Positions 1 through 48,818 of a stretch of DNA of 48,818 bases are shown one piece after another. The stretch is from assembly GCA_903907995.1 (NCBI GenBank), contig CAIVQH010000008.1:71220-120037 (forward strand), given 5' to 3'. The notes below the pieces were generated by a model. The model worked only from the letters and a program-made list of their open reading frames with translations, was not told where the DNA came from and ran no database searches. Each line of letters starts with the position of its first letter. The first letter of the stretch is position 1. A program made the position numbers and the translations under genes. The DNA comes from an uncultured Verrucomicrobiota bacterium. GTDB taxonomy: Bacteria > Verrucomicrobiota > Verrucomicrobiia > Limisphaerales > UBA9464.

Positions 1-177
1 AGTACACCCTGCTCCAAGTGCTGTTGGACAGACAAAAGTCAGCGGTCCATCCCAGATCGGGCGACCGCTTGAAACCGAGGAAGCTGACCCTGATGTTCCG
101 CGAGGGTGCGACATGCCAGTACCAGCCTACAGCCAGCATCAGCACCAGCAGGATGAGGCCCACCACCATCAAGCTCC
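1..177 (-). CDS. Membrane-anchored small protein, array copy 3 (partial, cut by window edge)
   Basis: Only the first 59 codons are present, because the gene runs off the left edge. The visible part is a short Lys-Lys N-terminus, one strongly hydrophobic segment (rich in Val, Leu and Met, ending GWY), and then the start of an extracytoplasmic domain with the pattern VSFLGF...LGW...F...NS. This matches the complete protein at 225-686 (VRFVGY...GW..VFRATNS) and the broken copy at 820-1290, so it is a third member of one tandem family. The start is uncertain. GTG at 177 gives the same Lys-Lys opening as the other copies, and ATG at 159 is the alternative. It lies 47 bp after the stop of the 225-686 gene on the same strand, so it is probably in the same transcript. 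Function is unknown. Confidence 0.6.
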
Positions 178-224
178 ACTTCTTCACCGGGTTCTCGAAC
201 ACCAGCGGTTGCCCACGGTTGCGC

Positions 225-686
225 TCAAGGTGCCTCGGACGCACAGGTCATGCCGAATCTACGCCCCGGAATCATCAGCCAGTGCGATTTCGCAGTCGAT
301 GGAAAGGTCTCTGCGACCAAGTGGTTCCAACGATCGACCAGCGGCGGCGGCATTTCGTAGTATTTGACCCGCAATCGGCAGGCCAGGTTGGTGTCAGTCA
401 CGGGATAAATCCAGTTTGCCCCACTGCGGGGCTTCAGAAATTCGGGGCCGCTCCGCATCTGCGGCGGAGAGTTGGATCCGTATTGGAACCATGGTTCGCA
501 TGTGACCTCACTCGGGGCGCTGTTGGTGGCGCGGAAAACGGCCAGCCAGCCGTGATGGCCGTCGTCCACGTAGCCAACGAAGCGGACCGTGGTGCCCGGT
601 GAACGCGGGGCCAATCGGTAGGCGCCGACCGCCAGGCAGAACAGCAGCAGAGCACCGCCCGCAACTATCAAAATCCTCTTTTTCAT
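225..686 (-). CDS. Membrane-anchored small protein, array copy 2 (intact)
   Basis: A 153-residue protein of a family I do not recognise. It opens with MKKR and one hydrophobic helix (about residues 5-23), which could be an uncleaved anchor or a signal peptide. The remainder has beta-strand-like alternation with the motifs VRFVGY, GWLAVFRATNS and YPVTDTN, so a small extracytoplasmic beta domain is likely. Two further copies flank it: a truncated one at 1-177 and one with a stop codon at 820-1290. The YPVTDTN motif is identical in this copy and the broken one. It is the only copy that can be seen to be complete. It sits in a run of minus-strand genes beginning with the coiled-coil protein at 2214-4199. 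Confidence 0.7.
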   Translation of the reverse strand: MKKRILIVAGGALLLFCLAVGAYRLAPRSPGTTVRFVGYVDDGHHGWLAVFRATNSAPSEVTCEPWFQYGSNSPPQMRSGPEFLKPRSGANWIYPVTDTNLACRLRVKYYEMPPPLVDRWNHLVAETFPSTAKSHWLMIPGRRFGMTCASEAP

Positions 687-752
687 GGCCGCTTCAATTT
701 CCGCCCCCCACCTGAGACCGGAGCCCGCACATCCGCCGGAACGAGCGCCCCT

Positions 753-818
753 TCATTTCCCCTTCTTCTTGGTCCGGGCCGGTTTCTTGATCGTCTGAGG
801 CAATGCACGGACAATGCG
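753..818 (-). pseudogene. 3' tail remnant of a second copy of the 1354-1875 gene
   Basis: Directly after the stop of the broken copy at 820-1290, a short stretch read in another frame gives IKKPARTKKKGK and a stop at 753-755. The C-terminus of the 1354-1875 protein is TKKPASPKKKVK and a stop. The nucleotides after both stops also match (a GGGGCGC block, then a GGAA...TTGAA block just before the next ATG), and the spacing from stop to next start is almost the same (66 and 63 bp). This is therefore the tail of a duplicated upstream gene, left when a unit of gene tail plus small membrane protein gene was tandemly duplicated. Confidence 0.6.
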
Positions 819-819
819 T

Positions 820-1290
820 TCAATGTGCCTCCGTCGTGCAGGTCACGACGTAGTCGCGACCCTGCAACAGCGGCCACCGATGGTCTGGAAACATCTTACC
901 AAACCAGCCGATAACGTCGTTCGCCCGGGAAAACAAAACCGGAGTACTCTTCCAACAGTTGATCTCGATACGGCGGACTGAATTGGTGTCTGTTACCGGG
1001 TAACCCCAGGTGACTTCAGTGTGAGGGGCCAGAACCTTGCTGGCATGCAGCGCCTGATCCGCGCGTACAAATTGTCCGAAGCCGGATTCATAGCCTGGAC
1101 GGCAGGAGACCGTCTCGTATGTCCCATTGGCAGCCCGGAAAACTGCCAGCCACCGCTGATCACCGGCGGCTTCTTAGCCCACGAAGCGGAGAGTGATATC
1201 CTGCGACCCTCCGCCAAGTCGGTACCAGCCGGCGACCAGGCAAACCACCACCAGGCTGCCGCCAAACACGATCAACGTCTTCCGTTTCAT
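820..1290 (-). pseudogene. Membrane-anchored small protein, array copy 1, interrupted by an in-frame TAA
   Basis: Reading from ATG at 1290 gives MKRKTLIVFGG, a hydrophobic segment ending GWYRL, and then LRFVG followed by TAA at 1176-1174 (codon 39). Reading past that codon restores the family sequence without any frameshift: RWLAVFRAANG, GYPVTDTN, and a terminal TCTTEAH before the TGA at 822-820. The intact paralogue at 225-686 has Tyr (TAC) at the same place, in VRFVGY, so one base change accounts for the stop. The rest is well conserved, so the lesion looks recent or the codon may be read through. ATG at 1265 in another frame opens a short ORF with no family resemblance. Confidence 0.75.
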
Positions 1291-1353
1291 TACGGTTCAA
1301 GCTTCCAGGCTTCGCTCGGGGCCGTCGTGGGTCTCCCCGAAACAGGCGCCCCA

Positions 1354-1875
1354 TCACTTGACCTTTTTCTTGGGCGAAGCTGGTTTCTTGGTCGGTGTTG
1401 CGACCGGCTTGGGCGCGGCCTGCACGGTAAAGGCCACCTCGGTGGACCACTGGCTCCGCGCGCCCACGATGGCGACGGCGCGGAGGGTGTGCTGGCCCGC
1501 CGGGAAACTGGAAATCTGGAAGCGGTACGTCCCGTTCGTGGCAACCAGCGTCTGCCCGATCGCGTTGGTGCCGTAGTAGAGCCGCACGAGGCTGCCCGGC
1601 TCGGCAGTACCCGCCAGATCCCCGACCTGCCCGACGCGGAACAAGGAACCCGGCAGCGGCGTGAGAATCGTCGTCGCCGCCAGCGGACGCAGCGGAACGC
1701 TCCGGTAAACCGGCGCGGGCGCGGGCGTCTTGGGCAGCACGAGCACCAGCGCAAAGAGCAGCACGCACAGCCCCGGCGCGATCAGCGACCACCGGTCATA
1801 GCCGGCGATCCAGTAGCGCGGCCGCCACGGGCGCGGCGCCTTAGGTTCGGTAGGATCGAATGGGGAATCGCTCAT
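1354..1875 (-). CDS. Single-TM protein with an extracytoplasmic Ig-like domain
   Basis: A 173-residue protein. A proline-rich cytoplasmic N-terminus of about 25 residues leads to one TM helix (about 31-50). An Ala/Pro linker follows, then a roughly 85-residue beta-sandwich with the pattern G.A.PGS.V.LYYGTNAIG.T.....YRF and F.AG.HTLRAVAI, typical of bacterial Ig-like 'wrap-around' domains. The C-terminus is a Lys/Pro tail. The start at ATG 1875 is chosen because AGAGAGGA lies about 6 bases upstream and because the ATG overlaps the stop of the preceding gene (ATGA), which indicates translational coupling. A longer open frame from 1929 lies inside that gene. The tail of a duplicate copy survives at 753-818. 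Function is unknown. Confidence 0.75.
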   Translation of the reverse strand: MSDSPFDPTEPKAPRPWRPRYWIAGYDRWSLIAPGLCVLLFALVLVLPKTPAPAPVYRSVPLRPLAATTILTPLPGSLFRVGQVGDLAGTAEPGSLVRLYYGTNAIGQTLVATNGTYRFQISSFPAGQHTLRAVAIVGARSQWSTEVAFTVQAAPKPVATPTKKPASPKKKVK

Positions 1876-2210
1876 GCCAGTCCTCTCTTTCTGCGCCAGC
1901 GTTTGCAGCAGGCCGTAAGCAGACACCACCAGGCTAACGATGCCAGGGCCATGGGCAGGACGCCTTCCAGAAACACTGCCCTGCCCGGTCGCAAGATCAT
2001 CGCTGGCAGCAAAACCGCAGCAGGAATCCAGCCCGACGTGTGGTCATGGTAGAGATAGGGCGTAGTTCCAATTCCCAGAAAGAGGGCAGGAACCAAACTC
2101 ACTTTCATGGGAGGTTGGTCAATTTTCTGGGGCCGCCAAGTCAGCAGCGCGCCCAGGGCACCAAGGCAGAACACCACAATGATCGGCTCCCAAAATATGG
2201 CCGATATCAT
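1872..2210 (-). CDS. Small integral membrane protein
   Basis: A 112-residue protein, mostly hydrophobic, with about three TM segments (roughly 5-23, 38-65 and 77-100) and a basic Cys/Arg/Lys-rich end (CCKRWRRKRG). No family recognised. Its ATG is 3 bases after the stop of the coiled-coil gene at 2214, and the GGAGGG at the end of that gene can serve as its ribosome-binding site. Its own stop overlaps the start of the 1354-1875 gene by ATGA. The three genes are therefore almost certainly one translationally coupled operon, and this protein may act with its two membrane-anchored neighbours. Confidence 0.72.
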   Translation of the reverse strand: MISAIFWEPIIVVFCLGALGALLTWRPQKIDQPPMKVSLVPALFLGIGTTPYLYHDHTSGWIPAAVLLPAMILRPGRAVFLEGVLPMALASLAWWCLLTACCKRWRRKRGLA

Positions 2211-2213
2211 GGC

Positions 2214-4199
2214 TCAGCCCTCCGCCTCCGTGCGCGCCTTGGCCTGGGCGATCCAGCCGGCGTGATCCGGCGGGCGCTGGGAATTGCCGGGGCAAAGCTC
2301 GGCCAACGTCTCCGCGGACGCGCCCGCCAGGGCGGCGAAGGTACACAGGCCGGCATCGTAAAGCCGCCGCTGAAAACCCGGGGTGATACCCTCGATGGCT
2401 TTGAAGTCATCCGGCTCCGCCCCGCTCCACTTGCGTCCCACTGACTTGGTCTCGCGGGCCAGCCGGGCCGCATCGTGGCGGATGCCATCGAAGTCCACGA
2501 CCGACCGTTCCAGCTCGTTCAGTTCCAGCACATCGGCGAGCGTGCTGTCATTGAGCTGCGACAGCTCCCAATAGCTGCCCACACCGGCGGCAAACAGCTT
2601 TGGCTCGTAGTCCGGCCCGATGCCGGTGACCTCGGCCAGATGCTGCGGGCACGCGGCGCTGTATTCCTCCGGATCGGCGGGAGTTTCCGGTTCGACTGGT
2701 GCCGGCGCAGGTGCTGATTTCCGGGTGCGCTTGGCCGGAGTTGGAGCCGGCATGGCCGCCCGCAGTGTGGCCAGCTCGGCGGCAAATTCGTTGCGCTCAC
2801 GGGTCATCGCCTCCAGTTCGGCAAGTAGCCCGGCATCGCTGGCGGGAGCCGGAGCTATGACCGGCGCGACGGCGGAGGTGGCCGGACGGTTGGCAAGCTC
2901 CTCTTGCAGGGCCGCGTGGGCTTCGGAAACGGCCTTCAGCTCGGCCTCCAGTTCCGCCACCCGCTCCTGTTGGGCGGCGAGCTGTGCGCGCTCGGCGGCC
3001 ACCTGGCCATCCTGCGCCCAGGCTTCCGCCTCGAGCGCGGCACGGGTTTCGGAGGCGGCGAGCAGATTGGCCTCGGTTTGGGCGTACTTGGCCTTGAGTG
3101 CTGCCAGCTCCTCGGTGGCCTCGCCCAACTGCGTGGTAAGCTGCTTCACGTCGTCCTGCCGGGCGCGAAGCTTCTGTCCCAGCGGCTCGGTGTCCGATTT
3201 CGCATCCGTGAGGGCGAGCTCCAGCTTTTCAATCCGGGCGCGCAGCGCGGCGGCCTCCTGCTGGGATTTGGCCAGGGCTGCCGCTGTCTCCTCTGCCAGT
3301 TGGGTGGCAGCGGCGGCGGCGGCCTCGCGCTGGGAAAGCGCGGCTTCAAATTCGGTCTTCGCTTTGCGGGCCGCCGTGAGTGCGGACTGCGTGGAAGCCA
3401 GCGCCGACTGGGCCTCGCCCGCCGAAGACTGGGCGTCGGCCTGGCCGCGCAAAGCGACCTGCAGGTCGGCCCCGAGCGCGTTGGCCTTGGCCAGCTGCTG
3501 ATCGAGATCGTGCTCCAGCAGCGGGATGCGCTGGCCGGCGGCCTCGTTCTCGGCGGTCACGCGTGTCAGATTTGCGCGCAGTTCGCCCAGCGCAGAATGG
3601 GCGGTGGCCAGCTCGGCATCCTGGGTGGCCAGACGTAGCGCCAGATCCTCGGCCAACGCCGCATGCTGACGGGCTTCGCCTTCGGCCCCGTGGAGTTTTG
3701 CGTGCGTGGCGGTCAGCTCGGAGGACAAGGCTCCGGCTTTTTCGTGGGCGGCGGCCAAGGCGGCTTCACTGATGGCCAGCCGGCCCGAGACCTCGGCCAC
3801 CGCCTCCATCTGCCGGCGAACTTCGCCTTGGGCGGCTTCAAGGCTGGCGCAGGTGGCCGCCAGCTCCTGGGTCAACCCACTGGCCTGCTCGCCCGCCGCC
3901 GCGAGCGCCGCTTCGGCATCCGCGTGCTTGGCCTTCAGGACGGCCAGCAGCGATTCCGTGAGGGAGCGCGCCTTCTGGGCAATGTCGAGTTCGGCGAGCT
4001 TGCCCTTCAGTTCCGCCTGGGTGCGGCCATGGGCGTAACGCTCGGAATCCAGGTCCTTGCCCCGGCGCTCCACGGCGGCCTCGGCATCGAAAAGGCGCTG
4101 GCGGAGGAAAAAGACGTCGAGGAGGTATTTGACCGTGTAGCCAAGCAGGAAAACGGCGGAAAGGGTCAGCCAAGGATGCTGGGCAACGAGCGTGCTCAT
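2214..4199 (-). CDS. Membrane-anchored long coiled-coil protein with two C-terminal helix-hairpin-helix modules
   Basis: A 661-residue protein. It has one N-terminal TM helix (about 8-30), then about 430 residues of almost uninterrupted Ala/Glu/Leu/Gln-rich coiled coil. A short Pro-rich hinge (PAPTPAKRTRKSAPAPAP) leads to two helix-hairpin-helix modules: LAEVTGIGPDYEPKLFAAGV from about residue 521 and FKAIEGITPGFQRRLYDAGL from about 597. HhH pairs of this type occur in proteins annotated as flap-endonuclease-like 5' DNA nucleases (COG3743) and in DNA-binding tethers. No nuclease residues are visible. The layout TM, coiled coil, DNA-binding end suggests a membrane-to-DNA tether (inference). 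ATG 4199 is chosen because the TM helix follows directly. The open frame continues to 4502, but that stretch overlaps the divergent permease and looks non-coding. Confidence 0.8.
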   Translation of the reverse strand: MSTLVAQHPWLTLSAVFLLGYTVKYLLDVFFLRQRLFDAEAAVERRGKDLDSERYAHGRTQAELKGKLAELDIAQKARSLTESLLAVLKAKHADAEAALAAAGEQASGLTQELAATCASLEAAQGEVRRQMEAVAEVSGRLAISEAALAAAHEKAGALSSELTATHAKLHGAEGEARQHAALAEDLALRLATQDAELATAHSALGELRANLTRVTAENEAAGQRIPLLEHDLDQQLAKANALGADLQVALRGQADAQSSAGEAQSALASTQSALTAARKAKTEFEAALSQREAAAAAATQLAEETAAALAKSQQEAAALRARIEKLELALTDAKSDTEPLGQKLRARQDDVKQLTTQLGEATEELAALKAKYAQTEANLLAASETRAALEAEAWAQDGQVAAERAQLAAQQERVAELEAELKAVSEAHAALQEELANRPATSAVAPVIAPAPASDAGLLAELEAMTRERNEFAAELATLRAAMPAPTPAKRTRKSAPAPAPVEPETPADPEEYSAACPQHLAEVTGIGPDYEPKLFAAGVGSYWELSQLNDSTLADVLELNELERSVVDFDGIRHDAARLARETKSVGRKWSGAEPDDFKAIEGITPGFQRRLYDAGLCTFAALAGASAETLAELCPGNSQRPPDHAGWIAQAKARTEAEG

Positions 4200-4341
4200 G
4201 GAAGGAATCGGGGCTACTGCGCCAACACGCTGAAGATACACACGGAAACCGGCGGGTGCGAAGTGAGAAGTGCGCAGGCGCGCACAAAACTCCGCCGTTG
4301 CCGACACCACCACCGGCACCACAACCTCCGCCCGCAACGCC

Positions 4342-5940
4342 ATGACCTTCCTGCCCATCGCCCGGCGTGAACTGCTGGTCGCTTCCCGCCGGAGAACGAC
4401 CTTCCTCGTGCGACTGACCACCGCCATCGGGGCGGCGTTGCTGGGGTTTGCCCTGCTGGCCTTTGGCGGCAATGCACGCACGTCGGGCGACCTGATGTTC
4501 ACCTACCTGGTCCAGGGCGGCTTTCTCTACGCGCTCTTCGCCGGCGTGCTGCTGGCCGCCGACAGCATCAGCGAGGAGAAGCGCAACGGCACGCTGGGCC
4601 TGCTGTTCCTCACCGATCTGGGCGGCTTTGACATCATCACGGGCAAACTCACCATCGTCGGTCTCAACGCCCTGATGGCCCTGCTCGCCGGCCTGCCGGT
4701 CGCGGCCCTGGCTTGGATTCTCGGCGGGGTGACCGGCGGCGAATTCTGGCGCTGCGTGCTGGTGCTGTTGAACACCCTCTTCCTGTCGCTCGCCGTCGGC
4801 CTGGCGGTCTCCGCCCGCCGGCGCGTGCAAATCGAAACCCTCATCCGCACGCTGATCTGGCTTGTCGTGATCACGTTTGGCCTCGGGCTGCTGCACCGGC
4901 TGCTCCTGACCCGTCCCTCGACCGAAGTACTTCGCTGGTGGCTGGGCATGAGCCCGTGGGTTTCCTTCAGCGGAGCGAAGGACCTGCCTTATCGGGCCGA
5001 TCCGGGCCGGTATTGGTCCGCCTTCTGGCTGGCGCACCTGTTGGCCTGGCTGTTCCTGATTGCCGCCAGCTGGACCGTGCGGCGTCGCTGGCAGGATGCC
5101 GCCGTCACCCAGCCGACGAAGGCGGCGGTGCAGGTCCGCATCGGGGCCGACGGAAAATCCGTCAGCATCCTTCGCCGGGTCATTTCCCTGCGAACGGAGC
5201 TCCTCGACGACCTGCCCATCGCGGCCCTGCTCTCGTCGGACACCCAGGTCCGCCTCTGGGTTTGGATCGTGGTGGGACTGGCCGGCCTGCTGGTGGGCAT
5301 CAACATGCTGACCGGCAATGACCCGCTGCTGCCGATTTCCTTCCTCACCAAACCCAAGCTGATGCCGGCGGCACTGACCGGGTTGCTCCTGCTTGTGAAG
5401 ACGCTTTTCGCTTGGCAGGCCTGCGAATTCTTCGCCACCTGCCGGCGCAACGGCGCACTGGACTCCCTGCTCACCACGCCGCTCACGGATGCGGAGCTCT
5501 ACCGTGGTCAGTGGATCGCCCTGCGGCAGAATTTCCTGCCGCCGCTGGTCACGCTCGCGCTCGTTCTGGCACTGGGACCGTTCATCCAGCTCCTGGTGGG
5601 GGCGAAAGCCGCTGCTCTCGGCCCCGGCTGGGAGCCGCTGTTTCAGGCTTGGATCAGCTGGCTTTTCTGGCTAGTGTCGCTGCCGCTTGAGCTGACGGCG
5701 ATCTGGTGGTTCGGGATGTGGCTCTCGCTCACGCAAGCACGGCCGGGCTGGGCGTTCGCCAAGACGGTGGCTTTCACCGTCCTGCTGCCGCAGGTGTTTT
5801 TCTGCGTACCCTCCCTGCTCATCGCGGGCGCGGTTTTCAGCTATGCCCGCGGCAAGCTCCGGCTTCCCATCCGTCACGTGATCAACGGCGCCCGCGACCC
5901 GCTCGCCTATCGGGCCATGACGCCCCGGCGTTTCCGATAA
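4342..5940 (+). CDS. ABC-2 type transporter permease (two fused halves)
   Basis: A 532-residue integral membrane protein. The N-terminal half opens with PIARRELLVASRRR, the usual start of ABC-2 permeases, followed by six or so TM helices. Each half has a related signature after a TM segment: EEKRNGTLGLLFLTDL near residue 77 and CRRNGALDSLLTTPL near 372. This indicates two permease halves joined in one chain, with a soluble linker of about 70 residues between them. No ATP-binding subunit is encoded nearby, so the partner must be elsewhere. The substrate cannot be told from sequence. The start at ATG 4342 gives the standard N-terminus. The upstream in-frame ATG at 4270 would add a Thr/Arg-rich extension. 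It is divergent from the coiled-coil gene, with a 142-bp shared promoter region. Confidence 0.82.
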   Translation: MTFLPIARRELLVASRRRTTFLVRLTTAIGAALLGFALLAFGGNARTSGDLMFTYLVQGGFLYALFAGVLLAADSISEEKRNGTLGLLFLTDLGGFDIITGKLTIVGLNALMALLAGLPVAALAWILGGVTGGEFWRCVLVLLNTLFLSLAVGLAVSARRRVQIETLIRTLIWLVVITFGLGLLHRLLLTRPSTEVLRWWLGMSPWVSFSGAKDLPYRADPGRYWSAFWLAHLLAWLFLIAASWTVRRRWQDAAVTQPTKAAVQVRIGADGKSVSILRRVISLRTELLDDLPIAALLSSDTQVRLWVWIVVGLAGLLVGINMLTGNDPLLPISFLTKPKLMPAALTGLLLLVKTLFAWQACEFFATCRRNGALDSLLTTPLTDAELYRGQWIALRQNFLPPLVTLALVLALGPFIQLLVGAKAAALGPGWEPLFQAWISWLFWLVSLPLELTAIWWFGMWLSLTQARPGWAFAKTVAFTVLLPQVFFCVPSLLIAGAVFSYARGKLRLPIRHVINGARDPLAYRAMTPRRFR

Positions 5941-5946
5941 TGACTG

Positions 5947-6032
5947 AGTTTCGAATTACGAGTTTCAAATGTCGAATTCTGAGTCACCGGTTATTGATCA
6001 CTGATTACTGATTACTCGTCCCTGGTCACTCG
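5947..6032 (+). repeat. AT-rich short tandem repeat block
   Basis: The interval between the permease and the ceramidase-like gene is unlike its GC-rich surroundings. It contains staggered repeats of TTCGAATT/TCGAATTC type and then GATCACTGATTACTGATTAC with TGGTCACTCG. Similar words occur at 7667-7779, 18629-18656 and 29703-29733. No gene or clear terminator is visible in it. Confidence 0.6.
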
Positions 6033-6045
6033 CTACGCTCGCGCC

Positions 6046-7404
6046 ATGCTTCGCCGCCACGTCGCCCTCGCCTTCGCCGCGTTTCTCTTCGTGGTCGGCT
6101 TCGCCAGGGCGGATTCGCTGCGCGTGGCCACCTTCGACGTCGATGTCACACCGCCCGTCGGCAGCCGCATGGCGTACGACACGGTCACCAACACGTGGGA
6201 CCTCGGCCTGCGCGCCCGGGGCATCGTGCTGCTCGGCGCCGGCCAGCCCATTGTGCTGTGCGCGGTGGACTGGATCGGCATTGCCAACGAGAGCCACGAT
6301 CTATTTCGGGCCGCGCTGGCCACCGCGGCCGACACCGTGCCCGCCCGCGTCACCGTCCACACGCTGCATCAGCACGACGCCCCGGACTGCGATTTCGGCG
6401 CGGAGAAAATCCTGAAGGACGCCGGCATCGATCCGCTGAATTTCGAGGGCACCTTCCAGCGTGAAGCCCTGCGTCGCCTCGCGGCCGCAGTGCACGAATC
6501 GCTGGCGCACGCGGAACCGGTGACGCACCTCGGACTCGGGGCCGCGCCGGTGTATCAGGTCGCGTCGAACCGCCGCATCTTCGGCCCCGACGGCAAGGTG
6601 CGCGCCGTCCGCTACACCGCGACGCCGGATGCGGCGCTGCGGGCGGAACCGGAGGGCACGATCGATCCCGAGGTTTCCCTCGTGAGCTTTTGGAACACGA
6701 ACCATCCCGTCGCCGTGCTCAGCTACTACGCCACGCATCCGCAGAGCTACTACCGCACCGGCATCCCGAATCCCGACTTCCCCGGCCTCGCGCGCTTCCT
6801 GCGCCAGCTCGCGGTGCCGGAGGCGCTGCACGTCCACTTCAACGGTGCGGGCGGCAATATCGGCGCGGGCAAGTACAACGACGGCTCGCCCACCAACCGC
6901 CTCGTGCTCGCCCAGCGCCTCGCCGACGGCATGAAGCGCGCCTGGGACAACACCAAACGCGAACCGATCACCGCCGCCGACGTGGCCTGGCGCATCGAAT
7001 CCGTCACGCTCACGCCGTCGAAGCACATCGACGTCGCCCAGCTGGAGGCCGAGATGAAGGCCCGCTCGGGAGCGTTCGTCACGCAGAGCGGCGCCTCGCG
7101 CATTGAATGGCTCCGCCTCTGCCAAGCCGGCCGCAAGCTCGACGTGACCTGCCTGACGCTCGGCCGTGCGCGCATCCTGCACCTGCCCGGCGAACTCTTC
7201 GTGGAATACCAGCTCGCCGCGAAGGCCGAGCGCCCCGACCGCTTCGTGGCGATGGCCGCCTACGGCGACTACGGCCCCTGGTACATTGGCACCGCCCGCG
7301 CCTACACCGAAGGCGGCTACGAGACCGAACCCCGCTCCTCCAACGTCGGCCCCGAAGCCGAGCCGGTGCTCATGGGGGCCATTAAGAAGCTGTTGAAGGA
7401 GTAG
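6046..7404 (+). CDS. Secreted neutral/alkaline ceramidase-like protein
   Basis: A 452-residue protein with a signal peptide (residues 1-22, ending FARA). The mature part follows the N-terminal domain of neutral/alkaline non-lysosomal ceramidases (PF04734). It has VDVTPPVG at the start, a His-rich [12 protein letters not shown] near residue 105, [13 protein letters not shown] near 227, and [10 protein letters not shown] near 265 in the place of the NxGD/GN active-site loop. The C-terminal [21 protein letters not shown] (20 of these residues being the family pattern) matches the typical 'YxPT...GGYE' ending. At 452 residues it is much shorter than animal or Pseudomonas ceramidases, like many verrucomicrobial and planctomycete homologues whose substrates are unknown. 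No SD is visible. Its stop lies 2 bp from that of the convergent helicase gene. Confidence 0.8.
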
Positions 7405-7406
7405 CC

Positions 7407-10064
7407 CTATTGGGCGACGGCACCGACCCGTGCCAGCCGTAGCACCGGTTCCTTCTTTGTGCGGGATTCGGCGAGATCCACCGAGAACTCGACGAGCCAG
7501 TCGTTGTGCTCCTCCGGGTCAACGAGCACCTGCTGCACACGCCAAGTCTTCTTGTCTTCGGAAGGGATAACGTAAGTGTGCCGCAGATTGCGCGCGGCGG
7601 GATCGAGGCAGAGGTAGCGGTGGCCGGAGGCGTAATAAGCTTCGAACGCGGCGTGTAGATCGGCTGGATTTACGATTTTCGATTTACGATTTACGAGGCC
7701 ATCGGCGGCCGGATCGCTGAGTGGCATCGGCTGCGTTTCTCCGCGCTGACTCACTGGCTCACTGGCTGACTGGCTCACTTTGCCGCCCTCCGCTTCGGTC
7801 AACGTCACGACCGCGAACGCCGCCTCGTACTCCTCGTTTGCCACGGCGCGCAGGAAGGTGAAGATCAGGGTACGGATGGCGGCGGTGAACGCCTTCGCGT
7901 CGCGCGTGATATCCTGCGCCGCCGCGTCGGCGCCGGGCGGGCGCACCTCCGGTGCGTCGGTGGACGGCGGACGGTAGTTGGGGTCGCGCATCTTCTCCCA
8001 CTCGTCGAGCAGGCTGGAATCGACCTGCCGCAGCATCGTCGCGAGGTAGATCTCCATCTCACGGACGGCGTCGGTCTTGGCCGCGTCGGGCACGGTTTGG
8101 GAGAGCACCTTGTACACGCTGTTCAGGTGGCGCAGCAGCACGCCCTCGGCGCGTTGCAGCTCGTAGATCTTGATGTAGTCGCCGAACGAGCGGAACTCCT
8201 CGAACATCTCACGGACGATGGATTTCAGGCGGAGATTCTCGGTGCCGACCCACGGGTGCCGGTCGGACCATTCGTTGAACAGCGGGTAGAAAAACTCCGG
8301 CTTCGGCTTTGGCGGCTCCAGTTTTTCCAGCTCCTCCATGCGCTGGTCGTATTCCATGCCCTGCGCCTTCAGCTCGGCGATCTTCTGGCCCTTCAACCGG
8401 CTCAGCTGCGCGCGCAGGATGACCTCCGGACTTTCGAGGATGCCCTCGATCAGCGAGATGAGGTCGAGCGCGTAGTCGGGTGCCTCGGGGTTCAGCGCCG
8501 GGATGGAGTCGAGCAGGAACAGCGAGAGCGCCTGGTTGAGCGAGAAATCCTCGGGCAGCGCGACATTCACGCGCAGCTTCGCGCCTTCCGGCGTGGGGGG
8601 GATGAACTCAATGATCTTCCGCTCCAGCAGCGAGCGGAAGAGCTGCCAGGCGCGTTTCGTGTGCGCCTTCTTCTGCTTCGCGGAATCGTGGCACGTGCGG
8701 ATCAGCTCGCGCATGGCGGCGCAGCCGTCGCCGGGACGGCCGAGCACGTTGAGCAGCATCGCGTGCGTGACCTGGAAGCGCGACGTGAGCGCCTCGGGCG
8801 CGGCGGTCTGGAGCCGCTCGAAGGTCTTCGCATCCCAGTTCACGAAATTCTTTTCCGGGGCCTGGCGCTTCACGACCTTCTTGCCGCTGTTCTTCGCCTT
8901 CTCCTCGAGCTTGAGGTTTTCGATCACATGCTCGGGAGCCTGCGCGACCACCCAGCCAACATTGTCGTGGCCCTTGCGTCCGGCGCGTCCGGCGATTTGG
9001 TGGAAATCGCGCGCGCTGAGGATCGCGACCTTTTCGCCGCCATACTTGCACAGCCGCGTGAAGAGCACGGTCCGGATCGGCACATTGATGCCCACGCCCA
9101 GCGTGTCGGTACCGCAAATGACCCGCAGCAGGCCGCGCTGCGCGAGCTGCTCGACGAGGATGCGGTACTTCGGCAGCAGCCCCGCGTGATGCAGCCCGAT
9201 CCCGTGTCGCAGCCACTTCTTCAGCTCGGGACCGTAGGGGCTGCCGAACTTGAAGCCCTCAATTGCGCTGGCGATGGCCGCCTTTTCGTCGCGTGTCGCG
9301 ACGTTGATGCTGGTGAAATCCTGCGCGCTCTCGGCCGCCTCGGCCTGCGTGAAATGGACGACATAGACCGGCCCCTTGCCGTCGGCGATCAGCTTCTCGA
9401 GCGTCTGCGCGAGCGGCGTCTCGGCGTAGGAGAACTCCAGGGGCACCGGCCGGGTCGTGCCTTTGATTGTGATGCTCGGGCGATGATTCACCCGCGTCAT
9501 CTCAGTCTCGAAGAAAGCCGTCTCGCCCAGTGTGGCGGACATCAGCAGGAAGCGCGACTGCGGCAGCGTGAGCAGCGGCACCTGCCACGCCACGCCACGC
9601 TCGCGGTCGGAGTAGTAATGAAACTCGTCCATCACCACGTCGTGAACCAGCGCGCGTTCGCCGTCGCGCAGGGCGATGTTGGCGAGAATTTCCGCCGTGC
9701 AGCACACGATCGGGGCGTCGTGATTGACCGTGGCGTCACCGGTGCTCAGGCCGACATTTTCCGGCCCGAACTCGCGGCAGAGGGACAGCCACTTCTCGTT
9801 CACGAGCGCCTTGATCGGGCAGGTGTAGAAGGAGCGCCGCCCCTTCGCGAGCGACTGGAAATGCAGGGCCGACGCGACGAGCGATTTGCCCGAGCCGGTC
9901 GGTGTGTTGAGAATGACGTTCTTCCCTTCGAAAAGCTCCAGGATCGCCTCCTCCTGCGCCGGATACAGCTCCAGACCCTTCGCGGCGACGTAGTCCAGAA
10001 AGCCGCCCAGCAGGGCGTCGCTGGAAGTCGAACCGGCCTTGAGGAGTTGGTCGTAGAGCGTCAC
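7407..10064 (-). CDS. DEAD/DEAH-box helicase, DUF3516 (Ski2-like) type
   Basis: An 885-residue SF2 helicase. Motif I is TPTGSGKS (54-61), motif II is DEFH (146-149), motif III is SAT near 174, and the second RecA domain carries [13 protein letters not shown] and the [10 protein letters not shown] motif VI. The long C-terminal half (about 420-885) resembles the DUF3516 region of actinobacterial and verrucomicrobial RNA/DNA helicases. The expected role is unwinding in RNA or DNA metabolism, and the exact substrate is unknown. Residues about 762-799 are encoded by low-complexity repeats (7667-7779) absent from the logic of the domain, giving [10 protein letters not shown] and VNRKSKIVN. The reading frame is preserved. 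The open frame starts at ATG 10064, close to the N-terminal Q-motif-like LYPAQEEAI. No SD is clear. Confidence 0.87.
7667..7779 (-). repeat. In-frame short tandem repeats inside the helicase gene
   Basis: Two blocks are visible. Positions 7667-7697 are repeats of GATTTACGA/GATTTTCGA. Positions 7746-7779 are repeats of CTGACTCACTGG/CTCACTGG. Both look like the AT-rich intergenic repeats elsewhere in the window, but here they lie inside an open reading frame and add about 38 residues to the helicase. Confidence 0.7.
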
Positions 10065-10140
10065 GCGTGAGCCGCAGTGACTAGCGGTTTGCCGGGCTGG
10101 TGGAAAGCGGGGAGAGAGTGAATTTGGAAAGCAGGAAGGC

Positions 10141-10182
10141 AGGAAAAGAAAACACCCTCGGCATCTGTAGGCCGAGGGTGTT
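10141..10182 (-). terminator. Rho-independent terminator of the 10219-11343 gene
   Basis: A perfect 12-bp stem (10151-10162 with 10171-10182, AACACCCTCGGC) closes an 8-base loop. On the minus strand it is followed by TTTTCTTTTCC. It lies just after the end of the beta-propeller gene and before the helicase start, so the helicase has its own promoter or depends on read-through. Confidence 0.85.
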
Positions 10183-10218
10183 ACGGAAACCGTTGTTTGT
10201 CGCGGCGCGGCGACCGGC

Positions 10219-11343
10219 TCAATCCGCCACGTTCACCAGCTTGAGCGCACCGACGCCGCCGGGATTCCAGTTCGTGAAGAGGATATAGACCTCCTGCTTG
10301 GAGCCCTTGCCGGTGACGTACCACGCGGCGTCATGGATGTGCTGGGCATCGGCATAGCGCAGGTCTTCCTTGGGCTTGATCGTCGCCACGATGGACTTGG
10401 TCTTCAGGTTGATGATGTAGATGGGGCCGGGCGCGCCCTTGGTGCCATCGAGGCAGGGGGCGAGGGCGTAGTCACCCCACAGGTCCACATCGCACACCGT
10501 GCTGCCGGGCGGCAGGCCGGCGATGTCGGTGAAATACGATTGCTCCCGATTCCAACGCTTGAGCTGCCCCTCGGGGCGGGCGGAGATGATCAGGCTGTGG
10601 TCGCGCGGATCGTAGGTGATGCCGTGCGGCGTATTGGAGATTTTTTTACCACCGTAGAATTTGCCGGTGTAGTGGAACGGCCCCGTGCCGGCCGGCATGA
10701 AGTAGGCCTTGCCGTAGCCGTCCGTCACCCAGATCTCGTCCTTGCTGACGAAGGCCGCGTCAGTCGGCGCGAAGCCCTTCTTGTCGGCGTAGGGATCAAG
10801 GTCAGGAATCTTCAGCGTCTCGGCGTGCTGGAACGAGGTGTCGGTCAGATAGACCTCGCCATCGTTGTTGTCGGCCACCACCACGAGCGGGAGCTGGCCC
10901 TTGCGCGGGAGGATGTCGGCCCCGTGCAGATTGCCGTGCGCGAAGGTCGGGTCGCCGGCCACGATCCAAGAGGCGGTCAGGTGGTTGCTGAAGCCGATCC
11001 AGCCCACGCCTTCAAGGCCCCAGAACACCTGGTCGCGCTCCTTGTCCACGATGATGGTGCCGTGAGCGCCCTTGATCTTGGGCATCGCGGCGGCCGGCAC
11101 CGGGGTGAGATCGCGCGCCGGCACGAACTTCCAGAAACCCGAGCCGCTGATCGGCATGCCCGGGGCGAGCGTCATGGGCTTAGGGGCGCGAACCGGCCCC
11201 TTTTTCTCGACGACCATGGGCAGCTGCGTGGCCGTCATGGCCTCATCGGGATGGCCACCGACGACATCATGGGCGAAGGCGGCGGGAGCGGCCGACAGCG
11301 CGAAGACGGCCAGGGCGAAGGGGAAACGAAGTTTCAGGTGCAT
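10219..11343 (-). CDS. Secreted beta-propeller protein (NHL/YncE-like)
   Basis: A 374-residue protein with a signal peptide (1-24, ending PAAFA|HD). The mature part has repeated short blades with patterns such as [50 protein letters not shown] and [18 protein letters not shown]. This suggests a six- or seven-bladed propeller in the outer periplasm. His-rich words ([14 protein letters not shown]) could bind a metal, but no catalytic motif is recognised. ATG 11343 is chosen because the signal peptide begins there. The frame is open to 11391 but that stretch lacks coding character. It is divergent from the kinase gene, with a 132-bp gap, and ends in a strong terminator. Confidence 0.75.
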
Positions 11344-11475
11344 ATCAGGAGTCGAGTGCGCTGAGACTTCCAATTCTGCGCCCGGAAGCAAAGCCGAAGT
11401 TCAGGTGAAGGATCACGCGACGCCACAACACATTGTCTGTAACCTCAGCCTCAGTTCTCCTCAGGAAGCGGGTGT

Positions 11476-14400
11476 ATGAACTCTGAATCTGTCCCGAACC
11501 GCTGCCCCCAGTGCGGCGGCACCGTCCCGCCGGACGCGCCGCAGGGTCTCTGCCCGCGTTGCGTGCTGGCGCGCGCGGCAACCCCGACGGAGGGCGGGGC
11601 GAAATCCGGCAGCCGGCTCACCCCGCCACCGATGGAGACCGTGGCGGCGGCCTTTCCGCAATTCGAGATCCTCGAGCTCATCGGGATCGGTGGCATGGGC
11701 GTGGTGTACAAGGCTCGCCAGCCCAAGCTCGACCGGGTGGTCGCGCTGAAGCTGCTGCCCCAGTCTCACGGGGCAGATCCCGCCTTCGCCGAACGCTTTC
11801 ACCGCGAGGCCCGGTTTCTCGCCCGGCTCACGCACCCGCACATTGTCTCCGTTTTCGACTTCGGCGAATCGGGCGGCTTTTGCTACCTGCTGATGGAGTT
11901 TGTGGACGGCGTGAACTTGCGGCAGGCGATGCAGGCGGGCCGCTTCTCGCCAACGCAGGCGCTCGCGATCGTGCCCGACATCTGCTCCGCCCTCCAATAT
12001 GCGCACGAGCAGGGTGTGCTGCACCGCGACATCAAGCCGGAGAACATCCTGCTCGACGCCCAGGGACGCGTGAAGATCGCCGACTTCGGCATCGCCAAGC
12101 TGTTGGGTGATCCCGGCGATTCCCTAACCGGCCTCACGCTGACCCAGAGCGGTGCGCGGTTGGGCACGCCGCACTACATGGCACCCGAGCAGATCGAAAA
12201 ACCGTCCGAGGTGGACCACCGGGCCGACATCTACTCTCTAGGCGTTGTGTTCTACGAACTGCTCACCGGCGAGCTGCCGTTGGGCCGCTTCGCCGCCCCC
12301 TCCGCCAAGACCCCGCTCGACGCGCGGGTGGACGAGATTGTCATGCGCGCGCTGGCCAAGGAACGCGAACTGCGCCAGCAGAGCGCCGGCGAGATGCGGA
12401 CGCAGGTGGAGACGGTGGCCGCGAATCCTGGAGGCAGCCTTGAGGCAGCCCGGCCTTCCGCCGGGTCAGGACTGCTCAAGGTGGGCATCAGTACGATTAC
12501 CACACCGGAAAGGCTCGCCACCTTCGCCGGGCAATTCTTCCTGTTTCGCACCCAGGGCCAGCTGATGCTCGACGCTCGCCAGCTCACGCACTCACGCACC
12601 GGGGTGACGACCGTCATCCCGCTGGCGGCCATCCGTGACCTCAGCATCGGGAACTACCCGCGCGCGATGAACCCGGTGGGCATTGATTTCCTCAGTGTGA
12701 GCTACGAGGAAGGGGGCGGGATCAAAAGGGTGTTTCTCTCGCCCATGAACAGCTTCTTCGGCCGGCCCTCAAGTTTTAATCAGCATGTCGCGGAATGGTT
12801 TCACGCAATCCAGGATGCCGTTCGCGACGTGACCGGGCGAGCCCCCGGAACCACGCCGGCGGAAAAGCTCGGCACCCCACGTGGTTCCAAGGCGATTTAC
12901 GGCCTGTACCTCGCGATGGTGCTCGCGATCGCCATCGGCGTAGGCTTCGTGGTCTTCGTCAGCTTCACACTGCATCGGGGTCCGACGGATGGGCCAATCA
13001 GTCCGTTCCTCTCGACTTGGCTGGGGCCGATTGTTGCCAGCGTGGCGGGCATCCTGTTCGGACTTCGAGCGGCATTCAAATCCGTGTACCGAGCGCCCGG
13101 CGTCTTCATGGCAGCGGGCAAATCCAACCCGTGGCCGCATCGGCTGAAGTGGTTGCTGATCGCGCTGTTCGCGCTGCCCCTGTCGGCCTTCGTGGCCAGC
13201 CTGGTGGCTCCGATGTTGCATCGGGGAAGGCTGGGCGGTTTGGGAGGGATCACGGCCGGATTGGTGCCCATGACAACCGGAGCGGTGCTGGCCTGGCTAT
13301 TCCTGCGCAGCCGGCCATCGGGAACCCGGCCTGACGGAAAGTACCTGCAAGCGCGCCGACTCTGGCTGGGGCTGGCGCTGGTGTTCACGGTTTTCCTGAC
13401 CGTCATGCTGCCGCTTGTGATTTATCTGCGGCAACGGGAGGCAATGTCACCCCCGATGCTGCCAACGGCGGATTCGTACGATGCCCAACTGATCCGCACC
13501 GAAAGATTCGCCACCAACGCACAGCTTCGGCTGCGGTGGGAACTGTATTCGACCAAACCAACGGTCGTCCGAATCGGCTGTCAAAATGTCGTCCGGTACA
13601 TCGAGCTGCCCGAAGTCGGGCCCAGCCGATACGGAACCACGGTGACCGTGCTGATGGGAGCCCAGGGGACAAACCGGGCGAGTTTGACGGTCGCCTGTGG
13701 CATCGGCGTCACTGACGAGACGGTTAACGTCTTCCGCGATGGAAATCCGGAAGAACTGGTGGCCAAAGCCAATGAGTACGTGACGGGTGATCTGCCGCTC
13801 AAGTTCAACACGCCAATCTGGCTCGCCTTCTTCGGATCGGACCAGGTCACTCTCGAACTTCGTGCCAAAGGGCCCGCCGTGCAGGCCGCCAGCCCCACAT
13901 TGCCGTCGCCCCAGACGAGAACCCCGACTTTCTCCAAGGGCGATGCGAGGATTGACGCGATGGAACTTCAATTTGCGCAGAACCGGCTCGCCGAGCTGAA
14001 GAAACAGGCTGAAGTCGGAATGGTCGCGCCACAGGGTAGGGAGGTCCTGGACGCGGAGGTGGCCGTCGCCGAGGCGGAGGGCAAGCTCAGGGGCGATCCC
14101 CGAGTCGCGGCCATTGTCCGGCTGAAGCGGGCGGCAATCCTGTTTTCCAGCGCTCGCAAGCTGGAAGCGGTCGGCAGCGCCCCCCACGCTGACGTGGAAC
14201 AGGCGCGACTGGAGCAGATGAAAGTCCGGGCAGCGTTCGCGGAAACGCTTGGCCGCGATACCACGACTCCGGCGGAACTGAAGTGGCTCCAAGCTTGGAA
14301 TCCCTATTTGGAAGAGAAGGCAAAGCTCAAGGCCGGTGAGACTTCGCCGGCCCAATTCATTCTGGTCTTCAGAGATTTGAACGTGGCGGAGGCCGAACTG

Positions 14401-15006
14401 CTTCACCAACCGCTGTGGGCGGCACAGGTCCGCGTGGAATATCGTCAGGAAATGCTGGAAATAAAACGTCACGAGCTTTCAGCCGGCCAGGTTTTCCAAG
14501 CGGAAGTGGACTCTGCCGAACTGCTCCTGAAACAGGCGGAGGACGAGCGACGTGAGGTGGAGAAGGCCAACCCACCGGCTGCGGCAGTCCCCCCTGCCGA
14601 AAACGGGAAGACCAAGCCCATCCTGGGGCAAGATGGCAAATTTTCCTGGCTTCCAGGACAACCCCTTCTTTCGACGGATGCCGGCCAATCCAAGGGCGAT
14701 TCCGCGCAACGGGCGGCGTCTCCGGAACCGGCCAAGGCACCGGTGGACTATTCCGGGGTGGTTCGCTTTTTCGGGGACGTCAGCGGAAAGATCGAACTGC
14801 TGGCCGGACATCCGACCTGGCTCAGTGAAGCCGTGTTGGACCTTCACCCAAGCCAGTTCGCCGACCTGAGAAAAGTCACGGTGCAACGGGCCGACGGCAC
14901 ATCCGCGGTGGTCGATGTCCACCGAGTGATCAACGATAACCATCGCGAACAGGATCTGGAACTGCGCGATGGAGACCGCGTTAAAGTTCCCCAACGGATT
15001 CTCTAG
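11476..15006 (+). CDS. Receptor-like Ser/Thr protein kinase with zinc ribbon, TM helices and C-terminal SLBB-like domain
   Basis: An 1176-residue protein. Residues 10-29 form a zinc ribbon (CPQC...CPRC). A Hanks-type kinase follows (about 63-320), with G-loop GIGGMGVVYKA, Lys92 (VALK), HRDIKPEN (183-190), DFG (203-205) and GTPHYMAPEQ (230-239), so it should be active. After it come a PH/GRAM-like beta domain (about 335-455), about five TM helices (about 475-655), and a beta-rich domain. A helical region with recurring 'G.V....V..AE..L..A' words spans about 815-1040. The last 90 residues (LRKVTVQRADG ... LELRDGDRVKVPQRI) match the SLBB pattern of polysaccharide-export proteins. It is followed after 20 bp by an ECF sigma gene, which is the likely target. 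AGGAAG precedes the ATG. Confidence 0.88.
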   Translation: MNSESVPNRCPQCGGTVPPDAPQGLCPRCVLARAATPTEGGAKSGSRLTPPPMETVAAAFPQFEILELIGIGGMGVVYKARQPKLDRVVALKLLPQSHGADPAFAERFHREARFLARLTHPHIVSVFDFGESGGFCYLLMEFVDGVNLRQAMQAGRFSPTQALAIVPDICSALQYAHEQGVLHRDIKPENILLDAQGRVKIADFGIAKLLGDPGDSLTGLTLTQSGARLGTPHYMAPEQIEKPSEVDHRADIYSLGVVFYELLTGELPLGRFAAPSAKTPLDARVDEIVMRALAKERELRQQSAGEMRTQVETVAANPGGSLEAARPSAGSGLLKVGISTITTPERLATFAGQFFLFRTQGQLMLDARQLTHSRTGVTTVIPLAAIRDLSIGNYPRAMNPVGIDFLSVSYEEGGGIKRVFLSPMNSFFGRPSSFNQHVAEWFHAIQDAVRDVTGRAPGTTPAEKLGTPRGSKAIYGLYLAMVLAIAIGVGFVVFVSFTLHRGPTDGPISPFLSTWLGPIVASVAGILFGLRAAFKSVYRAPGVFMAAGKSNPWPHRLKWLLIALFALPLSAFVASLVAPMLHRGRLGGLGGITAGLVPMTTGAVLAWLFLRSRPSGTRPDGKYLQARRLWLGLALVFTVFLTVMLPLVIYLRQREAMSPPMLPTADSYDAQLIRTERFATNAQLRLRWELYSTKPTVVRIGCQNVVRYIELPEVGPSRYGTTVTVLMGAQGTNRASLTVACGIGVTDETVNVFRDGNPEELVAKANEYVTGDLPLKFNTPIWLAFFGSDQVTLELRAKGPAVQAASPTLPSPQTRTPTFSKGDARIDAMELQFAQNRLAELKKQAEVGMVAPQGREVLDAEVAVAEAEGKLRGDPRVAAIVRLKRAAILFSSARKLEAVGSAPHADVEQARLEQMKVRAAFAETLGRDTTTPAELKWLQAWNPYLEEKAKLKAGETSPAQFILVFRDLNVAEAELLHQPLWAAQVRVEYRQEMLEIKRHELSAGQVFQAEVDSAELLLKQAEDERREVEKANPPAAAVPPAENGKTKPILGQDGKFSWLPGQPLLSTDAGQSKGDSAQRAASPEPAKAPVDYSGVVRFFGDVSGKIELLAGHPTWLSEAVLDLHPSQFADLRKVTVQRADGTSAVVDVHRVINDNHREQDLELRDGDRVKVPQRIL

Positions 15007-15026
15007 ATCATCGAGCCCAAGTGAGC

Positions 15027-15770
15027 ATGCCCACCGCCGCGCCATCTGCTTTCGCCCCGACGCGCTGGACGCTCGTGCTCGCGGCGCGCGGCGAAACGCC
15101 GGCAGCGAAGGCGGCTCTCAGTGAACTTTGCGCGGCGTATTACCAACCGGTGTTCCGTTTCTTCCGCCACGGGGGACGCGATGAGGACGCGGCCCGAGAA
15201 CTGACGCAGGAGTTCTTCGCCCGGCTGCTGGCCCGGGACAGCGTGGCCGGCGCGACGCCGGAGCGCGGGCGCTTCCGCTCGTTCCTGCTCGGCGCGGCGA
15301 AGCATTTTCTCGCCGACCAGCGCGACCGGGAGCAGGCGGCCAAACGCGGCGGTGGGGCCACTCCGGAGCCGTTCCATCCGATCGGGCACGGCCATGATAC
15401 CGAGAACGGATCGGGCTTGCAGATCGCCGACACGGCGGCGGATAGGCCCGATACTTTTTTTGACCGGCAATGGGCGCTCGCCCTCATGGACCGGGCGCTC
15501 GCCGCGCTCACCGGCGAACTCACAGCGGAAAATAAGGCGACCCACTTCGTCGTGCTCAAGCCGTGGCTCGTCGGTGACGCGGCCGCGGTGTCCCAGAGCG
15601 AGGCCGCCCGTACGCTGGGCCTGAGCGAAGGGGCCGTGAAGGTGGCGATCCATCGTCTGCGGAAACGCTTTCGCGAACTGATCCGGCACGAGGTGGCCCA
15701 AACCATCCCCGCCACCGAGGACGTGGACACGGAGCTGCGCTATCTGGTCGAAGTGCTGACCGGTGGATAG
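15027..15770 (+). CDS. ECF-type RNA polymerase sigma factor
   Basis: A protein of about 247 residues. It opens with TRWTLVLAARG, the N-terminal signature of the planctomycete/verrucomicrobial ECF subgroup. Region 2 follows (YYQPVFRFFRHGGRDEDAARE, TQEFFARLL, RGRFRSFLLGAAKHFLAD), then a long linker, and region 4 (SQSEAARTLGLSEGAVKVAI, HRLRKRFRELI) with a helix-turn-helix for the -35 element. It should redirect RNA polymerase to a set of target promoters. No anti-sigma gene is adjacent. The upstream kinase ends 20 bp before this start and is the obvious regulator; kinase-controlled ECF factors are known (EcfP/PknT of Vibrio parahaemolyticus). GTG at 15021 in the same frame is an alternative start. 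Confidence 0.9.
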   Translation: MPTAAPSAFAPTRWTLVLAARGETPAAKAALSELCAAYYQPVFRFFRHGGRDEDAARELTQEFFARLLARDSVAGATPERGRFRSFLLGAAKHFLADQRDREQAAKRGGGATPEPFHPIGHGHDTENGSGLQIADTAADRPDTFFDRQWALALMDRALAALTGELTAENKATHFVVLKPWLVGDAAAVSQSEAARTLGLSEGAVKVAIHRLRKRFRELIRHEVAQTIPATEDVDTELRYLVEVLTGG

Positions 15771-15837
15771 GGCCAATCTGCCGGCGCTATTCGCCCGTTG
15801 CAAAATGGCGAATGACGGCGATGGTGTTCACGATTCC

Positions 15838-17883
15838 ATGAATGCCATTCGCTGCCGAACAGGCCTCGCATCCGTCCTCTGCGTTTTCCTGCTGACCTTC
15901 ACCTCGGCCCAAAGCCGGGCGGATGACGTCGTGATCAACCAGTTCAACGGGGCAGGCGAGGTCTCCGCCTGGCATTTCGATTATGGGTCGGCCAATGTCG
16001 TCACCTCGGTGGCCTTCTCCACCAAGGATGCCAAGAGCAGCGCCACCTCGGGTTCGATGGCGATCCAGGTCACCTACGGGCCGTCGTTCCAGCAGGCCGC
16101 GTTCACCGCCAACCTACCGACGCCGGTCGATGCCACGACCTTCAGCAGCCTGGAGTTCGACGTGAAGGTGGACGACGCCTCCGGCCTGGATAAGTTCGGC
16201 AACGCCCTCTACTTCCAGCTGGCCCTCCGAAACGGCAGCGCTTTCAGCTACAACAAGGTGTTCCAGGACAATGTGGCGGTGGTGAGCACCAATGGCGGCT
16301 GGCGCCACGTGGTGGTGTCGCCGCTCACCGGCGGCGTGGACGACATCCGGGCCATCACGCTCGACCTCTACGACGGCAACTATGCGAGCAACGGCACCGC
16401 GAAAATCTACGTGGACAACCTGAAGTTCACGAAGCCCACCCCGACGGTCGATGTGCTCGTCAGCAAGTTCGACAACAGCACTGAGACCGATCCATGGCAA
16501 TTTGACTATGGTTCCCCGAACATCGTGAACCTCACGCAGTTCTCCACCGATGACGCTGACGGCGACCCGAATTCGGGGTCCTTGGAGATCCAGGCCGGCT
16601 ATGGTCCTGGCTCACCGCAGGCCGCCTTCACCGCCACGTTGAACCCGACGGTTGACGCCTCCACCTACCTGAGTTTGGAGTTCGATGTGAAAGTGGACCC
16701 CGCCTCCGCGCTCGATCCGTCGGGCAACGCCGCCTATTTTCAGTTGGCCCTGCGCGTCGGTACGGGCTTCAGCTACAACAAGCAGTTCGCGGACAATGTG
16801 GCCATCGTGAGCACCAACAACGGCTGGCGGCATGTCGTGGTGTCACCGCTGGTAGGCTCGGTGGATGACATCCACGGCATCACGTTGGACCCGTACGACG
16901 GCAACTACACCGCGTTCAACGGGCCGACGATAATGCGGATCGACAACCTCAAGTTCACGGCCCCGCTCACCGTTACGCCTCCGCCGCCGCCGACCGCCTC
17001 ATTGCGCCCGGCCCTGCCCGGCCTGAACCTGATCCCTCAGGGCGCGCTCAATCGCGAAAGCATCGCGACGCACGGGGACAATCTGGGCTGGGTGGGCAGC
17101 GCGAAGCCGGTGAGCTATGCGGTCACCATCGGCGCCTATCCGGACGCCGCCCATAATGGGTTCCAGACCCACATATTCCTGGACCCTTCGGACAGCGGCC
17201 CCGACACGTATGCGGATTACAACCGGCCGAACATCATCTTCCTCGATATCCAGAACCAGGCCGACGGCACGACCTTCGCGGCGTTCCGGTACAAGACGAA
17301 CGAACCCCAGCACAACACGTTTCTCTACTCGACCGGATCGCTCGGCGGCGTGTCCTGCCCGACGGCTCTCGGGACCTGGACGATGACCTTTGACCATGAC
17401 ACCAACGTGACCCTGACCGCCCCGAACGGGACGACCTTCAGCACCAATCTCCCGCCTGCGGCGGCCGCTCTTTTCAGCGGTCCGATCAACGCCTCGCTGG
17501 GTGGCCAGGCCAACAACAACGCCACGGTCGGCGAGACTGCGGTCGTGACCCGCTTCCAGATTGCCAACGGGGAGACTGTCCTCGCGGACGACCACTTCAG
17601 CAGCGACACGGAATTGGACACCAGCTTCTGGCAGCCGGCCGCCGTGGACCCCGCGAGCGTGGTGTTCGCCTCGCCGGATTCACGCTATTGGCTGGCGTGG
17701 ACGCTGCCCGATACGGGCTTTCATCTCCAAAGCACCACCGGCCTCTCGAATACGGATATGTGGACCGACTCGGCCCTGCCCGGCGTCACCTACGCCACGA
17801 CGAAACGGGTGCTGCTCCACACCGCCGACCTGCCGGACACAGGCAAAGGGTTCTTCCGGCTATTGCAACCGGCCGCGCCCTGA
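15838..17883 (+). CDS. Secreted protein with two tandem beta-sandwich (CBM-like) domains and a W...FFRL C-terminal module
   Basis: A 681-residue protein with a signal peptide (about 1-27, ending SRADD). Two repeats of about 175 residues follow (about 28-200 and 203-378). Each has the order WHFDYGS/WQFDYGS, SLEFDVKVD, YFQLALR, FSYNK.F.DNVA.VSTN, GWRHVVVSPL and DNLKFT. This looks like a carbohydrate-binding jelly roll of galactose-binding type. A PPPPP linker leads to a third beta-rich region and finally an ending of the form WTLP..GFHLQSTTGLS...W...FFRLLQP. The TIG protein at 26849-28990 ends the same way. ATG 15838 is chosen for the signal peptide; ATG 15805 would add 11 residues. It may be controlled with the kinase/sigma pair, 67 bp upstream. 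It ends at a strong terminator. Confidence 0.78.
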   Translation: MNAIRCRTGLASVLCVFLLTFTSAQSRADDVVINQFNGAGEVSAWHFDYGSANVVTSVAFSTKDAKSSATSGSMAIQVTYGPSFQQAAFTANLPTPVDATTFSSLEFDVKVDDASGLDKFGNALYFQLALRNGSAFSYNKVFQDNVAVVSTNGGWRHVVVSPLTGGVDDIRAITLDLYDGNYASNGTAKIYVDNLKFTKPTPTVDVLVSKFDNSTETDPWQFDYGSPNIVNLTQFSTDDADGDPNSGSLEIQAGYGPGSPQAAFTATLNPTVDASTYLSLEFDVKVDPASALDPSGNAAYFQLALRVGTGFSYNKQFADNVAIVSTNNGWRHVVVSPLVGSVDDIHGITLDPYDGNYTAFNGPTIMRIDNLKFTAPLTVTPPPPPTASLRPALPGLNLIPQGALNRESIATHGDNLGWVGSAKPVSYAVTIGAYPDAAHNGFQTHIFLDPSDSGPDTYADYNRPNIIFLDIQNQADGTTFAAFRYKTNEPQHNTFLYSTGSLGGVSCPTALGTWTMTFDHDTNVTLTAPNGTTFSTNLPPAAAALFSGPINASLGGQANNNATVGETAVVTRFQIANGETVLADDHFSSDTELDTSFWQPAAVDPASVVFASPDSRYWLAWTLPDTGFHLQSTTGLSNTDMWTDSALPGVTYATTKRVLLHTADLPDTGKGFFRLLQPAAP

Positions 17884-17906
17884 GCCGGGTTGGCCAAGCC
17901 CTTCTC

Positions 17907-17943
17907 GACGCGGCATCGGGAGTCCGGTGCCGCGTCCTTTTTT
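17907..17943 (+). terminator. Rho-independent terminator
   Basis: A 13-bp stem (17907-17919 with 17924-17936, one T.G wobble) closes a GAGT loop and is followed by CTTTTTT. It ends the kinase, sigma and secreted-protein run. Confidence 0.9.
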
Positions 17944-17985
17944 CCTCGGCCAGTGGTCGGGGTGCGGCGGCGGAGCGTGCGTTGA

Positions 17986-18567
17986 TCACCGGGCCAGCGA
18001 ATCAATCCACTTCGGCGTGAGGACCGAACGGTAGCCGCGCATCCTCGTGAGCAGGTCGGCAGGATCGGTCGCCACCAGGATCAGGTCGCGGTGTTCGGGG
18101 CGCGTGAGGCCGCCCTGCACCGCCGCATCCACCTGCGCGAGAAAGCCGTCGTAATAGCCGTTCACATTGAACAGGCCGCAGGGCTTGGTATGGATGCCGA
18201 GCTGCGCCCACGTGAGAATTTCGCAGAACTCATCCAGTGTGCCGAAGCCGCCCGGCAGCGCCACAAAGGCATCGGCCAGGTCGGCCATGAGCTGCTTGCG
18301 CTCGTGCATGGAGCCGACGACGTGAAGCTGCGACAGGCCGGGGTGCGCCAATTCCCGCTCCTGCAAGGCGCGCGGCAGCACACCGATGACCTCACCACCG
18401 CCCGCGAGCACCGCATCCGCGACTGCGCCCATCAGCCCCACCCGGGCGCCGCCATAGACCAGCCCCAGTCCCTCGCGGGCCAGCAGGCGGCCGAATTCCC
18501 GCGTGACGGTGGCAAAGGCCGGATCGCTGCCCGAACTGGAACCGCAAAACACACAGACTCGTTTCAC
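17986..18567 (-). CDS. LOG-family protein (cytokinin riboside 5'-monophosphate phosphoribohydrolase type)
   Basis: A 193-residue cytoplasmic protein of the TIGR00730/LOG family. It shows the N-terminal VCVFCGSSSG nucleotide-binding start, YGGARVGLMGAVADA, MHERK, and the catalytic PGGFGTLDE motif. Family members release a base from nucleoside 5'-monophosphates (AMP or cytokinin nucleotides), forming ribose 5-phosphate. In bacteria outside plant associates the role is usually nucleotide salvage or clean-up. Length is typical. It converges with the secreted-protein gene and diverges from the YncE/phosphoesterase gene, so it is probably transcribed alone. Confidence 0.92.
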   Translation of the reverse strand: MKRVCVFCGSSSGSDPAFATVTREFGRLLAREGLGLVYGGARVGLMGAVADAVLAGGGEVIGVLPRALQERELAHPGLSQLHVVGSMHERKQLMADLADAFVALPGGFGTLDEFCEILTWAQLGIHTKPCGLFNVNGYYDGFLAQVDAAVQGGLTRPEHRDLILVATDPADLLTRMRGYRSVLTPKWIDSLAR

Positions 18568-18628
18568 GGTGCGAGAGTGAAGGATTTTCTGCGGTAGCGG
18601 AACAGTTTGTGGAGGGAGGCGCTCATTC

Positions 18629-18656
18629 GAAGTTCGAAATTCGGGATTCGAACTTC
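18629..18656 (+). repeat. AT-rich inverted repeat
   Basis: A perfect 10-bp inverted repeat (GAAGTTCGAA with TTCGAACTTC) surrounds 8 bases. It lies in the 205-bp divergent region between the LOG gene and the YncE/phosphoesterase gene. Its TTCGAA/ATTCG words resemble those of 5947-6032 and 29703-29733. No T-run follows, so it is not a clear terminator. The rest of this interval shows no gene and no convincing promoter. Confidence 0.55.
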
Positions 18657-18772
18657 CATGCCCCTCATCCGGGGCATTGCCTTGACCGGACGTGAACGAA
18701 ACAGTTCGCGATTACGTCACACGGCGGGTCTTGCGGTCCGTCCGTGTGACCGGTCCATTGTTCCCAGCTCGC

Positions 18773-21478
18773 ATGAAATTGAATCTGCCCCTCGCCCTGG
18801 CCGCCCTGGTGTTTGCCCGGCTCGACGCCGCCACGCCCATCGTGGGATCAACCACGGAGCCGGTGGGCCGCTCGGGCACCAACCGGATCGTGCTGCCGGT
18901 GAACCAGGTCGTGACCCCGCTGGGCCGCCAGGTGGAGCTGCCGGGCCTGCGCCCGCAGGGCATCGCGCTGTCGCCCGACGGCCGCCTGCTGATCGTCTCG
19001 GGCAAAACCAGCGAGCTGGTGGTACTCGATCCCGTGACTGGGGCGGTGCGCCAGCATGTGGCCCTGCCGAACGACGCCCAGGGCGAGCCCACACCCGACC
19101 AGGTTTCCCCCAACATCCTCAAGCCGGACAAGGATGGGCAGCTCAGCTTCACCGGCCTGGTGTTCTCGCCCGATGGCCGCCGCATCTTTCTGAGCAACGT
19201 CAACGGCTCGATCAAGGTCTTCGCCGTCGCGACGGACGGCACGGTTACGCCGTCGCACTCGTTTCCATTGCCACCGGCCAACGCGCCGCGCCGCAAGGAC
19301 GAGATCCCGGCAGGCCTCGCGCTCTCGCCCGACGGCAGAAAGCTGTACGTCAGCGGGAACCTGTCGAACACGCTGCTCGAACTCGATTCCGCCAATGGCA
19401 AGGTGCTGCGGGTCTTCGACGTCGGTGCGCTGCCGTATGACGTCGTACTCGTGGGCACCAAGGCCTACGTCTCGAACTGGGGTGGCCGGCGGCCGGGACC
19501 GGGCGACCTAACCGGTCCCGCCGGGCGCGGCACCACGGTGCGTGTGGACCCGGTGCGACACATTGCCAGCGAAGGCTCGGTCAGCATCGTGGACCTGCTG
19601 GCCGATGCGCCCGGCTCCAAGCCCAGACCGATGGTCACCGAGATCCTCACCGGCCTGCACGCCAGCGCGCTCGCCGTGTCGCCCGATCGCCGCTACGTCG
19701 TCTGCGCCAATGCCGCCGCCGACAATCTCAGCGTCATCGACACGCGCACCGACAAGGTCGTCGAAACCGTGTGGGTGAAGGCGAAGCCGAGCGATCTCTT
19801 CGGTGCCTCGCCGAACGCGCTCGCCTTCGACAAGAAGGGCAAGACGCTTTACGTCGCGAATGGCACGCAGAACGCCATCGCGGTCGTCGGCTTTGATCCC
19901 GGTGACCGTGACTCTAAACTGAAGGGGCTGATCCCGGTCGGCTGGTTCCCTGGCGCACTCGCCTTCGACGCCGCGCGCGACACGCTCGCGGTGGCAAACA
20001 TCAAGGGCCACCCGGCACTGAAGAAAAAGGGTAGCGACGGCAAGACCGGTTTCAATTCGCACCAGTACTCCGGCTCCGTGTCACTCGTGCCGCTGCCGAA
20101 GAAGCGCGATCTGCCCAAGCTCTCCGAGACCGTGATGCGGAACCTCCGCCGCGAGGCCATCACCGCGAGCAAGCTGCCGCCGCGTCCGAACCAGCCGGCC
20201 CGGCCCGTGCCCGAGCGCATCGGGGAGCCGAGCGTCTTCAAGCACGTGGTGTACATCATCAAGGAGAACCGCACCTACGACCAGGTGCTCGGCGACATGA
20301 AGGAGGGCAATGGCGATCCATCACTGACCATCTTCGGCGCGGACATCACGCCCAATCAGCACCGGCTCTCCCGCGAATTTGTCCTCCTCGATAACACTTA
20401 CTGCTGCGGCATCCTCAGTTCCGAGGGCCACCAGTGGAGCACGACGGCGTTTTCGACCGATTACATGGAAAAGTCCTTCGCCGGTTTTCCGCGAAGCTAT
20501 CCTGACGGCATGGGTGAGGATGAGGATGACGCCGTTGCGTACGCGCCGAGCGGCTTCCTCTGGGACAACGCGCTAGCGCACGGAAAGACGCTGCGCGACT
20601 ACGGCGAGTTCGCCGCCCCGGCAGTGAAATGGAGCGACTCCAAGCGCAAGGGCAGCCCGAAATACATGGACTGCTACCGCGCCTGGAAAGGCGAGGCGAA
20701 TGACGTGGTCTTCGCCAGCTACCCGATGGTCGCGTCGCTCAAACCCTACGTGCCCACGGATTACGTCGGCTGGGCGATGGAAGTGCCCGACCAGTATCGC
20801 GCCGACTTTGTCCTCCGCGAGCTGAAGGAGTACGAGGCCAAGGGCGAATTACCCAACCTGATCTTCATCTGCCTGCCGAATGACCACACCAGCGGCACCG
20901 GCAAAGATTCACCGACACCCGCCTCGCACGTCGCGGACAACGACCTCGCCTTCGGCCGCATCGTTGAGGCGATCTCGCACAGCAAATTCTGGCCGGAGAC
21001 AGCCATCTTCACCATCGAGGATGACCCGCAGGCCGGCTGGGACCATGTGAGCGGCTACCGCACCACGGCATACTGCATCAGCCCCTACACCAAGCGCGGC
21101 GCGGTGGTGAACACGCAGTACAACACCACAAGCCTCATCCGCACGATTGAGCAGATCCTCGGTCTGCCGCCCATGAACCAGTTCGATGCAAGCGCGACGC
21201 CGATGGCGGACTGCTTCACGGACCAGCCCAACCTCACGCCCTTCAACGCCTCGGCCAACAATGTCGCGCTCGACCAGCTCAACCCGGCCCCGCACGCAAT
21301 CAACGATCCCGTGCTGCGCCACGACGCGGAGCAGTCGGCCAAACTGAATTTCCGCGAGGCGGACAAGGCCCCCGAGGACGTGCTCAACCGCATCCTCTGG
21401 CACGCGATGAAAGGCACGCAGGAGGCGTATCCCGAATGGGCCATCACGAAAGACGCGGATGATGACGACGACAAGTGA
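18773..21478 (+). CDS. Bifunctional YncE-type beta-propeller / phosphoesterase (PF04185) protein
   Basis: A 901-residue secreted protein with a signal peptide (1-22). Residues about 50-470 form a YncE/YVTN propeller with repeated blades: GIALSPDGRLLIVSG, TGLVFSPDGRRIFLSN, LALSPDGRKLYVSG, ALAVSPDRRYVVCANAAADN and LAFDKKGKTLYVANG. From about 486 comes an acid phosphatase/phospholipase C-like phosphoesterase domain: HVVYIIKENRTYDQVLGDM, SSEGHQWSTTAF, LPNDHTSG, and IEDDPQAGWDHVSGYRT, which hold the expected metal and active-site Asn, Asp and His residues. This two-domain form is common in Verrucomicrobiota and Acidobacteriota. The substrate is not known. ATG 18773 is chosen for the signal peptide; the frame is open from 18692. 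Confidence 0.88.
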   Translation: MKLNLPLALAALVFARLDAATPIVGSTTEPVGRSGTNRIVLPVNQVVTPLGRQVELPGLRPQGIALSPDGRLLIVSGKTSELVVLDPVTGAVRQHVALPNDAQGEPTPDQVSPNILKPDKDGQLSFTGLVFSPDGRRIFLSNVNGSIKVFAVATDGTVTPSHSFPLPPANAPRRKDEIPAGLALSPDGRKLYVSGNLSNTLLELDSANGKVLRVFDVGALPYDVVLVGTKAYVSNWGGRRPGPGDLTGPAGRGTTVRVDPVRHIASEGSVSIVDLLADAPGSKPRPMVTEILTGLHASALAVSPDRRYVVCANAAADNLSVIDTRTDKVVETVWVKAKPSDLFGASPNALAFDKKGKTLYVANGTQNAIAVVGFDPGDRDSKLKGLIPVGWFPGALAFDAARDTLAVANIKGHPALKKKGSDGKTGFNSHQYSGSVSLVPLPKKRDLPKLSETVMRNLRREAITASKLPPRPNQPARPVPERIGEPSVFKHVVYIIKENRTYDQVLGDMKEGNGDPSLTIFGADITPNQHRLSREFVLLDNTYCCGILSSEGHQWSTTAFSTDYMEKSFAGFPRSYPDGMGEDEDDAVAYAPSGFLWDNALAHGKTLRDYGEFAAPAVKWSDSKRKGSPKYMDCYRAWKGEANDVVFASYPMVASLKPYVPTDYVGWAMEVPDQYRADFVLRELKEYEAKGELPNLIFICLPNDHTSGTGKDSPTPASHVADNDLAFGRIVEAISHSKFWPETAIFTIEDDPQAGWDHVSGYRTTAYCISPYTKRGAVVNTQYNTTSLIRTIEQILGLPPMNQFDASATPMADCFTDQPNLTPFNASANNVALDQLNPAPHAINDPVLRHDAEQSAKLNFREADKAPEDVLNRILWHAMKGTQEAYPEWAITKDADDDDDK

Positions 21479-21495
21479 GCGAGTGCATCCGGTTT

Positions 21496-21564
21496 CGTAG
21501 CTGCCGACGTAAGGAGGCTCTGATCAAACGCAAATAATGGGGCCTCCTCACGTCGGCGGCTACG
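21496..21564 (+). repeat. 69-bp palindromic repeat, copy 1 (between convergent genes)
   Basis: Two 24-base arms are nearly complementary (GTAGCTGCCGACGTAAGGAG starts the left arm). Three of the mismatches are transitions that still allow G.U pairing. A short spacer lies between them. A second copy with the same core lies at 23570-23640. It sits between two convergent genes, where a strong hairpin could stop transcription from both sides. No U-run is present, so a dispersed REP-like element is the better description. Confidence 0.75.
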
Positions 21565-21588
21565 CCATGAAGGACGGTTCCATCCGCC

Positions 21589-22515
21589 CTACAGTCTAGC
21601 CAGAGACTTGCCTTCGCGGCGCTGGATGACGGCCCCGATCTTCGGCACGTACATCTGCGTTTCGGCCGGCAGATGCGGGGCGATGCCGTCAAAGGTCTTC
21701 GCCTTGTATTTGGTCATCAGCGTGCGGACGCGGCCTTCACCGACGTTGTAAGCCGCGAGCGTGAGCGGCCAGTCCTTGAATTCGCCGTGCAGCGTATGCA
21801 GGTAGCGCGCCGAGGCACGGGCGCTCTGCGCCGGATCCAGCCTTTGGTCACGGGGTGCCAGCGACAGCCCCTCCCGTTTCGCGGTATCGGGCATCAGCTG
21901 GTAGAGGCCCACGGCTCCCGCCGGGCTTTTGGCCTTCGGATCGAAGGAGGATTCCACCTCCGCCACCCACACGAGTTCCGCCGGCACCTGCTCCGAGAGG
22001 AAGATCGGCTTGAGCTGCGGCACGTAGTGGTTCGCAGAGGGCGGCCAAGGCTCAGTGGCCACCACCGAGGTCCAGACCTGCCGCTGCTGGGAGGGCGTCG
22101 GAACCATCGGCGCCGGCGCCGGCTGGCCGGGGACGGGCTTGGGCGGTGGTGGCACTACGAGACTGAGCTGCCTGGCGACCTCGAAGTAGTCCATGCGCGA
22201 GCGCAGCCACGGAGCGTAGGGTTTGAGCGCCTCATCCCGCTCGATGAACGGCAGGGCGAGGTTGGCCACCTGCTTCAACCGCACGACATCGAGGACATAT
22301 TCGCCCTGAAACTGCTGCTGGAACTGGAGGAGCAGCTGCACCGCCTGCTTCTCATCGAGCTGCGGAAGCGATCCCAGGACCTTGGGGTCCACGTTCGCGC
22401 GCACCCACTGCTCACCGAGCTTGAGCGCGTCGTCGAGCTGGACCTGCACCTGCGCCTGCGCGCGAAAGGTCACCGGCAGCAGGGCCACCGCGGCCAGCAC
22501 GAGCGGAAGTTTCAT
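21589..22515 (-). CDS. Lytic transglycosylase, SLT domain (MltD/Slt-like)
   Basis: A 308-residue exported protein with a signal peptide (1-21). A helical Gln-rich region (about 25-120) and a Pro-rich linker (about 120-142) precede the catalytic SLT domain. The proposed catalytic Glu188 lies in VAEVESSFDP, followed by the family motifs GAVGLYQLMPDTA and AYNVGEGRV. It should cleave the MurNAc-GlcNAc bond of peptidoglycan and leave 1,6-anhydro ends. No LysM repeats are present, unlike MltD. It is the last gene of a minus-strand run after fmt, which ends 62 bp upstream of its start. Confidence 0.9.
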   Translation of the reverse strand: MKLPLVLAAVALLPVTFRAQAQVQVQLDDALKLGEQWVRANVDPKVLGSLPQLDEKQAVQLLLQFQQQFQGEYVLDVVRLKQVANLALPFIERDEALKPYAPWLRSRMDYFEVARQLSLVVPPPPKPVPGQPAPAPMVPTPSQQRQVWTSVVATEPWPPSANHYVPQLKPIFLSEQVPAELVWVAEVESSFDPKAKSPAGAVGLYQLMPDTAKREGLSLAPRDQRLDPAQSARASARYLHTLHGEFKDWPLTLAAYNVGEGRVRTLMTKYKAKTFDGIAPHLPAETQMYVPKIGAVIQRREGKSLARL

Positions 22516-22577
22516 CGCCGTGAGCTATAGCGGATTGGAGCAAACATCCAGCCGGGAGTTATTCCCAGCCGTGGAAT

Positions 22578-23510
22578 TCAGAGCAGCCGCGCGACCCGGT
22601 GGCCGGCGACAAACTGTTCGGCGGTAAGCCGGCGGCCAGCTTCGGGCTGCACTTCCGTGAGGCGCAGGGCGCCTTCGCCGCAGGCCACGACCAGGCCGGC
22701 CTTGGCGGCCGACAGCACGGTTCCCGGTTCGCCGCTGCCGGCGACGGGCTGGGCGTCGTGGACCTTGAGCAGCCGGGGATTGGGCTCCGCCGGCATCAGG
22801 CAGAATGCCCCCGGCCAGGGTGTGAAGGCGCGCAGGCGGTTCCACAGCGTGACGGCGGGGCGTGTCCAGTCAAGCCGGCCATCGTCACGGGTGATCTTGC
22901 GCGCGTAAGTGACGCCCTCCGCCGGCTGCGGCTGCGGAAGGATCTCGCCGGTCACGTAGCCCGGAATGGTCTCGCACAGCAGCTTCGCGCCCAGCACGGC
23001 GAGCCGGTCGTGCAGGGTCTGCCCGGTCTCCTCGCCGGTGATGGCGGTCCGCACGAGGGAGAGGATCGGCCCGGTGTCGAGGCCGGCTTCCATGCGCATG
23101 ATCGTAACGCCGGTTTCGGCGTCGCCTTCGGCGATGGCCCACTGGATGGGGGCGGCACCACGCCAGCGCGGGAGGATCGAGGTGTGGACGTTCAGGCAAC
23201 CGTGGCGCGGGATGTCGAGGAGGGCCTGGGGGAGGATCTGCCCGTAGGCCGCGACCACGATCAGGTCAGGCGCGAGCGCACGAAGCTGGGCGAGGAATTC
23301 CGGATCGCGGGCCTTCAGCGGCTGGAGCACGGGCAGTCCGCGCGCGAGCGCTTCGACTTTCACCGGGGGCGGCGTGAGCTGCAGGCCACGGCCGGTCGGC
23401 TTGTCCGGCTGAGCGACGACCGCGACGAGCTGCCAACGGGCGTCCTCCGCCAGCGCAGCAAGAACGGTGCGCGCGAGATCGGGCGTGCCCATAAAAATAA
23501 CGCGAAACAT
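22578..23510 (-). CDS. fmt: Methionyl-tRNA formyltransferase
   Basis: A 310-residue cytoplasmic enzyme that formylates initiator Met-tRNA with 10-formyl-THF. It opens with RVIFMGTPDLA. The catalytic triad equivalents Asn107, His109 and Asp145 lie in CLNVHTSILPRWRGAAPIQW and EAGLDTGPIL. The C-terminal OB-like tRNA-binding domain is present, and length is normal (about 310-315). The def gene often found beside fmt is not in the window. The gene follows the adenylate-kinase-like gene on the same strand, with the palindromic repeat 23570-23640 between them. Confidence 0.95.
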   Translation of the reverse strand: MFRVIFMGTPDLARTVLAALAEDARWQLVAVVAQPDKPTGRGLQLTPPPVKVEALARGLPVLQPLKARDPEFLAQLRALAPDLIVVAAYGQILPQALLDIPRHGCLNVHTSILPRWRGAAPIQWAIAEGDAETGVTIMRMEAGLDTGPILSLVRTAITGEETGQTLHDRLAVLGAKLLCETIPGYVTGEILPQPQPAEGVTYARKITRDDGRLDWTRPAVTLWNRLRAFTPWPGAFCLMPAEPNPRLLKVHDAQPVAGSGEPGTVLSAAKAGLVVACGEGALRLTEVQPEAGRRLTAEQFVAGHRVARLL

Positions 23511-23569
23511 CAGTACGCAGCAGGGAAGCGGCCCCGCGAAAGCTTGGCGAGCAGAAGTCGCTCAAGACT

Positions 23570-23640
23570 GCGTAGCAGCCGACGTAAGGAGGCTCTGACT
23601 GGGAGCGGAATATGGAGCCGCCTTATGTCGGCTGCTACGC
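23570..23640 (+). repeat. 71-bp palindromic repeat, copy 2
   Basis: The arms GCGTAGCAGCCGACGTAAGG... and ...CTTATGTCGGCTGCTACGC pair over about 25 bases with two mismatches. The core is the same as at 21496-21564, and the spacer differs. It lies between fmt and the upstream adenylate-kinase-like gene, both on the minus strand, so it may attenuate read-through into fmt. Confidence 0.75.
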
Positions 23641-23705
23641 AATGTAGGAGCCTTCGCTCGTCACCCGAAAGATTTCTGCAGAGTTAGTGCAACTCGGCAC
23701 CGCCT

Positions 23706-24338
23706 TCAGGCCGGCTTGGTCATGAACACCGTGGAGCCATCGCTCACGGCGGGCTTGGGCAGGCGGGCGACCGTCTTGAGCACGTCCAGCAGCACATGCA
23801 GGGGTTCCTGCGTCGAGTCGATCTGGTGGATGATGCTCTCCTCGTAGCATTCCAGCACCGCCCGGGTCTCGCGCTTGTAGGTCTCCAGCCGGGCACGGAT
23901 GGTGTCCACATTGGCGTCATCGAGCCGGTTTTCCCGCAGCGCGCGGCGCTGGAGGCGGGTGATGAGCTTGTCCTGCGAGGAACAGTACAGGTTGAAGATC
24001 GCCTTCACGTCGATCATCTCCTGCATGAGGCGGACCTGGCGGGGATTCCGGGGGATGCCGTCCAACAGGAGCGTGTCGGCCTCGGGATTGAAGCGGCCCG
24101 TGGCAATGAACCCCTGGATGGAATTGTGCCAGAGCTCGATGGTCGGCTCATCGGGCACGAGCTGGCCCTTGCTGGCGTATTCGATGAAGACGCGCCCGAG
24201 CGGCGAATCCACCCGCAGGTTGCGGAAGGCATCGCCGCAGGAAAAATGGATGAAATTGGGAATCTGCCCGAGGATCTTGCCCTGGGTGCCCTTGCCGGCT
24301 CCCGGGGCACCAAACAGCAGAATGGCGCGGTATTTCAT
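23706..24338 (-). CDS. Adenylate kinase-like nucleoside monophosphate kinase (short form)
   Basis: A 210-residue P-loop kinase. The Walker A is GAPGAGKGT (10-18), the NMP-binding part is SCGDAFRNL, the core motif is LLLDGIPRNPRQ (usually LDGFPRT), and RLDDANVDTIRARLETYKRE matches the adenylate kinase C-terminal signature. The LID insertion between the core and that signature is minimal, so it is a short form. The expected reaction is ATP + AMP to 2 ADP, but the changed Phe-Pro-Arg-Thr motif and a unique 45-residue tail mean the substrate could differ. A second, standard adk elsewhere in the genome is possible. It starts 19 bp after the preceding two-TM protein gene, so they are one operon. 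Confidence 0.82.
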   Translation of the reverse strand: MKYRAILLFGAPGAGKGTQGKILGQIPNFIHFSCGDAFRNLRVDSPLGRVFIEYASKGQLVPDEPTIELWHNSIQGFIATGRFNPEADTLLLDGIPRNPRQVRLMQEMIDVKAIFNLYCSSQDKLITRLQRRALRENRLDDANVDTIRARLETYKRETRAVLECYEESIIHQIDSTQEPLHVLLDVLKTVARLPKPAVSDGSTVFMTKPA

Positions 24339-24357
24339 GGGTTGCGGAGACGGACCG

Positions 24358-25317
24358 TCATGCCGCGTCCTTGTGGCGCAGCTTCACCTCGGTGATGTCG
24401 GCGAAGGGGACCGCTATCTCCTGGTTGTTGGCAGTCTTGAAATTGATCTCGGTGGTGGCGATGCGGCTGATGCGGGCGGCGATGACGCTCTTCTTGCCGG
24501 CGGAAATCTCGATCACCAGATCCCGGTCGGCCTCGGTGGTCACCACCCGGAAAAAGGTCGGAAACTGGGTCTCGAAGAAACGGCGGTTGAACGTGGTCTC
24601 ACCCCGCTTGAAGAGACGGGGAACGCCATCGCCCGCCGGGGCTGCACCGCCGGCGCCGCCCTTGGAGAGGCCCAACGCCGCCGCCGCACCGCCACCGGAC
24701 ACACCGGCAGCCGCGGCCGGGGGAGGCGGCACCCCCAGCTGCGTGTGCTGGGCCGCGGCCAAAGTTGCGTTCTCCTCGGCCACGGGCTGATTGCGGGGGA
24801 GCACGAGGAAGATGAGCGGGCCGACAATGGGCAGAACCGCGGACAGGCCGCAGACCAGCGAGACCGGACGCCATTTGAAGCGGGCCACCTCGAAGGCCCC
24901 GTAGATGTTGGCGAAGAACAGGATGAGCAGCAGGATCATCCCGTTGGGGGTCATCAGCGCGGAAACCACCCCTTTCTTCGTGTCCGGCAGATCGAGCCGG
25001 GCGGGCTGCTTCACCGGAATTTCCTTGGCCTGCTGGATGGCGATCGTCTCGGACGGGGGCTCGATGAACGGCTCGACGAATTTCTTGGCGCGCGGGTTGT
25101 CCGCGAGGTCTTTCAGCGTGTCATCAGACAGCTTGGCCCAGTCAATCCGGGGGGAGAAATCGCCGCTTTCGAGAAGGATGACGAGGCCATCCTTGTCGGC
25201 GGCGGAGAGCTCGCCCTTGTACACATCACCCGTGATAAGGTGGAACTCGGCCCCCCGCGCCACCAGCAGGACCAGGGCGAACGACAGCAAGGCAGTGAGA
25301 TGACGGACCGCACGCAT
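24358..25317 (-). CDS. Exported two-TM protein of unknown function
   Basis: A 319-residue protein with a signal peptide (1-23, ending ARGAEF). An N-terminal part of about 55 residues (HLITGDVYKGELSAADKDGL) looks like the 'SLA1-homology/ruler' type beta domain seen in verrucomicrobial membrane proteins. Two TM helices follow (about 113-133 and 143-165), then a Gly/Ala/Pro-rich stretch (about 180-225) and a C-terminal domain of about 85 residues (FFRVVTTEADRDLVIEIS, INFKTANNQEIAVPFADITE). No family is assigned with confidence. ATG 25317 is chosen because the signal peptide begins there. The next gene starts 19 bp downstream. It is divergent from the DciA-like gene across 189 bp. Confidence 0.72.
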   Translation of the reverse strand: MRAVRHLTALLSFALVLLVARGAEFHLITGDVYKGELSAADKDGLVILLESGDFSPRIDWAKLSDDTLKDLADNPRAKKFVEPFIEPPSETIAIQQAKEIPVKQPARLDLPDTKKGVVSALMTPNGMILLLILFFANIYGAFEVARFKWRPVSLVCGLSAVLPIVGPLIFLVLPRNQPVAEENATLAAAQHTQLGVPPPPAAAAGVSGGGAAAALGLSKGGAGGAAPAGDGVPRLFKRGETTFNRRFFETQFPTFFRVVTTEADRDLVIEISAGKKSVIAARISRIATTEINFKTANNQEIAVPFADITEVKLRHKDAA

Positions 25318-25506
25318 GATGTCGCGACCATGCCAAACGGTGATTGGACGGGGAAACAAAAAGTTCCGGAACCGGTGGAAGTCAGGATTGAACAGCGTCA
25401 TGCCACGCGCCGTAAGCAAGTGCGTTGCCTAGTTTCAGACAATCCGGCCCTGCGTCGGAATCGACCGCCGCTTGACCCGCAATACCGCTCCGCCCAGCCT
25501 TCAGCC

Positions 25507-25908
25507 GTGACACCGCCCACACCCGCCGCCCTTGCCCGCCAGGCCGAACGGGCCCGCACGCGAGCGCTGGCGGAGTGGCGGCGCGTGGATCTCCGCCCCC
25601 TGGAAGTGGCGGCCACCTCCTGCGCCCGGCCGGCCGGCGACGTGATGCCCCAGGTGCTGGCCCGGCTTCAGCTGGAACAGCGGGTGGCGGAATCGCAGAT
25701 ACAGAATGTCTGGAAACGCACCATCGACCCGGTCATCACCGCCCACGCCCAGCCGGCGGGCCTCGCCCGGGGCACGCTGTTCGTAAACGTGGACAGCAAC
25801 ACCTGGCTGTCGGAGATCGTCCGCTACCGCCGGCACGAAATCCTCGAACGCCTGCAGCTCGCGGTCGGCAAGGCTATGGTGCAGAAGATCAGTTTCCGCG
25901 TCGGCTGA
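25507..25908 (+). CDS. DciA-like protein (DUF721), predicted replicative helicase loader/operator
   Basis: A 133-residue protein. The C-terminal 85 residues match the DUF721/DciA KH-like fold: a Trp-containing helix (IQNVWKRTIDPVITAHAQP), GTLFVNVDSNTWLSEI, and RLQLAVGKAMVQKISFRVG. DciA is the DnaB helicase operator in most bacteria that lack DnaC/DnaI. The first 45 residues are basic and probably extended. Start choice is hard: GTG 25507 gives a compact protein. The frame stays open far upstream, but that DNA encodes the minus-strand genes. Verrucomicrobial members are often short like this. Confidence 0.75.
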   Translation: MTPPTPAALARQAERARTRALAEWRRVDLRPLEVAATSCARPAGDVMPQVLARLQLEQRVAESQIQNVWKRTIDPVITAHAQPAGLARGTLFVNVDSNTWLSEIVRYRRHEILERLQLAVGKAMVQKISFRVG

Positions 25909-26035
25909 CCCTCGGCGCAGCCAGTCCTAGGAGATGCCTGGCTCTTCCCGTCCAAAAACCCGCGTAACCGGTCGGTGCCAATCGGGTCTTCTTCGGTGAA
26001 TTCACGGTACTAACACTCCACATAAATCCCCCCTC

Positions 26036-26749
26036 ATGAAACGCACACTCATCACCTCCCTGGCCTCCGCCCTCGCGCTCGTCGCCTGCCTGGCCGACCC
26101 CAAGGATGACGTCAAAGCCGCCGCCCAGAAGCTGGCCGATGCGGCCAACTATTCCTGGACCGCCACGACCGAGATCGAAGGCGGCCAGTTCACGCCCGCC
26201 CCCGTCATGGGCAAGGCGGAAAAGGGCGGCTACGCCGTCGTGACCACCGAACGGGATGGCAACGTCACCACCGCCGTGCTCAAGGGTGACAAGGGCGTCC
26301 TGAAGGGCGAGGACGGCTGGCAGACCGCCGAGGAACTCCAGGCGGCCGCGCAGGCAGGTGGCGGTGGCGGTGGCGGACGCTTCCGCGGCATGCTGTTGCG
26401 CACGCGCCTGCCGGCCAGCGAGGCGGGCAAGCTGGCCGACAAGGCCAAGGAGTTGAAGTCGGTGGATGGCGCCATCAGCGGTGACCTCACCGACGAGGGC
26501 GCGAAAGACGTCGCCAGCTTTGGCCGCCGCCCGGGCGGCCCGGGGCCGGAGCCGAAAAACGCCAAGGCGACCGTGAAGTTCTGGCTCAAGGACGGGCAGC
26601 TCTCCAAGGTTTCGCTGCGGGTTTCCAGCACCATGTCCTTCGGCGGTGACGATCGGGACATCACCCGGACCACCGTTTACGAGCTGAAGGATGTGGGCAC
26701 CACCAAGGTCGAGGTGCCGGAAGAGGCCAAGAAGAAGCTCGGCTCCTGA
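26036..26749 (+). CDS. Predicted lipoprotein
   Basis: A 237-residue protein with a lipobox (ALVAC, Cys18), so probably lipid-anchored. The mature part is mixed alpha/beta with many charged residues (ADAANYSWTATTEIEGGQFT, KATVKFWLKDGQLSKVSLRV) and a Gly-rich stretch (about 108-114). The strands resemble the outer-membrane lipoprotein carrier/LolA-like half-barrel, but I could not find decisive motifs. Related proteins are common in Verrucomicrobiota. ATG 26036 has no clear SD. The gene stands alone and ends at a bidirectional terminator. Confidence 0.7.
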   Translation: MKRTLITSLASALALVACLADPKDDVKAAAQKLADAANYSWTATTEIEGGQFTPAPVMGKAEKGGYAVVTTERDGNVTTAVLKGDKGVLKGEDGWQTAEELQAAAQAGGGGGGGRFRGMLLRTRLPASEAGKLADKAKELKSVDGAISGDLTDEGAKDVASFGRRPGGPGPEPKNAKATVKFWLKDGQLSKVSLRVSSTMSFGGDDRDITRTTVYELKDVGTTKVEVPEEAKKKLGS

Positions 26750-26770
26750 GCCCCTTCGCCTGATAGCCGC

Positions 26771-26803
26771 AAAAAGGGCGAGCCGGTCAGGCTCGCCCTT
26801 TTT
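26771..26803. terminator. Bidirectional Rho-independent terminator
   Basis: A perfect 14-bp stem (AAAAAGGGCGAGCC with its complement) closes a 5-base loop (GGTCA). The A-run at one end and T-run at the other let it work for both convergent genes, 26036-26749 and 26849-28990. Confidence 0.93.
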
Positions 26804-26848
26804 CGTATTCTTAACCGCCTGTCCGGCAAAGTGTTTGCCGGCCGGCTT

Positions 26849-28990
26849 TCATTGGTTCAGTCGCAGTCGGAAGAAGGTCGCGGGATTGCTGGCCGGCAGG
26901 ACGAGCTGCCGCGTCACCCCGTCGTCATCCGGTGAATTCGTCACCGTCTGCCAGGTGGGCGACACCTGCAGTTGCAGGGTGCTTTCCAGCACAAAATTGG
27001 TCGCCGGGGACGGCCACTGCAAAAAGATGCTGCCAGGATCCAGACGGTCGAAGGAAAGGGCCGGCAGTTGCGCTGATACCACCGCCACGGCCGTGTTGTT
27101 GGCCGGGACGTCGTCCTGCGCGCTGCTGCTGATGTTGGCCGAGGCCGTCAGGGTGGACGGCGCGCCCACCCGGACCAGCACCGTGACATTGAAGCTGCCG
27201 TTCACCGCCATGGCCCCGATGGGGAACGTGACCTTGGAACCCTGCAGTTCGAAGTTCTGGGAGCCGGTGACCGAGTCGAAGGTCACCCCCGAGGGCAGCG
27301 TGAGCACCAGTTGTGCATCCGACACTGCGAGTGGCCCGCGGTTCACCGCCTGCATGCTGTAACCCAACCCGCCATAGGCGATCGCCGGATTGAGCGACGC
27401 GGTGAGGGTAACCTTCAGGTCGGCGTTGCTGGCCACGGTGAAGCTGTTCGCACTGGTCCCCTGCCCGTCCGGATTGGTCACCCGGATCGGACCGGTGGTG
27501 GCGCCGTTGGGCACGGTGGCGACCAGGCCCGTCCCGTTCACCGTGAACACCGCGTTCTGGCCGTTGAATGCCACGTTGGTGGCGTTGGCCAAGTTGAACC
27601 CGGAAATGGTCACCTGGGTACCCACCGGTCCTCCCGTGGGCGTGAAGCCGGTGATCGACGGCGTCGGCAAGGTCACGGTGAAGGCAGCGGAGCTCGTGGC
27701 CACGCCGGCGGGGTTGGTCACCCGGAAAACCCCGGATACCGCGCCAGCGGGCACCGTGAGCGTGAGCTTGTTGGTGCCGGTGACCGTAAACCCGGCAATG
27801 CTCTGCCCGCCCAGTTCCACCTTGGTGGTCCCGCTGAAATTCACGCCGGTGAGCGTCACCACGGTCCCGACCAGGCCTGAGCTGGGACTGACGCCATCCA
27901 CCCGCGGCGGCAGGTAAAACGGCGTCGCGCTGACATTGGTTCCGTTGCCCGTAATGACTGTCAGCGACGCGGTGAAGGTGTTGTTCGGCACCACCGCCGT
28001 GACGGTGGTGGCATTGATATTGGTTCCCGTGGTGGCCGCCACGCTGCCGAACAGCACCGTCTTGGTATTGCTCAGGCCGCTGCCCGTGATCGTCACCACC
28101 GTGCCGACGGGGCCGCCCACCGGCGAAAAGCTGATGATGCTGGGGCCGATCAGGAAGTTGTTGGTGGTGATGAAGCTGCCACCGGGCGAGGTGACCGTCA
28201 GGGGGCCATCCACCGCCGTCGCCGGAACCACCGCCTGGATGTTGGTTCCTGACACCACGGTAAACTGGGCTGCCACCGAACCGAACCGCACATCCGTGAC
28301 CCCCAGGAGGCTCTGTCCAATGATATCGATGCTCGCGCCCGCCGCTGCGGAAGGCGTGAACTGCGTGACCAACGGGTTGAAATAGATGTAGCCACCGGAA
28401 AACACGGCGTTATTGGTCGCCGCGCCCGCGCTGTTCGTCACGATGACCTGGCCGGTCTGCGCGCCCTGCGGCAGGGCGAACTCGATTTGGTTGTCACCGA
28501 CGATCGACGGATTGGCGACCTGCACGCCGCCAACAAACACGGACGACTGGACGGTGGAGTCGTTGAAGTTAAGGCCCCGGATGGTCAGCATCTGCCCCGC
28601 CGTGCCCCTCACCGGCGTAACCGGATTAAGGGTGAACGGATCGAGCTGGGTGTAGAAATCCTTGATCTGCGGGGCAGGCTGGAAATAGGCGGCGCTGGAA
28701 CCCGAGCCATGCGTCGTAACCACCGTGATGGGCCCGTTCTGCGCGTCCGGTGGCACCAATACAAAAATCGACGAACTGCCGTCGAACCCGACGATTTGGG
28801 CCTGGGCCCCGCTGGCACCGTTGAAGAAATCCACCTCGGTCAGCCCGGCAAAATTGAAGCCCACAATCTGTACCGTGGTGCCTGGCGGGCCCTTTTTTGG
28901 GGCGAAATCGGTGACGGTGGGAAAAGCGGCCAGCGCCGGGACGACCAGCGACAGCATCAGCGACAGGGATATGAGAAGGCGAGGGACCAT
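26849..28990 (-). CDS. Secreted IPT/TIG repeat protein with DUF11 domain and W...FFRL C-terminus
   Basis: A 713-residue surface or secreted protein. It has a signal peptide (1-22), then six IPT/TIG beta-sandwich repeats, each with the pattern 'F.P..GP.GT.V.I.G.NF' (for example SFSPVGGPVGTVVTITGSGL). A DUF11 domain follows (ADLKVTLTASLNPAIAYGG ... NNTAVAVV). The last 70 residues form a module ending W......LVLPASNPATFFRLRLNQ, shared with the 15838-17883 protein. Such proteins are usually cell-surface adhesins or scaffolds. ATG 28990 is chosen because AGGAGCAAACC lies immediately upstream and a signal peptide follows. The open frame to 29143 overlaps the esterase gene. Confidence 0.86.
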   Translation of the reverse strand: MVPRLLISLSLMLSLVVPALAAFPTVTDFAPKKGPPGTTVQIVGFNFAGLTEVDFFNGASGAQAQIVGFDGSSSIFVLVPPDAQNGPITVVTTHGSGSSAAYFQPAPQIKDFYTQLDPFTLNPVTPVRGTAGQMLTIRGLNFNDSTVQSSVFVGGVQVANPSIVGDNQIEFALPQGAQTGQVIVTNSAGAATNNAVFSGGYIYFNPLVTQFTPSAAAGASIDIIGQSLLGVTDVRFGSVAAQFTVVSGTNIQAVVPATAVDGPLTVTSPGGSFITTNNFLIGPSIISFSPVGGPVGTVVTITGSGLSNTKTVLFGSVAATTGTNINATTVTAVVPNNTFTASLTVITGNGTNVSATPFYLPPRVDGVSPSSGLVGTVVTLTGVNFSGTTKVELGGQSIAGFTVTGTNKLTLTVPAGAVSGVFRVTNPAGVATSSAAFTVTLPTPSITGFTPTGGPVGTQVTISGFNLANATNVAFNGQNAVFTVNGTGLVATVPNGATTGPIRVTNPDGQGTSANSFTVASNADLKVTLTASLNPAIAYGGLGYSMQAVNRGPLAVSDAQLVLTLPSGVTFDSVTGSQNFELQGSKVTFPIGAMAVNGSFNVTVLVRVGAPSTLTASANISSSAQDDVPANNTAVAVVSAQLPALSFDRLDPGSIFLQWPSPATNFVLESTLQLQVSPTWQTVTNSPDDDGVTRQLVLPASNPATFFRLRLNQ

Positions 28991-29052
28991 GGTTTGCTCC
29001 TGTAAACGGTTTGCCGCGGGAATGGACTCGAATGCGGCCCGATTGTCAAAAT

Positions 29053-29676
29053 TTACCTTGTGAAAGCCTTGGTCAGAAAATCCCGGATGACCGCCAGTTC
29101 TGGCTCGCCCGCCACGGTATGAACCTTGTCGAACTCCCGCCACGTCAGGTCAATTCCAGCGGCCCTAAGCTGTTGCGCCTGTTCACGAACCGGGGCGATC
29201 GGAATCAGCGGGTCGCGGGTGCCGTGGGTGAAGAGCGCATGCTGCCGCCGGGCTTCCGGTGACAGCTCGCGCAGCAGTTCCTCCGGCTCCCAGATGTAGC
29301 CGCTGATGCCGACCAACGCCGCCAGCCGGTGCGGATAACGAAAACCGACGTCGAAGGTCATCAGGCAGCCCTGCGAGAAGCCGAGCACCGCCGTCTGTTC
29401 GCTGGCAAAGCCGGCCGCTCGCTGGGCCTCAAGGAGCTGGAAGAGCAGCTCCCGGCTGCGGCGGATGCCCGGTCCGGAATCGCCGTAGAGATCATACCAC
29501 GAGTAGCCCCCATAATAATCATCGGGCGCGTTCACGAGCAGGTAGTTCAGCCAGGGCAGCCGGAGTTCATCCGGGAGCCAGCGCCAGCCGTTCATCGAGT
29601 CGCCCAGCCCGTGCAACACCACGAGGAGTCGACGGCTATTCGGCTCCACGGCGGGAATCAGTTCGGTCGTCAGCAT
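29053..29676 (-). CDS. Alpha/beta hydrolase, phospholipase/carboxylesterase type
   Basis: A 207-residue cytoplasmic hydrolase of the Abhydrolase_2 family. The oxyanion segment is HGLGDSMNGW. The nucleophile elbow is GFSQG (Ser near residue 109), the acid is Asp in HGTRDPLIPI, and the base is His in FDKVHTVAGE. This is the EstB/YpfH-like carboxylesterase pattern. The natural substrate is not known. The stop is 62 bp upstream of the TIG protein start, so they may be co-transcribed. It is divergent from the PQQ-propeller gene. Confidence 0.88.
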   Translation of the reverse strand: MLTTELIPAVEPNSRRLLVVLHGLGDSMNGWRWLPDELRLPWLNYLLVNAPDDYYGGYSWYDLYGDSGPGIRRSRELLFQLLEAQRAAGFASEQTAVLGFSQGCLMTFDVGFRYPHRLAALVGISGYIWEPEELLRELSPEARRQHALFTHGTRDPLIPIAPVREQAQQLRAAGIDLTWREFDKVHTVAGEPELAVIRDFLTKAFTR

Positions 29677-29702
29677 GATCGGAGGTTGAAAGTCCCGGGG
29701 GG

Positions 29703-29733
29703 AAATTACGAATGGCGAATTTCGATTTGCGAG
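29703..29733 (+). repeat. AT-rich short repeat
   Basis: The interval reads as staggered ATTACGAA, GCGAATTTCG and GATTTGCGAG words. It resembles the blocks at 5947-6032 and 7667-7697, and lies in the divergent promoter region of the esterase and PQQ-propeller genes. Confidence 0.5.
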
Positions 29734-29770
29734 CGGATCAGAAACAAAACTTGCGGACTGCGGCGGTTCG

Positions 29771-29798
29771 TTGACACCCCATGGCTCCCGTCTAGCTT
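29771..29798 (+). promoter_or_regulatory. Candidate sigma-70-type promoter for the PQQ-propeller gene
   Basis: A TTGACA box is followed after 16 bases by TAGCTT, 9 bases before the ATG at 29808. The -35 is a perfect match and the -10 is weak. If real, the transcript would be almost leaderless. Confidence 0.35.
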
Positions 29799-29807
29799 GG
29801 CGGACGC

Positions 29808-31040
29808 ATGCACAACCGCACCCTGACCGCCCTGCTTCTGGCGACGCTGGCGTATGCCGGCACCACCCGCGCCGATGATTACCCGCGCTATCGCGGTGCC
29901 AACTTCAACGGCATCGCCACCGAGAAGAACTGGCTGGGCGCGTGGCCCGATGGTTCGCCGAAACGGCTCTGGAAGAAGAATGTCGGCACCGGCTTCTCCT
30001 CGCTTGCGGTCTCCGGAGGCAGGCTGTTCACGCTCGGCAACGCCGGGAAGCAGGACACCGTTTTCGCCCTCGATGCCAACACCGGCGCCGAGATCTGGAA
30101 GCACAGCTACCCCGAGGAGCTGGACCCGAAATATTATGAGGGCGGTCCGAGTGCGACCCCCACCGTGGTGGGGGACCGGGTCTATACGATTTCCAAGCAG
30201 GGCCATGTCTTTTGCCTCGAGGCGGCCACCGGCAAGGTCGTCTGGGAGCTCAACGTCCACGACAAGTTCGGGGCGGAACAGCCCGACTGGGGTTTTGCCG
30301 GCTCCGCCCATGTGGATGGCGACCTGGTCATCCTCAATGTGGGCAGCCACGGCCTGGCGCTGAACAAGGACACCGGGGAAAAGGTGTGGTTCTCCGGGAA
30401 GGCCGCCGCCGGCTACGGCACTCCGGTGCCGATCACCAGCGGGGGCAGACCGGCACTCGCGATCTTTGCGGCCAAGGCCGTCGTCGCCGTCGATCCCAAG
30501 ACGGGCACGGTGCTCTGGCAGCATCCCTGGGAGACCAGCTACGACGTGAACTCCGCCGATCCGGTGGTGAGCGGCAACCTCATGTTCCTGTCCTCGGGCT
30601 ATGACAAGGGTGGCGGGGTGGTGAACTTCACCGGCAACCAGGTGAAACAGGTCTGGTTCAACAAGGAGATCCGCAGCCATTTCCAGACGGCGGTGATCCT
30701 CGGAGGCAAAGTTTTCGGTGTGGATGGCCAGGGCGGGGACAAGGATTCCAAGCTGAAGTGCCTCGACCTCGAAACCGGCAAGGTGCTGTGGACTTCGCCG
30801 GTGGCGGAGACGGGGACGGTGTCGGCCAGCGCCGATGGCCGCCTGCTCTGGCTCACCGGCAAAGGCGAGCTGGTCATCGTCGAGGCGAAGCCGGACGGCT
30901 ACAAGGAGCTGGCCCGCGCGCAGGTCACCGGCGGCAAGTGCTGGACCGCCCCGGTGCTGGCAAACGGCAAGGTGTATGTCCGCAACGCCAAGGGCGACGT
31001 GGTCTGCGTGGATGTGCGGGGCACCGGGCCCATGAGCTGA
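29808..31040 (+). CDS. Secreted PQQ-binding-like beta-propeller protein
   Basis: A 410-residue exported protein (signal peptide 1-22). The mature part begins DDYPRYRGANFNGIA, the standard opening of this verrucomicrobial/planctomycete family. It then has repeated propeller blades with the 'LDANTGAEIWKHSYP', 'LEAATGKVVWELNV', 'VDPKTGTVLWQHPW' and 'LDLETGKVLWTSPV' motifs (A/G-T-G-x-x-x-W). These blades are shared with BamB and quinoprotein dehydrogenases. No quinone-binding Cys-Cys or dehydrogenase motifs are seen, so a binding or scaffold role is more likely than catalysis. It may be transcribed from the TTGACA promoter just upstream. Confidence 0.85.
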   Translation: MHNRTLTALLLATLAYAGTTRADDYPRYRGANFNGIATEKNWLGAWPDGSPKRLWKKNVGTGFSSLAVSGGRLFTLGNAGKQDTVFALDANTGAEIWKHSYPEELDPKYYEGGPSATPTVVGDRVYTISKQGHVFCLEAATGKVVWELNVHDKFGAEQPDWGFAGSAHVDGDLVILNVGSHGLALNKDTGEKVWFSGKAAAGYGTPVPITSGGRPALAIFAAKAVVAVDPKTGTVLWQHPWETSYDVNSADPVVSGNLMFLSSGYDKGGGVVNFTGNQVKQVWFNKEIRSHFQTAVILGGKVFGVDGQGGDKDSKLKCLDLETGKVLWTSPVAETGTVSASADGRLLWLTGKGELVIVEAKPDGYKELARAQVTGGKCWTAPVLANGKVYVRNAKGDVVCVDVRGTGPMS

Positions 31041-31121
31041 GCGGTCGGGAAATCCCTACTTGTTTACATTCATCAACCGGCGTATCGGTGGAAAGTGCGA
31101 TTGCACGAAAAGACACTGACT

Positions 31122-31328
31122 ATGAAAACACTGATCAAACTCTCCGCCACCCTTGCCATCATTCTTTCCCTTGGCGTCGTGGCCACCGGCTGCAAGGAAA
31201 AGAGCCCGATGGAGAAGGCGGGTGATGACATCAAAAAGGCGGCTGACAGCACCGCTGACGCCGCGAAGGACGCCGCCCAGAAGACGGCAGATGCCGCCAA
31301 GAAGGCTGAGGATGCCGTGAAGAAGTAA
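31122..31328 (+). CDS. Small Ala/Lys-rich lipoprotein
   Basis: A 68-residue protein. Signal and lipobox are VVATGC (Cys24). The mature part is a single long amphipathic helix, about two-fifths Ala with Lys and Asp (KKAADSTADAAKDAAQKTAD), like LEA-type or Lpp-like helical spacers. Small proteins of this kind are common in bacterial envelopes and are often stress-induced. ATG 31122 is chosen for the signal peptide. A strong terminator follows directly, so it can be expressed alone or with the propeller gene 81 bp upstream. Confidence 0.8.
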   Translation: MKTLIKLSATLAIILSLGVVATGCKEKSPMEKAGDDIKKAADSTADAAKDAAQKTADAAKKAEDAVKK

Positions 31329-31349
31329 ATTTTCATACCCGGTTTCCGA

Positions 31350-31382
31350 CCGCGCCGCGCCGAAAGGTGCGGCGCGGTTTTT
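31350..31382 (+). terminator. Rho-independent terminator
   Basis: A 12-bp stem (CCGCGCCGCGCC with GGTGCGGCGCGG, one wobble) closes a GAAA tetraloop and is followed by TTTTT. It ends the small lipoprotein gene. Confidence 0.92.
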
Positions 31383-31409
31383 CATGCGAACCCGGACCGG
31401 TCAAAGTGA

Positions 31410-32081
31410 TCAATTTTCCGGGGCCGGCTCCTCGGGCGGTGGCAGTTCCTTGGTGTGGAAGGTCACTTTGCCCTTGTGCCGGCCGGCCGCCACCTGCAGC
31501 TCGTATTCCACGCCCGCCTCCAAGGGTTCGACGCGGTTGTAGTTCGGCGCGAACTTCATGCCCCGCACCGCCATCCCATACACCAGCGCCTTGGTGCCTC
31601 GCGGCTCCCCGTCATTGACCAGGCTCCAGACGACATGGGGATGTCCCGACTTGGCCGCCTCCACCACCTTGACCGAGGTCAGCGGATAGCTGTCGTCGAA
31701 GGCAAAACTCACCGTATAGACGGTCGGTTTGTCGGCGGCTTCACCACCGTTGCCGCCGCCCTGCCGACGGGGACGCCCGCCCGCCTCGGCGCCGCCCGCA
31801 TCCGCCCGATTGCCGCCCTGATCGCCCGGCTGGCCATTGCGCCGGTTCTGCCCGCCGCGTCCACCCCGGGCCTCGGGCCGGGCGCTGTTGTCACCGCCGT
31901 TGCGGAAATTGCCCCGCTGACCGCCCGGGCCACCCGGCCCTCCCCGGCCAAAACGGGAAGGCATGCGCAGCTCAGTGAGGATTGTGATGGGCGTCGGGTT
32001 GAGCCAGTCGGTGAAGAACACCACGTAAGCACCCGCCAGCACGACCGTGACGGTGATCAGAAGCCAGATGCGTTTGTTCAT
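31410..32081 (-). CDS. Membrane-anchored protein with an Arg/Gly-rich linker
   Basis: A 223-residue protein. One N-terminal TM helix (about 5-25) is followed by about 75 residues made mainly of Gly, Arg, Asn and Gln (RGGPGGPGGQRGNFRNGGD and similar, about 45-115), then a compact beta domain of about 95 residues (TVYTVSFAFDDSYPLTSVKV, VEYELQVAAGRHKGKVTFHT) that looks like a small fibronectin-like or Ig-like fold. No family is recognised. It starts 25 bp after the prepilin-like gene on the same strand, so the two are probably co-expressed, and it may be part of the same envelope assembly. Confidence 0.7.
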   Translation of the reverse strand: MNKRIWLLITVTVVLAGAYVVFFTDWLNPTPITILTELRMPSRFGRGGPGGPGGQRGNFRNGGDNSARPEARGGRGGQNRRNGQPGDQGGNRADAGGAEAGGRPRRQGGGNGGEAADKPTVYTVSFAFDDSYPLTSVKVVEAAKSGHPHVVWSLVNDGEPRGTKALVYGMAVRGMKFAPNYNRVEPLEAGVEYELQVAAGRHKGKVTFHTKELPPPEEPAPEN

Positions 32082-32106
32082 AGACTTAGCCAGATCGCAG
32101 ACGGTT

Positions 32107-32850
32107 TCATTGCAGGGCCATCGGCAGGTTCCGGGCGGCGGGCGTCACCGCCCACAGGTTCACGGGGGAAAGCGATCTGCCGAACTTGAGGAACTGCACA
32201 CTGCCATCGGTCATCGTGTAGTTCGAGCCGCCTCCCCGCCCTTTCTTCACCGAAGTGGAGTGCCGGTTCTGGTCGAGCTGCAGCAGGTCGTCATACGTGT
32301 CGAAATCCATGAAGAAATGGCCCGAACTCTTGTCCTTCTCCCCCAGCAGCACGGTCTCGGAGGTCTGCTGGACCTGGCTTTCGTTCATCACGAGCAGGTC
32401 GCTCCCGTTGCTGCGGAAGTTCAGCCACCGGCCATCCGGAACCTTGGTGCGGAAGTAGTCGTTCCAGCCGTTGGCGATGTAGCTGCGAGGCGCCACCTCG
32501 GCGGGGTACTTGTTGGTGTCGAGGGTTTTCTGGACCAGGTTCGTCGGCCTGGCGACGTCGGTCGGGCAATGGAGCATTTTCAGCTCCTTGTAGTATGGCA
32601 GAAGCAGCGTGGGCCAGCGTGAGGCGCTGGTGCGCGGCGGGAAATTGCCCTGGAATTCGTCCACATACATCCGGGAGGCCAGCCCGAGCTGCCGCATGCC
32701 ATTCACGCAGGAGATCTTGTTGGCCGCGCCTTTGGCCGCGCTCAAGGAGGGCAACAGCATGCCCGCGAGGATCGCTATGATGGCGATCACCACGAGCAGC
32801 TCGATGAGCGTAAATGCTGATCTTCCCGGGAAACCGGCCGGTGGACGCAT
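32107..32850 (-). CDS. Prepilin-type pseudopilin-like secreted protein
   Basis: A 247-residue protein. Its N-terminus is the class III/type IV prepilin signal, with cleavage likely before Phe13 in [18 protein letters not shown] and the essential Glu at +5 (Glu17). The rest ([43 protein letters not shown]) matches the DUF1559/'H-X9-DG' type proteins that occur in very many copies in Verrucomicrobiota, Planctomycetota and Lentisphaerota. The role of individual copies is unknown. A prepilin peptidase must process it, and none is in this window. It lies 53 bp after pyrG. Confidence 0.88.
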
Positions 32851-32903
32851 ACTGACGATGACGCTCGCCGGCCGGCGCGGTTACGGGAATCCCCCGCCCG
32901 GGC

Positions 32904-34529
32904 CTACCCCTGGCCCGGCAGTGGCTGGTGGTGCTGCCGCTGGTGGGCGGCGGCCACGAAGCCCCGGAAGAGCGGATGCGGCTTGTTGGGCTTGCTCAGG
33001 AACTCGGGATGGAACTGCGACGCGATGAAGAACGGATGCGCGGGCAGCTCGATGATCTCGACGAGCTGGTTGTCCGGGGTGGTGCCGCTGATCACGAAGC
33101 CCGCCGCCGCGAACTGCGCCCGGTATTCGTTGTTGAACTCGTAGCGGTGGCGGTGGCGCTCGCTGATGGTGGCCACGCCATAGAGTTTCTGTGCGAGCGT
33201 GCCCGGCACGAGCAGGCATTCCTGCGCGCCCAGCCGCATGGAGCCGCCCTTGCGCTTCACGTGGCGCTGGGTCTCCTGCAGATGGATCACGGGATACGGC
33301 GTCAGGGTGTCAAACTCCGTGGAGTGCGCGCCGGCCAGCCCGAGGACGTTGCGGGCAAACTCGATGGTCGCGATCTGCATCCCGAGGCAGAGGCCGAGGT
33401 AGGGAATCCGGTTTTCCCGTGCGAACTGGGCGGCCTTGATCTTGCCCTCGATGCCGCGCGAACCGAAACCGCCGGGCACCACGATGCCGCCCAGCTCCTT
33501 CAGCAGCTTGCTGACGTCGCCCTTCTCCAGTTCTTCCGATTCGATCTGCTCGATCTGCACGCCGCAGTCGTTGGCGATGCCGCCGTGCTTCAGCGCCTCA
33601 TAGACGGATTTGTAGGCGTCCTGTAGCTCGATGTATTTGCCGACCACACCGATCCGGATACGGTGCTGCGGGGCCACCAGGCGGCGGATGATGTCCTGCC
33701 AGTGGCCCATGTCGGCGGGCGGCACGTCGAGCTGGAGCTGGCGGCACACGAGGTCGTCCGTGCGCTCGCGCTGAAGCATGAGCGGCACCTCGTAGATGGA
33801 GTGCTCGACATCCTTTTCCTCGATGACCGCCTCGTACGGCACATTGCAAAACAGGCTGAGCTTCTGCCGGATATCCTTGCCGAGCGGATACTCACAACGG
33901 CAGACGAGGATGTGCGGCGCGATGCCGATCTCGCGCAGCTTGGCCACGCCCTGCTGGCTCGGCTTGGTCTTCAGCTCGCCGGCGGCCTTGATGAACGGCA
34001 CGTAGGTGACGTGAAGGAAGCAGACATTGTGCGTGCCCACTTCGAGGGCGAATTCGCGGATGGCCTCCAAAAACGGCAGCCCCTCAATGTCGCCGACGGT
34101 ACCGCCGATCTCGGTGATGATGACATCCGCCTTGGTATCCTCCGCGAGCAACGTGATGCGCCGCTGAATCTCGTCGGTGATGTGCGGGATCACCTGCACC
34201 GTCTTGCCGAGGTAAACGCCGTCCCGCTCGTTATCGAGGACCTGCTGATAGACCTGGCCGCTGGTGGTGGCGTTCTTGCGGCTGAGCTTCGTGCTCGTGA
34301 ACCGCTCATAGTGCCCCAGGTCGAGGTCGGTCTCCGCACCGTCATCAAGCACATAGACCTCGCCGTGCTGGTACGGGCTCATGGTTCCCGGGTCCACGTT
34401 GAGGTACGGGTCGAACTTCTGGAGCGTGACCTTGAGGCCGCGGTTTTCCAGCAGGGTACCGAGCGAGGCCGCGGTGAGCCCCTTGCCCAGGGAACTCACG
34501 ACACCGCCGGTCACGAAAATATACTTCAT
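32904..34529 (-). CDS. pyrG: CTP synthase
   Basis: A 541-residue enzyme that converts UTP to CTP with ATP and glutamine. The N-terminal synthase domain shows [16 protein letters not shown] and [20 protein letters not shown]. The glutamine amidotransferase domain has [11 protein letters not shown], the nucleophile Cys in GLCLGMQ (about residue 380), and FHPEF near the end. Length is standard. ATG 34529 is chosen because the conserved MKYIFVTGG starts there; the frame runs on to 34589. It follows kdsB by 113 bp. That leader holds an inverted repeat next to the start. The link with kdsB makes sense, since KdsB uses CTP. Confidence 0.97.
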
Positions 34530-34544
34530 GGACTTGCATGCTTC

Positions 34545-34590
34545 CTTGGGTGGCCGGCAGGGGGCGAGAAGAAAGTTCAAGCCACCCAAG
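34545..34590 (-). promoter_or_regulatory. Hairpin in the pyrG leader
   Basis: A perfect 10-bp inverted repeat (CTTGGGTGGC with GCCACCCAAG) closes a 26-base loop. On the transcript its 3' arm runs into AAGGAAG, the nearest Shine-Dalgarno-like sequence, 15-20 bases before the ATG. A second pairing, CCCAGACATG with TCTTGGG, uses the same 5' arm and would exclude the first. This could be a ribosome-access switch for pyrG. No reiterative-G leader of the Gram-positive pyrG type is seen. Confidence 0.45.
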
Positions 34591-34642
34591 ACATGTCTGG
34601 GTTTGGCCTTGACCGGCAGGAAACGGACCGACCTGACAGGAT

Positions 34643-35386
34643 TCAGCTCTGGGCCGCCAACAGCGCCTCCACCCGGGCCACATCCGCCGGCACATCCACG
34701 CCCACGCTGTCGTGGTGGACCCGTGCCACCGTGATGATGATCCCGTTTTCCAGGGCCCGGAGCTGTTCCAGCTTTTCGGCGGCTTCCAGCGGCGAGACCG
34801 GGAAGGTCACCAAGCGAAGCAGCGTTTCCCGGCGGTAACCGTAGATGCCAAGGTGTTTCAGAAAGGGGAAGGCGGCGAGCTGTTCAGCCGCAGGCTTGGC
34901 GGCCAGATCGCGCAGGTACGGGATGGTGCGGCGCGAGAAATAGAGGGCGCGACCATTCGCCGCCACCACGGCCTTTACCACGTTGGGATTGTCATATTCG
35001 GCCAGGTCACGGATCGGCGTGGCCGCCGTGGACATTTCGCTGCCGGCCAGGCCGGCGGCCACGGCATCGATCACGGCGGGGTCCATCAGGGGCTCGTCCC
35101 CCTGGATGTTCACATAGCCCTCCGCCGAAACCCGTGAGGCGACCTCCGCGATCCGGTCAGTCCCGCTGGGATGATCGTCCCGGGTCATTTCCACCCGGCA
35201 GAACTTCGCCGCCACCTCCGCGATGCGCGCATCATCCGTGGCCACGATCACATCCGCCAACGAACGGGCGAGCCGGCAGCGCTCGACCACATGCTGGATG
35301 AGTGGTTTGCCGGCAATGAGATGCAGCGGCTTGCCGGGAAACCGGGTCGAGGCAAAGCGGGCGGGAATGACACCGATGAGATTCAC
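34643..35386 (-). CDS. kdsB: 3-deoxy-manno-octulosonate cytidylyltransferase (CMP-Kdo synthetase)
   Basis: A 247-residue enzyme that activates Kdo with CTP for lipid A-core synthesis, so the organism makes Kdo-containing LPS. It shows [18 protein letters not shown] (the CTP-binding loop), [18 protein letters not shown] and the substrate-binding [10 protein letters not shown] segment. Length is standard. The start is taken at GTG 35386, giving [10 protein letters not shown]. The frame continues to 35437, with a Cys-rich stretch that is not conserved in the family. It is the first gene of a run with pyrG and is divergent from the small membrane protein at 35479. Confidence 0.94.
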
Positions 35387-35478
35387 AGCGCCGACTCTGC
35401 GGCGGGTCTCCACACAAAAAAAGCAGGTTTCTGCCACCGGACTGTAACGAAAGCCCGTCGTGATGCGTCAGGAGCGAC

Positions 35479-35865
35479 GTGATTGTTGAAGAACGCAACA
35501 AGGCGGCGGTTTTCATCTCCGTCTCGCTCGCCGGAATGGTTGCGCTGTTTCTGGTGCGCGAGCCGCTGGAACGTCGGGAGGTGGACTCCGCTTGGATACT
35601 GCTGGCGGGGATGGTGCTGTTGCTCCTCTACGCCTTTGGCTGCTCGTGCCTGGCAAAGTCCAAGGGACACAGCAGCGCCATTGTACTGACCGCCGTGTTC
35701 GGCCTGTTGCCGCCCCTGATCATTCTGTTGCTCCTGCCGGACGTGAACCGGCACCTCAGCAAACCCCGCCGCCCTCGCCGACCGAGCCCAACCAAGACGG
35801 CTCATCCGGGCCATGCCGTGCCCCAGCGGACGGGCGAAGAAAAACCGGTCACGGCCCGGTACTGA
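35479..35865 (+). CDS. Small membrane protein
   Basis: A 128-residue protein with about three TM helices (about 10-26, 38-58 and 67-88) and a Pro/Arg-rich cytoplasmic tail (PRRPRRPSPTKTAHPG). It starts at GTG 35479, which is preceded by GGAG at a 4-base distance. No family recognised. It is divergent from kdsB and converges with the lpoB-like gene, with only 32 bp between the stops and no visible terminator. Confidence 0.68.
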   Translation: MIVEERNKAAVFISVSLAGMVALFLVREPLERREVDSAWILLAGMVLLLLYAFGCSCLAKSKGHSSAIVLTAVFGLLPPLIILLLLPDVNRHLSKPRRPRRPSPTKTAHPGHAVPQRTGEEKPVTARY

Positions 35866-35897
35866 AACGCAGCCGCGTCGTGGCGGATCAGGCGGAA

Positions 35898-36506
35898 TTA
35901 CCAACCTGCCCCGGAGCGCGTGCCGGCCTTGGTGATCGTCTTCTCATCCTCCCAGATCGCCAGACCGTCGCGGATGCTGGTGAGGGTGAGCTGAAAGACG
36001 TAGGTCTTCTGCCGCTTGTTGCCCGCCCGGTCCATGTCCTCGATGACCTTGCCGGTGAGCGTGTAGTCCGGATTCAGCACACCCGGCCCCTTGCCGGTGA
36101 ACTGCTGCTCCTTCGCGAGATCCTGGCCGATCTTCGATTCGGCGTCGCCGCCGAAGGTCGTGGTCGTGGCCACCCGGCCCGTATTGAGGAGGTCGATGCG
36201 GATCTTCTTCGTGAGGAGGTCAGGATCCCATTGCTGCGAGGTGCTGTTGATGACCCGCTCAATCTTCAGCACGGCGATCCCGTTGGGGCCGGTGCCCGAA
36301 AGCTTCCCGGCATCGATGAACTTGCTCCGCAGCGAAGTGATCATCGCCTCGGCGGCCTGGTTGAGGTCCTGCTGGTTGATCTTGTCGAGCGTGACCAGCG
36401 TCTTGGTGCCGGCGGGATCGACGTACTTGGCCTCGTCACTGGCACAGCCGGCCGCGAGGGCAATGATGATCCCGGCAAGGGAAAAGGGGAGGATTTGGCG
36501 CTTCAT
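35898..36506 (-). CDS. LpoB-family penicillin-binding protein activator lipoprotein
   Basis: A 202-residue outer-membrane lipoprotein (lipobox LAAGC, Cys21). It matches the LpoB family (PF13036): a conserved region beginning with AAEAMITSLRSKFIDAGKL, VLKIERVINSTSQQWDPDLL, and the C-terminal LTLTSIRDGLAIWEDEKTI, usual for this family. E. coli LpoB activates the peptidoglycan synthase PBP1b; distant members are less well studied. It is the last gene of a cluster whose first three are a PEGA protein, a COG3014-type protein and YcfL. The E. coli ycfL-lpoB pair has the same order. Confidence 0.87.
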   Translation of the reverse strand: MKRQILPFSLAGIIIALAAGCASDEAKYVDPAGTKTLVTLDKINQQDLNQAAEAMITSLRSKFIDAGKLSGTGPNGIAVLKIERVINSTSQQWDPDLLTKKIRIDLLNTGRVATTTTFGGDAESKIGQDLAKEQQFTGKGPGVLNPDYTLTGKVIEDMDRAGNKRQKTYVFQLTLTSIRDGLAIWEDEKTITKAGTRSGAGW

Positions 36507-36528
36507 GTGGTGGAAAAAACAGTGGGGG

Positions 36529-36951
36529 TCAGTCCGTCGAAATCAGTTTCAGACGGAAATCCTTGGCCAGCTCGTTGGGAGCTGTGGCGGTGATGAAAAT
36601 GTCCTCGTTGCCCTCGATCTGCCGTTGCACGAAGACCGCAGCCGGGCCGGCGAGTTCCATCCCCTGGGCGTCAAACCACTCGAACTTGTAGCTGAAACGG
36701 TGCCGGCTGGAGGTGTGGTTCAGCAGTTCCACCTGGATGGTGAGCAGCCCGGCGGGGCCGACCCGTTCATTGACGCCGCGAATGTCCACCCGCCGGTTTA
36801 GATCGGCGTCCCGGATGACCCGCTTCTCGGGGATCAGGCTGCGCTGGCCGGCCGGCTGCGCGGGCTCGGTGGTGTTGACGGGCGTCTGGCAGCCGGCCAC
36901 GAGGATCGCGGCCGCTCCCAACGTGATAAAAATTGAAGGACGGGTGCTCAT
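36529..36951 (-). CDS. YcfL-family (DUF1425) lipoprotein
   Basis: A 140-residue lipoprotein (lipobox LVAGC, Cys21). The mature part matches DUF1425/YcfL: VDIRGVNERVGPAGLLTIQV, ELLNHTSSRHRFSYKFEWFD, GMEL, and a C-terminal AKDFRLKLIS. In E. coli ycfL precedes lpoB and encodes a lipoprotein of unclear role. Here its ATG overlaps the stop of the COG3014-type gene (ATGA), and the lpoB-like gene starts 22 bp downstream, so all three are translationally linked. Confidence 0.86.
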   Translation of the reverse strand: MSTRPSIFITLGAAAILVAGCQTPVNTTEPAQPAGQRSLIPEKRVIRDADLNRRVDIRGVNERVGPAGLLTIQVELLNHTSSRHRFSYKFEWFDAQGMELAGPAAVFVQRQIEGNEDIFITATAPNELAKDFRLKLISTD

Positions 36952-38378
36952 TTCAGCCTGGTGGTCTGCACGATCAGCGGCGCGCCCGGATGGACCGAGC
37001 GGACCCAGATCAGATTCACGGAATCCGGTTCCACGCTGAGACTACTACGCTGTCCGTTGGGTAAGCTCAAATCAATCTTCCGGTCCGCCGGCGTGGGAAA
37101 GGAGCAGAACTGGTATTCCTTCGGCAGGGTCGTCCAGGTGCGCGTGTCGGCAATGTTGACCACGGCCTGCATGACGCCGGTGACGACCTTGGCGAGCAGG
37201 CCACCGAGGGGGGTCTGATCGGAGGCGGCCTTGTTGACCGCGTAAGCTCCCACCGCCTTCATCGTGGTGGAAAGCAGGGTCTTCGTGATGATCGAGGGCA
37301 GCTCGTTCTTAAAATCCTGGCCCACCACGCTGTCCATGCTGGAAAGTGTGACCGTGGTGCTCGCCCCTAATGCGGTGGTCGCCGTCAGCCCGGAAACGTA
37401 ACTGCCTTCCAGCTCCAACGTGGGAAACGCCGCGCCGACATAGGGCACATTCCCGTCCCCGATGAAAAACAACGGCAGATCAATGCGGAACTGGTTGCGC
37501 CAGGGGGCGGAACCGGTTTCGAACACGACATAGGTCATGGCCGGAGCCGGCTGCCCCCACACCACTTTTTCGGCATTGCCAAGGTCGCGACGGATGTAGG
37601 GATTGTCACCGGAAAGACCCAGCACGCGCTCAAAGGATTTCCGGGCGCGCTCCTTGTCGCTGGCGTCGGCCGCGAGGTGCATGAAATAGATGCCGTCGAG
37701 ATAGACGGGGAACGGGTTCACATAGTCGGCGTAGGCCTTGAGCGTGTCCAGTTGCTTGAAGTGCGAATCCAAGGCTCCGGAAACCTGGGGATCTTGCCGG
37801 GCCCGCTCCACGCTCTGCGCCGCCGCCTGTCCGTTTTGCTCCTCTTTGGCTTGCTGGATGTCGTCCTGGGCCTTCTCGATGCGCTTCCAGTTGTTGGCGA
37901 CGGCATCCTGCTGCCGCTGGTAGGCGCGGATCAGTTCCGGACGGGCCTTATCGGTCTGGCCGAGCGCAATGTAATCGAGCGCCTTGTAGGTGTTCAGCAG
38001 CACCCGGTCGTAATCCCGCCCCTCGTACGGCAGGTTGGCCTGGTTCGAAAGCAAGGCGCCGGTCTCATTGCCCAGTTTCACCTTCGCCCGGGCATCGTAC
38101 TGCTCAATTTTATCCTCCGCCGCCTGGAAGGCCTTGAGACTGTCCGCAAACTTCGCGGTGGCATGGAGCGCATAGCCCTGTTCCAGCCTCCAGATGACCG
38201 TGTCCTTGTTGTCCCGGTTGCTCTCGGCCGTCTTGGTGAACTCGGCCGCGGCCGCCTCGGCGTTGCCCGCCTTCCACGGTGCCGCGCCCGTGTTCTTCTC
38301 GTTATAGGTGCGGCAGCCTGCTCCGAAGAGCAGGACAGCCACACAGGCAAGAATCTGGACTGGTCTGGATATCAGCAT
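36948..38378 (-). CDS. COG3014-type lipoprotein with TPR-like N-terminal region
   Basis: A 476-residue lipoprotein (lipobox FGAGC, Cys22). Residues about 30-250 are helical repeats of TPR type (AAAEFTKTAESNRDNKDTVI, LKAFQAAEDKIEQYDARAKV, YKALDYIALGQTDKARPELI). The C-terminal half is beta-rich with a Thr/Ser-rich section, VVNIADTRTWTTLPKEYQFC and WVRSVHPGAPLIVQT. This matches the COG3014 family, which in several proteobacteria is also found next to ycfL and lpoB. The role is unknown, but the linkage suggests cell-wall synthesis. ATG 38378 is chosen for the lipoprotein signal. The frame is open from 38432. Confidence 0.82.
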   Translation of the reverse strand: MLISRPVQILACVAVLLFGAGCRTYNEKNTGAAPWKAGNAEAAAAEFTKTAESNRDNKDTVIWRLEQGYALHATAKFADSLKAFQAAEDKIEQYDARAKVKLGNETGALLSNQANLPYEGRDYDRVLLNTYKALDYIALGQTDKARPELIRAYQRQQDAVANNWKRIEKAQDDIQQAKEEQNGQAAAQSVERARQDPQVSGALDSHFKQLDTLKAYADYVNPFPVYLDGIYFMHLAADASDKERARKSFERVLGLSGDNPYIRRDLGNAEKVVWGQPAPAMTYVVFETGSAPWRNQFRIDLPLFFIGDGNVPYVGAAFPTLELEGSYVSGLTATTALGASTTVTLSSMDSVVGQDFKNELPSIITKTLLSTTMKAVGAYAVNKAASDQTPLGGLLAKVVTGVMQAVVNIADTRTWTTLPKEYQFCSFPTPADRKIDLSLPNGQRSSLSVEPDSVNLIWVRSVHPGAPLIVQTTRLK

Positions 38379-38490
38379 GTCAGCACGGCAGGTTGCATCG
38401 GAAGCCAGACGGACCGGTCCGACAACCGCCACCGGCCCAATCCTAGCAGAAGGAAAGCGTTGCGCGACTTCATGAAAAGTGGGGCCGGCT

Positions 38491-39627
38491 TCAGGGCAGC
38501 CGCTTCAGCTGGCCGACGGCGGCTCCGTCAAAGAGCGCCTCGCCATCGAGCGCCGGGTCGGTCTGTGCACCGTCTTTGGAGTCCACCTTGAGGCCGCTCT
38601 GTCGCAGCAGCCGTTGAAATTCATCAAGGGCGTCCAGCTGCTTGGCCGTCAGCTTCTTCCCGGCTTCCAAACCGATGAGGAACTTCGCGCTGTCCTTCAG
38701 CCGGGTGTATCTCGGCTCGTCCATCTGCAGCAGCACCTCGATCCGGGACCCCGGCACTAGGTTCATCGAACCTTCGGTCGGCTGGAATCCCTCCCGGCTG
38801 AGACGGATTTTCTCGGTGTTGCGCGGGGTCATGAATTTTCCCGGGGCGAATCCGAGCATCGCCCCGTTCACTTCGACCTTCACGTCCGTGACCAGCAAGG
38901 GGAGCGAATTGGTGCTGCGCAGCAGGATACGCCCATCCGGCCGGTACCGGAAATCAGGGACATTCACCCCCCCGCGCACTTCGCAGCTGATCATCACCTC
39001 CGCCAGGTTGGTCTTGGCGGGGTCAGGCGGGGGGACGGAACGCATCGGCGGCAAGAGGTACGCGATCCGGTCTCCGGCTTCGCCGAGCAGGCCCTTGATG
39101 AACTCTCCTGGGACGGCCGGCTTGCCAGGAGTGGCGTGGATGGGCCTCAGGATCTTGACCGTGTCACCCGCCAAAGAACCATTCCCGTACAAATCCAGCA
39201 GCAGGTAGCTGACGCGCAAGGCGTAGGTTTCGTCGGCGTCGTTGTTAATCTTCTTCGGCTCGACCCCGAAGCTGACCAGACTGGCCGTGAGGATCACGTC
39301 CGCGCCCAGGTCCCGGGCCAGCGCCTTGGCGGCGCTTTGGCTGCTGAGCCGCTTCTCCATTTCCTTGCCACCACCCATGCGGTTGACCACTTCGACCACG
39401 TTCGAAGGGGCGATGATCGCGAAGCCCTTGTCCTTCGCCCGGGAAGTGAGCAGGTCGGTCATCGCGTCCACTTTGTCCTCCAGCGCCTTGCCGGCATGGT
39501 TGTCCACGAAGATGGCCACCTTCGGCGGCGTGGAATCCGCCGCGAGAAGCCGCCCGCCCAGGCGCACCTGCGCCGAGAGCGCGGCGAAGCAGCAAAGGGC
39601 CAGGCTAAGAACGCGGGAACAATTCAC
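38491..39627 (-). CDS. Exported protein with CsgG/LpoB-like and PEGA domains
   Basis: A 378-residue exported protein. The N-terminal 45 residues contain a hydrophobic signal. Residues about 35-130 have the fold pattern of CsgG/TolB-N/LpoB-type domains: KVAIFVDNHAG, DLLTSRAKDKGFAIIAPSNV, ALARDLGADVILTASLVSFG. A PEGA domain follows (VKVEVNGAMLGFAPGKFMTP, REGFQPTEGSMNLVPG), and a helical C-terminus. The start is uncertain; GTG 39627 puts the signal at the N-terminus, and the frame is open to 39675. It is upstream of the COG3014-type gene by 113 bp, on the same strand, and shares a fold with LpoB, so it belongs to the same cluster. Function is unknown. Confidence 0.72.
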   Translation of the reverse strand: MNCSRVLSLALCCFAALSAQVRLGGRLLAADSTPPKVAIFVDNHAGKALEDKVDAMTDLLTSRAKDKGFAIIAPSNVVEVVNRMGGGKEMEKRLSSQSAAKALARDLGADVILTASLVSFGVEPKKINNDADETYALRVSYLLLDLYGNGSLAGDTVKILRPIHATPGKPAVPGEFIKGLLGEAGDRIAYLLPPMRSVPPPDPAKTNLAEVMISCEVRGGVNVPDFRYRPDGRILLRSTNSLPLLVTDVKVEVNGAMLGFAPGKFMTPRNTEKIRLSREGFQPTEGSMNLVPGSRIEVLLQMDEPRYTRLKDSAKFLIGLEAGKKLTAKQLDALDEFQRLLRQSGLKVDSKDGAQTDPALDGEALFDGAAVGQLKRLP

Positions 39628-39685
39628 AGGGAAACGGGGTTGCAGTTTGCAGGACGGGTGGGTTGCGAGCGCCAACAGGATGTGA

Positions 39686-39715
39686 GGGATAGAGGCCGGT
39701 CAAAGCACGTGTCAA
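39686..39715 (-). promoter_or_regulatory. Candidate promoter of the lipoprotein cluster
   Basis: On the minus strand TTGACA (39715-39710) is followed after 18 bases by TATCCC (39691-39686), about 60 bases before the GTG at 39627. The -35 is a perfect match and the -10 is poor. Confidence 0.33.
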
Positions 39716-39785
39716 CTGGTGAAGCTCACCCACTTGCCAGCCTCTGACACACGAACCGCCGTTCTGTTCGACGCACACCGCCCGG

Positions 39786-42700
39786 TCACTCCCACGCACA
39801 CAGGCTCTCCACATAGGCCGCCGAACCGTCGCGCAGCCAACCGTCGAGCTGGGCCTGATCCTTGAGCTGCTGGCCGCGCAGCCGGGGCACCACCACAAAC
39901 TGCGTGTTGATCTCCGGGAGGGCCGTCAGATCGCCCCACAGCTTTTCAAACTGTGCCACCGGGAAGACGTCTTCCTGGCCATGGCCCCAGCGCTTCTTCA
40001 CGTCCTTCACCGTGATGTAGGTGGGCAGCTTCGCGGCCAGCGCGCGGATGGCCGCCGTGATCTTTTCCTGATGCTCGGCGGCGGACGCGGTGCCGGCCAA
40101 CCGCACGTCGTCGCGGGTCAGGCCCATAGCAGTGAGCAGCTGGTCGAGGTCGATCCAGGTCGTCATCGAGTTGTAGTAACTCAGCCTAAATTCATCCTCC
40201 TCACGTGGCATGGCGAGGCCCTCGACCAGGCGGGGATGGCCATTCACGCGGGCAAGGCCACCGCCCCGGTCTGCCAGGCGGCGAGTGATCATCTCGAAGC
40301 TCAGGCAGGCACCACTTTCGATATGCTGGCCGAGCAAGTCGGCATCGGGACTGGCCCCGAGCGTGTCGATGTTATGGAGCATCAGCCAGCGGAGCTGCGG
40401 ACGTTCCGCGAGCAGCTGTGCGAGCACCCCATTGCGGAGCAGGTTGGGCAGCTCGTAGAAATGGCCGACCGGATGCAGGCACTGGAGCGGGATGTTGTCG
40501 GTATAGTCGCCCGTTTCCCCGGCGGTATGCGCCCAGTTCATGAGCGCCGCCCGCAGGCTCTCGCGGACCTTCTGCTGCTGCACGTCGAGCACCTGCTGGG
40601 GCATTTCCTCCCACTGGAAACGGAGGTCGCGCACCGTCGGAATCATCCGCAGGCCGACACTCTTGCCCGGCGAAAGGTGGAGTGGTCCCTCGTAGCCATA
40701 GTTCCCCATCCGCGCGAGAAACTCGGCGGTCGGCCGCTGTGTCAGGTAGCTCGTGGTAAACACGTGAGGAATGGTCGCCCCGAAAGCCCGGCTGGCCTGA
40801 CGTGACTTGGCCAGGTGCGTCTCGATGAAGGTACGATGGCGGCCGCCGAGCTTGGCGTACGGGTGCAGCGCCTTGCAGGTGCCCGCGCCGCCGGTCCAAC
40901 GGGAACCCGCCCCGGCGGCCAGCGTCACGATGGCCAACTCGCCGTTGCGCAGGGCGGCCTGGCCCCGGGCCACCACCTGGGCACGGATGACCGGCAAGGT
41001 GAAATCCGTCACGTCACCGGCCTTCACATCTTCGATCTGCGTGTCGGCGCGCAGCCGGTTTTGCGCGAGACCGATGCGGCCTTCCTTCAGGTCGGTGCGG
41101 ATCTGCTCATGCTGGGTCCGGTCAAAGCCGTTGTGCTCCAGCAGTTCCTGCAGGGTTGCGCCATCGGCCTTGCCCGATTTGCCGCGTGGCAGCAGCACGT
41201 CGAAGAGCGTCTGCACCATCCCACGCAGCTCAGGACGGGTGCGCGCGGCGGCACCGAACTTGTCCAGCTCGGTGCGGCGGGTTGCGGGCAGCTCCGCACG
41301 GTTCGTGCGGATGAGCCGCGGTAAAGTCAGCGCGTAGTAACCGGCGGGCATGAGCGCATCTTCACCGCTGAGCAGGTCCGCATAGGTGCCGCGCTCGTTG
41401 ATGGCGTAGTCGAAGACTACGGGGTCCATCGCGAAGGGCAGCGCGGCGCTCAGTTCGCGCTTGGTTTCCAGCATGATCTCCCGGAGACGATCCTGCGCCT
41501 CCAGCTTGCGGTGCGGTGCAAAAATAAAACCCATGCCGCCGCCCGACATGCCGCCGAGCATCCAGAAGCCCCAAAAATCCCCGCCGAACTCACGCTCGCA
41601 CTTGGCAATGAGCTGCTCGGTGAAATAGGTCGAGGCCCAGGGGATGATCGCCTGCAACGGCTGGCGGAAATTGCGCGTGGTGGCCGCACCGAGCGCCTTG
41701 ATATCGCCTTTTTTGAGCGCGGAGATAACCGCGTCCAACACACTGAGTGCATCCTGACGCCCCAGCCATTCGGCCTCGGAACGGAGCAGGTATTTCTCGG
41801 TCACCATCTCGAGGATGGGGCCGACGTTCTGAGCCATGCCGCCGTGTACCACGACGAGCGAATCCATCAGGGCTTGGCGGGCGGCCTCCGGAATCTCATC
41901 GCGGCTGAAAACGTGATGCACCGGCATGAGACGTCCGCGCGAAATGCCAAACTCGGGATCGCCCTCCGCCGACGGCACGCCGGTGATGAGCTTGATGCCC
42001 GGCCAGACGCCGCCGGAATCCTGCCAGCCGCCGCCGGAACCGCCGAGCCATTCTCCCAGCAGCGCGCGCGCGAGCACCAGCCGGCGGTCGGATTCGGAAA
42101 GCGGCCCCGTAAGTCCCGGCAACGAATCAGACACCTGGCCGGTTGCGGCCGCACCGGCTCCACCGCTGGTCTGCCCCGTGGCCCGCATGCACACACTGAT
42201 GAGCGAGCCAAGCAGGTTCGTGCTGACGGCCAGGCGCGAACCCTTGGGGATGTCGTTGACGCTGGAGACGATTTCCAGGCCGCGCCCCGGGCCGACGATG
42301 TTGGCCAGCAGTTCCGCGAGCGAATGTCCCGAGCCCTCGATCCCCGGCGGGATGATGCCGGAAGCGATGACGGCGGCCTTCAGCAGACCGAGATAGTCCT
42401 TCGCGAAATCAAACACGTCACTCAGCGCACTGAGATCGGCGGTCGCGCCCAGGTCCACCGAGGTGAGGCGCAGCACCGGTTCGTCGATCACCCGTAGCCA
42501 CGCGCTGACCGGCGGGCGCGGCGCGGCATCGCGGCCATGCACACCGAGATCGACGGAGATGTTGATGACCTTCGCGCCCTCAGGAAAATCCATGCCGAGG
42601 AAGAAGATGTCGGACCACGCCGAATGCGTGAGGTCCATGCGCACGGGCGTCTGCTCACGCAGGATTGGGAACGTGCCGTCCGCGCTGCGCTGCAACAGTT

Positions 42701-43211
42701 CGGGCCGGATACGGAGCGGCTGGTCGGCCGGATGCCCCATGCGGAACATCCACTGGTTGCCCCGCACCGTGCGCACGCTCCGCCGGACCTGGTCGGCCAG
42801 CGTCTGAAAGGCGAGCCGATGGTAGGCCGCCGCCAGCGCGGAGCTGAGCCCGTCGCTCGGGCCGTGCTCCTGCTGGTCGGCCAAAAAGGTATCAATCGCC
42901 TCCTCAAAACGGCGTCCCAAGAGCTGCTCGAAGCCATGGAACGGAATCAGAGCCGGAGCCGACGCTTCACTTTCACTCCCAGCAGCGGAGGCCGCCGCCA
43001 GCAGCTTTGCCGGCAGGTGGTAACGGTGGATGTTCGCGAGGAAAAAGAGCGCCCGGACGCGTTCGTACAGGTTCTCGGCGGAACGGCGGAAAGTATCGAG
43101 CTGGGCACACGCCTCCAGCAGTTGCGCGACGCTGGCCTGGCGCGCGAAGGCGTCGAGCGACTGATTGCGCGTGGCGTCGTCCGCCGAGGTGATGAGGGAG
43201 ATCAGGTTCAT
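39786..43211 (-). CDS. Fused GHMP-kinase-like / UDPGP-type nucleotidyltransferase
   Basis: A large 1141-residue cytoplasmic protein. Residues about 205-640 look like a GHMP kinase of the fucokinase type: VINISVDLGVHGRD, NDIPKGSRLAVSTNLLGSLI in place of the P-x-G-S-G-L-G loop, GGSGGGWQDSGGVWPGIKLI (the fucokinase-like Trp-Gln-Asp motif), and LGGMSGGGMGFIFAP as motif 3. From about 750, a UDPGP-like nucleotidyltransferase follows: VTLAAGAGSRWTGGAGTCKA, HLSPGKSVGLR, and EDEFRLSYYNSMTTWIDLDQ. A bifunctional sugar kinase/pyrophosphorylase, as in Bacteroides FKP but in the opposite domain order, is a reasonable inference; the sugar is not known. It lies 27 bp after a GalU-like gene. Confidence 0.8.
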   Translation of the reverse strand: MNLISLITSADDATRNQSLDAFARQASVAQLLEACAQLDTFRRSAENLYERVRALFFLANIHRYHLPAKLLAAASAAGSESEASAPALIPFHGFEQLLGRRFEEAIDTFLADQQEHGPSDGLSSALAAAYHRLAFQTLADQVRRSVRTVRGNQWMFRMGHPADQPLRIRPELLQRSADGTFPILREQTPVRMDLTHSAWSDIFFLGMDFPEGAKVINISVDLGVHGRDAAPRPPVSAWLRVIDEPVLRLTSVDLGATADLSALSDVFDFAKDYLGLLKAAVIASGIIPPGIEGSGHSLAELLANIVGPGRGLEIVSSVNDIPKGSRLAVSTNLLGSLISVCMRATGQTSGGAGAAATGQVSDSLPGLTGPLSESDRRLVLARALLGEWLGGSGGGWQDSGGVWPGIKLITGVPSAEGDPEFGISRGRLMPVHHVFSRDEIPEAARQALMDSLVVVHGGMAQNVGPILEMVTEKYLLRSEAEWLGRQDALSVLDAVISALKKGDIKALGAATTRNFRQPLQAIIPWASTYFTEQLIAKCEREFGGDFWGFWMLGGMSGGGMGFIFAPHRKLEAQDRLREIMLETKRELSAALPFAMDPVVFDYAINERGTYADLLSGEDALMPAGYYALTLPRLIRTNRAELPATRRTELDKFGAAARTRPELRGMVQTLFDVLLPRGKSGKADGATLQELLEHNGFDRTQHEQIRTDLKEGRIGLAQNRLRADTQIEDVKAGDVTDFTLPVIRAQVVARGQAALRNGELAIVTLAAGAGSRWTGGAGTCKALHPYAKLGGRHRTFIETHLAKSRQASRAFGATIPHVFTTSYLTQRPTAEFLARMGNYGYEGPLHLSPGKSVGLRMIPTVRDLRFQWEEMPQQVLDVQQQKVRESLRAALMNWAHTAGETGDYTDNIPLQCLHPVGHFYELPNLLRNGVLAQLLAERPQLRWLMLHNIDTLGASPDADLLGQHIESGACLSFEMITRRLADRGGGLARVNGHPRLVEGLAMPREEDEFRLSYYNSMTTWIDLDQLLTAMGLTRDDVRLAGTASAAEHQEKITAAIRALAAKLPTYITVKDVKKRWGHGQEDVFPVAQFEKLWGDLTALPEINTQFVVVPRLRGQQLKDQAQLDGWLRDGSAAYVESLCAWE

Positions 43212-43238
43212 GGCCGGGGCATCGCGGACGGATCGCGG

Positions 43239-44075
43239 TTAGCGGTTGGCCAGCAGCTCGACGATGCCGGTGAGCACCTCGTCCCGGTCCTTGCCCGCCA
43301 GCCCAAGCGCGAGCTGGGCGGTGAGCAGGCCGTATTTGGCACCGATGTCGTAACGGCGTCCGCCCAGTTCGGCTGCGAGGTAACGCTCCTTCTTGGCGAG
43401 CTTGGACAGCGCGGTGGAGAGGTGGACACTCTTGCCGTCGCTCGTGGCCAGCAGGTCGGCGAGCACCTCCATCACCACCGGGGTGAGCACGTGCATGCCG
43501 AAGAAGCAAAGGTAGTGACCCGCCCGCAGCCCCGGAATGATCAGGTGCTGCTCCGCCGTGGTGGGCGTGGGCTTTTCGAGCACGTCGGTGATCTCGTAGA
43601 GCCGTTCACGACCCGCGACACGCCGTCCGCCAATGGCACCATAATAGGGCAGCTTACTCTCGTGCGTCGCTTGGACGGCGGAGACGGCGGCATTTTCCGC
43701 CTTGGCCGTTTCCACAAGCTGCCGGGCGCAGCCCCGACTTTCGGTGCTGACATAGAGATGATCACCGACCAGCAACAGAAACGGCGAACTGCCGGTGAAC
43801 GCCCGGGCGCAGCCGACCGCGTGGCCGTAGCCGAGCGGCTCGGACTGTTCGAGAAAGGTGAGCCGCGAAGCGTGGCTGCCGGCAGCGGCGGCAAAGGCGG
43901 CCTGGTCGCCGGGATGGATCACCAGCCCGATCTCCTCGATCCCGGCGGCCAAGGCTTCCTCCAGAATGATGGCCAGCGCCGTCTTGGTGGAACCGTCGCG
44001 GTCCACCAGCGATTGCAGGGGCAGGGTGCGCTGGTTTTTCCCGGCAGCGGTGATGACGGCTTTCTTCAGGTTCAT
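43239..44075 (-). CDS. GalU-like nucleotidyltransferase with an altered signature loop
   Basis: A 278-residue protein of the sugar-nucleotidyltransferase fold. The family signals [46 protein letters not shown] and [10 protein letters not shown] match bacterial UTP-glucose-1-phosphate uridylyltransferases. The usual N-terminal G-x-G-T-R-x-L-P and P-K-E-M motifs are replaced by [20 protein letters not shown], so the Gly-Thr of the nucleotide loop is missing. It may use a different substrate or be regulatory. ATG 44075 is chosen because the first strand begins at [11 protein letters not shown]. The frame is open from 44090. The fusion protein gene starts 27 bp downstream, so they are one operon. 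Confidence 0.8.
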
Positions 44076-44165
44076 AAAGGGCGGGCCCACCCTCGCAGGA
44101 AGTGGGGTCGTTTGTCAGGCGCGAGTTGCGCGGCCCAGGCCGGCCGCGGGCGAGGCATGGGAGTA

Positions 44166-44299
44166 GTAGCGCAGATTTGCAATCTGCCGTATCGCAGGTT
44201 TTCAACCTGCAACGCGCCGTGATTACCTAAACCCGACCAACCTGTCCACGCCGTGCCGATTACAAATCGGCGATACAGCAGGTTTCAAACCTGCGCTAC
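44166..44299 (+). repeat. 134-bp composite palindromic element with four hairpins
   Basis: The ends GTAGCGCAG and CTGCGCTAC are inverted repeats. Between them lie four 17-base perfect or near-perfect palindromes: 44171-44187 (GCAGATTTGCAATCTGC), 44194-44210 (GCAGGTTTTCAACCTGC), 44255-44271 (GCCGATTACAAATCGGC) and 44278-44294 (GCAGGTTTCAAACCTGC). The rest of the 44076-44319 gap shows no gene. I recall similar words in many bacterial genomes, which fits a REP-like element, but I cannot search for it here. Confidence 0.8.
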
Positions 44300-44319
44300 G
44301 AGAGCCGTGCTCCCAGCCC

Positions 44320-45495
44320 TCACACTGGCTTGATCCCCCGCTGGCCCAGTTCACCCAATGTCCACGCATACTCGCTCGCCAGCATGTCCACGACCGTGGC
44401 CTGCTTCAGCTCGCGGGGCAGTACTTCCCAGGTGTAGGTTTCCATCTCCAGATGCGTGCAAAGCGCCGGATTCCGCTTCACCTCGTCGAGCACGCCGCGC
44501 AGGTGGCCGGCGGTGGTGCCAAACTTCGCCGTCTCGGGCGCGTGCAGCGGGATGTGGAAATGGATGCGCCATTCTCGGTCCAGCTGCGGCCCGTCGCTCG
44601 GCGGGCTGACCAGCGCCTCATCCAGATCGGCGTAGCGGATAATCTCGCCATCCGTCCCGCGCTCGATGACCTGATGAAAATAGACGTCGTCCACAAAGGC
44701 CTTCAGCGACTCCCGCACCTCGGGTGTCGGGTGCACCCGCAACGCGTTGCTGAGGTGCAGCTTGCTGATCTTCACCCCGTGTTTGCGGAGGTGCCCCAAC
44801 GCCTCGGCGGGCGACTCGTATTGGAGGGCGAAATGGCAGGTGTCGTAGTTGATCCCGAGGTGTTCGCGCAGGCGCAGGTCGCCAGGGCGGTCGTCCTCCA
44901 ACTGCCGGAACAGGGTGAGAAACTCAGTGGTGTTCTCCACGGTTCCGAACGGTTCCGGTTCCAGTCCGAGGTGGAATTTCTTCCCCGTGCGCCGGGTCAG
45001 CTGCTCCATGTGATCAACACAGCGCCAAAGGTTGGCTCGCGCGATCCGCAGGCCGCGCTCACCGAGCCGGAAGGCCTTGAAGCTCACGGGCACCGTGCTT
45101 ACCGAGGCCTCCACCCCGGCGGGCACCAGCTCCGCCAACAGGTCAAACAGGCGGTTCGTGTAGGCCAGCCGCTCCGGTGTCGTCCAGTCCGGCTGTGAGA
45201 CCTGTTCCTTCACCCGCGTGCCGTGGAAATTGCCGTAGGGAAACCCGTTGATGGTGAAGACGTAGCAATCATTGCGCGCCAGCCATTGCTGGAATGCCCT
45301 GAGCTTCGCCGGCTCGCTCAGCTCGCGTGAAGCCGTGTCACTCAGCCGCAACCCGATGGCATACGGACGCCCCGGCGCGACGCGACGGCGCACGGCCAAG
45401 GTGTGCTGTTCCAGACTCGCCAGCGTCTCCGCCCAGTCGCCGCCACGATGAACGTTCGTGCAGTACGCGAGGTGCAGCCCATGAGTGAGTTTCAC
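44320..45495 (-). CDS. eboE: EboE-like metabolite traffic protein
   Basis: A 391-residue TIM-barrel protein of the xylose isomerase-like superfamily. The N-terminus THGLHLAYCTNVHRGGDW, then YAIGLRLSDTASRELS, FTINGFPYGNFHGTRVKEQV, LGLEPEPFGTVENTTEF, GINYDTCHFALQYE and HLEMETYTWEVLP match EboE. The ebo genes (eboA-F) are linked to secreting or moving natural-product precursors, first seen in the cyanobacterial scytonemin system, and the biochemical role of EboE is unknown. No other ebo gene is in the window, and the next genes upstream are a repeat element and a small ORF. The start is GTG 45495. The gene ends 20 bp before the palindromic element 44166-44299. Confidence 0.8.
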   Translation of the reverse strand: MKLTHGLHLAYCTNVHRGGDWAETLASLEQHTLAVRRRVAPGRPYAIGLRLSDTASRELSEPAKLRAFQQWLARNDCYVFTINGFPYGNFHGTRVKEQVSQPDWTTPERLAYTNRLFDLLAELVPAGVEASVSTVPVSFKAFRLGERGLRIARANLWRCVDHMEQLTRRTGKKFHLGLEPEPFGTVENTTEFLTLFRQLEDDRPGDLRLREHLGINYDTCHFALQYESPAEALGHLRKHGVKISKLHLSNALRVHPTPEVRESLKAFVDDVYFHQVIERGTDGEIIRYADLDEALVSPPSDGPQLDREWRIHFHIPLHAPETAKFGTTAGHLRGVLDEVKRNPALCTHLEMETYTWEVLPRELKQATVVDMLASEYAWTLGELGQRGIKPV

Positions 45496-45639
45496 GCCGT
45501 GAGCTTAGAAGTCCCGGGGCGCTGGCTCGAATGAAATTGTGCTGGGAAGGATGCCGGCCGGCGGCAGAAGTGATCGGCCCTCTAATCACCGACCATCGAC
45601 AGTCTAATCCCCGTTTTCGTGGGGAAGATTAACCTGAGA

Positions 45640-45966
45640 CGCTGGTGGGGTATCGCTGCGGCGATACCCATTTTTGCCGCCCAGCCAGCGCAGCGCCGCA
45701 GGCGGCCGGCCACCCCAAATATGAAGAGCCGCCTCAGCGGTGGGAAAGTTCCGATCTGGCCCGGAAAAGGCGGAATGCCTTCTTTCGTTAGCGGTTGGCA
45801 CGAGTCTCCGAAAGGGCAGTGCCGCCTCTGGCAACGGTACGGCCAAGGGCTGGGCTTGCGAAGGATGCCGAGGCAATTCCAGAGCGTCGATGCAGACGCG
45901 CCCCGACTGCGCTGGCGCTGGTCGGGGCGAAATATTGGGTATCGCCGCAGCGATACCCCACCAGCG
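45640..45966. mobile_element. MITE-like element, 327 bp with perfect 30-bp terminal inverted repeats
   Basis: Positions 45640-45669 and 45937-45966 are exact reverse complements over 30 bases (starting CGCTGGTGGGG). Each repeat also contains a 22-base hairpin (GGGTATCGC and GCGATACCC around TGCG). Imperfect similarity between arms continues inward for about 30 more bases. No transposase or other credible gene lies inside; both strands have open frames but only because of base composition. No target-site duplication is seen at the flanks. The flanks 45496-45639 and 45967-46047 contain nothing else I recognise. Confidence 0.72.
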
Positions 45967-46047
45967 CATCAGGACCTCGGATGGCGCAAACGGCGATCGC
46001 AGCCTCGGACGTCCGCCCGTCTCAAAATGACGAGCCGCATACCTTTC

Positions 46048-46260
46048 TCACCACACCCCGGTCACCTCGACGTCGCGGCCTTCGTCCACCACGCGGCGCA
46101 TCTGGGCAAACCACCAGGCGGCGCGCTCATTGGAGCAGGGGCGCTGGCGGCGGGAAGTGCGGCGCACCGGAGTCGGGGCCGGGAGGGTGAAGTCGAGCTG
46201 CGCGGGACGGATTTCGCGGCGGGGAGCGGCGGGTTCGGCCAGCGGCATTTCGTTTTTCAT
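46048..46260 (-). CDS. Small conserved-looking protein
   Basis: A 70-residue basic protein: Pro- and Arg-rich for the first 45 residues, ending with NERAAWWFAQMRRVVDEGRD, which looks like a compact amphipathic helix. ATG 46260 is preceded by GAGG at 8 bases. Longer starts at 46290 and 46356 have no visible SD. I have an impression that short verrucomicrobial proteins with a similar 'WWF.QMR..VD' ending exist, but I cannot check it. The DNA codes on the minus strand with G/C-ending codons in the C-terminal part, which supports it being real. Function is unknown. Confidence 0.5.
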   Translation of the reverse strand: MKNEMPLAEPAAPRREIRPAQLDFTLPAPTPVRRTSRRQRPCSNERAAWWFAQMRRVVDEGRDVEVTGVW

Positions 46261-46535
46261 GCCGACATCCTCGCCGATGGGGTCGGACATCGACTGTCCG
46301 AGACTTTTGGTCCCTGCGGATGTTGCGCAGGGCCGTTGGGGCTGCTGCCGCTTCATAATGGGTTAGTGGGTTAGACTCACGGGCCGGCCGGATGTTCACC
46401 CCGAGGCGCCTCGCGACCGGAAAGTTTGCGCTTTCCCACTCTCGCAGCGGCAGATGGCGGCGCAGCTTTAGCCGAATTGCAGCGGCTTCGGTTCCCACAA
46501 CAATTTATGAGCCGCGAATTCCATCCGCAGTGGCG
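46261..46535. other. Intergenic stretch with no recognised feature
   Basis: Between the small ORF and the SDR gene I see no convincing gene, RNA or promoter. The open frames here are short or have no coding character. Confidence 0.5.
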
Positions 46536-46564
46536 AGCCGGCAATCCCAATGGGATTGCTGGCT
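46536..46564 (-). repeat. 29-bp palindrome abutting the SDR stop codon
   Basis: AGCC.GCAATCCCA is mirrored by TGGGATTGC.GGCT, giving a hairpin with one mismatch and almost no loop. It overlaps the first base of the stop codon of the 46564-47472 gene. There is no T-run on the minus strand, so it is not a standard terminator, and a REP-type element is possible. Confidence 0.6.
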
Positions 46565-47472
46565 TAAGCCGATGCCGAACTCGCCCCCAAAAACCGGCGG
46601 ATACCCTCGCGGAACTTCACCGGCTCGAAACCGAAGTCGTAGGCAGCCGGGCGCGGATCGGCCACATTGTCCTCGGCCAGCATGAGCAACTGGTCGCGGT
46701 TCAGCGGCGGGGCCTGGCGCAACAGCGTGGGTAAAACCCATTCCAGCAGGGCCGCCTGAAAGCGAGCGAGGGCCATCGGTACGTGCAGCTTCAAACGTCG
46801 CCGCCCGGTGGCCGCCAGAATTTCATCGAGCACGGCATTGAAGGAAAGTCGCTCGCGCCCGCAAAGATCGTAAGTCCGCCCCGCACTCGAAGGTTGCGAC
46901 AGCGCCGCGACGAAGCAGTGGGCCACATCCTCGACGGCGACAGGCTGCAGCAGACTTTGACCGGACCCCATAACGGGCAGCACGGGTGACCACCGACTGA
47001 TCTGGGCAAAGAGATTCACAAAACCATCCCCCGGGCCGTAGATGAGGCTCGGCCGGAAAATCGTCCACGCCAGTCCGCTTGCCCGCACGGCCTCTTCCGC
47101 TGCCCACTTTGACCGATGGTAGCGGGCCACGGCATCCGGCCGCGTGCCCAGCGCGCTCATTTGAATCCACCGGGAAACGCCGCCGGCAGTGGCCGCTGCG
47201 AGCATGTTCCGGGTGCCTTCAATATGGACCTGTTCGTAGGTCTGCGGGCCGATCTCGCTGATGATGCCGACCAGATGAATGACGGTGTCACAGCCGGCCA
47301 CCGCTGCGGTCAGGGTTTCCGGTTCCAGCACCGATCCGCGCACCATTTCAACCCCTGCCCCCCTGCGGTGGGTTCCCCGCGCGAGCACACGCGGCGTGTG
47401 CCCGGCAGCCAGCAGTTGCCGGACAATCTCGCGGCCCACAAAGCCGGAACCGCCGGTGACGAGGACTTTCAT
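46564..47472 (-). CDS. NAD(P)-binding atypical SDR (NDUFA9/NmrA-like)
   Basis: A 302-residue Rossmann-fold protein. The dinucleotide-binding motif is VTGGSGFVGREIVRQL (residues 5-20), followed by CDTVIHLVGI, the active-site-like YHRSK (Y-x-x-x-K), and FRPSLIYGPGDGFVN. This is the atypical SDR group of complex I NDUFA9-like proteins, which bind NAD(P)H and are often annotated as sugar epimerases. The exact substrate is unknown. Its start lies 15 bp after the stop of the squalene/phytoene synthase gene, so they are probably co-transcribed. Confidence 0.85.
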   Translation of the reverse strand: MKVLVTGGSGFVGREIVRQLLAAGHTPRVLARGTHRRGAGVEMVRGSVLEPETLTAAVAGCDTVIHLVGIISEIGPQTYEQVHIEGTRNMLAAATAGGVSRWIQMSALGTRPDAVARYHRSKWAAEEAVRASGLAWTIFRPSLIYGPGDGFVNLFAQISRWSPVLPVMGSGQSLLQPVAVEDVAHCFVAALSQPSSAGRTYDLCGRERLSFNAVLDEILAATGRRRLKLHVPMALARFQAALLEWVLPTLLRQAPPLNRDQLLMLAEDNVADPRPAAYDFGFEPVKFREGIRRFLGASSASA

Positions 47473-47487
47473 GCCGGCACGTTGCGT

Positions 47488-48630
47488 TTAGCTGCTGGCG
47501 ACAGCGAACTGCCTCTGCCAGGCCTCCTGAAATGGCAGCCGCAGCACCGTGCCGGCCATCATCAGCTGCACCTGCTGGCGCGAAACCTTAACGCGCCGCC
47601 GGGCATCCAACACGTTGGCATTGCATAGCTTCGCGAGGGTCTTCACGCCGATGAGCACCGGCCACGCACACGCCAGCCGCAGACGGAACTGGTTGCGGGG
47701 GATCGTGTTGGTGTAGCGCCAGCCGGCTTCGAGATGAGCCTGAGCGCGATCGAGCAACTCGGCATAAAGCGGGCGGAAGCGCAGCGCATTGGCCGGTGCC
47801 AGCAGGTCGTTCGGCGTAAGCCCATGCTCAGCGAGGCGGTGGGCCGGCACATAGCACCGGCCCGCCCGGAGATCCTTGGGCAGGTCGCGAATGATGTTCA
47901 CGAGCTGCAAGCCCTTCCCAAAGCGGATGCCATCGGCCAGAAACTGCGCCTCATCCAGCGGAGCCTTGGGAAACAGATGGGCGCGGGTGAGCTGCGTCCA
48001 GAATTCACCCACGCAGCCGGCGACGCGGTAGGTGTAGTCGTCGAGTTCCGCATCCGTGGCGAGCGCAGTAATGTGCTCAGTCCGAACCGGCGGGGCAAAA
48101 ATGGACGGAGCCGGCGGGGCCATGGGCTCGCCGGCAATGACGGGAGGGATAACAGCCTCATTCGGCGAGGGGGGGATGAAGAACGGCGGTGGAGGTGGTG
48201 GCGGTGAGACCGCTGGCTGGCCATTGCCAAAGCGGTTCAAGTCGAGCTCCTGCCCGCCCGTGATGGTCGTGAGCACGGCGCGAATGCGGCCCAGATCTTC
48301 ACTGGAGAGCTGGCCGAGCAGTCGCACTGCCTCCTCGACGCGGCTCAGCAACCGGCGTTCCGCCACGGAGGCCTTGCCCAGTTGCGCGGCGGCAAGCCGG
48401 CTGAAATCCAGATGCTCCGAGCGCGTGCCGAGAATTCGGGCGCGCAGCGCGTCGAGCGCCGAAAGACGCTCTGCCACCGGAATAAGCTCCGTGTCGGCGA
48501 TGGTGTCGGTCGCGCGCGCCAGCAGATAGGCCAGGCCGATCTGCGGCCGCACGGCCCGGGGCAGCACCTGCAGCGTCAGGTAAAACGAGCGCGAGGTGTC
48601 GCGAAGGAGTCTTTGCAGCTCAGGCGTCAC
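47488..48630 (-). CDS. Squalene/phytoene synthase with a proline-rich insertion
   Basis: A 380-residue trans-isoprenyl diphosphate synthase. It has TSRSFYLTLQVLPRAVRPQI, the first Asp-rich motif DTIAD (42-46), ITGGQELDLNRFG (124-135), and the second Asp-rich region NIIRDLPKDLRAGRCYVP. This is the squalene/phytoene synthase pattern, head-to-head coupling of two prenyl diphosphates, in isoprenoid/hopanoid or carotenoid synthesis. Residues about 138-185 are an insertion that is largely proline (SPPPPPPPFFIPPSPNE), lying between two core helices. The start is GTG 48630, with no clear SD; a TTG at 48699 gives an unconserved N-terminus. The downstream 188 bp to the window edge hold no gene. Confidence 0.87.
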   Translation of the reverse strand: MTPELQRLLRDTSRSFYLTLQVLPRAVRPQIGLAYLLARATDTIADTELIPVAERLSALDALRARILGTRSEHLDFSRLAAAQLGKASVAERRLLSRVEEAVRLLGQLSSEDLGRIRAVLTTITGGQELDLNRFGNGQPAVSPPPPPPPFFIPPSPNEAVIPPVIAGEPMAPPAPSIFAPPVRTEHITALATDAELDDYTYRVAGCVGEFWTQLTRAHLFPKAPLDEAQFLADGIRFGKGLQLVNIIRDLPKDLRAGRCYVPAHRLAEHGLTPNDLLAPANALRFRPLYAELLDRAQAHLEAGWRYTNTIPRNQFRLRLACAWPVLIGVKTLAKLCNANVLDARRRVKVSRQQVQLMMAGTVLRLPFQEAWQRQFAVASS

Positions 48631-48751
48631 AATGTGGGCCGATTCTTGAGTGGAGCAGCGACGGCAACCAGCGGAATGTTTAGCGGCCGGAAGTGGCAAA
48701 ACAGGAATGGTAGGGGCTTCTTGGCAGGTCAGGTCGTTGGCAGACGGGAAA

Positions 48752-48818
48752 AACCGGGGTGGGGCGAGCGTCCCCGCGACCCGAGGCCGCCTTTGCCATG
48801 GGACGCCCGGCTCGCGGG
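48752..48818 (+). repeat. GC-rich inverted-repeat block at the window edge
   Basis: GGGGCGAGCGTCCCC is followed at a distance by GGGACGCCCGGCTCGC, whose complement matches it imperfectly. It may be part of another dispersed element that continues beyond the window. Confidence 0.3.

Follow-up and report, generated by a model that had tools for sequence, protein, structure and literature searches.

The window analysed here, a stretch of 48,818 nucleotides from an uncultured Verrucomicrobiota bacterium, contains a kinase gene and an ECF-type sigma factor gene that follow one another on the forward strand, with a promoter-like element before the first and a gene for a secreted protein behind the second (Table 1). 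The secreted-protein gene lies outside the unit that is conserved among relatives.

Table 1. Features of the kinase–sigma locus (nucleotide positions in the window; residue numbers for the parts of the kinase chain)
Feature	Position	Strand	Remarks
TGTAAC-N16-CTCAG, predicted ECF-type promoter of the kinase–sigma operon	11438..11464	+	conserved place
Kinase gene	11476..15006	+	ORF, 1176 aa, one chain
Kinase chain, inner part	ribbon 10–29; kinase 63–270; conserved domain ~341–470; TM 477–649		
Kinase chain, outer part	beta domain ~671–797; helices ~821–1031; SLBB 1086–1176		
SLBB (beta-grasp) domain at the kinase C-terminus, homologous to that of OPX proteins	14731..15003	+	AlphaFold, structure matches, alignment with 21 homologues
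ECF-type sigma factor gene	15021..15770	+	ORF, 249 aa; 14 bp after the kinase stop
Secreted protein with two similar repeats	15838..17883	+	likely start M26 of the listed ORF 15763–17883

The kinase begins with a zinc ribbon, whose cysteines C10, C13, C26 and C29 (CxxC..CxxC) are at least 90 % kept in an alignment of 34 kinases, and continues with a Pfam Pkinase match (PF00069, E-value 2.8e-51) in which the motifs HRD183, DFG203 and APE236 are all present; residues H183 R184 D185 and D203 F204 G205 are invariant across the 34 kinases. Both the domain and the catalytic motifs of a Hanks-type Ser/Thr kinase are thus found. Hydropathy predicts five transmembrane helices, and the part after residue 650, with the C-terminus, should therefore lie outside the cytoplasm. 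The ribbon, the intact kinase and the several membrane helices had all been proposed in the initial annotation, and each is borne out. The conserved domain that precedes the membrane segment is common to ten kinases including that of the window, with ten stretches in the nine others; the initial annotation had called it PH-like, a label that the comparisons did not confirm, as it has no match to a PH family in Pfam (four of eleven rows match CheF-arch weakly, the best at 0.0024) and no meaningful match by sequence in the PDB. An AlphaFold model of residues 656–1176 consists of a beta domain, a flexible linker, eight long helices and a C-terminal domain, although with a mean pLDDT of 69 and a pTM of 0.35 the last domain alone is firm. 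Comparison of the helices returned TolC-like rows, but Z-values in that range are uninformative for helices and the relation was set aside.

The 91 residues of the C-terminal domain are modelled with a pLDDT of 93 (from a 15-row alignment), and when this model was used in a Foldseek search the first fourteen PDB rows were Wza, WzaB and GfcC. VIA-align 2 superimposes the domain on residues 162–252 of Wza with a Z-value of 13.1 (87 residues, 2.3 Å) and on WzaB with a Z-value of 12.1; thirteen chains reach a Z-value of 8 or more, and the ten top-listed entries are again Wza, WzaB and GfcC. The initial annotation had suggested an SLBB-like end and had named fold prediction of residues 1085–1176 as the check, with any other fold counting against it; the fold is SLBB. 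At the sequence level, neither SLBB/SLBB_2 nor Poly_export of Pfam matches the window kinase at E-values up to 1. Among relatives, Pfam SLBB falls below its cut-off in L068, L098 and L104 and exceeds it in L099, there for a neighbouring SLBB copy. When the PDB was searched with a 22-row profile of the domain, a polysaccharide export protein ranked second (E-value 0.027), after a short match to a riboflavin kinase (0.016).

When the last 94 residues were used as the query, matches were found in 37 of 58 genomes, the window's own included (E-value up to 0.1), many of them in open frames of approximately 200–340 aa. Eleven of these stand-alone relatives look, by eye, like proteins with a signal peptide, a Poly_export-type part and SLBB, and Pfam Poly_export is weakly matched in two of them (0.0051 and 0.096). 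In both stand-alone loci whose neighbours were scanned, one in the window's genome and one in L109, the gene is directly followed by one that encodes a Wzc-like ATPase domain and, in L109, also matches Wzz. The window kinase has, by its fold and by this chain of sequence relatives, a C-terminal SLBB domain in common with the OPX proteins (Wza and the class-3 protein WzaB) and with GfcC; unlike OPX proteins, it lacks Poly_export and has its SLBB attached to a kinase. It carries an OPX-type domain, yet is itself no OPX protein. We note that the stand-alone Poly_export–SLBB gene of the window's own genome (contig C5, L098, ~5124–5993, minus strand) is broken by an in-frame TAG and is a pseudogene or an assembly error. 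SLBB genes of the window's group also occur in L113, L115 and L119, in records titled Akkermansia muciniphila and alongside records titled Verrucomicrobia bacterium; these labels look doubtful.

A domain profile finds SLBB in four of the 33 locus kinases, or five of 34 with the window's, a share that is not a frequency since some of the loci were fetched because of the domain. The five belong to the window's genome (G000), G003, G002 and G004, which are of one genus, and to G010 of the same family; with so few carriers, the pair works elsewhere without SLBB. In the phylum as a whole the domain is present in 97 of 288 genomes (E-value up to 1e-6), and no further fusion to a window-type kinase was seen in eight frames read, which include the six longest listed besides the window's (478–773 aa), a sample in which fusions to other kinases would be missed. 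The SLBB copies of the kinases stand apart from OPX, TPR and ankyrin copies in an unrooted tree, in which long branches may attract each other and the placement of G010 is unsure. SLBB-ending TPR and ankyrin proteins fall among the OPX copies in this tree, a pattern that suggests repeated capture of the domain. The TPR or ankyrin proteins that end in this SLBB domain are found in L099, L100, L101 and L105; in L105, from G002, the TPR copy falls with the OPX copies of G004 and G002.

The kinases of the window and of G003 are 95 % identical over residues 1–329 and 70 % identical over residues 546–1176, with no match between, and those of G002 and G004 have both ends in common, with 607 and 1112 aa between them, a difference of 505 residues. 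To judge from these two comparisons, close orthologues have exchanged the part that follows the kinase domain. The SLBB end could be an oligomerisation or anchoring module that clusters the kinases, the real sensor being the beta domain or the helices before it, and this would fit both with kinases of the same genus (e.g. L071, L072 and L073) that have the same beta domain and helices and no SLBB match, and with the octameric state of Wza, the best structural match, as given in PMC9603273. However, the SLBB end has been kept in both G002 and G004 despite the large difference in frame length, which favours a role of its own, and we consider a purely clustering function possible but doubtful.

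The product of the sigma factor gene scores 42.0 bits against TIGR02937, just under the cut-off of 42.9, and its region-4 Pfam match (3.8e-5) is also below cut-off, but with this sequence as the query relatives are found in 52 of 58 genomes, its own included, in agreement with the initial proposal of an adjacent ECF sigma factor. The further proposal that an anti-sigma gene is absent also stands, as the two flanking genes scanned (10219–11391 and 15763–17883) match no anti-sigma family. Among 94 listed related kinases, at least 73 have a same-strand sigma gene as their neighbour; it is downstream in 55 (no more than 6 kb from the kinase-domain match) and upstream in 18 (no more than 1.5 kb away). 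This count is a lower bound. Some of the other 21 kinases are at contig ends (e.g. L068, L073 and L074); in L073 a cut sigma match is seen. The pair is thus conserved in relatives, which the initial annotation had put forward as a point to survey.

Besides that of the window, 30 kinase–sigma pairs were read in the loci. The distances among kinases and among sigma factors are correlated (r=0.86, n=31 pairs), as they are in kinase-first pairs alone (r=0.83, n=27), with none of 5000 permutations as high in either case, and the nearest neighbour is identical for kinase and sigma factor in just 16 of the 31 pairs. Shared descent of a two-gene unit accounts for these correlations just as well as co-adaptation. 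In G014 (L075, 5062–5466, plus strand) the full kinase gene is closely preceded by an N-terminal kinase fragment that carries a separate copy of the upstream element, perhaps the trace of a duplication.

The upstream element, TGTAAC-N16-CTCAG, stands 11 nt upstream of the kinase start codon, an ATG. A single match of this kind in the window is at chance level (one found with up to one mismatch, 1.09 expected), and the evidence for the element therefore rests on its conserved place. GTAA[CT]-N16-CTCAG occurs in 23 of 33 kinase upstream regions and a relaxed variant ending in CAG in 30, mostly ending 8–12 bases before the ATG, whereas no region has the element with another spacer length in the range 10–22 and shuffled regions give a mean of 0.006 matches. 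When the 33 upstream regions are aligned at the start codon, the mean ungapped identity is 27 % at positions −137 to −57 and 37 % at −47 to −1. A longer form, GTAACCN13-17CTCAGGAA, has 23 exact matches in the 58 genomes, compared with seven for the reversed pattern. Eighteen of the 23 have the corresponding spacer of 15, and 15 of these 18 are tied to kinases, with 14 before complete genes and one before a fragment; the remaining eight of the 23 are not before any listed kinase. Six loci have the sigma gene first, and in these the element was not seen by eye in the 110 bases before the sigma match.

The two arms and the spacer resemble the general form of ECF promoters, and the element is probably an autoregulated ECF promoter. 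It could instead be a site for another regulator or a translation signal, and the AGGAAG within it might indeed act as a ribosome site in the window, but this is improbable in view of the fixed 16 bp spacer with conserved blocks on either side, of the GGAAG part, which varies where CTCAG stays, and of the downstream block, which changes with the sigma lineage. For the last of these, the distance between the five-base downstream arms is correlated with that between the sigma factors (r=0.54, n=30, none of 5000 permutations as high), so that the arm appears to change with the sigma lineage, and shared descent applies here too. A search of the window's genome for further targets gave nothing convincing, with 12 matches at spacers 14–18 (four of them at spacer 16) compared with 24 for the control, and a regulon search with one mismatch stayed below the control in each of five genomes. 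On contig C38 of G000 a match precedes a glycosyltransferase gene, but this was dismissed as chance because the orthologue in G003 has no match before it, and the other two spacer-16 matches (C11 and C47) fall within a reading frame or at its end.

The secreted protein encoded behind the sigma gene had been suggested as a target, but the nearest relative has no such gene at the syntenic position, and the suggestion is not upheld. In nine other genomes the gene does have matches, none of them on the contig of a listed kinase. No glycan-export family was found among ten window ORFs scanned (E-value up to 1e-5), four of which matched nothing. Elsewhere in the window, two open frames lie opposite each other, at 8097–10070 (plus strand) and 7407–10064 (minus strand). 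One of them, read by eye, is helicase-like, and the long frame facing it is better explained by high G+C than by a second gene.

In ECF43, too, the gene for a transmembrane Ser/Thr kinase adjoins that for an ECF sigma factor, and phosphorylation of the sigma factor by the kinase is described for EcfP/PknT of Vibrio parahaemolyticus and EcfK/PknS of Xanthomonas citri (PMC13147305, PMC8999054). In the published pairs phosphorylation is direct, on a Thr found in place of the acidic DAED/DxxD motif of region 2.2, and on the linker (PMC13147305, PMC8999054, PMC8103513). ECF43-linked kinases have varied outside domains according to the same sources, as has the window family. In the window type, by comparison with ECF43, the kinase gene comes first and there is a common upstream element. 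The window sigma factor differs further in region 2.2, where it has AARE-LTQE and retains one acidic residue of DxxD, in place of the STTA or QTTA described for ECF43; replacement of the DxxD acids with Thr in place and STTA/QTTA, the combination that marks ECF43, is not found in it. In 22 window-type sigma factors the first DxxD acid is absent in 20 and the second retained in all, and both are retained in five other kinase-first sigma factors outside the 22 and in three of the four that precede their kinase. Some sigma factors lack the Thr of LTQE, and positions 14, 17, 87 and 228 are Ser or Thr in all 22. With one acid remaining and a Thr that is not universal, the motif is not diagnostic of the ECF43 switch, although it is a half-discharged site and such a switch is possible. 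ECF59, 61, 62, 217 and 283 are likewise linked to a kinase gene and, according to PMC8999054, keep a DAED-like motif; contrary to this, another review describes the motif as replaced in kinase-regulated ECFs, with Ser in ECF59 (PMC8103513).

The remaining acid also leaves room for a different arrangement, in which the substrates of the kinase are proteins other than the sigma factor, which would be controlled by transcription alone. That the operon has its own conserved element would accord with this, as would the statement, in PMC8103513, that some ECFs may be controlled in this way; but the sigma gene adjoins most of the listed kinases, and kinase-activated ECFs are on record in PMC13147305 and PMC8999054, so that we regard this arrangement as unlikely.

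We favour the reading that the locus is a two-gene unit of an SLBB-ended kinase and its cognate ECF-type sigma factor, and for sensing, phosphorylation and autoregulation as a whole we put its probability at roughly 0.6. Its architecture, the SLBB fold, the pairing and the conserved place of the element are observed, and the promoter function, the phosphorylation and the ligand are inferred. The two genes would probably be co-transcribed from the upstream element, which would most likely be recognized by the sigma factor itself, amounting to positive autoregulation. The outside part of the kinase would sense something in the periplasm, the kinase would activate the sigma factor, most likely by direct phosphorylation, and the activated sigma factor would transcribe the operon that encodes it, with perhaps a few further targets. 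The most likely ligand of the SLBB end would be a glycan or some part of an OPX/Wzc export machine, which its nearest relatives should bind as well. That the signal is related to glycan export, as the initial annotation had modelled, can fairly be inferred from the domain, because the SLBB domains of OPX proteins are predicted to interact with polymer (PMC9603273). More speculatively, and with little confidence in the proposal as a whole, the kinase might read the state of the glycan-export machine. Its SLBB end, which shares its origin with the OPX proteins encoded next to Wzc-like genes, would dock there or on polymer as it emerges, and the phosphorylated sigma factor would relay this to RNA polymerase and to its own promoter. 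SLBB would then be just one among many outer cassettes that these bacteria exchange on a common kinase–sigma chassis.

Kinase–sigma pairing is of a known kind, and it is the SLBB outer end and the common promoter-like element that are new. Limited literature searches returned no SLBB-ended kinase–sigma system and no autoregulatory-type element of this form, which does not prove their absence, and for TGTAAC with ECF they returned other systems alone. Direct activation of an ECF by a neighbouring kinase is reported for members of ECF43, and other kinase-linked ECF groups are said to need characterisation (PMC13147305, PMC8999054). The family described here provides some thirty pairs that combine a single kinase chassis with outer parts that vary and with a defined candidate promoter. 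Input, phosphosite and output are thus separately open to experiment, and a reporter for the promoter could be made at once.
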